A stretch of DNA of 38,752 nucleotides from Candidatus Rokuibacteriota bacterium. Lineage in GTDB: Bacteria; Methylomirabilota; Methylomirabilia; Rokubacteriales; CSP1-6. A program made the translations under genes and the position numbers. The stretch covers positions 1 to 38,752 of the forward strand of contig QHSZ01000085.1 in NCBI GenBank assembly GCA_003220595.1, written 5' to 3'. The notes beneath the pieces are model-generated. The model worked only from the letters and a program-made list of their open reading frames with translations. It was not told the origin of the DNA and searched no databases. This document shows positions 1 to 38,752 of this stretch, in pieces (position 1 is the stretch's first letter; each line of letters opens with the position of its first letter).

Positions 1-197
1 TGATCACCGTCGCCGCGCTGACCGCGATGTACCGGGGCGACCAGCTTCCCGTGCACCTCGAGCGCGCGCTGGCCAACGGCGTCACGCGCGAGGAGATCGG
101 CGAGCTCATCACCCACCTGGCCTTCTACGCGGGCTGGCCGGCCGCGATGACCGCCGGCCGCGTCGCGCGCAAGGTCTTCGACGAGGTCAGGCCATGA
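1..197 (+). CDS. carboxymuconolactone decarboxylase (CMD) family protein, C-terminal part, truncated by window start
   Basis: Frame reads ITVAALTAMYRGDQLPVHLERALANGVTREEIGELITHLAFYAGWPAAMTAGRVARKVFDEVRP-stop, typical of the CMD/AhpD-like fold; stop overlaps the next ATG (ATGA). Confidence 0.85.
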   Translation, partial: ITVAALTAMYRGDQLPVHLERALANGVTREEIGELITHLAFYAGWPAAMTAGRVARKVFDEVRP

Positions 198-1117
198 AGA
201 TCGGGTTCATCGGGCTCGGCACCATGGGGCGCCACATGGCGTTCAACCTGATCAAGGCGGGCCACGAGCTGGTGGTCCACGATGTACGGCGGGAGGCGGC
301 GACGCCTCACCGGGAGGCGGGCGCGCGCTGGGCCGAGACGCCGCGGGCGGTCGCCGAGGGGACGGAGGTGGTGTTCACCTCGCTGCCGGGCCCTCCGGAG
401 GTCGAGGCGGTCGCGCTCGGTGAGCAGGGGCTCCTGCCGGGGCTCGCCGCGGGCAAGGTCTACTTTGATCTCACGACCAACGCCCCCGCGCTCGTGCGCC
501 GCATCCACGGGGTGTTCGAGGCGCGCGGGATCCACGTGCTGGACGCGCCGGTGAGCGGCGGTCCGCGCGGCGCCGAGACGCGGAGGCTCGCCCTCTGGGT
601 CGGGGGCGACGAGGCGGTCTTCAAGCGCTACAAGGCAGTGCTCGATGCCATCGGCGACCAGCCGTACTACGTGGGCCCGATCGGCGCGGGCTCGATCGCG
701 AAGCTCGTCCACAACTGCGCCGGCTACGTCGTCCAGACGGCGCTCGCCGAGGTGTTCACGCTGGGCGTCAAGGCGGGCGTCGATCCGCTCGCCCTGTGGA
801 AGGCGGTGCGGCAGGGCGCGGGCGGGCGCCGGCGCACGTTCGACGGCCTGGCCGAGCAGTTCCTGCCCGGCAAGTTCGAGCCGGCATCGTTCGCCCTGCG
901 TTTGGCGCACAAGGACGTGACGCTGGCGACCGCCCTCGGCCGCGAGCACCGGGTGCCCATGCGTCTCGCGAACATCACACTCGAGGACCTGACCGAGGCG
1001 CTCAACCGGGGCTGGGGCGAGCGCGACTCGCGCGTCGCGATGCTCCTGCAGGAGGAGCGCGCGGGCGTCGAGATCCGCGTGCCGGAGCCGGCGATCCGCC
1101 AGGCCCTCGAGCTCTAG
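194..1117 (+). CDS. NAD(P)-dependent oxidoreductase, 3-hydroxyisobutyrate dehydrogenase family
   Basis: N-terminal Rossmann motif MKIGFIGLGTMGRHMAFNLIKAGHEL; DAPVSGGPRGAE and GAGSIAKLVHN motifs. Confidence 0.92.
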   Translation: MKIGFIGLGTMGRHMAFNLIKAGHELVVHDVRREAATPHREAGARWAETPRAVAEGTEVVFTSLPGPPEVEAVALGEQGLLPGLAAGKVYFDLTTNAPALVRRIHGVFEARGIHVLDAPVSGGPRGAETRRLALWVGGDEAVFKRYKAVLDAIGDQPYYVGPIGAGSIAKLVHNCAGYVVQTALAEVFTLGVKAGVDPLALWKAVRQGAGGRRRTFDGLAEQFLPGKFEPASFALRLAHKDVTLATALGREHRVPMRLANITLEDLTEALNRGWGERDSRVAMLLQEERAGVEIRVPEPAIRQALEL

Positions 1118-2160
1118 GCGCCCGGGCCGCGCTCCATGGAGTAGGGCTGCCAGCGCGTGAGCCCCGACTTCTCGAGGACCGACGGGTTCACGCAGCTCCG
1201 CGGCCAGCGGCCGCTGAGCACGAGCGCGATCTCGCGGCCCACGCGACGCCTGCGCTCGGGGTCGAAGCGGGCGGAGGCCGACGCCACGTGCGGCGTGAGG
1301 ATGACGTTGTCCATGCGCAGCAGGGGGTTCGTCGGCGCCACCGGCTCCTCCTCGAGCACGTCGAGGCCCGCGCCGGCGATCCAGCCCTCCTGCAGGGCCT
1401 TGACGAGCGCGCGCTCGTCCACCGTCGGGCCGCGTCCCGTGTTGATGAAGAGCGCCTCGGCCTTCATCAGGCGGAAGTGCTCCTCGGTCAGCATGTGGTG
1501 GGCGTCGGCGGTCGAGGGCGCGTGCATGGACACGATGTCCGCGCGCTTCAGCAGCTCGCCGAGGCCCACGGGCTCCACGCCGTGCTGGGTCAGGACCAGC
1601 TCCTCGACGTAAGGGTCGTAGGCGATGATGTGGAGTCCGAAGGCCCGCGCCCGGACGGCGACGGCCCTGGCCACGTGGCCGAACGCGATCAGGCCCAGCG
1701 TCTGGCCCATCAGCCGCGGAAACCGGTGCAGCAGCGGCCGGCCGTCCTTCCAGCGCCCTTCTCTGACCCACTTGTCCATGGTGGTCAGCCGGCGGAAGGT
1801 GGCGAGGATCAGCATCAGCGCGTGGTCGGCGACTTCCTCGATGAACGTATCCGGGACGTTGGTCACCGGGATGCCGCGCGCCGTGGCCGCGGCGACGTCC
1901 ACCGAGTCCACGCCGACGCTGCCGAGCGCGATCACCTTGCACTGGAGGAGACCGTCGATGATGCGCTTGGTGATGGGCCGCCCCTTGGCGTAGAGGGCAT
2001 CGGCGTCCCGCCCGGCGCCGATGAACTCATCGTCGCTCTTGGCGGCGACCTCGACGATCTCCGCGCCGAGCGGGGCGAGGGCCTCGAGCTCCGGCTCGTA
2101 ACCGGCGCCCGGCGCCGTGTAACTCACTCCGGCTGGCGTGACGACCTTGAACTTTGCCAC
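1114..2160 (-). CDS. D-isomer specific 2-hydroxyacid dehydrogenase family protein
   Basis: GLIAFGHVARAVAVRARAFGLHIIAYDPY NAD-binding region, FINTGRGPTVDERAL and DVLEEEP motifs; start ATG at 2160 with upstream GGAGGAGCGAGG. Confidence 0.92.
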   Translation of the reverse strand: MAKFKVVTPAGVSYTAPGAGYEPELEALAPLGAEIVEVAAKSDDEFIGAGRDADALYAKGRPITKRIIDGLLQCKVIALGSVGVDSVDVAAATARGIPVTNVPDTFIEEVADHALMLILATFRRLTTMDKWVREGRWKDGRPLLHRFPRLMGQTLGLIAFGHVARAVAVRARAFGLHIIAYDPYVEELVLTQHGVEPVGLGELLKRADIVSMHAPSTADAHHMLTEEHFRLMKAEALFINTGRGPTVDERALVKALQEGWIAGAGLDVLEEEPVAPTNPLLRMDNVILTPHVASASARFDPERRRRVGREIALVLSGRWPRSCVNPSVLEKSGLTRWQPYSMERGPGA

Positions 2161-2235
2161 CTCGCTCCTCCTTCAGGCGTTCGGGGCCTTGAGTGCTTTC
2201 GGGATCGGGACTCCCAGAATATACTCTCGCCCAGC

Positions 2236-3009
2236 ATGGACAGCGCGGGTCGTGTGTGGGGGGTCCTCGCCGGCTGCCTCGGCGTCGTCGCCGCGATGAC
2301 GGGCCCGACGGCGGCCGCGGAGCTCAAGGTGCTGAGCGCCGGCGCCGTGAAGGCGGTCGTCCCGGACCTGGCGGAGCAGTTCCGGCGGGAGACCGGGCAC
2401 ACGGTGCACCTCACCTTCGACACCGCGGGGGCGCTGCGACAGCGCGCGATGACCGAGCCGGCCGATGTCCTCATCATCACCGACGCGGCGATCGACGACC
2501 TGGCCCGGCAGGGCGTCGTCGTGCCGGGAACGCGGACGGACGTCGCGCGCGTCGGCATCGGCGTCGGCGTGAGGCAGGGCGCTCCGGTCCCCGACATCTC
2601 GACGCCCGACACCCTCAAGCAGACGCTCCTGTCCGTGAGATCGCTCACCTACATGGACCCGGGGAAGGGCGCCACGAGCGGCATCCACTTCGCCGGCGTG
2701 CTCGAGCGCCTGGGCATCGCCGCCGTGGTGAAGGACAAGACCCTCCTCTGGCCCGCCGGCGCGTCCGCCGAGGCGGTCGCCCAGGGCCGGGCGGAGCTCT
2801 GCGTGCAACAGATGAGCGAGATCCTGTCGGTACCTGGCGTCACGCTCGTCGGCCCGCTGCCGCCGGCGCTGCAGAAGGTGACGACGTACTCCGCCGGCCT
2901 TGCGGTGCGGAGCGCCGCGCCGGAGGCGTCCCGGGCCTGGCTCTCGTTCCTCGCCCGCCCGGCCTTCAAGGCGAAGTTCGCCGCCGCCGGCCTCGACTAC
3001 ACGGAATAG
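2236..3009 (+). CDS. periplasmic substrate-binding protein, molybdate-binding (ModA)-like
   Basis: ATG 2236 then a signal peptide; AAELKVLSAGAVKAVVPDLAEQFRRETGHTVHLTFDTAGALRQR resembles ModA-like SBP_bac_11 proteins. The longer ORF from 796 overlaps other genes and is not the real start. Confidence 0.85.
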   Translation: MDSAGRVWGVLAGCLGVVAAMTGPTAAAELKVLSAGAVKAVVPDLAEQFRRETGHTVHLTFDTAGALRQRAMTEPADVLIITDAAIDDLARQGVVVPGTRTDVARVGIGVGVRQGAPVPDISTPDTLKQTLLSVRSLTYMDPGKGATSGIHFAGVLERLGIAAVVKDKTLLWPAGASAEAVAQGRAELCVQQMSEILSVPGVTLVGPLPPALQKVTTYSAGLAVRSAAPEASRAWLSFLARPAFKAKFAAAGLDYTE

Positions 3010-3089
3010 CGGCGACCGGCCCGCGGCAGTAAACGAGGCCGCGCGCCGCGCCGTCCCACGGGGAGACGATTCCGAGAGGAGAGATCCCT

Positions 3090-3602
3090 ATGAGACGCGC
3101 ACGACTCACCATCGGCACGGTGGCGGCGATCCTGGTGGCCGTCGGGCTGGTCGCTGCCCAGGCGGAACCCCAGTTCGCCGGCACCTGGGTGCTCGACCCC
3201 GCCCAGAGCCAGCTCCCGGCGCACGCACACAAGTATTCCGACGCCCAGGCCGAGCGGCCCGACATCAAGCTGGTCGTGGAGCAGCAGGGCAATGTCTTGA
3301 AAACAACGCGGACGGTGGCCAGGGGCAGCCGCGAGCGGTCGCTGACCGAGACCTTCGTTGCCGACGGGACCGACCAGACGCAGGCGGCGCGCCACGGGAC
3401 CGTGGTGACCCGCGCGGTCTTCGACGGCGACCGGCTCGTGGTGATCGGGTCGTACGCGATGAAGGGCGAGCACGGTGACAAGACGATGTCCCGCCAGTCC
3501 GTCTGGTCGCTCTCGCCGAACGGCACGGTCCTGACGATCGAGACCACGCTGCAGACGCCCCGCGGCGCGCACAACATCAAGACCGTCTACACCCGCAGCT
3601 GA
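3090..3602 (+). CDS. hypothetical secreted protein (FAGTWVLDPAQSQ-type)
   Basis: ATG with GAGAGGAGAG upstream; N-terminal signal peptide MRRARLTIGTVAAILVAVGLVAAQA; 170 aa. Confidence 0.75.
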   Translation: MRRARLTIGTVAAILVAVGLVAAQAEPQFAGTWVLDPAQSQLPAHAHKYSDAQAERPDIKLVVEQQGNVLKTTRTVARGSRERSLTETFVADGTDQTQAARHGTVVTRAVFDGDRLVVIGSYAMKGEHGDKTMSRQSVWSLSPNGTVLTIETTLQTPRGAHNIKTVYTRS

Positions 3603-3713
3603 TCCCCGCACGACGGGGCGTCGGACCTCGGGCGCCCCATCGTCGCCGTGGCCACGACCCAGACGGGGATATAATGCCCGCCGGCAGCTCTGGACGGGCA
3701 TCCCCGCATCCTC

Positions 3714-4877
3714 GTGCCGAGGGAGGTCGGTGTGGTCACGGGAGCACCCGCGCCGTCGTCGACGGTCTCCGCGCGTGGGCTGAAGCAGGTCGCGTATTTC
3801 GACTGCCCCGGCGGCGGCCAGGTGGTCGTGGACGGGCGCGTCGCGTTCATCGCCCACATGAAGGCGCCCCATGGCACGACGCTCGTCGATGTGGGCGACC
3901 CGGCGGCGCCGCGGCGTCTCGCGACCCTCGAGGTGCCGCCCGGTACCCACTCCCACAAGGTGCGCGCGGCCCGCGGGCTCATGCTCGTGAACCGCGAGGC
4001 CCAGCCGGCGCACCCGGTGGCGGAGGGCGTCGCCGGCGGGCTCCTGATCTACGACGTCTCGCGCCCGGACCGGCCGCGCGAGATCACGTTCTGGCGCTGC
4101 GGCGGCGCGGGCGTGCACCGCTTCACCTTCGACGGCCGCTACGCCTACATCTCGCCGGAGCTCCCCGGCTACGTCGGCAACATCGTGATGATCCTCGATC
4201 TGGACGAACCGAGCCAGCCACGCGAGGTGGGGCGCTGGTGGATGCCGGGGCAGTGGATGGGCGGCGGCGAGACGCCGTCGTGGTCGGGGCGGCACCACCG
4301 CTGCCACCATCCGATTCGTCTGGGAGACCGCCTCTACGTGAGCTACTGGCACGGCGGCTTCGTGATCCTCGACATCGAGGACATGGCGAGGCCCCGGCTC
4401 GTCTCGGGGCTCGACTGGAGCCCGCCGTTCATCACGCCGACGCACACGGCGCTCCCGGTGCCGTTCCCGCTCCACGGCCGGCGCGTCCTGCTCGTGGCGG
4501 ACGAGGACGTGGCGAAGCTCGCGCCCGGACCGCCCTCGTTCCTCTGGCTCGTGGACATCAGCGACGAGCGGCGGCCGGTGCCGTTCGCGAGCTTTCAGGT
4601 GGCGGGGGTGGACGGGCGCCCGCAGCCCGAGTTCACGGGCTGCCACCAGCCGTGCGAGCGGATCACCGGGACGGAGATTCCGGTGGCCTGGTTCGCGCAC
4701 GGTCTCCGCGTCGTGGACATCGCCGACCCGCACGCGCCGCGCGAGGTCGCGCACTTCCTGCCGGCCGTCCCGGAGGGGTCCTCGCGCGTCTGCAGCAACG
4801 ACGTGTGGGTGGACGAGCGCGGGCTGATCTATCTCATCGACCGCGGGCGCGGGCTCCACATCCTCGAGCGCGTCTGA
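3714..4877 (+). CDS. LVIVD-repeat/beta-propeller-like protein
   Basis: GTG start; repeated blades such as LYVSYWHGGFVILDIEDMARPRLVS, HGLRVVDIADPHAPREVAHF and IDRGRGLHILERV. Confidence 0.75.
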   Translation: MPREVGVVTGAPAPSSTVSARGLKQVAYFDCPGGGQVVVDGRVAFIAHMKAPHGTTLVDVGDPAAPRRLATLEVPPGTHSHKVRAARGLMLVNREAQPAHPVAEGVAGGLLIYDVSRPDRPREITFWRCGGAGVHRFTFDGRYAYISPELPGYVGNIVMILDLDEPSQPREVGRWWMPGQWMGGGETPSWSGRHHRCHHPIRLGDRLYVSYWHGGFVILDIEDMARPRLVSGLDWSPPFITPTHTALPVPFPLHGRRVLLVADEDVAKLAPGPPSFLWLVDISDERRPVPFASFQVAGVDGRPQPEFTGCHQPCERITGTEIPVAWFAHGLRVVDIADPHAPREVAHFLPAVPEGSSRVCSNDVWVDERGLIYLIDRGRGLHILERV

Positions 4878-4924
4878 CGCCCACGGCGACCATCGTACCC
4901 AACCCTCACCAAGGAGGCCTCGCC

Positions 4925-5320
4925 ATGGCCACGAGCGAGACGTTCCAGAAGGGCCGCGAGCTACGGCGCCAGCTCATGGGCGACGCCTACGTCGAGCGCA
5001 TGAGCCAGACCGTCTACGGCGATCCCATCATGAAGAAGTTCATGGACGTGGCGACCGAGACCGTCTTCGGCGCGCTGTGGACGCGGCCGGGCCTGGACTT
5101 AAAAACCCGGACGCTCATCTGCGTCGTCTCCGACGCCGCCACCGCCCGCACGCCGGAGCTGGCCATCCACCTGCGCATGGCGCGCCGCCAGGGCTGGAGC
5201 GAGGACGAGCTGGTCGAGGTGCTCCTGCACCTCTCCGGCTACGTCGGCGTGCCCCTGATCCGCGAGGCCCTGCTGACGGCGAAGGAGGTCTTCGCCGAGC
5301 TGCGCAGAGAGCAGCCCTGA
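4925..5320 (+). CDS. carboxymuconolactone decarboxylase family protein
   Basis: ATG 4925 with AAGGAGG upstream; DLKTRTLICVVSDAATARTPELAIHLRMARRQGWSEDELVEVLLHLSGYVGVP. Confidence 0.92.
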   Translation: MATSETFQKGRELRRQLMGDAYVERMSQTVYGDPIMKKFMDVATETVFGALWTRPGLDLKTRTLICVVSDAATARTPELAIHLRMARRQGWSEDELVEVLLHLSGYVGVPLIREALLTAKEVFAELRREQP

Positions 5321-5332
5321 CCCGACCCCGTG

Positions 5333-5362
5333 GAGGGCGTGGCGCAGTCGCGCCACGCCCTC
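5333..5362. terminator. strong bidirectional hairpin between convergent genes
   Basis: GAGGGCGTGGCGC-AGTC-GCGCCACGCCCTC, a perfect 13-bp stem with a 4-nt loop, between the CDS ends at 5320 (+) and 5376 (-). Confidence 0.75.
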
Positions 5363-5375
5363 GACCGGCGACGCG

Positions 5376-5975
5376 CTACTTCTTCGCGGTGAGCCCGAGC
5401 CGCTGCTCGAGCACGAGGCGGACTTCCTGGGCCGCCGCCCGCCAGAGCGGGAAACCCGGCACGGCGTACTCCGCGGTGACCTGCTTGCGGAACTCGGCCA
5501 TCGCCGCGTCCTGCTGATCCTTCGGCGCGACGTCGAGCGTCTTGGCGCGGATCAGCGCGCTCTTGGCCGTCGCCGCGTGCGCGCGCTCGATCCAGCGACC
5601 GACCTCGTTCCAGTCCTTGTCGAAGAAGACGACGACCGGGATGGACTGGTAGCCGTTGTTCAGGAACGTGTCCCGCAGGTCGGCGTTCTGATCGCGCAGG
5701 AACACGCGCAGCTCGCAGCCCTGCATCGCCTCGCAGACGTGCGCGATGAGCGGCGAATTGCGGTGGACGTCGCCGCACCAGTTCTCGGCGAGCATCAGGG
5801 CGTACCGGACCTGGCTGATCCCGCTGAAGAACTTCCGCTCCTCGTCGGTCAGCACCGATTTCGCGTAGTTGTCCTCGGTGCGGGCGCGGGTGTCGCCCAT
5901 CTGGGCCATGTAGTCCTTCCAGGTCAGGCCCTTGGTGAAGCGTTGCGTGTCCACTGGAATCTTCAGCTGAGCCAT
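5376..5975 (-). CDS. thioredoxin-family protein (WCGDV active-site region)
   Basis: MAQLKIPVDTQRF... LAENWCGDVHRNSPLIAHVCEA...GYQSIPVVVFFDKDW; ATG at 5975 with GGAGGAG upstream. Confidence 0.82.
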   Translation of the reverse strand: MAQLKIPVDTQRFTKGLTWKDYMAQMGDTRARTEDNYAKSVLTDEERKFFSGISQVRYALMLAENWCGDVHRNSPLIAHVCEAMQGCELRVFLRDQNADLRDTFLNNGYQSIPVVVFFDKDWNEVGRWIERAHAATAKSALIRAKTLDVAPKDQQDAAMAEFRKQVTAEYAVPGFPLWRAAAQEVRLVLEQRLGLTAKK

Positions 5976-6063
5976 GTCGTGTCTCCTCCGTTGGCGTGTT
6001 CCGCCGTCGCCCTTTATACACCAAACGCGGCCAGGATGCGCGAGGTGTGATAGGACTCTGAGG

Positions 6064-7287
6064 GTGCGTCCGCCCGCCCGCCGCTGGCTGATCGTGGCCG
6101 CGCTGTTCGCGGTCACCTACGGCATCTCGACGCCACTCGCCGCCTACGGCGTCTTCCTGCCCGTCATCGCCGACGCGTTCGGCTGGAGCCGCGGCGCGAT
6201 CTCGACGGCGCTCTCGCTGAATCTGGTCATCGGGGGCCTGGCCGGTCTCTGGATCGGCGCGCTCGCGGACCGCCACAGCCCGCGCGTCCTGCTGGTCCCG
6301 ACGGTGGCCCTGGCCGGCGCGGCGTTCGCCCTCGTCTCGACGGTCGAGGCGCTCTGGCACCTCTACCTCTTCGTCGGGGTGCTGGGTGGGCTCGGCATGT
6401 CGAGCTTCTACCTGCTCAGCGCGTTCACCGTCACGCAATGGTTCTTCGAGCGTCGCGGTCTCGGGATCGCCCTGGTCCTCGTGGGCTTCAACCTCGGCTA
6501 CATCTCGGGCGGCCCCCTGGCCGCGTGGCTCATCGCCGTGGTCGGCTGGCGCGAGGCCTACGCGATCCTCGGGAGCGCGTGCGGGCTCGTCGCGACGCTC
6601 GGCGCGCTGAGTGTCCGCCTGCCGCGTGTCGCTGAGCGGACGGCGCTTCACCGGCCGGCGGTGCGCGGGCCGAGCAAGGGAGGCGGGGCGTCGGCGGACA
6701 CCCTGCCCGGCCTCACGCTCCGCGAGGCGCTCGCCGATCCGCGTCAGTGGTTGCTGAACGTCGCGTGGCTCCTCCTCGGCGGCCTCGCGCTGATGCTCTC
6801 CGTCCACGTCGTGCCGTTCGCGCGCGACCAGGGCATCAACCTGGCGGGCGCGTCGCTGACGCTCACGGCCTATGGCCTCGGCTCGGCGGCCGGGCGTCTC
6901 GCGGGGGGCGCGGCGGCCGACTGGCTCGGCGCGCTCGCGACCACGCGCGCGGCGTACGTGATCCAGGCGCTCGCGCTCGTCGTCCTGCTGTGGGCGCCCT
7001 CGCGCGAGCTGCTGCTCGCCTCGCTGGTGGTGTTCGGGGTGGGCTTCGCGGCCGGCGACACGATCATCGCCAAGGTGATCCCCGACGTGTTCGGCATGCG
7101 CGCGATCGGCGCCATCATGGGCGTGCTCACCCTCGGCTGGCGCTGCGGGGCCGCGCTGGGCCCGGCCGCCGCGGGGTTCCTGTACGACGCGGCGGGCTCG
7201 TACACGATCCCGTTCGGCGCGGCGCCGGTCGCCGTGCTGGTGAGCTGGGGCCTCTTCGCGCTGGGCACCAGGCGCCGGAGGCATTGA
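6064..7287 (+). CDS. MFS transporter
   Basis: Multi-TM protein with LPVIADAFGWSRGAISTALSLNLVIGGLAGLWIGALADRHSPR; GTG 6064 chosen as start. Confidence 0.9.
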   Translation: MRPPARRWLIVAALFAVTYGISTPLAAYGVFLPVIADAFGWSRGAISTALSLNLVIGGLAGLWIGALADRHSPRVLLVPTVALAGAAFALVSTVEALWHLYLFVGVLGGLGMSSFYLLSAFTVTQWFFERRGLGIALVLVGFNLGYISGGPLAAWLIAVVGWREAYAILGSACGLVATLGALSVRLPRVAERTALHRPAVRGPSKGGGASADTLPGLTLREALADPRQWLLNVAWLLLGGLALMLSVHVVPFARDQGINLAGASLTLTAYGLGSAAGRLAGGAAADWLGALATTRAAYVIQALALVVLLWAPSRELLLASLVVFGVGFAAGDTIIAKVIPDVFGMRAIGAIMGVLTLGWRCGAALGPAAAGFLYDAAGSYTIPFGAAPVAVLVSWGLFALGTRRRRH

Positions 7288-7320
7288 GCGAAGCGAGCGT
7301 CACGCGAAGGAGGTTCGGCG

Positions 7321-8319
7321 ATGGACTGTTGCGGGCACGAGGGATCGGCGAGCGGAGACGCGCGGTTCGACATCAAGCGGGTGGCGGACGGCGTCCACGT
7401 GGCGGTGGCCGCTCCCGCCTACAAGGTGAACTCCAACACTGCCATCATCGAGAGCGACGACGGCGTCCTCATCGTCGACACGCACTCCAAGCCATCGGCG
7501 GCCCGGGTGATCGTCGAGCGGCTGCGCGACATCACGCCGAAGCCGGTCCGTTACGTCGTCAACACGCACTTCCACTGGGACCACTGGCACGGCAACGAGG
7601 TGTACCCGGCCGCCTATCCTCACGCGGAGATCGTCACCAACCAGCTCACGCGCGAGGCCATGCTGAGGAAGGGGCTCAAGCGCATCCAGGACCACGTCCG
7701 CCAGGTGCCCGGGGAGATCGCGAAGCTGGAGGCGGACCTCGCCGCGGCGCGCTCGGCGGCGGAGCGCGAGCGGCTCGAGGCGAATCTGCGGCTGGCCCGG
7801 TCGTACCTGGCGGAGGTCAAGGCGCTCCAGCCCGCGCTCCCGACGATCGCCTTCGAGCGGACGCTGAAGCTCTACCGGCGTGACCGGGAGATCCAGCTCC
7901 TCCATCTGGGGCGCGCCCACACAGAGGGCGACGTGTTCGTCTACCTGCCGAAGGAGAAGGTGGTGATCACCGGCGACGCCGTGATCGGCTGGACACCCTT
8001 CATGGGCGACGGCTATCCCGAGGACTGGGCGACGACCCTCGACCGCCTCGCCGAGCTCGACTTCACCCACATCATCATGGGCCATGGGGACGTCGCCGGC
8101 CGGGACTGGCTCAGGACCTTCCGCGCCTATGTGTACGACATGGTCGAGGCCGTCCGCCGGGAGGTGGCGGCCGGCGCCACGCTCGAGGAGGTCAAGCAAC
8201 GCGTGCCCGCCACGCTCGCGCCGACCTACGAGAAGGCCTTCTCGGCGTACGGCGACTACCGGCCGTGGCGAACGGGCGTGCTCGGCAACATCGAGCGGAC
8301 GTACGCGGTGGTGAGCTAG
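7321..8319 (+). CDS. MBL-fold metallo-hydrolase
   Basis: HFHWDHWHGN metal motif, GRAHTEGDVFVYLPKEKVVITGDAV, MGHGD; GGAGG upstream. Confidence 0.92.
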   Translation: MDCCGHEGSASGDARFDIKRVADGVHVAVAAPAYKVNSNTAIIESDDGVLIVDTHSKPSAARVIVERLRDITPKPVRYVVNTHFHWDHWHGNEVYPAAYPHAEIVTNQLTREAMLRKGLKRIQDHVRQVPGEIAKLEADLAAARSAAERERLEANLRLARSYLAEVKALQPALPTIAFERTLKLYRRDREIQLLHLGRAHTEGDVFVYLPKEKVVITGDAVIGWTPFMGDGYPEDWATTLDRLAELDFTHIIMGHGDVAGRDWLRTFRAYVYDMVEAVRREVAAGATLEEVKQRVPATLAPTYEKAFSAYGDYRPWRTGVLGNIERTYAVVS

Positions 8320-8321
8320 CT

Positions 8322-8690
8322 TCAGGCGGGACGGTCGAGGCGCCGGATCTCGCCGCGGAGCTCGTGGATCTCGGGCGCGACGACGTCCTGGAATGCCTTC
8401 TTGATCTGAAGGTCTCGGTGCGGACAGGACGTCGTTGCCGCGCCTGCGGCCCCGCCTTCCATCGGGCTCAGCACCATGACCTCGGCGCCCTCGCGCAGCG
8501 GCGTGTCTCGCGCGGCCAGCTCGCCGTTCACGGCCACGGTCACGTCGGCGCCGGCCTCGACTCCGATCGCCGCGAGCAGCTCGGACACCGTGGCGCCCTC
8601 GCGCACCGTGTAGCGCTGTGGTCCGTCGGTGCCACGCGGCAGGAGGCGCCGGAGGTCGGCGAAGAGCGTGACGGTCACGGCGATGGCCAC
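8322..8690 (-). CDS. MoaD/ThiS-family sulfur-carrier-like protein with C-terminal extension
   Basis: VTVTLFADLRRLLPRG...YTVREGATVSELLAAIGVEAGADVTVAVNGELAARDTPLREGAEVMVLSPMEGG then AAGAATTSCPHRDLQIKKAFQDVVAPEIHELRGEIRRLDRPA; GTG start at 8690. Confidence 0.8.
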   Translation of the reverse strand: MAIAVTVTLFADLRRLLPRGTDGPQRYTVREGATVSELLAAIGVEAGADVTVAVNGELAARDTPLREGAEVMVLSPMEGGAAGAATTSCPHRDLQIKKAFQDVVAPEIHELRGEIRRLDRPA

Positions 8691-8769
8691 GCCCGAGTAT
8701 ACCGCGCCGTCTTGCACGGATCGGCGGCGTGGGTTACGTTCGGTCCCACATCGCCGAAAGGAGCCCAGC

Positions 8770-9387
8770 ATGATCTACGAGATCCGGACCTACCGCATCG
8801 CCCCTGGCAGCCTGGCCGAGGTCGAGAAGCGTTACGGCGAGGCCTACGAGTACCGGAAGAAGTATTCCGAGCTGACCGCTTTCTGGCACACGGAGATCGG
8901 GCCGCTCAACGAGATCGTCCACGTCTGGGGGTACAAGGACCTCGCCGAGCGGGCGCGCCTCCGGGGCGAGGCGGCGAAGGACCCGAACTGGCCGCCCAAG
9001 ATCCGCGAGTTCGTCCAGGCGATGCGCTCGGAGATCATCGTGCCGTTCGCGTTCGTGCCCGAGGTCCGGCCGGGCAAGCTCGGGCCGATCTTCGAGCTGC
9101 GCTACTACACGCTGAAGCCCGGCACGCTGCCCGACACCGCGAAGGGCTGGGAGGCGAAGCTCCCGGAGCGCATGAAGCTCTCGCCGGTGGTGCTGGCCGG
9201 CGGCGTCGAGTTCGGCAGGGCCAACGGCTTCGTCCACGTCTGGGCCTACGCGAGCCTCGACCAGCGCGCTCAGGTGCGCGACGAGGCGAGGAAGAAGGGC
9301 GTCTGGCCGCCGCCGGGCGGGGCCGACCGGCTGCTGACGCAGGAGAACAAGATCCTGCTGCCGGCCACATTCTCGCCGCTCCAGTAG
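8770..9387 (+). CDS. NIPSNAP family protein
   Basis: MIYEIRTYRIAPGSLAEVEKRYGEA...FELRYYTLKPGTLPD; duplicated NIPSNAP-like half-domains; AAAGGAG upstream. Confidence 0.92.
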   Translation: MIYEIRTYRIAPGSLAEVEKRYGEAYEYRKKYSELTAFWHTEIGPLNEIVHVWGYKDLAERARLRGEAAKDPNWPPKIREFVQAMRSEIIVPFAFVPEVRPGKLGPIFELRYYTLKPGTLPDTAKGWEAKLPERMKLSPVVLAGGVEFGRANGFVHVWAYASLDQRAQVRDEARKKGVWPPPGGADRLLTQENKILLPATFSPLQ

Positions 9388-9414
9388 CGCTGCGAGCCTC
9401 GAAAGGAGACGACG

Positions 9415-10209
9415 ATGGGGCAGGGCTTCGCACTGTTCGCCGGCGCGGCGCCGGAGATCATCCGCGCGGCGGCGCGGGAGGCCGAAGGGCTCGGGTACAG
9501 CTCCTTCTGGGTGAACCATCCCGGTTCGACCGACGGCCTGGCGGCGCTCGCCCTGGCGGCGAAGGAGACCCGGCGGATCGAGCTCGGCATCGGCGTCATT
9601 CCGCTCCACACCCGCGGGCCCGAGAGCATCGTCCAGGGCGTGCGGGGCCACGCGCTGCCTCTCGAGCGGCTCCTCCTCGGCGTGGGCAGCCCGAATCCGA
9701 ACTCGCTCACACGAGTGCGTGAGGGCATCGCCGCGCTGCGGTCGCAGCTCTCGACGCGCTTCATCGTGGCGGCGCTCGGGCCAAGGATGTGTCACCTGGC
9801 CGGGGAGATCGCCGACGGCGTGCTGTTCAACTGGCTGACGCCCGAGCACGCGCGTGTCTCGGCCGAATGGGTGCGCGCCGGCGCGGCGGCGGCGCGGCGG
9901 GCGCCGCCCAGGCTCTGTGCGTACGTGCGTGTCGCCCTCGGGTCCGCGGCGTGCGAGAAGCTTGACGAAGAGGGTGAGCGTTACGCGCGGATCCCGGCCT
10001 ACGCGGCCCACTTCGAGCGCATGGGGGTGAAGCCGGTGGAGACGGCGATCGCCGCGCAGAGCCCCGACGCCATTCAACGGGCGCTCGGCCGCTGGCGCGG
10101 GGCCGTGGACGAGGTCGTCCTGCGCGCGATCACCGGCAAGGACACCGTGGAAGAGAACATGGCGCTGCTCCGGGCGGCGCGGCCCGCCTCGGGCGGAGGT
10201 GGGGCGTGA
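9415..10209 (+). CDS. LLM class flavin-dependent oxidoreductase
   Basis: FGFALFAGAAPEIIRAAAREAEGLGYSSFWVNHPG-type luciferase-like fold; LELGIGVIPLHTRGPESIV; GAAAGGAG upstream. Confidence 0.85.
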   Translation: MGQGFALFAGAAPEIIRAAAREAEGLGYSSFWVNHPGSTDGLAALALAAKETRRIELGIGVIPLHTRGPESIVQGVRGHALPLERLLLGVGSPNPNSLTRVREGIAALRSQLSTRFIVAALGPRMCHLAGEIADGVLFNWLTPEHARVSAEWVRAGAAAARRAPPRLCAYVRVALGSAACEKLDEEGERYARIPAYAAHFERMGVKPVETAIAAQSPDAIQRALGRWRGAVDEVVLRAITGKDTVEENMALLRAARPASGGGGA

Positions 10210-10550
10210 GCGCCGCGCCGTACGTGCTCGAGTTCGGCATGGGCGTGGACGTCCACGGGCAGGACTGCACGAAGGCGGCGTGCCGCGCGGTGTCGGACGC
10301 CATTCGGCATTCGAGCCTGCCGTTCTTCCAAGACGTGCGCGAGCACGGCGGCACGATGCTCGTGGACGTGACGGTCGGCGTCCCCGACCCCGCGTCGGTC
10401 AAGGTCGACGTGGTGCGCCGCGAGCTGCCGCACGGCGAGGTGACCGTGCGGCCCGTCAGCGGCGGCCTGCGCGTGCCTGGCAGCGACACGCTCATCGCGT
10501 GCGCGGCCATCACCGTCAGTGTGCAATACCCACAGGAGCCTCGACGATGA
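10206..10550 (+). CDS. Lin0512 family protein
   Basis: N-terminal GMGVDVHG matches the conserved GxGxDxHG motif of the uncharacterised Lin0512 family; GTG start overlaps the preceding stop. Confidence 0.88.
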   Translation: MSAAPYVLEFGMGVDVHGQDCTKAACRAVSDAIRHSSLPFFQDVREHGGTMLVDVTVGVPDPASVKVDVVRRELPHGEVTVRPVSGGLRVPGSDTLIACAAITVSVQYPQEPRR

Positions 10551-11017
10551 CGACCGCCACGACCGGTCTCGGCCTCAAGCGGCTCCAGCACCTGGTCCTC
10601 TGGGTCTCCGACGTCGAGCGCAGCGTGCGCTTCTACCGAGACGTGCTGGGCTTCGAGGTGAAGACGCCCTACCCGAACGCCGCCTTCCTGAAGCTGCCCG
10701 GCAGTCCCGACGATCATCACCTCGGTTTGTTCGAGCAGACGGGCGTGACGCGACCGGACGAGCGCGTCGCGCGCATGTACCACTCCGCCTGGGAGGTCGG
10801 TGACCTCACCGACCTCGCGCGAGCGCGGCAGCGGCTCGCCGAGGCGGGCGCGCTGGTGGGCTCGTCGAATCACGGCGTCAGCCTGTCGCTCTACGCCAAG
10901 GATCCGGACGGGCTCGAGTTCGAGATCTTCTGGACGGTGCCCGGCGGCACCTCGCTCGGGACCAGGCCGCTGGACCTCGAGGGTGAGCTGGCCCGGCGCG
11001 GCCTCGCGGCGCCCTGA
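10547..11017 (+). CDS. VOC (glyoxalase/dioxygenase superfamily) protein
   Basis: LQHLVLWVSDVERSVRFYRDVLGFEVKT...LSLYAKDPDGLEFEIFW; ATGA overlap with upstream stop. Confidence 0.92.
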   Translation: MTTATTGLGLKRLQHLVLWVSDVERSVRFYRDVLGFEVKTPYPNAAFLKLPGSPDDHHLGLFEQTGVTRPDERVARMYHSAWEVGDLTDLARARQRLAEAGALVGSSNHGVSLSLYAKDPDGLEFEIFWTVPGGTSLGTRPLDLEGELARRGLAAP

Positions 11018-11024
11018 GGCCCGG

Positions 11025-12380
11025 CTAGAGCGCGCGCAGGAAGTTCAGCAGATCCTGCTTCTCGGCTTCTCCGAGGGCCCTGTACCTGTCGATCACCGCG
11101 TTCGCTTCCGACGGGCCGAACTTGAGGGTGCCCCCGCTGCGGTGGGCCTGAATCGCGTCCACGAGGTCGGTGGTCCGCCCGTCGTGGAGGAAGAAGATCC
11201 GCTGACCGAGGCCCCAGAGCGGTGCGGTGCGAAACTCGTCCGGTCCGGCCCCGCCCTGCACGACGTCGTCGGCGAGCCCCGGCCCCATCTGATGCACCAG
11301 CAGGTCGGAGTACAGGTTGACGTTCTGGTAGCGCAGGGCGGCGACGGTCGCGTTGCCAGTCCGAAGCGTCGGCGTGTGGCAGAGCCCGCAGCCGACGAAC
11401 GCGAAGACCTGGCGCCCGCGCCCGATCGACAAGGCTCCGCCCGGGGTGCTGGCCGACGGGATGGGCGGAGCCAGGAAGCGCATGAAGAAGCTGAACTTCT
11501 CGATCGCGCTGAGCGTCTCGGCGCCGCCGCCGCCGTTCCCTGCCGTCACGTTGTTGGGCACCGTGGCGAACTGACAGCCGGGCGTCTCGTCACGCTCGGT
11601 CTGGAAGAGCTCGTTCGTGATCCCCATCTCCACGTTGTAGGCCTCGCCCGAGAAGAGCAGCAGGGACTTGTTCTGCGCCTTCCAGCCGAAGCGCGCGATC
11701 GTGCCGTCGTTGCCGTTCCGGTTGGCGCGACCGGTGATGCCGAGGGCCCGCTTGAGGAGGAACGCCGCGGCCTGATTGGCGGTGATGACACGATCCGGAA
11801 TCTGCTCGATGAGCCCGACCCCGAACGTCGGCGTCGGGATCCGGAAGATCACGTTGTTGCGGCCGAGCTGGGCGTCGAAGTTCTCCTGCTCGATGCCGCA
11901 GGCGGCCGCGCTGCCGGACTCGTCGACGCGGCCGCTGATCACGAAGAGCGCGTGAACACCACCGTCACGCGTGCCGTCCGCCTTGTACCGGAACCGCGCC
12001 TCGCGGACGGGACCGTCCGGCGTGATGAACCGCGGCACGACGTTGCGCGCGCCGAACGCGGTCGCGACGGCGACCTGCGGGTTGACGGCCGGAGAGGTGC
12101 CGCCCGTCGCCGGCTGGGCGTGACAGCCGAGGCAGCTGTCGAGGTTGAAGCGGGGACCGAGCCCTTCGCCGACGCCGTCGACCTCCTCGAAGTCCTCGAG
12201 GCCGGCGGCGAAGAGTCCCTGCTCCTCGGCGGTCAGGCCCTCGATGGCTCCGCCGGCGCCGGCGGAACCGCCGCGGACCCCGGGGTCGCGCGCCCGGAAC
12301 TGCGCCTGAATGGTCTCGGATATCCCGAGCAGCGACAGGGCGATCACGGCGATCAGCAGCTTGATGTTCGTCCCACGCAT
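11025..12380 (-). CDS. di-haem c-type oxidoreductase (DUF1111/di-haem oxidoreductase family), exported
   Basis: Two CxxCH motifs (CLGCH, CGLCH), signal peptide MRGTNIKLLIAVIALSLLGISETIQAQ, FLHDGRTTDLVDAIQAH; ATG 12380 preceded by AGGGAG. Confidence 0.9.
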   Translation of the reverse strand: MRGTNIKLLIAVIALSLLGISETIQAQFRARDPGVRGGSAGAGGAIEGLTAEEQGLFAAGLEDFEEVDGVGEGLGPRFNLDSCLGCHAQPATGGTSPAVNPQVAVATAFGARNVVPRFITPDGPVREARFRYKADGTRDGGVHALFVISGRVDESGSAAACGIEQENFDAQLGRNNVIFRIPTPTFGVGLIEQIPDRVITANQAAAFLLKRALGITGRANRNGNDGTIARFGWKAQNKSLLLFSGEAYNVEMGITNELFQTERDETPGCQFATVPNNVTAGNGGGGAETLSAIEKFSFFMRFLAPPIPSASTPGGALSIGRGRQVFAFVGCGLCHTPTLRTGNATVAALRYQNVNLYSDLLVHQMGPGLADDVVQGGAGPDEFRTAPLWGLGQRIFFLHDGRTTDLVDAIQAHRSGGTLKFGPSEANAVIDRYRALGEAEKQDLLNFLRAL

Positions 12381-12433
12381 CTCTGGCTCCCTGGGCAAGC
12401 GCACGGCGCGAAGCATCGCGCACTCGAGTACGG

Positions 12434-12449
12434 GGCAAGCGGAATGCCA
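12434..12449 (-). promoter_or_regulatory. putative sigma-54 (-24/-12) promoter for the di-haem oxidoreductase gene
   Basis: Minus strand TGGCATTCCGCTTGCC: TGGCA and TTGC at exact GG-N10-GC spacing; predicted start about 12423, giving a ~44-nt leader to ATG 12380. Confidence 0.75.
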
Positions 12450-12524
12450 GACGGAGAGTCCCCGCGAAAGGCCTGGCGCCGTGCGGACGTAGCCGGAACC
12501 TGGCGTGGCGGTGACCCTCACGCG

Positions 12525-12540
12525 TTCTCAACCGTGGGAG
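12525..12540. promoter_or_regulatory. putative enhancer (UAS) half-degenerate dyad
   Basis: TTCTCA-ACCG-TGGGAG, same 16-bp layout as the perfect palindrome at 12556; centre-to-centre 31 bp. Confidence 0.5.
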
Positions 12541-12555
12541 CGACAGGGGGGAGAT

Positions 12556-12571
12556 TTCTCAGATCTGAGAA
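12556..12571. promoter_or_regulatory. putative enhancer (UAS) palindrome
   Basis: TTCTCAGATCTGAGAA, perfect 16-bp palindrome, centre about 140 bp upstream of the predicted sigma-54 start. Confidence 0.65.
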
Positions 12572-12603
12572 CCGGGCCGGGCGGGTGCGCCGTCACCTCC
12601 CTC

Positions 12604-12632
12604 TTGTGTCGTGTCGCGAAGGACGCTATCGT
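12604..12632 (+). promoter_or_regulatory. possible sigma-70-type promoter for the response regulator gene
   Basis: TTGTGT-N17-TATCGT on the + strand, about 145 bp upstream of ATG 12778; weak -35. Confidence 0.3.
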
Positions 12633-12777
12633 GAAGAGAGTTCACCTCCGCGTTCATCCGACCAGGTGTTCCGGCAGCACGAGGGCTGCGTCAAGGCCAA
12701 GAGCGAAGAGGGCCGGGCTCCGGCGCGTGCCGTCATCGACCTCGCCGGGAGCGAGCCCGCCCGCCGCGAGGCGAGCG

Positions 12778-14109
12778 ATGACCGCATCGATTCTCGTCGT
12801 GGACGACCAGCCGTCGATGCAAGACGCGCTGAACACGTCGCTTCAGTCCGAGGGCTACCGCGTGGCCACGGCCTGCAGTGGAGAAGAGGCCCTGACCCGT
12901 ATCGAGGCGCAGGAGTTCGACATCGTCCTGACGGACCTCGTCATGCCGGGCCTCAACGGCCTCGACCTGCTGGAGCGATCGCGCGTGCTCGACCCGGGCG
13001 TGGCGGTCATCGTGATGACCGGGTACGCGACCCTCGAGACGGCCGTCGCCGCCCTTCGCCGGGGCGCGTGCGACTACCTCGAAAAGCCCTTCTCGCTGGA
13101 CGAGCTCACACGCTGCGTGCGACGCCTGCTCCAGTACCATGAGGTCCTCGGAAAGGAACGGCTCCTCCGGCGCGCCCTGCACCCGCCGCGGGTCGCGCAT
13201 ACCCTCGTCGGCGAGAGCATCGCGATTCAGGCGGTGCGCGAGAAGATCGCGCGCTGCGCCCGCACGCCCAGCGGCGTGCTCATCTCCGGCGAGAGCGGCG
13301 TGGGCAAGGAGCTCGCCGCGCGCGCGATCCACGCCGCGAGCTGGCGGGCCGACCGCGAGTTCATCGCGCTCAACTGCGGGGCGATTCCGGAGACGCTGCT
13401 CGAGAGCCAGCTCTTCGGGCACGTGCGGGGCGCCTTCACGACGGCGGTGCAGACCAACCCCGGGCTCTTTGTGGCGGCCAGCCGGGGCACGCTGTTCCTG
13501 GACGAGATCGGCGAGCTGCCGCTCCCGCTCCAGGTCAAGCTCCTCCGGGTCATCGAGGAGAAGCACGTCTGGCCGGTGGGCGGCACCAAGCCTTCGCCCG
13601 TGGATGTCCGGATCGTCGCCAGCACCAACCGCGACCTGGCGGCCGAGGTCGCGGGTGGCCGGTTCCGCGAGGACCTCTTCTACCGGCTCAACGTCGTGCA
13701 CCTCACGCTGCCTCCGCTGCGCGAGCGTCGCAGTGACATCCCGCTGCTGGTCGACCATCTCGTCGAGCGCCTCAACGCGCGGCTCGGCACGCGGTTCCTC
13801 GGTGTCGAGCGGGAGGCGCTCGGGGCGCTCACGAGCCAGCCGTGGAAGGGCAACGTCCGGGAACTGCAGAACGTCCTCGAGCGGGCGATGGTCCTCGGCG
13901 GTGGCGATTTGATCTCGCTGCGGCACCTGGCCGCCGACCTTCTGCCTCCCGACCAGACGCGTCCCCACGACCTTCGCGAGGCCGTCAGGCGGTTCGAGCG
14001 CCAGCACCTCATGGACGTCCTGGCCGAGACGTGCTCGGACAAGCGCAAGGCGGCCCGCCTGCTCGGCATCAGCCTGGCGTCCCTCTACCGCAAGCTCGGC
14101 GTCGAGTGA
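12778..14109 (+). CDS. sigma-54-dependent response regulator (REC-AAA+-Fis HTH, NtrC family)
   Basis: SILVVDDQPSMQDALNTSLQSEGYR receiver; GESGVGKELAARAIH Walker A; GTLFLDEIGE Walker B; GAFTTA loop; C-terminal KRKAARLLGISLASLYRKL HTH. Confidence 0.95.
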   Translation: MTASILVVDDQPSMQDALNTSLQSEGYRVATACSGEEALTRIEAQEFDIVLTDLVMPGLNGLDLLERSRVLDPGVAVIVMTGYATLETAVAALRRGACDYLEKPFSLDELTRCVRRLLQYHEVLGKERLLRRALHPPRVAHTLVGESIAIQAVREKIARCARTPSGVLISGESGVGKELAARAIHAASWRADREFIALNCGAIPETLLESQLFGHVRGAFTTAVQTNPGLFVAASRGTLFLDEIGELPLPLQVKLLRVIEEKHVWPVGGTKPSPVDVRIVASTNRDLAAEVAGGRFREDLFYRLNVVHLTLPPLRERRSDIPLLVDHLVERLNARLGTRFLGVEREALGALTSQPWKGNVRELQNVLERAMVLGGGDLISLRHLAADLLPPDQTRPHDLREAVRRFERQHLMDVLAETCSDKRKAARLLGISLASLYRKLGVE

Positions 14110-14150
14110 TCGGATGCTTTACAATACGCACGAGCTCAGGGAGGGGTGCC

Positions 14151-14768
14151 ATGCCGAACGTTCCGCCGACCCACGCAGAGCCGCCGCGCGGCGTCAATCA
14201 TGTGGTCCTCAACGTCCGGAACCTCGAGGCCTCGCACGCGTTCTGGACCGACATCATGGGGTTCCGGTGCGTCGCCGAGGTCAAGCCCGTTCCCGGGCGG
14301 CGGCGGCCCAAGATGCGCTTCTACAGCGGCCTCGATGCGGCGGGCCAGGTGACCCACCACGATATCGCGCTGGCGGAGATCCCCCAGGTCGAGGGCACGG
14401 CCGACCGTACCGGTGAGCCGCCGCAGTGGGACCTGCTGCCGAAGCGGGTGGGGCTGAACCACGTGGCCGTCGCGTGGCCCGACCGGGAATCGTGGCTCCG
14501 GCAGGTGGCCTTTCTCCGGAGCCGAGGGGTGCCGTTCCTGCGACGCGTGAACCACGGTATGACCCACAGCGTCTACATCGCCGATCCCGACGGGCACGGC
14601 ATCGAGGTGCTCTACGAGCTGCCGCGGGCGGTGTGGGAGCAGGACATCGACGCGGCGCAGAACTATGCGGAGATGCTCTCGACCGAAGGGGACGAGGCCC
14701 TCCTGGATCGGACGGACAACCCGGTCTTCGGGGCGCCCGCGGCGCGCCCGGTCGCCAGCCCGGCCTGA
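14151..14768 (+). CDS. VOC family protein (extradiol-dioxygenase-like)
   Basis: MPNVPPTHAEPPRGVNHVVLNVRNLEASHAFWTDIMGFRCVAEV...LNHVAVAWPDRESW...YIADPDGHGIEVLYE; GGGAGGGG upstream. Confidence 0.92.
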   Translation: MPNVPPTHAEPPRGVNHVVLNVRNLEASHAFWTDIMGFRCVAEVKPVPGRRRPKMRFYSGLDAAGQVTHHDIALAEIPQVEGTADRTGEPPQWDLLPKRVGLNHVAVAWPDRESWLRQVAFLRSRGVPFLRRVNHGMTHSVYIADPDGHGIEVLYELPRAVWEQDIDAAQNYAEMLSTEGDEALLDRTDNPVFGAPAARPVASPA

Positions 14769-14785
14769 CGGGCGGAGCCGACATC

Positions 14786-15706
14786 GTGAGCGACGTCCAG
14801 CGCATCACCGGCGTGCTCTCGCCGGTCGTCACGCCGTTCAACGCGGATCTGTCGCCCGACCCCGAGCGATTCGTCCGCCAGTGCCGGTGGCTCCTCTCGC
14901 AGAACGTCGGCCTCGCCGTCTTCGGGACGAACTCGGAGGCGAACTCGCTCTCGGTCGAGGAGCGCGTCGAGCTGCTCGATCGGCTCGTGGACGCGGGTGT
15001 CGACCCCGCGCGCATGATGCCGGGCACCGGCTGCTGCGCGCTGACGGACACCGTGCGGCTCACGGCGCACGCGGTCAAGCGCGGCTGCGCGGGCGTGCTC
15101 ATGCTGCCGCCCTTCTACTACAAGGGGCTGAGCGACGACGGCTTGTTCAGGAATTTCGCGGAGGTGATCGAGCGCGTGGGCGAGGCGCGTCTGCGCGTGT
15201 ACCTCTACCACATCCCGCCGGTCGCCCAGGTGCCCATCACCCTCGGCCTCGTGGAGCGCCTGCGGAAGGCCTACCCGGTCCAGATCGCGGGCATGAAGGA
15301 CAGCGGCGGTGACTGGAGCAACACGAAGGCTTTCCTCGACGCCTTCGCCGAGTCCGGCTTCGACGTGTTCGCGGGCTCCGAGACCTTCCTGCTGGGCAAC
15401 ATGCGCCACGGCGGCGCCGGCTGCATCAGTGCGACGGCCAACGTGCACCCCGGCCCCATCGCGCGGCTCTACGACACCTGGCAGGTGGCCGACGCCGACG
15501 CCCAGCAGGCCCGCCTCGACGAGATCCGCGGCGTCTTCCAGAAGTTTCCGATGATCCCGGCGCTCAAGGCCGCCATCGCCCACTACGCCCACGACACCCC
15601 CTGGGCGATCGTCCGCCCCCCGCTCGTCGCGTTCACGCCGGAGCAGGCGCAGGCGCTCGTGAAGGAGCTCGAGCAGAAGCGGTTCGCAATGCCCGGATTG
15701 AAGTAG
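14786..15706 (+). CDS. dihydrodipicolinate synthase/N-acetylneuraminate lyase family protein
   Basis: GVLSPVVTPFNADLSPD, FGTNSEANSLSVEER, YLYHIPPVAQVPITL, IAGMKDSGGDW. Confidence 0.92.
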   Translation: MSDVQRITGVLSPVVTPFNADLSPDPERFVRQCRWLLSQNVGLAVFGTNSEANSLSVEERVELLDRLVDAGVDPARMMPGTGCCALTDTVRLTAHAVKRGCAGVLMLPPFYYKGLSDDGLFRNFAEVIERVGEARLRVYLYHIPPVAQVPITLGLVERLRKAYPVQIAGMKDSGGDWSNTKAFLDAFAESGFDVFAGSETFLLGNMRHGGAGCISATANVHPGPIARLYDTWQVADADAQQARLDEIRGVFQKFPMIPALKAAIAHYAHDTPWAIVRPPLVAFTPEQAQALVKELEQKRFAMPGLK

Positions 15707-15730
15707 GCCCGTCGCCCGGAGGACACGACC

Positions 15731-16795
15731 ATGACCGATCGGTCGGCGCGCTCACACGTCTACGTCGGTGCAGCCCAGTCGAAGCCGGGAACGCTCGCCG
15801 GGGTCTTCCGCCGGGCCGCTGGTGAGGATCGCTGGGAGCGCCTCACCAAGGGGTTACCGGAGGCGACCAGCGTCCAGGCGATCACCGTCCACCCGACGAA
15901 CCCCGACGTGGTCTACCTGGGCACGCGCGCCGGCGCGTACCGGAGCCTGGACCGGGGTGAGCGCTGGGAGCGCCTCGCCTTCCCCGACGACGGCGCCGAG
16001 GTCTGGTCGATCCTCGTGCATCCGCGCGATCCGCGCATCCTCTACGCCGGCACGTCTCCGGTCTCCGTCTACCGGAGCGACGACGGCGGCGACACGTGGC
16101 GCCGGCTTCCGAAGGTCGCGCCGGTCGAGCGCGTGAAGATGAAGTCGTTCGTCTGCCGGGTGATGCGCCTCACGGCCGATCCGGAGCGCCCCGACGAGCT
16201 GTACGCGGCGCTGGAGGTCGGCGGCGCCCTGCGGAGCCCGGACGGCGGCGAGACGTGGGAGGACTGCAGCGCCGGCCTGCTCGAGCTGGCCGCGCTCCCA
16301 CACCTCAAGAGCAGGATCGACAGCGACACCGACATCGAGGGCATGCTGGACGGCCACGCCGTGTGCGTGAGCGCGGCCCGGCCGGGTACCGTGTTCCTGG
16401 CGCTCCGCATGGGGCTGTTCCAGAGCACCGATCGCGGCGCTCACTGGCGGGACATGCAGATCGGCCGCTTCTCGCCGCTCACCTACGGCCGCGACGTCCG
16501 CGTGGCGCCGCAGGATCCCCGGGTCCTGTACGCGTGCCTGAGCCCGGCCGCGCGGAGCCAGGACGGCGCGCTCTACCGCAGCCTGGACCTCGGCGAGACC
16601 TGGACTCGCTTCGACCACGACGTCAAGGCCGAGAGCACCATGATGGCCGTCGCGCTCCACCCACGGGACCCCGACCAGGTCTACTGCACGAGCCGAACCG
16701 GTCAGGTCTTCGGGACCGCCGACGGCGGTCGCACGTGGCGCGAGCATCGGCTGCCGGACGCCGTCCAGGACGTCTACGCGATCGCCTGCGGCTGA
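15731..16795 (+). CDS. BNR/sialidase-like (VPS10/WD40/YVTN type) beta-propeller protein
   Basis: Repeated YRSDDGGDTWRRL, LRSPDGGETWEDC, FQSTDRGAHWRDM, YRSLDLGETWTRF, GTADGGRTWREH Asp-box motifs. Confidence 0.88.
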   Translation: MTDRSARSHVYVGAAQSKPGTLAGVFRRAAGEDRWERLTKGLPEATSVQAITVHPTNPDVVYLGTRAGAYRSLDRGERWERLAFPDDGAEVWSILVHPRDPRILYAGTSPVSVYRSDDGGDTWRRLPKVAPVERVKMKSFVCRVMRLTADPERPDELYAALEVGGALRSPDGGETWEDCSAGLLELAALPHLKSRIDSDTDIEGMLDGHAVCVSAARPGTVFLALRMGLFQSTDRGAHWRDMQIGRFSPLTYGRDVRVAPQDPRVLYACLSPAARSQDGALYRSLDLGETWTRFDHDVKAESTMMAVALHPRDPDQVYCTSRTGQVFGTADGGRTWREHRLPDAVQDVYAIACG

Positions 16796-16845
16796 CGGCG
16801 CCGACGCGGTTCGCGTGCCGCGCGATGGCCGTACGCTGCGGTTCC

Positions 16846-17748
16846 TCAGGCCGACGTCCGCGGCGGCTCGACGGCGCGCTCGCGCCAGTGGGCGAGCGCT
16901 AAGCCGAGGGCGACGCACGCGAGCCCCAGCAGCGCCTCCGCCGAGATCGCCTCGCCGAGGAGCAGGGCGCCGAGTCCGGCCGCCGTCACCGGACTGAGCG
17001 CCAGGAACACGGTCACCCGCGTCGGGGTGGCGTGGCGCAGCGCCCAGAGCCAGAGAACGTAGCCGGCGCCGCTGCCGACCCCGATGTAGGCGACGGCCAG
17101 CCAGCCTCCCGGCGTTACGTGGGGCAGGGCGTCGAAGAACCCCTCGGCGGCGGCGAGCACCGCGAGGAACCCGACCGAGGCGAGCATGGCGTAGGCGCTG
17201 ACCGCCAGCGTCGGATACTTCGTCAGATAGGGCCGGTACAGGACGCTGCAGACGGCGCCGCAGAGGGCGCTCGCGAACACGGCCAGCTCGCCGATCCACT
17301 CGGTGGCTGCGCCGTCCCACCGGATCGCCTTCTCCCCGAGCGCCAGACCCACGCCCGCGAGCGTCAGGAGCACCCCAGCGAGCTTCGCCAGCGTGAGCCG
17401 CTCGTGACGGAGGGCCGCGGCGACGACCAGCGTCAGCAGGGGAAAGGTCGCGAAGATCAGCGCCGCACGGGCCGACGGGACGGAGCGGAGCCCGTAGTTC
17501 AGGAGCGCGATCAGGATGCCGAACTGGGTGATGCCGAGCAGGCTGATCGCGAGCAGATCGCGCCGCTCGAACCGCGCCCTGGGCGTGGACAGCAGCAGCG
17601 GGGGCAGCAGACAGCAGAGCCCGATGAGGTAGCGCAGCAGCGCCAGCGAGGCCGGGCCCGTCTGGTCGACGACGTACCGCGTGGCCACGATGGCCGAGCC
17701 CACCTGGATGCCGGTCACCGCCGCCGCCGCCGCGGGCAGGAACTTCAC
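16846..17748 (-). CDS. EamA/DMT family transporter
   Basis: Ten-TM pattern, two EamA repeats (VGSAIVATRYVVDQTGPASLALLRYLIGL; AGYVLWLWALRHATPTRVTVFLALSPVTAAGLGALLLGEAIS); GTGA overlap with the upstream gene. Confidence 0.9.
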   Translation of the reverse strand: MKFLPAAAAAVTGIQVGSAIVATRYVVDQTGPASLALLRYLIGLCCLLPPLLLSTPRARFERRDLLAISLLGITQFGILIALLNYGLRSVPSARAALIFATFPLLTLVVAAALRHERLTLAKLAGVLLTLAGVGLALGEKAIRWDGAATEWIGELAVFASALCGAVCSVLYRPYLTKYPTLAVSAYAMLASVGFLAVLAAAEGFFDALPHVTPGGWLAVAYIGVGSGAGYVLWLWALRHATPTRVTVFLALSPVTAAGLGALLLGEAISAEALLGLACVALGLALAHWRERAVEPPRTSA

Positions 17749-18674
17749 AGCGGGAGCTCCCACGTCTCGCCGACCAGGTCCGCGCCGAAGCTCCGGTGGG
17801 GCGCCTCGTGGACCAGGCGGAAGCCGGCCGCCTGGTAGAGGCGCCGGGCCGAGCGCAGCACGCTGTTGGTCCACAGCGTGATCTTCCGGTAACCCGCGTG
17901 CCGGGCGAAGCGCACGCATTCGTCCACGAGGCGCGCGCCGATGCCGAGCCCGCGCGCCTTGGGCTCGACGAGCAGCAGGCGCAGCTGGGCCACGGTGTTC
18001 GAGTGCCTGACGAGGAACACGCTGCCGGCGATCTCGCCGTCCTTCTCCGCGATCCAGCAGCGCTCCCGCTTCGGGTCCTCGTGGTCGATGAACTTCGCCA
18101 CGATGCCCGCGACCAGCGCCTCGAACCGCTCGTCCCAGCCGTACTCCTGGGCGTAGAGCGTGCCGTGGCGGTGGACGACCCAACCCATGTCGCCGGGCTG
18201 GTGGGGCCGGAGCAGGTACGGAGTCCGCGGCTCGGGCGAGGCGGAGAGCGAGTGCTCGATCGTATGCATCGCCTGGAGCACGCGGTGCTGCTCGGCGGGG
18301 GACAGCCTGGCCAGGAGCGCGCCGATCTCGTCGCGCGAGCGCGTGTGGAGGGGCGCGAACGCCCGCTGGCCCTTCTCGGTCAGCGACAGGAGGGTCTGCC
18401 GGCCGTCGGCCTTGGACGGCGCGCGGTGAATCAGCCCGCGCTTCGCGAAGCCGCGCAGGATGCGGCTCAGATAGCCGGCGTCGAGCCCCAGCTCACGGCC
18501 GAGCTCGGCCGCGGTGGGCGTGTCGCGGTGCGCCAGCTCGTAGAGCACCCGCACCTCGGCGAGCGAGAACGGGCTCTCGAGGTACCCTTCGTGCAGCAGG
18601 CCGATCTGCTTCGTGTAGAAGCGGTTGAAGCGCCGCACGGCCGCGACGCGCTGCGCGAAGCTGGTCTCGGCCAT
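17745..18674 (-). CDS. MarR-family HTH regulator fused to GNAT N-acetyltransferase
   Basis: MarR part FTKQIGLLHEGYLESPFSLAEVRVLYELAHRD...LGLDAGYLSRILRGFAKRGLIHR; GNAT part LRLLLVEPKARGLGIGARLVDECVRFARHAGY. Start at 18674 favoured by GGGGGAGG at 18681-18688; the ORF track start is 18728. Confidence 0.9.
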   Translation of the reverse strand: MAETSFAQRVAAVRRFNRFYTKQIGLLHEGYLESPFSLAEVRVLYELAHRDTPTAAELGRELGLDAGYLSRILRGFAKRGLIHRAPSKADGRQTLLSLTEKGQRAFAPLHTRSRDEIGALLARLSPAEQHRVLQAMHTIEHSLSASPEPRTPYLLRPHQPGDMGWVVHRHGTLYAQEYGWDERFEALVAGIVAKFIDHEDPKRERCWIAEKDGEIAGSVFLVRHSNTVAQLRLLLVEPKARGLGIGARLVDECVRFARHAGYRKITLWTNSVLRSARRLYQAAGFRLVHEAPHRSFGADLVGETWELPL

Positions 18675-18712
18675 CGCCATCCTCCCCCGTTCGCCGGTCG
18701 CCGGGCTGTGGA

Positions 18713-18723
18713 TGACAATGTCA
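18713..18723. promoter_or_regulatory. candidate operator half: TGACAATGTCA palindrome
   Basis: Perfect 5+1+5 inverted repeat upstream of the MarR-GNAT start. Confidence 0.4.
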
Positions 18724-18728
18724 AGCAT

Positions 18729-18745
18729 TTAGTTGACTAAGTCAA
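18729..18745. promoter_or_regulatory. candidate MarR-type operator: overlapping palindromes TTAGTTGACTAA and TTGACTAAGTCAA
   Basis: TTAGT-TG-ACTAA (18729-18740) overlaps TTGAC-TAA-GTCAA (18733-18745), in an AT-rich patch between the hpaB-like stop and the MarR-GNAT start. Confidence 0.55.
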
Positions 18746-20293
18746 GTTTCGACCGATTTTCCGAGGGAAGAGGCTCACGTCCGCCGGCGTGATCAGGTCG
18801 GGCACGGTCCAGCCGTCCAGATCGTACTCGGCCATGCACTGCTCGGCGAAGCCCCGGAACTTCTGCGCCTGCCCGCTCGCCTGGGCCATCTGGAGCGTCA
18901 GGACGCGGATGGTCTCGGCGGCGCCGGCGTAGTTGCGCTCGTAGAGCTCGTGGCGTCCGGCGAACTCGGTCCCCACGGCGTCCCAGAGGAGCTTCATGAG
19001 CTTGATGCGCTCGACCGCACCGGTCCCGTCGGAGCCGCGCAGGTACTTGTCCAGGTACGGACGCAGCGCCGGCGTCCGGAAGTCGACGGCGTGCGAGTTG
19101 AGGTAGATCAGGCCGCTCGCGAGGATGCTCTCGGTGAGCTCCTTCACACGCGGGTAGGCGACGGTCGAGAAGACGCGGTAGGCCTGCGCATGCTCCGGGT
19201 TCGGCAGCACGGTGTCGCCGACCCACGGGACGGGCGCGCGCGCCATCGCGTCGCTCAGGCCCCAGAAGAGGTTGCGCCAGGCGATCGCCTCGCCGATCGA
19301 CGCCTGCACGTTGCGCGTCTCGCTCGAGCCGACGGCGTCCACGGCCTTCAGGAGCAGGCCGGCGATGAAGTCGAGCTTCACCGCGAGGCGCGTGCAGCCC
19401 TGCAGCATGGCGCGGGGCAGGAAGCCGGAGTGCGAGAAGAAGGTGTTCGACTTCTCGACGTCCTCGTACACGAAGACGTTCTCCCACGGCACCAGGGCGT
19501 GGTCGAGCACGAGGATCGCGTCGTTCTCGTCGAAGCGGCTGGACAGGGGGTAGTCGAACGGGCTGCCCATCACCTCGGCCGTCATGGCATAGGACGGCCG
19601 ACAGATCAGCTTGACGCCCGGCGTGTCCATGGCCGCGATGAACGTCAGCGCGAACGCCTTGGTCTTGATGGGCACGGTGCTCGGATGGGCGATGAAGTTG
19701 GCGTGCGTGAGCGCCGAGCCGGTGGCGACGACCTTCGCCCCGCTGACGACGAGCCCGGCGTCCGTCTCTCGCTCCACGTGCACGTAGACGTCGGCGACCT
19801 CGTCCGGCGGGCGGTGGCGGTCGACCGGCGGCTGGACGAGGGCGTGGTTCATGTAGAGGACGCGCTCCTGCGCCATGCGGTACCAGCGCCGGGCGTTGTC
19901 CTGGTAGGGGGTGTAGAAGGCGGCGTTCGCGCCGAGCGTGGCGAGGAAGGCCGCCTTGTAATCGGGCGTCCGGCCCATCCACCCGTAGCTCAGGCGCGCC
20001 CAGGCGGCGATGGCGTCGCGCGCGTCGACCAGCTCGGCGACGCTCGTCGGGGCGCGGAAGTAGCGGTGGGTGAAGCCCTCCGAGCCTCCGTCGGTGGCGC
20101 ACGTGAGCACGGCGCGCGTGGCGGGCTCGTGCAGCGCGTCGTAGAGCCGCGCCAGCATGCGCGCGGGGTTGCGGAAGGCCGGGTGCGTGGTCACGTCCTC
20201 GACCCGCTCGCCGTAGATCCAGACCTCCCGGCCGGCCCGCAGACTCTCGAGGAACTCCGCGCCTGTGAACGGTCGAGTGGGCTCCTGTGCCAT
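18737..20293 (-). CDS. 4-hydroxyphenylacetate 3-hydroxylase (HpaB) family protein, paralog A
   Basis: [69 protein letters not shown]; 518 aa. Confidence 0.93.
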
Positions 20294-20341
20294 GGACGGT
20301 CCTCCCCGCGGGCAGCCGGCCCTCCGCTGCGCCGCATGATA

Positions 20342-20380
20342 CCCCGCGCGCAGCGCCCCTCCGCGGCGCCCCGCGCGGGG
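20342..20380. other. GC-rich inverted repeat, possible terminator-like hairpin
   Basis: CCCCGCGCG ... CGCGCGGGG, 9-bp arms, 21-nt loop, in the gap between 20293 and 20396. Confidence 0.4.
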
Positions 20381-20395
20381 AGCGCCGTCCGGCGG

Positions 20396-20980
20396 TCACG
20401 CGGCGTCGCCGCGCTTGACCACGGAGACCTCGAACAGCACCGCCGCGCGCTGGATCAGGCTCGCGATCACCTGAGCGTAGAACTGCCCCATCGAGTCCGG
20501 GCGCGCGGGGGCCTTGAAGCTGCCGCGCCCGTCCCGGCCCACGTAGGTGCGCGTGAAGTTCTCGTCGAGCAGCGGCTTCACCCAGATATACGTCTCTTCC
20601 GTCACCTCCACCACGGTCGCACCCTTCACCTTGCCGTCGGGCCCGAGGGCGACCGCCACCCGGACGGGCCCGTGGATCGTGAAGTCGGTGACGAAGACGG
20701 TGGCGGCGACGACGCGGTTCTGCTCGTCGCGGCCCACGTAGAAGCGATAGAAGTCGTCGTCGGGACTCCAGCCGGTCTGCTGCCGGATCGCCTGGCGCTC
20801 GGCCGGCGCCAGGCGCACCTCGCGCACGAAGAACCGGCGGGCGCCGGCGAGCAAGCCCACGATCGCGTCCCGATCGGACACGAGGACGACGGGCGGCGTG
20901 ATGTGGGCGGCGGCGACACCGCCGAGCAGGACCACGGCGCCCACGAGGCCGACGAGACCGCGGACGGCGGAGCGGTTCAT
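20396..20980 (-). CDS. exported FMN-binding-domain-like protein
   Basis: Signal peptide MNRSAVRGLVGLVGAVVLLGGVAAA; region DGKVKGATVVEVTEETYIWVKPLLDENFTRTYVGRDG resembles FMN_bind domains; ATGA overlap with upstream gene. Confidence 0.6.
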   Translation of the reverse strand: MNRSAVRGLVGLVGAVVLLGGVAAAHITPPVVLVSDRDAIVGLLAGARRFFVREVRLAPAERQAIRQQTGWSPDDDFYRFYVGRDEQNRVVAATVFVTDFTIHGPVRVAVALGPDGKVKGATVVEVTEETYIWVKPLLDENFTRTYVGRDGRGSFKAPARPDSMGQFYAQVIASLIQRAAVLFEVSVVKRGDAA

Positions 20981-21525
20981 GCGCGTGCCTCCGTTCTGCT
21001 CCAGAGCTGCCAGAGCGAGACGATCGTGATCAGCGTGTAGCCGAGGGCGAAGAGGCTGCCCCCGGTGATGACGAGGCCCGCCAGCCCGGGCCAGACGAAG
21101 CGCGTCAGCCACATGCCGCCGATGTCCATGAGCGTCCCCACGAAGGGCAGGGCCACGATGAGCGCTTTCAGCCACTCGCGGACGGACGCGAACAGGAAGA
21201 TGAGCCCGAGGAGGCCGGCGATGAGGGTCTGGCCGAACAGATGGGTGTGGCTCGTCTGGATCAGGAGCGGCGTCCGGATCCAGACCCGGGCCGCCCTCGA
21301 GACCTCGCCGAGCGCGATCTCCCTTTCGGCGCTCATCTGGTCGTGGCCCAGGTGCGTCATCGGCATGTCGGGCGCGAGGCTCGTCTCGACGTCGCCGGGC
21401 GAGAGGCCCACGGCGGTCGCCGCCTGCACGAAGGCGGCGACGGCGCCGCAGCCGATGCCCACCAGGAAGAGCGTGCAGAAGACCTTCGCGCTCAGGGGCA
21501 GGCGCGCGAGATAGATTCCGTTCAT
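20977..21525 (-). CDS. four-TM membrane protein with conserved-looking His residues
   Basis: About four hydrophobic segments; RTPLLIQTSHTHLFGQTLIAGLLGLIF and LPFVGTLMDIGGMWLTRF. Confidence 0.65.
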   Translation of the reverse strand: MNGIYLARLPLSAKVFCTLFLVGIGCGAVAAFVQAATAVGLSPGDVETSLAPDMPMTHLGHDQMSAEREIALGEVSRAARVWIRTPLLIQTSHTHLFGQTLIAGLLGLIFLFASVREWLKALIVALPFVGTLMDIGGMWLTRFVWPGLAGLVITGGSLFALGYTLITIVSLWQLWSRTEARA

Positions 21526-21534
21526 CGCTGGCTC

Positions 21535-23022
21535 CTAGAAGTTGACGACGAACTGCATGGTGACCTCGTGGCCGACGCGATCGGCCTCGGAGATCGGCAC
21601 GCTCGGCCTGGCGTCCGAGAACACCGGCCGGTTCGACTGATCCAGGCGGTACTCGAAGCGCACGTCCACCCAGTCGAGCGGGTGCTGGGTCCGCGCGTAG
21701 GTCACGCCGAGCGGCCGCAGGTCGGGGATGAGGCGCGAGAGATGGAGGATCGGCGTGATGGTCCACGACTGGAGGAGCTGCGCAACCCCCGTCCGGGCGG
21801 CGTCCGGGTCGTCGAAGAGGCCGTAGCGGAAGGTGAGCCCGAGCCAGCTCGTGAAGTCGTAATGACCGAGGGCGTAGAGGCCCAGCCAGTTCGCACCGCG
21901 CCGGTTGACCGACGGCGCCGGGAAGGGAACGCCGCGCCGGCGGAAGGAGACTTCGTTCTCGCCCCCGTAGACGAGCTCGCCGGCCAGCAGCAGACGGGAG
22001 AACGGGGACCAGGTCACGTCGGCGTCCAGGATCCAGCGGTCGTGGCGGGTGTCGTTGTCCCGCTCCGGGCCCCACCAGCCGCCGATGCCGAAGTTCAAGA
22101 GCTGGGCGCCCTGGAGCGGCGTGAAGCCGATGCGCCCGCCGACGCTCTTGTCGCGGTTGTTGTCTTCGAGGGGGTCTTCGGTGGTCTCGTTCTCCCAGCG
22201 GTTGACGACCCACGCCGTGGCGTCGAGCCAGGGCGTGAACTGGTACGCCGCCTGGAAGCCCGTCATGCTCTGGGGGCGCCCGAAGCGCTGGAGCTCGGAG
22301 GTGGTCGCCGTCAGGTTCAGCGGAGCGTCGTGGCGCTCGATACCGTATGGCGTGTCGAACCGGCCGAAGGAGAGGGCCAGGCCGTTGCCGAGGGGCGCGA
22401 CGCCCGTGAGGTTGAACCGGTGCAAGCTGACGTCGGTGGTGGCCGCCTCGCTGCCGAACTGCTCGGTGCAGGGGGCGCCCCCGCTCAGGCAGCCGAAGTC
22501 CGGATCGAAGCCGTGCGTGTGACGGTGGATGTGGCGCTCCACCTCGAGGCTGGCGCCGGCCGACAGCCAGGGCGCGAACGTCTTGAAGGCGCCGATCGTG
22601 AACTGGTCGAAGCGGAAGTCGGTGCGACGAGGCTCCGAGCTGACGGGCGCGCTGCCCGCGAACTCCGGCACCATCTGGATGTGCGAGTTGTAGTTGGCGG
22701 AGCCGACGAAGAACCCCGAGATCCGGACGCCGCCCACCTCGGGCTTCGGCAGTCCGAGCGTCTCGAGCGGGTGCTCGCGCTCGCCCGGGCGCGGCGCCAC
22801 GACCGGCGGCGCCTGCGCGGCCACCGGACCCACGGCCGGCGCCGCCGCGGGCGCGGGAGCGCTGGCCTGCTCGATCTTCTGGAGGCGCTCCTGCAGCCTC
22901 CGCATCTCCTGCCGGAGCAGCTCGATCTCGGACGCGTCCGGCGCCTGGGCGAAGCATGGTAGCGGCGACAGCGCGAGGAGCGCGACGCTCCCGATGACGG
23001 CGGCTCCCAAGAGTCTGCGCAT
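21535..23022 (-). CDS. outer-membrane beta-barrel protein with N-terminal coiled coil (BBP2/porin-like)
   Basis: Signal peptide MRRLLGAAVIGSVALLALSPLPCFAQ, SEIELLRQEMRRLQERLQKIEQ coiled coil, SFGRFDTPYGIERHDAPLN, terminal VGHEVTMQFVVNF typical of a barrel C-terminus ending in Phe. Confidence 0.8.
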   Translation of the reverse strand: MRRLLGAAVIGSVALLALSPLPCFAQAPDASEIELLRQEMRRLQERLQKIEQASAPAPAAAPAVGPVAAQAPPVVAPRPGEREHPLETLGLPKPEVGGVRISGFFVGSANYNSHIQMVPEFAGSAPVSSEPRRTDFRFDQFTIGAFKTFAPWLSAGASLEVERHIHRHTHGFDPDFGCLSGGAPCTEQFGSEAATTDVSLHRFNLTGVAPLGNGLALSFGRFDTPYGIERHDAPLNLTATTSELQRFGRPQSMTGFQAAYQFTPWLDATAWVVNRWENETTEDPLEDNNRDKSVGGRIGFTPLQGAQLLNFGIGGWWGPERDNDTRHDRWILDADVTWSPFSRLLLAGELVYGGENEVSFRRRGVPFPAPSVNRRGANWLGLYALGHYDFTSWLGLTFRYGLFDDPDAARTGVAQLLQSWTITPILHLSRLIPDLRPLGVTYARTQHPLDWVDVRFEYRLDQSNRPVFSDARPSVPISEADRVGHEVTMQFVVNF

Positions 23023-23137
23023 AGTCCCCTCCTGTGCGGTCGGATGATGAGCCTGGGCCGACGCCAGACGCACGGGGCGTAGCGACGCGCAGCGACTCGC
23101 CCTGGCGAGCTGGCGACGGCGTGGACGACGTGAGGGA

Positions 23138-23416
23138 CTAGGCGGCGGAAGGGGGCGCCCGCGCGCCGGCGGGGCGTGGCGGGCGGGCGGTCTGGTGAGC
23201 GTCCGTCTTGGGCGCGACGGCCGACACGAGGCCGAGGGCGGGCGGCAGCGAGACGACGGGCGTCGGCGCCGCGTGGTGTCGTTCGGCGGCCGCCGCGAAC
23301 GCGCAGTCGTCGGTGTCGGCCGCGTCGTGCTCGAAGAGGTGGTGGACGAGGTGGGGCGGCAGGGTCACCAGGTAGGCGATGAAGGGAAGCAGGACGAGGG
23401 CGCGGACGAGCATCAT
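23138..23416 (-). CDS. small membrane/secreted His-rich hypothetical protein
   Basis: MMLVRALVLLPFIAYLVTLPPHLVHHLFEHDAADTDDCAFAAAAERHHAAPTP...; AAGGATG before start; weak coding evidence because the tail is low complexity. Confidence 0.5.
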   Translation of the reverse strand: MMLVRALVLLPFIAYLVTLPPHLVHHLFEHDAADTDDCAFAAAAERHHAAPTPVVSLPPALGLVSAVAPKTDAHQTARPPRPAGARAPPSAA

Positions 23417-23469
23417 CCTTGGTGCGAGAGGATACCAGCCACGGGTGCGGAGTGCTACCATGTCGCGCC

Positions 23470-24513
23470 ATGAGCGGCGAGACGATCCGGATAGGCTTCG
23501 TCGGCGCCGGCAAGAACACCCGGAGCCGGCACATCCCGGGCTTCCAGAAGCTCTCCGGCATCGAGCTGGTGGCGGTCGCCAACCGGACGAAAGAGTCGGG
23601 CGAGCGCGTCGCACGCGACTTCGGCATCCCCCGCGTCTACGCGGACTGGCATGAGCTGGTGCGGGCTCGCGAGGTCGACGCGGTCTGCATCGGTACCTGG
23701 CCCTACATGCACCGCGAGATCACGGTGGCGGCGCTCGAGCACGGCAAGCACGTCCTCTGCGAGGCGCGCATGGCCATGGACGCCGCCGACGGGCGGCGCA
23801 TGCTCGACGCCGCGCGCCGAGCGCCGCACCTCGTCGCCCAGCTCGTGCCGGCCCCTCACACGCTCGAGGTGGACGCGACCCTGCAGCGCCTGCTCGGCGA
23901 GGGCTACGCGGGCGAGGTCCTGGCGGTCGAGCTGCAGGCGGCCCAGGGCCGCTTCGTCGATCCGGCGGAGCCGATGCACTGGCGCCACGACGCGTCGCTC
24001 AGCGGGCTCAACGTCCTCAACATGGGCATCTGGTACGAGGCGATGATGCGCTGGCTCGGCCCCGCCCGCCGCGTGCAGGCGGCGACGAGGGTCACGGTGC
24101 CGCGTCGGCGCGACGCCGACGGAGCCTGGCACGACGTGCGCGTGCCCGATCACGTGGACGTCCTGGCCACGCTCCGGGGCGGCGCCGTCGCCCATCTCCG
24201 GTTCAGCGCGGTCACCGCGCTGGCCCCGCCGAGCGAGGTGTGGATCTTCGGGAGCGAGGGCACGCTCCGGCTCGAGGCCGACGCCAGGCGCCTCTCCGGC
24301 GGGCGGCGCGGCGACACGGAGCTCCGTGAGATCCCGATCCCCGCCGAGCGGCGGATCGGCTGGCGGGTCGAAGAGGAGTTCGTCGGCGCGATTCGCGGCG
24401 CCGAGAAGGTCTCCCGCACGACGTTCGAGGACGGGGTGCGCTACATGGAGTTCACCGAGGCGGTGGCCCGGAGCGCCGCGTCGGGCGAGGCGGTCGAGGT
24501 CGCCGACCTGTGA
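23470..24513 (+). CDS. Gfo/Idh/MocA family oxidoreductase
   Basis: IRIGFVGAGKNTRSRHIPGFQKLSGIELVAVANRT, CIGTWPYMHREITVAALEHGKHVLCEARMAMD. Confidence 0.93.
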   Translation: MSGETIRIGFVGAGKNTRSRHIPGFQKLSGIELVAVANRTKESGERVARDFGIPRVYADWHELVRAREVDAVCIGTWPYMHREITVAALEHGKHVLCEARMAMDAADGRRMLDAARRAPHLVAQLVPAPHTLEVDATLQRLLGEGYAGEVLAVELQAAQGRFVDPAEPMHWRHDASLSGLNVLNMGIWYEAMMRWLGPARRVQAATRVTVPRRRDADGAWHDVRVPDHVDVLATLRGGAVAHLRFSAVTALAPPSEVWIFGSEGTLRLEADARRLSGGRRGDTELREIPIPAERRIGWRVEEEFVGAIRGAEKVSRTTFEDGVRYMEFTEAVARSAASGEAVEVADL

Positions 24514-26045
24514 GTCGGCGGGCGGCCCGGCGCTTTCTGCCGGGGCTCGGCGCGGTCCTCCTGCTGGCCGGCGCGTCGGCCGCCGCGGCGGCGCCCGAGG
24601 GGACGCTCACCTTCGCCCTCCACTACAGCCTGCCCGCGCGCTGGCTCGACCCCGCCGAGAGCGAAAGCATCATCACACCCTATCTCACGCTCTACGCGCT
24701 CCACGATGCGCTGCTGAAGCCCATGCCCGGCGCCGCCGCATCGCCGAGCCTCGCCGAGTCGTGGAGCATGTCCAAGGACGGACTCGCTGTCGAGTTCACC
24801 CTGCGTCAGGGCGTCCACTTCCACAACGGGGATCCTGTGACGGCCGACGACGTGAAGTTCTCGTTCGAGCGTTACAAGGGGGGCGCGGCGAAGCTCTTCA
24901 AGGAGAACGTGAAGGAAATTAAGATCCTTGGACCCGGTCGCCTGCGATTCGTCCTCAGGGAGCCGTGGCCAGACTTTCCCGCGTTCTACGGCACCCTGGT
25001 CGCGAGCCCCGGGTGGGTCGTGCCCCAGCGGTACGTCGAGCGGGTCGGGGAGGATGGCTTCCGGAAGGCGCCGGTCGGCGCCGGGCCGTACAAGTTCGTG
25101 AGCTTCAGGCCGGGCGTGGAGTTGGTCCTCGAGGCCTTCGACGGCTACTGGCGCCGGGCCCCCGCGATCAAGCGCCTCGTCTTCCGGATCCTGCCGGACG
25201 AGACGACGCGCGCGGCGGCGCTGAAGAGCGGCGAAGTCGACGTCGCTTTCCTCCTGAGCGGCGCGACCGCCGAGGACATCCGGCGGACCCCGGGGCTGCG
25301 GCTGGTGGCGCCGCTCCTCGGTATCTTCTGGCTCGACTTCCCGGAGCAGTGGGATCCCAAGTCCCCCTGGGCCGACCGCCGGGTGCGCCTGGCCGCGAGC
25401 CTCGCCGTCGACCGCCAGGCGCTCAACCAGGCCGAGACCCTGGGCCTCTCGCGTCCGACCGGTAGCATCGTCCCGCGCGACTTCGAGTTCGCCCTGCCCT
25501 TCGAGCCGCATCCCTACGACCCCAAGCGCGCGCGACTGCTCCTCGCCGAGGCCGGCTATCCGAACGGGTTCGACGCGGGCGACCTCACACCCTTCCCGCC
25601 CTACACGGCGATGGGCGAGGCCATCATGGGATGGCTCCACGCGGTCGGCATCCGCACGAAGATGCGCACCATGGAGCGGGCGACCTTCCTGACGGCGTGG
25701 CGTGAGAAGAAGCTGCGCGGGGTGGTGCTCACGATCACCGGCATCTCCGGCAACGCGGCCACGCGGCTCGAGTCGTTCGTCACCGCGAACGGCGCCTTCG
25801 CCTTCGGCGCGCTGCCCGAGGTGGACGACCTCTTCCGCCGGCAGGCGAAGGAGCTCGACCGCAAGAAGCGCGAGACGGTCCTGCACCAGCTCCAGCGCAT
25901 CCTGCACGAGCAGGTGACGCAGGCGCCGGTGTACCACCTCGGCTTTCCAACCGGGCTCGGGCCGCGGGTGGACGACATCCTGGCCAACGCGATCCCCGGT
26001 TTCTACCTGTCGCCGTACGAGGACCTCCGGCTGAAGCGGCCGTGA
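24510..26045 (+). CDS. ABC transporter substrate-binding protein (peptide/SBP_bac_5 family)
   Basis: LAESWSMSKDGLAVEFTLRQGVHFHNGDPVTADDVKFSFERYK signature; GTGA overlap with upstream gene. Confidence 0.93.
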   Translation: MSRRAARRFLPGLGAVLLLAGASAAAAAPEGTLTFALHYSLPARWLDPAESESIITPYLTLYALHDALLKPMPGAAASPSLAESWSMSKDGLAVEFTLRQGVHFHNGDPVTADDVKFSFERYKGGAAKLFKENVKEIKILGPGRLRFVLREPWPDFPAFYGTLVASPGWVVPQRYVERVGEDGFRKAPVGAGPYKFVSFRPGVELVLEAFDGYWRRAPAIKRLVFRILPDETTRAAALKSGEVDVAFLLSGATAEDIRRTPGLRLVAPLLGIFWLDFPEQWDPKSPWADRRVRLAASLAVDRQALNQAETLGLSRPTGSIVPRDFEFALPFEPHPYDPKRARLLLAEAGYPNGFDAGDLTPFPPYTAMGEAIMGWLHAVGIRTKMRTMERATFLTAWREKKLRGVVLTITGISGNAATRLESFVTANGAFAFGALPEVDDLFRRQAKELDRKKRETVLHQLQRILHEQVTQAPVYHLGFPTGLGPRVDDILANAIPGFYLSPYEDLRLKRP

Positions 26046-26058
26046 GGCCGCCCCGCGG

Positions 26059-27267
26059 TCAGGAAGCGGGCGGCTCCACGTCGCGCGCGCCGGAGGTGCG
26101 CTGGCGGTACTCGGCGGGGATCGGGCGGCCGGCGTCCAGGTAGGCCCGGCGCACGGCTTCCACGTTGGGGCCAAAGATGGTCTTGCGGTTGCCGCGCGCC
26201 CACTCGTTCGAGCCGCGGATGGTGTCGAGCGAGCCCTGGAAGCGTGGCATCACGTAGCGGGCGAAGAGCTCGTAGCTCTTGAGTGTCTTCTCGCGGTTGG
26301 CCCACTCGTGGGCGCGGAACAGGATCCCGCCGAAGCCGCCCCGGCTCAGCTCCTCGAGCCGCCCGATGCCGCGGATCACGGTCTCGGGCGAGCCGACCAG
26401 GGTCGTGCCCATCTGCACGCCCTCGCGCAAGGGATCGTCGGCCCGGCCCGGCGGGCGGCCGAGCGTCTCCTCGAAGTAGGTGATCGTCTCGTGCCGCTCG
26501 GCGCGCTCCACCTCGCGCAGGGCCTGCTCGTCCTCGTCCGCGACGTGGACGTTCACCACGAGGCGCCAGTCCTTCCGGTCCATCCGCTTGCCGTGCCGGG
26601 CGGCGGTCTCCTCGGCGATCGTCCACTGATCGGCCAGGGCCTCGGGCCCGCCCGGCAGGCCCGCGCCGAGCGAGAGCACGCCGAGACCGTGCTTGCCCGC
26701 CGCCGTCACGCCGGCGGGGGTGATCGTGCTCGCCACGGCGATCGGGAAGTGCGGCTCGGTGTACGGGGCCAGGTGGAGACGCGCTTCGCGCAGCTCGAAC
26801 CAGTCGGTCTTTATCGTCACCGGCTCCGCGCAACGAAGAAGGCGCATGATGGCGTCGAGCGACTCCTCCATCCGCACCCGCTGGGTCACGGGCTCGATCC
26901 CCAGCATGTACGCGTCGGACACCAGGGCGCCCGGCCCGCAGCCGAGCATCGCGCGACCGCGTGTCATGTGGTCGAGCTGGACGAAGCGCTGGGCCACGAG
27001 GAGCGGGTGGTGGTAGGGCAGGCTCGTCACGCCGGAGCCGAGCATGATGTGGCGCGTCCGCTCGGCAGCGGCGGCGATGAAGATCTCGGGCGAGGCGATC
27101 AGCTCCCAGCCCGCCGAGTGGTGCTCGCCCACCCAGACCTCGTCGTAGCCGAGGTAGTCGAGCCACTCGATCAACTCCATGTCGCGCGCCAGGGCGAGCG
27201 TGGGGTTCTCGCCGATGCGGTGGAACGGCGCGAGGAAGATGCCGAACTTCATTCCCTTGTGGGCCAT
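26059..27267 (-). CDS. LLM class flavin-dependent oxidoreductase
   Basis: MKFGIFLAPFHRIGENPTLALARDMELIEWLDYLGYDEVWVGEHHSAGWELIASPEIFIAAAAERT. Confidence 0.95.
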   Translation of the reverse strand: MAHKGMKFGIFLAPFHRIGENPTLALARDMELIEWLDYLGYDEVWVGEHHSAGWELIASPEIFIAAAAERTRHIMLGSGVTSLPYHHPLLVAQRFVQLDHMTRGRAMLGCGPGALVSDAYMLGIEPVTQRVRMEESLDAIMRLLRCAEPVTIKTDWFELREARLHLAPYTEPHFPIAVASTITPAGVTAAGKHGLGVLSLGAGLPGGPEALADQWTIAEETAARHGKRMDRKDWRLVVNVHVADEDEQALREVERAERHETITYFEETLGRPPGRADDPLREGVQMGTTLVGSPETVIRGIGRLEELSRGGFGGILFRAHEWANREKTLKSYELFARYVMPRFQGSLDTIRGSNEWARGNRKTIFGPNVEAVRRAYLDAGRPIPAEYRQRTSGARDVEPPAS

Positions 27268-27283
27268 GAAATCTCCGTGTGGG

Positions 27284-28066
27284 TCAGCCGGCCGGCTCCC
27301 CGGCGTTGACCGGGAGGACCTGGCCCGAGATGTTGCGCGCGAGCGGACTGCACAGGAACGCCGCGGCCGCCGCGATGTCGTCCGCTCGAGCCATCCGCTT
27401 GAGCGGCGAGCGCTCGATCAGCGTCTGGCGCATGGCGTCGACCGAGATGCCCCGCACCTTGGCCTGCCCCTCGATGACGCGGTCGATGCGATCGCCCTCG
27501 ATGGCGCCGGGGGCGACGCAGTTGACGGTGATGTTGTACGGCGCCAGCTCCAGGGCCACGCCGTAGGTCATCCCGACCTGGCCGGCCTTGGCCGAGCAGT
27601 AGCCGATGCGGTAGGGGAGCCCGCGACGTCCCGCCCCCGACGAGATATTCACGATGGCCCCGCCGCCGGCCTTGATGATCTCGGGCGCGACGAAGCGGAT
27701 GCACATGTACGAGCTGGTGAGGCAGGAGTTGATCGTGTAGAACCAGTCTTCCTCGGTGTACTCCTGCACCGGCTTGGTCGGCCCGCCGTCACCGGCGTTG
27801 TTGACGAGCGTGTCGATCTTGCCGAAGGCCTGCAGGCCCGCCGTGACCATCCGCTTCACGTCCGCTTCCCTGGCGGCGTCGGCCGTCACCGCGATGGCGC
27901 GCCCGCCGTCCTTGGCGATGAGCGCGGCCGTTTCCTCCACCAGCGCGCCGGAGCGGGCGGCGCAGACCACGGCCGCGCCCTCGGCCGCGAAGAGGCGGCT
28001 CATGACCCGCCCGATGCCCTTGCTCGCGCCGGTGATCACCGCCACCCTGCCGTTCAGGAGATCCAT
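27284..28066 (-). CDS. SDR family oxidoreductase
   Basis: GRVAVITGASKGIGRVMSRLFAAEGA, LVNNAGDGG, YRIGYCSAKAGQVGMTYGVALEL (YxxxK). Confidence 0.93.
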   Translation of the reverse strand: MDLLNGRVAVITGASKGIGRVMSRLFAAEGAAVVCAARSGALVEETAALIAKDGGRAIAVTADAAREADVKRMVTAGLQAFGKIDTLVNNAGDGGPTKPVQEYTEEDWFYTINSCLTSSYMCIRFVAPEIIKAGGGAIVNISSGAGRRGLPYRIGYCSAKAGQVGMTYGVALELAPYNITVNCVAPGAIEGDRIDRVIEGQAKVRGISVDAMRQTLIERSPLKRMARADDIAAAAAFLCSPLARNISGQVLPVNAGEPAG

Positions 28067-28139
28067 GGTCGCTCCTCTCACTGATGCGAGAGGGTACACC
28101 AGGAGCGGGGCGGCCCGAAGCGCGGGTACTCGGCCGGAG

Positions 28140-28607
28140 CTATCCCGCCTTGGCTGCCGCCCGCAGCTCCTGAACGTGCTCCGCCCAGTGACGGGCGAGC
28201 AGCTCGAGCCGCTGCCGTCCCGTCATGGTGTCACCGTTCGCCCGCCGAAAGCAGGGCGTGTCGAGATCGGGCGCGCCGCGGGCGGCGCGCAACAGCCGGG
28301 CGTGGGCCAGTCGCACCTGGACCAGGAGCTCGTCGAGGCTCTCCTGCTCGTGCAGGCGCCGGCACACCTCGTTCACGGTGTCGGAGTCCCCCGGCACCGG
28401 CCAGAGGGGTCCGCCCGTGGCCACCGACTGGATGCCCCACGCGGTGGCGTCGTGGAAGTAGATGAAGTGCATCAGCACGTCGCGAGCCTGCCAGCGGTCG
28501 ACGCGGGCCTTGCTCGCCCGCCCCGGCCCCTCGAAATAGGCGAGCGTGTCCCGCACCACCTTGTCCAGGTCGGCCAGCAGCGCGTCGTCGGGAGGTAGCG
28601 TCGCCAT
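28140..28607 (-). CDS. DinB/maleylpyruvate isomerase N-terminal-like protein
   Basis: WQARDVLMHFIYFHDATAWGIQSVATGG ... RQRLELLARHWAEHVQELRAAAKAG; ATG 28607 with AAGGGG upstream. Confidence 0.7.
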   Translation of the reverse strand: MATLPPDDALLADLDKVVRDTLAYFEGPGRASKARVDRWQARDVLMHFIYFHDATAWGIQSVATGGPLWPVPGDSDTVNEVCRRLHEQESLDELLVQVRLAHARLLRAARGAPDLDTPCFRRANGDTMTGRQRLELLARHWAEHVQELRAAAKAG

Positions 28608-28644
28608 GGGCAACCCCTTCGGTCGAGGTCGATGGACTGGAGGG

Positions 28645-28650
28645 ATTTTA
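28645..28650 (-). promoter_or_regulatory. possible -10 element (TAAAAT) for the DinB-like gene
   Basis: AT-rich hexamer about 38 nt upstream of ATG 28607; no clear -35. Confidence 0.25.
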
Positions 28651-28893
28651 CAGCGTTACGACATACGCGGCGGGGGAAAGCGCGCGCCGGGTGGACCGGT
28701 CACGGCAGCGGTGGCCTGTTCGGGCCTACGCACGCCGCCGTGACCGATTGGGCGGAGAGGTCCGCACCGCCCTCCTCGCGCGTCACGCGATCGGGTCGTC
28801 GTCGCTTTCGCGGGTACGTTTCAATCTGCGTTGTGCGACTCCCACCCCTCGGTGTCGACGCGACCGCCGAGCAGCGGAGCAATGCGCCTGCCA

Positions 28894-28928
28894 GCCCGTC
28901 GCCACGCTGAGGCGACGGGCGCCCCGTC
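28894..28928. other. alternative (mutually exclusive) hairpins in non-coding region
   Basis: GCCCGTCGCC-acgctga-GGCGACGGGC (28894-28920) and GACGGG-cgc-CCCGTC (28914-28928) share the GACGGG arm. Confidence 0.5.
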
Positions 28929-29101
28929 TAAGTGACCGCCGACACTGGCGCCGCGAGCGCACGTCGGCAGGGTGTGGCGCGCGTCGCCGCGCCGACGGCG
29001 ATCAAAGCGTCACACTGCACGGCCGGCTCTCGGGAGAAGCGCAGCGAGTTCGCGTCGTTGGCTGGGTGTGGCCGTCGCGCGGCCGCGTGAGCCACTCCGC
29101 C

Positions 29102-30094
29102 TCACTCACGCTCACCCTCGCCCAGGGGAATGCCGTAGCGCTTCGTGAGCCGGTAGAGGGTCCGCCGGTGGATGCCGAGCAGCTGAGCGGCGAGCTTCTT
29201 GTTCCACCGCGCGTCCTTCAACACGCGGCGCACGTGACGGGTCACCACCTCCCGCAGGCTCAGGGGCGGCCCGGCGACCGCGCCCTCCCGTCCTGCCGCG
29301 CTCCCGAGCTTGGGCGGCAGGTCGTCGGGGCGGAGCACGGAATTCGTCGTCAGGGCGACGGCGCGCTCGATGGCGTGCTCCAGCTCGCGGACGTTCCCGG
29401 GCCAGCCGTAGCCGACGAGCCACGCCATCGCCTCGGGCGAGATCGCGGCCACCGGCTTGTCGTTCGCGGCGACGTACGTCTTGAGAAAGTGCGTGGCGAG
29501 CAGCGGGATGTCCTCGCGCCGCTCGCGAAGGGGCGGCAGGACGATCGTCACGACGCTCAGGCGGTAGAAGAGGTCTTCTCGGAATTTCCCGTCGGCGACC
29601 AGCGCTCCCAGGTCGCGGTTGGTCGCGGCGATGACCCTGACATCCATCTTGAAGCTCTCGGTTCCCCCGACGCGCTTCACCTCGTGCTCTTGAAGGACCC
29701 GCAGCAGCTTCGCCTGCATGCACGGACTGAACTCCCCGACCTCGTCGAGAAAGCACGTCCCGCCGTGTGCCGCCTCGAAGAGCCCACGCTTGTCGGTCAC
29801 GGCGCCGGTGAAGGCGCCCCGGACGTGACCGAACAGCTCGCTCTCGAGCAGGCTCTCGGCCAGGGCGCTGCAGTCCACCGTCACGAAGGGCCGCGAGGCC
29901 CGCGGGCTTGCGGCGTGGAGGGCGCGCGCGATCAATTCCTTGCCCGTCCCGGTCTCCCCCTGAATGAGGACGGTACTGCGGGTCGGCGCGACGCGCCGGA
30001 CGGTCTCGTAGATCTCGAGCATCTGTGGCGCGGTGCCGACGATGCTGGGCGGCACCGCGGTGTTGGCGGCTTCCATGAATCGGACCTCAGACAT
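29102..30094 (-). CDS. sigma-54 interaction domain transcriptional activator lacking a receiver domain (PspF-like architecture)
   Basis: [15 protein letters not shown], canonical [17 protein letters not shown]-terminal [22 protein letters not shown]; starts directly in the AAA+ domain; GAGGAGG before ATG. Confidence 0.93.
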
Positions 30095-30123
30095 CCTGAC
30101 CTCCTCAACAGTGAAAAAAAGTG

Positions 30124-30146
30124 AAAAAATCTGGGCATATCCCAGA
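30124..30146 (-). terminator. intrinsic terminator/attenuator-like hairpin in the leader of the sigma-54 activator gene
   Basis: Minus strand TCTGGG-ATATG-CCCAGA followed by TTTTTT, about 30 nt upstream of ATG 30094. Confidence 0.55.
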
Positions 30147-30392
30147 GGGCGATGCGTCGCGAAGGCGACAGGGCGGACCCGCTGCCGCGACAGGACCCGA
30201 GATCCTATCGCGTTACGCGGGGAGGGGCGGTAGGGTCAGAAGACTCCGCGGCCCGAGAGGCGGAAGGCCGACAGGCGGAACTGCGAGGGATCTCTGCGCT
30301 GCGCGTCACTCATATATGAATTATCGCGCCGAACCTGCGCTATGGGTCAGGCTAGAGCCGTTCCGGTACACTGTCAAGGGGACGCACATGCG

Positions 30393-30773
30393 ATGGGTCG
30401 CTGGCTCCTGATCCTCGTCCTCTTGGCAGGCTGCGCGGTCGTCCGCCCCTCGCCGCCGCCGTCGGCGTCCGCCGAGCGCACGGGCGAGGCCTCGTGGTAC
30501 GGCCGGCCCTTCCATGGCCGCCGGACCGCGAGCGGAGAGGTCTACGACATGTACAAGCTCACGGCGGCCCACCCGACGCTTCCCTTCGGCGCGCGCGTGC
30601 GCGTCACCAGCCTCCGCAACGGTCGCTCGGTGGAGGTGCGCATCAACGATCGCGGCCCGGCGGTCCGCGGCCGTGTCATCGACCTCTCGTACGCGGCCGC
30701 GCGCGCCATCGACAGCGTGGGGGCCGGCGTCTTTCCCGTGCGCCTGCGCGTGGTCGCGCTGCCCGAGCCGTAG
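30393..30773 (+). CDS. septal ring lytic transglycosylase RlpA family lipoprotein
   Basis: Lipobox [68 protein letters not shown]. Confidence 0.93.
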
Positions 30774-30777
30774 CCGG

Positions 30778-31866
30778 TCAGGCGAGCTCGTAGCGCTTGA
30801 TCGCGGCCTGATCGAACGCGAGGCCGAGGCCCGGCTTCGTCGGCACCGTGAGCCGACCGCCCTCGAGCGCGGGCGTTTCTTCGAAGAGCCGCAGGGTCCA
30901 CGGCATGTACTCGACGGTGAGCCCGTTGGGGATCGCCGCCACCAGATGGACGTGGATCTCGGGGACCAGGTGGCTCACCACGGGGAGGTTGAAGGCCTCG
31001 GCCATGCCCGCGACTTTCATCCACTGCGTGATGCCGCCGACGCGCACGAGGTCGATCATCACGACGTCGATGGAGCGCGCCTCGAGGAGATGGCGGAACG
31101 GCACGATGCCGTAGTGGTACTCGCCCGCGGCGATCGGCGTGGTGAGGGCGTCGGCCACGCGCGCGAGGCCGGCGTAGTCGTCGTGGGCGACCGGGTCCTC
31201 GAGCCAGTACAGATGATAGGGCTCGAGGCGTCGCCCGACCTCGATCGCGTGGTTCACGCTCCAGAGCTGGTTGATGTCGCACATGAGGTCGACGTCCGGG
31301 CCGACGGCCTCGCGCACCACGAGCACGCGCTCGAGGGAGGCCGCCACGGTGGGCTCGCTCCCGCACTGCATCTTCATCTGCCTGAAGCCCATGTCCCTGA
31401 GGCGCTTTCCCGCCTTCCCCAGGTAGTCCACGGGATGCGGGCGCATGAGGGCGCCGCTCGCATACGTCGGCACGCGGTCGCGCAGGCCGCCCAGGAGCGC
31501 GCACACGGACTGGCCCACCGCCTTTCCCTTGAGGTCCCAGCACGCGATGTCGATGGCCGAGAGCGCCAGCGTGAAGATCCCGCCTGGGCCTGCGCCGCCC
31601 GCGGCGCGCCGCAGCTTCAGGGCGATGGCCTCCACCTGCGTCGGGTCGTCGCCGACGACGAGGCGCGCGAGACCGTCCACGGCGGTCTTGAGTGCCTGCG
31701 TCAGCGCGCCGCCGAAGAACGTGAGGCCCAGGCCCACGAGACCCTGGTCGGTGCCGAGCTCGAGCGTGACGAACTCGCGCGTGTCGCTCGGGGCGGGGAG
31801 GCCGACGACCAGCGGGTTGTCGGCCGGGGTGCTCAGCACGCGCGTCGTAACGTGGGTGACCTTCAT
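30778..31866 (-). CDS. mandelate racemase/muconate lactonizing enzyme family protein (enolase superfamily)
   Basis: ALSAIDIACWDLKGKAVGQSVCALLGG, DVDLMCDINQLWSV, LYWLEDPVAHDDYAGLARVAD, VVMIDLVRVGGITQWMKVAGMAEAF. Confidence 0.94.
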   Translation of the reverse strand: MKVTHVTTRVLSTPADNPLVVGLPAPSDTREFVTLELGTDQGLVGLGLTFFGGALTQALKTAVDGLARLVVGDDPTQVEAIALKLRRAAGGAGPGGIFTLALSAIDIACWDLKGKAVGQSVCALLGGLRDRVPTYASGALMRPHPVDYLGKAGKRLRDMGFRQMKMQCGSEPTVAASLERVLVVREAVGPDVDLMCDINQLWSVNHAIEVGRRLEPYHLYWLEDPVAHDDYAGLARVADALTTPIAAGEYHYGIVPFRHLLEARSIDVVMIDLVRVGGITQWMKVAGMAEAFNLPVVSHLVPEIHVHLVAAIPNGLTVEYMPWTLRLFEETPALEGGRLTVPTKPGLGLAFDQAAIKRYELA

Positions 31867-31964
31867 GGCCGCCGCGCGCATCCTAGCACGGCAAAGCGGG
31901 CGGTGTGGCGGGGTGGGCGCGACACGGCCGGGCCCCCGCCGGGGGGGCGGAGGTCAGGCCGGCT

Positions 31965-31998
31965 TCAGCGGATCAGTCGCGGATCAGCGGATCAGTCG
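31965..31998. repeat. 15-nt direct repeat, 19-bp period, overlapping a stop codon
   Basis: TCAGCGGATCAGTCG at 31965-31979 and again at 31984-31998. Confidence 0.85.
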
Positions 31999-32348
31999 TC
32001 GTGATGACGCCACCCGTGCTTCTGCCAGCGGCCGTGCGTGGCGTGACCCGGCGGCACCCAGACCGGGTATGCCGGCACGTAGTGCACGTAGGTCCGGTAG
32101 TACACGGGGGCCGGGACCTGGTACACGATAGCGGGCGGCGGCGGCACGACGATGACCGGCGGCGGCGGGGCCATCACGACCGGCTGGACGATGGGCGCGG
32201 GGCGCCCGAAGATGCCCGTCCCCGAGATGATCTGGTTGAACACGGCGAACGCGCCCAGGCCCAGGGCGGCGTCGGTGGACGAGCCGGCCAGCGCCACGCC
32301 GGGCAACAGCAGCATCGCGATCAGGACCACGGCAGCCACGCGTCTCAT
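31992..32348 (-). CDS. small secreted Pro/Val/Tyr-rich hypothetical protein
   Basis: Signal peptide MRRVAAVVLIAMLLLPGVALAG; APPPPVIVVPPPPAIVYQVPAPVYYRTYVHYVPAYPVWVPPGHA; GGAGGAAACGCC before ATG. Confidence 0.75.
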   Translation of the reverse strand: MRRVAAVVLIAMLLLPGVALAGSSTDAALGLGAFAVFNQIISGTGIFGRPAPIVQPVVMAPPPPVIVVPPPPAIVYQVPAPVYYRTYVHYVPAYPVWVPPGHATHGRWQKHGWRHHDD

Positions 32349-32465
32349 GGCGTTTCCTCCTTGGTGGAGCTGACTGCTAGCCCTTAAGACGCGGCCCCTC
32401 AGCCGTCATTTACCGGCCTGGACTTATTGACGTCCCTGCCTCCCGGGGTCTAGTCTCCGCGAGGT

Positions 32466-33362
32466 ATGGATCGGCGCCGGCTCGGCAAGACCGACATGGT
32501 GGCGAGCGTCCTCGGCTTCGGGGGCGCGGAGATCGGTTACCAGGGCGTGAGCGGCCGCACGGTCGCACGGCTCCTCGGCGGCGCGCTGGACGCCGGCCTC
32601 AACGTGATCGACACGGCCGAGTGCTACGAGAACAGCGAGACCCTCATCGGCCGGGCCATCGGCGGGAGGCGGCGCGAGTGCTACCTGTTCACCAAGTGCG
32701 GCCACGCCCGCGGCTGGGCGAGCGAGGATTGGCGGCCCGCCGCGCTCCTCGCCAGCATCGAGCGCAGCCTGCGCCGCCTCGCGACCGACTACCTCGACCT
32801 CGTCCAGCTCCACAGCTGCTCGCTCGCCGAGCTCCGGCGGGGTGACGCGATCGGCGCGCTCGAGCAGGCGCGCCAGCGGGGCCTCACGCGGTACATCGGC
32901 TACAGCGGCGACGGCGAGGCGGCGCGCTATGCGGTCGAGTCCGGCCGCTTCGACACGCTCCAGACCTCCGTCAGCATCGCGGACCAGGAGGCCATCGAGC
33001 TCTCGCTGCCGCTGGCGCGTGAGAGGGCGATGGGCGTCATCGCCAAGCGGCCGCTGGCCAACGCCGCGTGGCGGTACGCGCGGAAGCCGGCCGAGTCCTA
33101 CCACCAGACTTACTGGTCGCGCCTCCGGACGCTCGACTACGAGTTCCTGAAGGCCCCAGGGGACACGGCCGTGGGCACCGCGCTCCGCTTCACGCTCGGC
33201 GTGCCGGGCGTGCACACGGCGATCGTCGGCACCACGAAGGTGGAGCGCTGGCAGCAGAACGCGACGCTGCTCGGCGCCGGCGCGCCGCCGCGGGACGCGT
33301 TCGAGCGGATCCGCGAGCGCTGGCGTGCCGTGGCCGACGCGTCGTGGGTCGGCCAGGTCTGA
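32466..33362 (+). CDS. aldo/keto reductase family protein
   Basis: MDRRRLGKTDMVASVLGFGGAEIGY, NVIDTAECYENSETLIGRAI, YLDLVQLHS. Confidence 0.94.
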   Translation: MDRRRLGKTDMVASVLGFGGAEIGYQGVSGRTVARLLGGALDAGLNVIDTAECYENSETLIGRAIGGRRRECYLFTKCGHARGWASEDWRPAALLASIERSLRRLATDYLDLVQLHSCSLAELRRGDAIGALEQARQRGLTRYIGYSGDGEAARYAVESGRFDTLQTSVSIADQEAIELSLPLARERAMGVIAKRPLANAAWRYARKPAESYHQTYWSRLRTLDYEFLKAPGDTAVGTALRFTLGVPGVHTAIVGTTKVERWQQNATLLGAGAPPRDAFERIRERWRAVADASWVGQV

Positions 33363-33363
33363 C

Positions 33364-34386
33364 ATGGAGCTGGGGATCTTCGATCATCTCGACCGTCGCG
33401 ACGTGCCGCTCCACGAGCACTACGAGAGCCGGCTGCGTCTCCTCGAGAAGTACGATGCGGCCGGGTTCTCCGCGTATCACCTGGCCGAGCACCATGCGAC
33501 GCCGCTGGGGACGGCGCCGGCGCCGGGGATCTTCCTCGCCGCCGCCACCCAGCGGACCCAGCGCATCCGGCTGGGGCCGTGCGTCTACTGCATGCCGCTC
33601 TACAATCCGCTCCGGCTCATCGAAGAGGTCTGCATGCTCGATCAGCTCTCACGCGGTCGTTTCGACTTCGGCGTGGGCCGGGGCATCGTCCCGTACGAGA
33701 TGGCGTACTTCGACCTGCACCACCTGGAGACGGAGGAGATCTACCTCGAGACGCTCGAGATCGTCCTGCGGGGACTCACGAGCGAGGTCCTCGACCATCG
33801 CGGGCGGCGCTACACGTTCCGCAAGGTGCCGATGGTCCTCCGGCCCTTCCAGCAGCCGCACCCGCCGCTCTGGTACGGCCTCGGCCACCTCGCCGGAGCC
33901 GCGTGGGCGGCGACGAACAAGGTGCACGTCATCACCAACACGACGAGCGAGCGGGCGCGGCCGCTCTTCGAGCGCTACCGCGAGGTGTGGCAGCGCACGC
34001 ACGGCACGGCGCCGATGCCGAAGCTCGGCATGTCGCGCCAGGTGATCGTCGCGCCCACCGAGGCCGAGGCCGAGGCCCTCGCCCGGCCGAACTACGCCGT
34101 CTGGTACGCGAACCTGACCAAGCTCTGGCGCGACTTCAACTCGATCCCCGTCAACTTCGCCCGCGACTTCGACGAGGCGCGCCAGCGGGGCGCCGCCATC
34201 GTGGGGACGCCGGGCCGCGTGCGCGAGGAGATCGAGCGCCAGGTCGCCGAGAGCGGGTGCAGCTACTTCGTCTGCCGGATGATGTTCGGCGACATGGGCG
34301 AGGCCGAGGCGGGCGCCTCGATCGACCTGTTCGCTGCCGAGGTCATGCCGTCCATCGTCAAGCTCGCGCCGTCCTCGGCGGCTTGA
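33364..34386 (+). CDS. LLM class flavin-dependent oxidoreductase
   Basis: MELGIFDHLDRRDVPLHEHYESRLRLLEKYDAAGFSAYHLAEHHATPLG...FDFGVGRGIVPYE. Confidence 0.94.
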   Translation: MELGIFDHLDRRDVPLHEHYESRLRLLEKYDAAGFSAYHLAEHHATPLGTAPAPGIFLAAATQRTQRIRLGPCVYCMPLYNPLRLIEEVCMLDQLSRGRFDFGVGRGIVPYEMAYFDLHHLETEEIYLETLEIVLRGLTSEVLDHRGRRYTFRKVPMVLRPFQQPHPPLWYGLGHLAGAAWAATNKVHVITNTTSERARPLFERYREVWQRTHGTAPMPKLGMSRQVIVAPTEAEAEALARPNYAVWYANLTKLWRDFNSIPVNFARDFDEARQRGAAIVGTPGRVREEIERQVAESGCSYFVCRMMFGDMGEAEAGASIDLFAAEVMPSIVKLAPSSAA

Positions 34387-34474
34387 CTCGGTGCCGCGCC
34401 GCTTCCATACTCCGGCCGCGAACCGTGGCGGGGCGGGGAGCGCGCGGAGCGCGCCGCCGAGGAGGTCTGGCCGC

Positions 34475-35455
34475 ATGCAGACGCAGGCGCTGCGCTACGA
34501 GGTGGTCCCAGGCTGGGAGCAGCTGCCTCCGGGGTACGAGCACCGCGACGTCGCGGGCGTGGCCGTCGACTCGGAGGATCGCGTCTTCCTGATCTGCCGC
34601 GGCGATCATCCGATCATCGTCTACGACCGCACGGGCAAGTTCCTGGGCTCCTGGGGCGGAGGCGAGTTCACCTACCGGACCCACGGCATCACCGTCGGCC
34701 CGGACGAGATGCTCTACTGCACGGACGACGGCAACCACACCGTGCGGAAGTTCACGCCGGACGGGAAGCTTCTGATGACGCTCGGGACCATGAACACGCC
34801 GTCGGCGACCGGCTACGACGGCAAGAACACCGGGAGCGTCGCGCGGCCCGGCGGCCCGTTCAACCGCCCGACGAACCTCGCGGTCGCGCCGACGGGGGAC
34901 CTGTACGTCTCCGACGGCTACGGCAACTGTCGCGTGCACCGGTTCTCGCCGAGCGGCGAGCTCAGACGGTCGTGGGGTGTGCCGGGCGGCGGCCCCGGTC
35001 AGTTCTATCTGCCGCACGGCATCGCCGTCGCCGCGGACGGGCGTGTCTTCGTCTGCGACCGCGAGAACGACCGCATCCAGATCTTCAGCCCGGACGGCGA
35101 GTACCTCGCCGAGTGGACCGACACGCAGCGGCCGACCCACCTGGTGTTCGACGCGCAGGGCCGCGCCTACGTCTCCGAGCTGTGGTGGCACCAGGGCCAG
35201 ACGTCGCAGCGCCACGGGCCCATCCACACGGCGCGCTGCGGCCGGGTGAGCGTCTACGACGGCGCGGGCCGGGTGCTGACGCGGTGGGGCGGCGCCGACG
35301 CCTGCGCGCCCGGGAGCTTCGCGGCGCCGCACGGTCTGGCCGTGGACTCGCGGGGCGACGTCTACGTGAGCGAGGTGACCTGGACGTTCGCGGTGAGCCG
35401 CGGGCTCGCGCCTGCCGGCTGCCACACGTTCCAGAAGTTCGCGCTGAAGACCTGA
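34475..35455 (+). CDS. NHL-repeat/six-bladed beta-propeller protein
   Basis: [87 protein letters not shown] upstream of ATG 34475. Confidence 0.92.
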
Positions 35456-35474
35456 CCGCCACGGGGGTGCGTCC

Positions 35475-37031
35475 ATGCCCACGGGAGCCACACCGAAGAC
35501 GCTGACGCTGCCGTACACCGGTAAGGAGTTCCTGGCGAGCCTCGACGACGGTCGGGAGGTCTGGATCTACGGCGAGCGCGTCAAGAACATCACCGCGCAC
35601 CCGGCGTTCCAGAACTGCGCCCGGATGCTCGCGCGCCTGTACGACGCGCTCCACGAGGACCACACACGCGGCGCGGGCGTCCTCACCATGCCGACCGACT
35701 GGGGCGGGTTCACGCATCGCTACTTCCGCGCCCCGACGACGCTCCCGGAGCAGGTGGCGGGGCGCGACGCGATCGCCGCGTGGGCGCGCCTCACCTACGG
35801 CTGGCTCGGGCGCTCACCCGACTACAAGGCGGCGTTCCTCGCGACCCTCGGGGCCAACGCGGAGTTCTACGCGCCCTACCAGGAGAACGCCCGGCGCTGG
35901 TATCGGTTCGCGCAGGAGCGCGTGCCGTTCATCAACCACGCGATCATCCACCCCCCGGTGGACCGCAACATGGCGCCCGGTGCAACCGGCGGCCCCACCG
36001 ACCTCTACGCCCACGTCACGAAGGAGACCGACGCGGGCATCCACGTGTCGGGCGCCAAGGTGGTGGCGACGGGCTCCGCGCTGACGCACTTCACCTTCGT
36101 CGCGCATCACGGCCTCATCCCGGTGCAGGGCCGGAACTTCGCGGTCGTGTTCATGGTGCCGACGAACGCGAAGGGCGTGAAGCTGATCTGCCGCGTCTCG
36201 AACGAGATGCGCGCCGCCCTGCTGGGCAGCCCCTTCGACTACCCGCTCTCGAGCCGGCTCGACGAGAACGACGCGATCTTCGTCATGGACGACGTGTTCG
36301 TCCCCTGGGAGGACGTGTTCGTGTACGCCGACGTCGAGAAGGCGAACAACTTCTTCCCGCGCACCGGCTTCCTCCCGCGCGCCCTCATCCACGGCTGCAC
36401 GCGGCTCGCCGTGAAGCTCGATTTCATCACGGGCCTCATGATCAAGGCGACGGAGATCACCGGGTCGCGGACGTTCCGGGGCGTCGAGGCGAACCTCGGC
36501 GAGGTCATCGCGTGGCGCAACATGATCTGGGGACTCTCGGACGCGATGGCGAAGACCGCCGACCCGTGGACGGGCGGTTGCATCCTGCCCGGCATGGAGC
36601 CGGCCGCGGCCTACCAGGTGCTGGCGCCCGAGGCCTACGTCCAGGTGAAGAACCTCATCGAGAAGACCGTGGCGAGCGGGCTCATCTACCTGAACTCACA
36701 CGCGCGCGACTTCAAGACGGCGGAGCTCCGCAAGTACCTCGATCTCTACCTGCGCGGCTCGGGCGGGGTGGACGCGGTGGGCCGGGTCAAGCTGATGAAG
36801 CTCCTGTGGGACGCGATCGGCAGCGAGTTCGGCGGCCGCCACGAGCTCTACGAGATCAATTACTCGGGCAGCCACGAGGAGATCCGGCGCTACGCCCTGT
36901 TCGGCGCGCTCGCGTCGGGCCAGTACGAGCGCTGGAAGCAGTTCGCCGAGACGTGCATGGCCGAGTACGACCTGGACGGCTGGACGGCGAAGGACCTCGT
37001 CAACACGGACGGGATGAGCGCGCGTCGCTGA
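35475..37031 (+). CDS. 4-hydroxyphenylacetate 3-hydroxylase (HpaB) family protein, paralog B
   Basis: [59 protein letters not shown]; clearly homologous along its length to 18737-20293. Confidence 0.94.
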
Positions 37032-37034
37032 GCC

Positions 37035-37973
37035 CTACCCGCCCTGCTTCGGCGCGTGCTTGCCCGTCAGCTGCGGCGTCGTCCCTTCGAGCTTCTTCTC
37101 CTGCCGCTCGAGCCGGGTCTCCCGGGCCCAGGTGCGCTTGAGCTCGTCGCGGACCTGCACGCGCAACCGGCCCAGGCGCTCCGCCTCCAGCTCGATCCGG
37201 TCGCCGTCCTGGAAGGCGCTGAGCCCGCGGTGGTTCGTTCCGGTCGCGAGCACGTCGCCGGGCTCGAGCGTGTGAATGGAGGTGACCCACTCGATGCAGC
37301 GCGGGATCCGGTGGGCCATGTCGCTCGTGCTGAAGTTCTGCTTGAGCGTCCCGTTCACCCAGAGTCGTATCTGAAGGCCGTGGGGGTCGGGCACCTCGTC
37401 GGCCGTCACCAGGTAGGGGCCCATCGGCGCGAAGGTGTCGCGCGACTTCATCTGGTAGAAGGTGTTGCCGGCGGGCGGCAAGCCGCGGGCGGAGCCGTCG
37501 ATGAAGTTGGTGTAGCCGAAGACGTAGCTCATGGCCTCCGCCGCGCGCACGTGGGAGGCGCGCCGGCCGATCACCAGCGCCACCTCCGCCTCGCCCTCGA
37601 AGATCGTGGCGGGGACGTCGGGCAGCACCATGGTGTCGCCGTCGCCGATGACGGCGTTCGGGGACTTGTGGAACGCGTTGATGGGCGCGGGCTCGGCGCG
37701 CGTGCCGTCCTCCATGTAGTTCACCGCCATCGCGACGATGTTGTACGGCTTCGGCAGGGGAGGGCGGATCCTGACCTGGCCGACCGGCACGCCCCGGCCC
37801 CGCCCGACCGCGTCCGCCAGGCGCCCCTTGTAGTCGGCGAACCGCTCGATCAGCCCGCTGACGAGATCGTGCGGCCCGGTGTGCGGAATGTCGCGCACCA
37901 CCTGCGACACGTCGACGACCGCGTCGCCCGTGAGCACGCCCAGTCTGAAGTCGTCGAAGAAGAGGAGCTTCAC
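37035..37973 (-). CDS. fumarylacetoacetate hydrolase family protein
   Basis: KPYNIVAMAVNYMEDG, IFEGEAEVALVIGRRASHV, YTNFIDGSARG, GDVLATGTNHRGLSAFQDGDRIELEAERLGRL. Confidence 0.92.
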   Translation of the reverse strand: MKLLFFDDFRLGVLTGDAVVDVSQVVRDIPHTGPHDLVSGLIERFADYKGRLADAVGRGRGVPVGQVRIRPPLPKPYNIVAMAVNYMEDGTRAEPAPINAFHKSPNAVIGDGDTMVLPDVPATIFEGEAEVALVIGRRASHVRAAEAMSYVFGYTNFIDGSARGLPPAGNTFYQMKSRDTFAPMGPYLVTADEVPDPHGLQIRLWVNGTLKQNFSTSDMAHRIPRCIEWVTSIHTLEPGDVLATGTNHRGLSAFQDGDRIELEAERLGRLRVQVRDELKRTWARETRLERQEKKLEGTTPQLTGKHAPKQGG

Positions 37974-37977
37974 GGCG

Positions 37978-38752
37978 TCACTTCGTGCGATAGACGACGA
38001 GCCGATCGGCGCCGGACTCCGGCGCCCACACCTCGCCGGGGCGCCCGAGGATCTGGCGCACGTTCGCGCCGCCGCGCTCGCTCGGAAACGCCTGGAACTT
38101 CTCGGTCTCCGGGTCGAAGCGGACCATCGCGTTGGCCCCCCAGTCGGAGAGCCAGACCATGTCCTTGTCGTCCACGTAGACGGCATAGGCGCGCGGCGCT
38201 GCGCCGGGGAGCCTCCACGTCTTCCAGGCGCTCGTAGCCGGATCGTAGCGGCTCACGTTCCCCCCGTTCCACTCGCTGACCCAGATCCGGCCCTTCCCGT
38301 CCGACCAGACGCGGCGCGCGCCCTGGTCCTTCGTCGGCGGCTCGATGACCGTGGCGACGCCCGTGTCGAGGTCCACACGCGCGATGTGGCTGCCGGCGAG
38401 CGAGGCGTAGTACACGGCGCCGTCCGGCGTCGTCGCGATGCCGTAGGGACCGCGGCCGCGCGGGGCGTCCCAGACTTGCATCGCGCCGCTCTGCGGGTCG
38501 AGCCGGCCGTAGACGCCGCTCTGGCCGGTAAACCAGACGCGGCCACGCTTGTCAAAGGTCAGCGTGTTGAGGTTCGCGTGACCGCGCGCTTCGGGCAGCG
38601 GCCAGCGCCTCACCGCGCGGGTCTGCGGATCGACGCGGACGATCGCGTTGGTGCCGCCCTCCGTGACCCACGGCGCGCCGTCCGGCCCGACGATCACGCC
38701 GTGCGGGGCGGCGCCCGCGCCGAGCGGGATCAGCTCGACCTTGCCGGTGGCG
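37978..38752 (-). CDS. streptogramin lyase/virginiamycin B lyase-like beta-propeller, N-terminal part beyond the window
   Basis: APWVTEGGTNAIVRVDPQTRAVRRW, WFTGQSGVYGRLDPQSGAMQVWDAPRGRGPYGIATTPDGAVYYASLAGSHIARVD; frame stays open to 38752. Confidence 0.88.
   Translation of the reverse strand, partial: ATGKVELIPLGAGAAPHGVIVGPDGAPWVTEGGTNAIVRVDPQTRAVRRWPLPEARGHANLNTLTFDKRGRVWFTGQSGVYGRLDPQSGAMQVWDAPRGRGPYGIATTPDGAVYYASLAGSHIARVDLDTGVATVIEPPTKDQGARRVWSDGKGRIWVSEWNGGNVSRYDPATSAWKTWRLPGAAPRAYAVYVDDKDMVWLSDWGANAMVRFDPETEKFQAFPSERGGANVRQILGRPGEVWAPESGADRLVVYRTK

Follow-up and report, generated by a model that had tools for sequence, protein, structure and literature searches.

The 397-bp intergenic region between two divergent genes of a Candidatus Rokuibacteriota genome, one on the minus strand for an exported di-haem oxidoreductase (DHOR) and one on the plus strand for an NtrC-type response regulator (RR), contains what we take, with a probability of roughly 0.88, to be a sigma-54 enhancer-promoter module through which the RR switches on the DHOR gene. 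The elements of the module, their conservation and phasing, the co-occurrence of the module with the RR, and its presence before other oxidase genes were all established computationally. In the mechanism proposed here, the RR would be phosphorylated by a kinase encoded elsewhere and would bind to two helically phased dyads centred at about -109 and -140 relative to the transcription start; once bound, it would loop to sigma-54 polymerase positioned at the -24/-12 element and so drive DHOR expression from the predicted start.

The locus and its promoter elements

The window, which is the whole stretch of 38,752 nucleotides that was analysed, is the entire contig G000:C149 of a 4.06-Mb genome in 380 contigs. 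Close relatives of its RR lie in Candidatus Rokuibacteriota metagenome assemblies, apparently from soil cores. The sequence-only reading of this DNA had located a -24/-12 element, two dyads, an AGGGAG and the ATG at 12380, and direct reading confirms its letters and coordinates throughout (Table 1).

Table 1. Features of the DHOR–RR region in window coordinates
Feature	Position	Strand	Basis
Di-haem oxidoreductase (DHOR, PF06537), 451 aa	11025..12380	-	Pfam, CxxCH motifs, homologs
Shine-Dalgarno AGGGAG, before ATG 12380	12387..12392	-	read directly
Predicted sigma-54 transcription start (about +1)	12423	-	position of the -24/-12 element only
Whole dyad-dyad-sigma54 module	12432..12573	-	model R1 match, E=2.3e-18 (training member)
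Sigma-54 -24/-12 element TGGCATTCCGCTTGCC	12434..12449	-	sequence; kept in orthologs
Proximal (degenerate) dyad TTCTCAACCGTGGGAG, TTCTCA-ACCG-TGGGAG, centre ~ -109.5	12525..12540	.	putative enhancer; conservation in 13 promoters
Distal (perfect) dyad TTCTCAGATCTGAGAA, centre ~ -140.5	12556..12571	.	putative enhancer; sequence, conservation
Likely sigma-70 promoter of the RR gene, TTGTGT-N17-TATCGT	12604..12632	+	inspection, unscored
NtrC-type RR (receiver - AAA+ - Fis-type HTH), 443 aa	12778..14109	+	Pfam; conserved residues; clade 100/100

The -24/-12 element has, as claimed, GG-N10-GC (minus strand, 12449-12434), in a TGGCA-N6-TTGC context and suitably spaced from the start codon, as in sigma-54 promoters, and rpoN is present in the genome (PF04552, 5e-61). 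Exact TGGCA-N6-TTGC occurs 36 times in this genome, and, in a genome-wide count allowing ≤1 mismatch, a reversed control pattern is commoner than the -24/-12 motif. Since the letters by themselves are weak and not significant genome-wide, it is conservation that carries the case and makes the element convincing; in many DHOR orthologs, it is found some 45-90 bp upstream of the start. On inspection (unscored), a sequence resembling the RR gene's likely sigma-70 promoter, TTGTRT-N17/18-TATTGT, is also seen in L099, L101, and L144.

Elsewhere in the window, a second sigma-54 activator, which is receiver-less and has GAFTGA, is encoded at 29102-30094 (-). A strong -24/-12 match, TGGCAGGCGCATTGCT (28878-28893, -), lies before three minus-strand genes, one at 28140-28613, an SDR-like one at 27284-28099, and a flavin-monooxygenase-like one at 26059-27267; this site and the receiver-less activator possibly form another enhancer-dependent operon.

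Of 20,000 order-1 shuffles of the 397-bp region, 1.7% contain some perfect 16-bp palindrome, whatever its sequence, and 0.04% contain such a palindrome together with a second copy (≤2 arm mismatches, ≤60 bp away). The perfect dyad, TTCTCA-N4-TGAGAA, has a single occurrence in the 4.06-Mb genome. A genome scan for this dyad beside sigma-54 sites, as suggested in the sequence-only reading, recovered the window site but no second module: none of the other dyads (≤2 mismatches) that were inspected in the genome has a paired, phased sigma-54 site, and a model of the whole module (R1, see below) has one significant match there. Two near-perfect dyad copies merely 18 bp apart were observed at G000:C380:5520 and 5538; in the 350 bp around them, no sigma-54 site was seen.

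The claim that the dyad centres are 31 bp apart, at about -109 and -140, also proved right; they lie at about -109.5 and -140.5. At the glnAp2 promoter of E. coli, NtrC sites lie at about -108 and -140, some 32 bp apart. The window resembles this system in having two dyads at nearly equal positions, a -24/-12 element, and an activator with the receiver-AAA+-HTH organization, but it differs in the sequence of the dyads, in its di-haem oxidoreductase target, in the GAFTTA loop of the activator (see below), and in the placement of the activator gene, which adjoins the target gene divergently and lacks a neighbouring kinase gene.

Conservation of the module and its association with the regulator

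DHOR orthologs were drawn from 60 relatives and RR orthologs from 57 genomes of the family, and tblastn was run with each protein against the loci. Comparison of the orthologous loci, which had been put forward as a check, revealed that the -24/-12 element, both dyads, and the spacing of 31-32 bp are kept. The dyad pair is present in eight of the nine loci in which the RR and DHOR genes are adjacent (the window, L055, L061, L100, L102, L103, L104, and L227). The sole exception, L144, which has the RR, the DHOR, and a -24/-12 element but no dyads, counts against the main reading. The L144 contig is labelled Actinobacteria and carries a 71%-identical RR of the Rokubacteria type plus a DHOR; it is probably mis-binned. 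In an alignment of nine promoters (143 columns), all 19 of the invariant columns fall within the two dyads and the -24/-12 element.

Of the 18 DHOR loci of the first set that have no RR next to them, the upstream region is unreadable in two (a run of N in L052, a fragment in L067), and dyads are found in none of the 16 that could be evaluated. Good -24/-12 elements, with neither a nearby RR nor TTCTCA dyads, precede the DHOR orthologs of L048-L051 and L053. That many DHOR orthologs keep the -24/-12 element without dyads or an adjacent RR implies that sigma-54 control of DHOR is wider than this RR. Upstream of the gene in L053, there is a perfect TGACGA-N3-TCGTCA, which is partial in L051 and is confined to these two RR-less DHOR promoters; its presence suggests that the L053 promoter is served by a different activator.

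In the DHOR tree, the window groups with L055, L061, L102, L103, and L104 (98/94). The DHOR of L100 belongs to another clade, where it is sister to that of L060; L060 has neither RR nor dyads, whereas L100 has both. Since this DHOR from another clade has the module beside the RR, the dyads follow the RR, and the sequences indicate that in L100 the target has been exchanged behind the same RR and module. The regulatory link between the RR and the DHOR, which the sequence-only reading had inferred, is supported: the module tracks the RR gene and not the DHOR lineage.

A model of the module, R1, which uses sequence only and was trained on nine promoters, was searched against the 57 genomes of the family and then 95 genomes of the phylum. 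It recovers its training promoters (E < 1e-12) and finds four new sites: G068:C572 (1e-11), G069:C266 (3e-7), G067:C143 (2e-6), and G067:C441 (2e-5). Three of these precede DHOR genes, while the fourth, G067:C143, leaves the contig shortly into the gene. The site in G068 lies at a DHOR gene with a truncated RR, and that of G067:C441 before a distant DHOR (31% identity). In G069, the module precedes a DHOR with no RR nearby; the RR of this genome is on another contig (L099), with no DHOR adjoining it. The two G067 sites have an upstream neighbour in common and may be haplotypes of one locus. In total, 13 promoters, two of them probably these haplotypes, carry the module; they come from 12 genomes and five genera, and no module was found outside this family in the 95 phylum genomes. 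Counted by genome, 11 of the 13 that have an RR ortholog contain it, versus 1 of the 44 that do not (Fisher p=5e-9, a value uncorrected for shared ancestry, with positives mostly from genus g8). The G067 genome (820 contigs), which has the module but in which the RR ortholog was not found, counts against the main reading.

The dyad centres are 30-32 bp apart in all 13 promoters, and the centre of the proximal one falls between -107 and -112 in nine of them and between -95 and -98 in four, with about one helical turn between the two classes. The 13 promoters thus have the paired, helically phased upstream dyads of NtrC-type systems. L103 and L104 count against the main reading in two respects: their proximal dyad keeps the 32-bp spacing but, with five mismatches, is very degenerate, and both loci have an additional, third dyad farther upstream.

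These data bear on two other explanations. Chance features of a GC-rich intergenic region might be invoked because the -24/-12 motif by itself is no commoner than its reversed control; this idea is refuted by the conservation, with E-values of 1e-5 to 1e-11 for the module in promoters outside the training set and invariant columns in the three elements only. The dyads might instead be unrelated repressor sites or terminator-like hairpins that lie upstream of the -24/-12 element by coincidence. One-component repressors, too, typically have perfect palindromes as their sites, and the palindrome itself fits this; nothing further favours this explanation, which is very improbable given that two copies are phased by 30-32 bp, are tied to the -24/-12 element at 13 promoters, and track the RR. 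Moreover, no T-run follows the dyads, which lie between divergent genes, and no Rfam family matches in 11900-13200.

Another conserved element, TTTTC-N6-TT, is observed in the spacer of L061, L100, L103, L104, L106, L227, L228, L229, and L230; in eight of these nine loci it precedes the -24 GG by around 29-32 bp, and in L106 by 44 bp. TTTTC occurs in 10 of the 13 promoters versus 1 expected in shuffles and is missing from the window. Our guess is that the element is an IHF-like bending site.

A third explanation is that the dyads mainly autoregulate the RR gene and that another enhancer-binding protein activates the DHOR promoter. In L101, L099, and L159, the DHOR gene is missing between a glyoxalase gene and the RR gene, and L101 nevertheless keeps a perfect dyad and a partner spaced by 31 bp, so autoregulation may be part of the role of the dyads. 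The RR-less DHOR orthologs that keep -24/-12 elements without dyads indicate, moreover, that another activator can serve this type of promoter. However, the dyads have decayed in the other two DHOR-loss loci, L099 and L159; they hold a fixed phase to the -24/-12 element in 13 promoters; they lie before target genes with no nearby RR in L228, L229, and L230; and they are downstream of the RR, before the oxidase gene, in L105 and L106. In the window, about 75-106 bp separate them from the presumed RR start, and they leave the core of the RR promoter uncovered. Autoregulation as the main role of the dyads is therefore unlikely, and activation of the DHOR gene by the RR is the preferred reading.

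The enzyme and the response regulator

The identity of the di-haem enzyme, as first read, is borne out by a match to PF06537 (1.6e-31, 109.8 bits versus a gathering threshold of 22) and by two CxxCH motifs, CLGCH and CGLCH, both of which are invariant in 26 orthologs. The protein resembles the PF06537 family in these motifs and in a profile match over its C-terminal two thirds, but its N-terminal third lies outside the profile. Its N-terminus is signal-like, and export is predicted. DHOR homologs are present in 20 of the 60 relatives searched. No solved structure related to DHOR by sequence was found, and the AlphaFold model is poor (mean pLDDT 53).

The regulator was correctly recognized as NtrC-type: it has a receiver (PF00072), an AAA+ sigma-54 interaction domain (PF00158), PF25601, and a Fis-type helix-turn-helix (PF02954). 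Receiver residues D9, D10, D53, and K103 are invariant, and the helix-turn-helix is nearly identical across orthologs. In place of GAFTGA, the AAA+ loop has GAFTTA, or GAFTNA in L055, with F and T kept; this departure counts against the main reading. Substitutions in GAFTGA are mostly harmful in other activators, although some in NorR retain activity (PMC2941729). In the RR tree, L105, L106, and a broken copy in L107 fall within a 15-row clade (100/100).

Other predicted oxidase targets and a possible link to the Mnx system

In L105 and L106, a sensor kinase gene is followed by the RR gene and then by the same promoter module before an oxidase gene. In L105, the module lies before a multicopper oxidase (PF07731) whose nearest solved structure is that of bilirubin oxidase, with SCO1/SenC following. 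In L106, it precedes a giant multicopper oxidase of the MnxG type, which matches NCBIfam NF041487 over its full length at 2133-2250 bits; this is below the MnxG equivalog cutoff of 3100 bits and makes it a relative, not an equivalog. The window, in contrast to these two loci, has neither a kinase gene adjoining the RR nor a multicopper oxidase. The best match to the L106 kinase in the window genome has 36% identity over the PAS-kinase part and is not a clear ortholog, and no MnxG was found in that genome. In L106, a short open frame after the RR gene (7861-8221) holds a second copy of the C-terminal helix-turn-helix of the RR. Plasmid-borne relatives of MnxG in Indioceanicola, Roseomonas, and Sphingobium were also considered, and neither the RR nor the dyads were found nearby.

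In Pseudomonas, Mn(II) oxidation requires MnxS1/MnxS2 and the sigma-54-dependent MnxR and is abolished by insertion in rpoN; mcoA, which in some strains lies between mnxS1 and mnxS2, has an SCO1/SenC gene after it (PMC11409713). Both the mnxG and the mcoA promoter need Mn and contain predicted sites for IHF and sigma-54 (PMC11930936). The L105 and L106 loci resemble this system, as known from Pseudomonas putida GB-1 and its relatives, in combining a sigma-54 RR with kinase genes and sigma-54 promoters and in their targets, a multicopper oxidase with SCO1 and an MnxG-type oxidase; the likeness is one of gene arrangement. The window and most of its relatives differ from the Mnx system in having DHOR as the target and a kinase that is not encoded next to the RR. 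The pairing of the RR with MnxG-type and other multicopper oxidases suggests a regulon of a known, Mnx-like type, and it may be speculated that the RR is MnxR-like and that DHOR takes part in a response of metal, possibly Mn(II), oxidation.

Given this resemblance, DHOR is a candidate alternative oxidase in a Mnx-like regulon. Such an extension of the main reading, in which DHOR would oxidize Mn(II) or a similar metal in place of MnxG or McoA, is tentative. It is consistent with the fact that RR orthologs of a single 100/100 clade share the module before an MnxG-type oxidase and before a multicopper oxidase with SCO1, and with the requirements of Mn oxidation in Pseudomonas and the predicted sigma-54 sites of its Mn-requiring promoters. 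The third Mn oxidase of GB-1 is also haem-based, being a peroxidase (PMC11409713). Against it stand the haem family of DHOR, which differs from that of the known Mn peroxidase, MopA, the score of the L106 oxidase under the MnxG cutoff, the bilirubin oxidase affinity of the L105 enzyme, and the absence of MnxG from the window genome. Slightly more doubtful still is the wider proposal that a MnxR-like RR subfamily of Rokubacteria, with a transferable module, has switched between targets among unrelated exported oxidases (an MnxG-type multicopper oxidase, a multicopper oxidase with SCO1, and several DHOR lineages). In that case, DHOR would represent a novel type of bacterial oxidase, for Mn(II), extracellular metals, or phenols, from a soil phylum that is widespread.

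The architecture described here is classical, and the regulon is apparently undescribed in the literature searched, in which no sigma-54 regulon was found for the PF06537 family. The loci in which DHOR has been lost or swapped constitute a natural experiment in which an enhancer module keeps its regulator and changes its target. An uncharacterised di-haem enzyme of uncultured soil bacteria is tied to an RR subfamily that is elsewhere associated with multicopper oxidases of the manganese-oxidase type, which turns a DHOR of unknown function into the subject of a specific prediction, namely that it may be induced by, and may oxidize, Mn(II) or a similar substrate.
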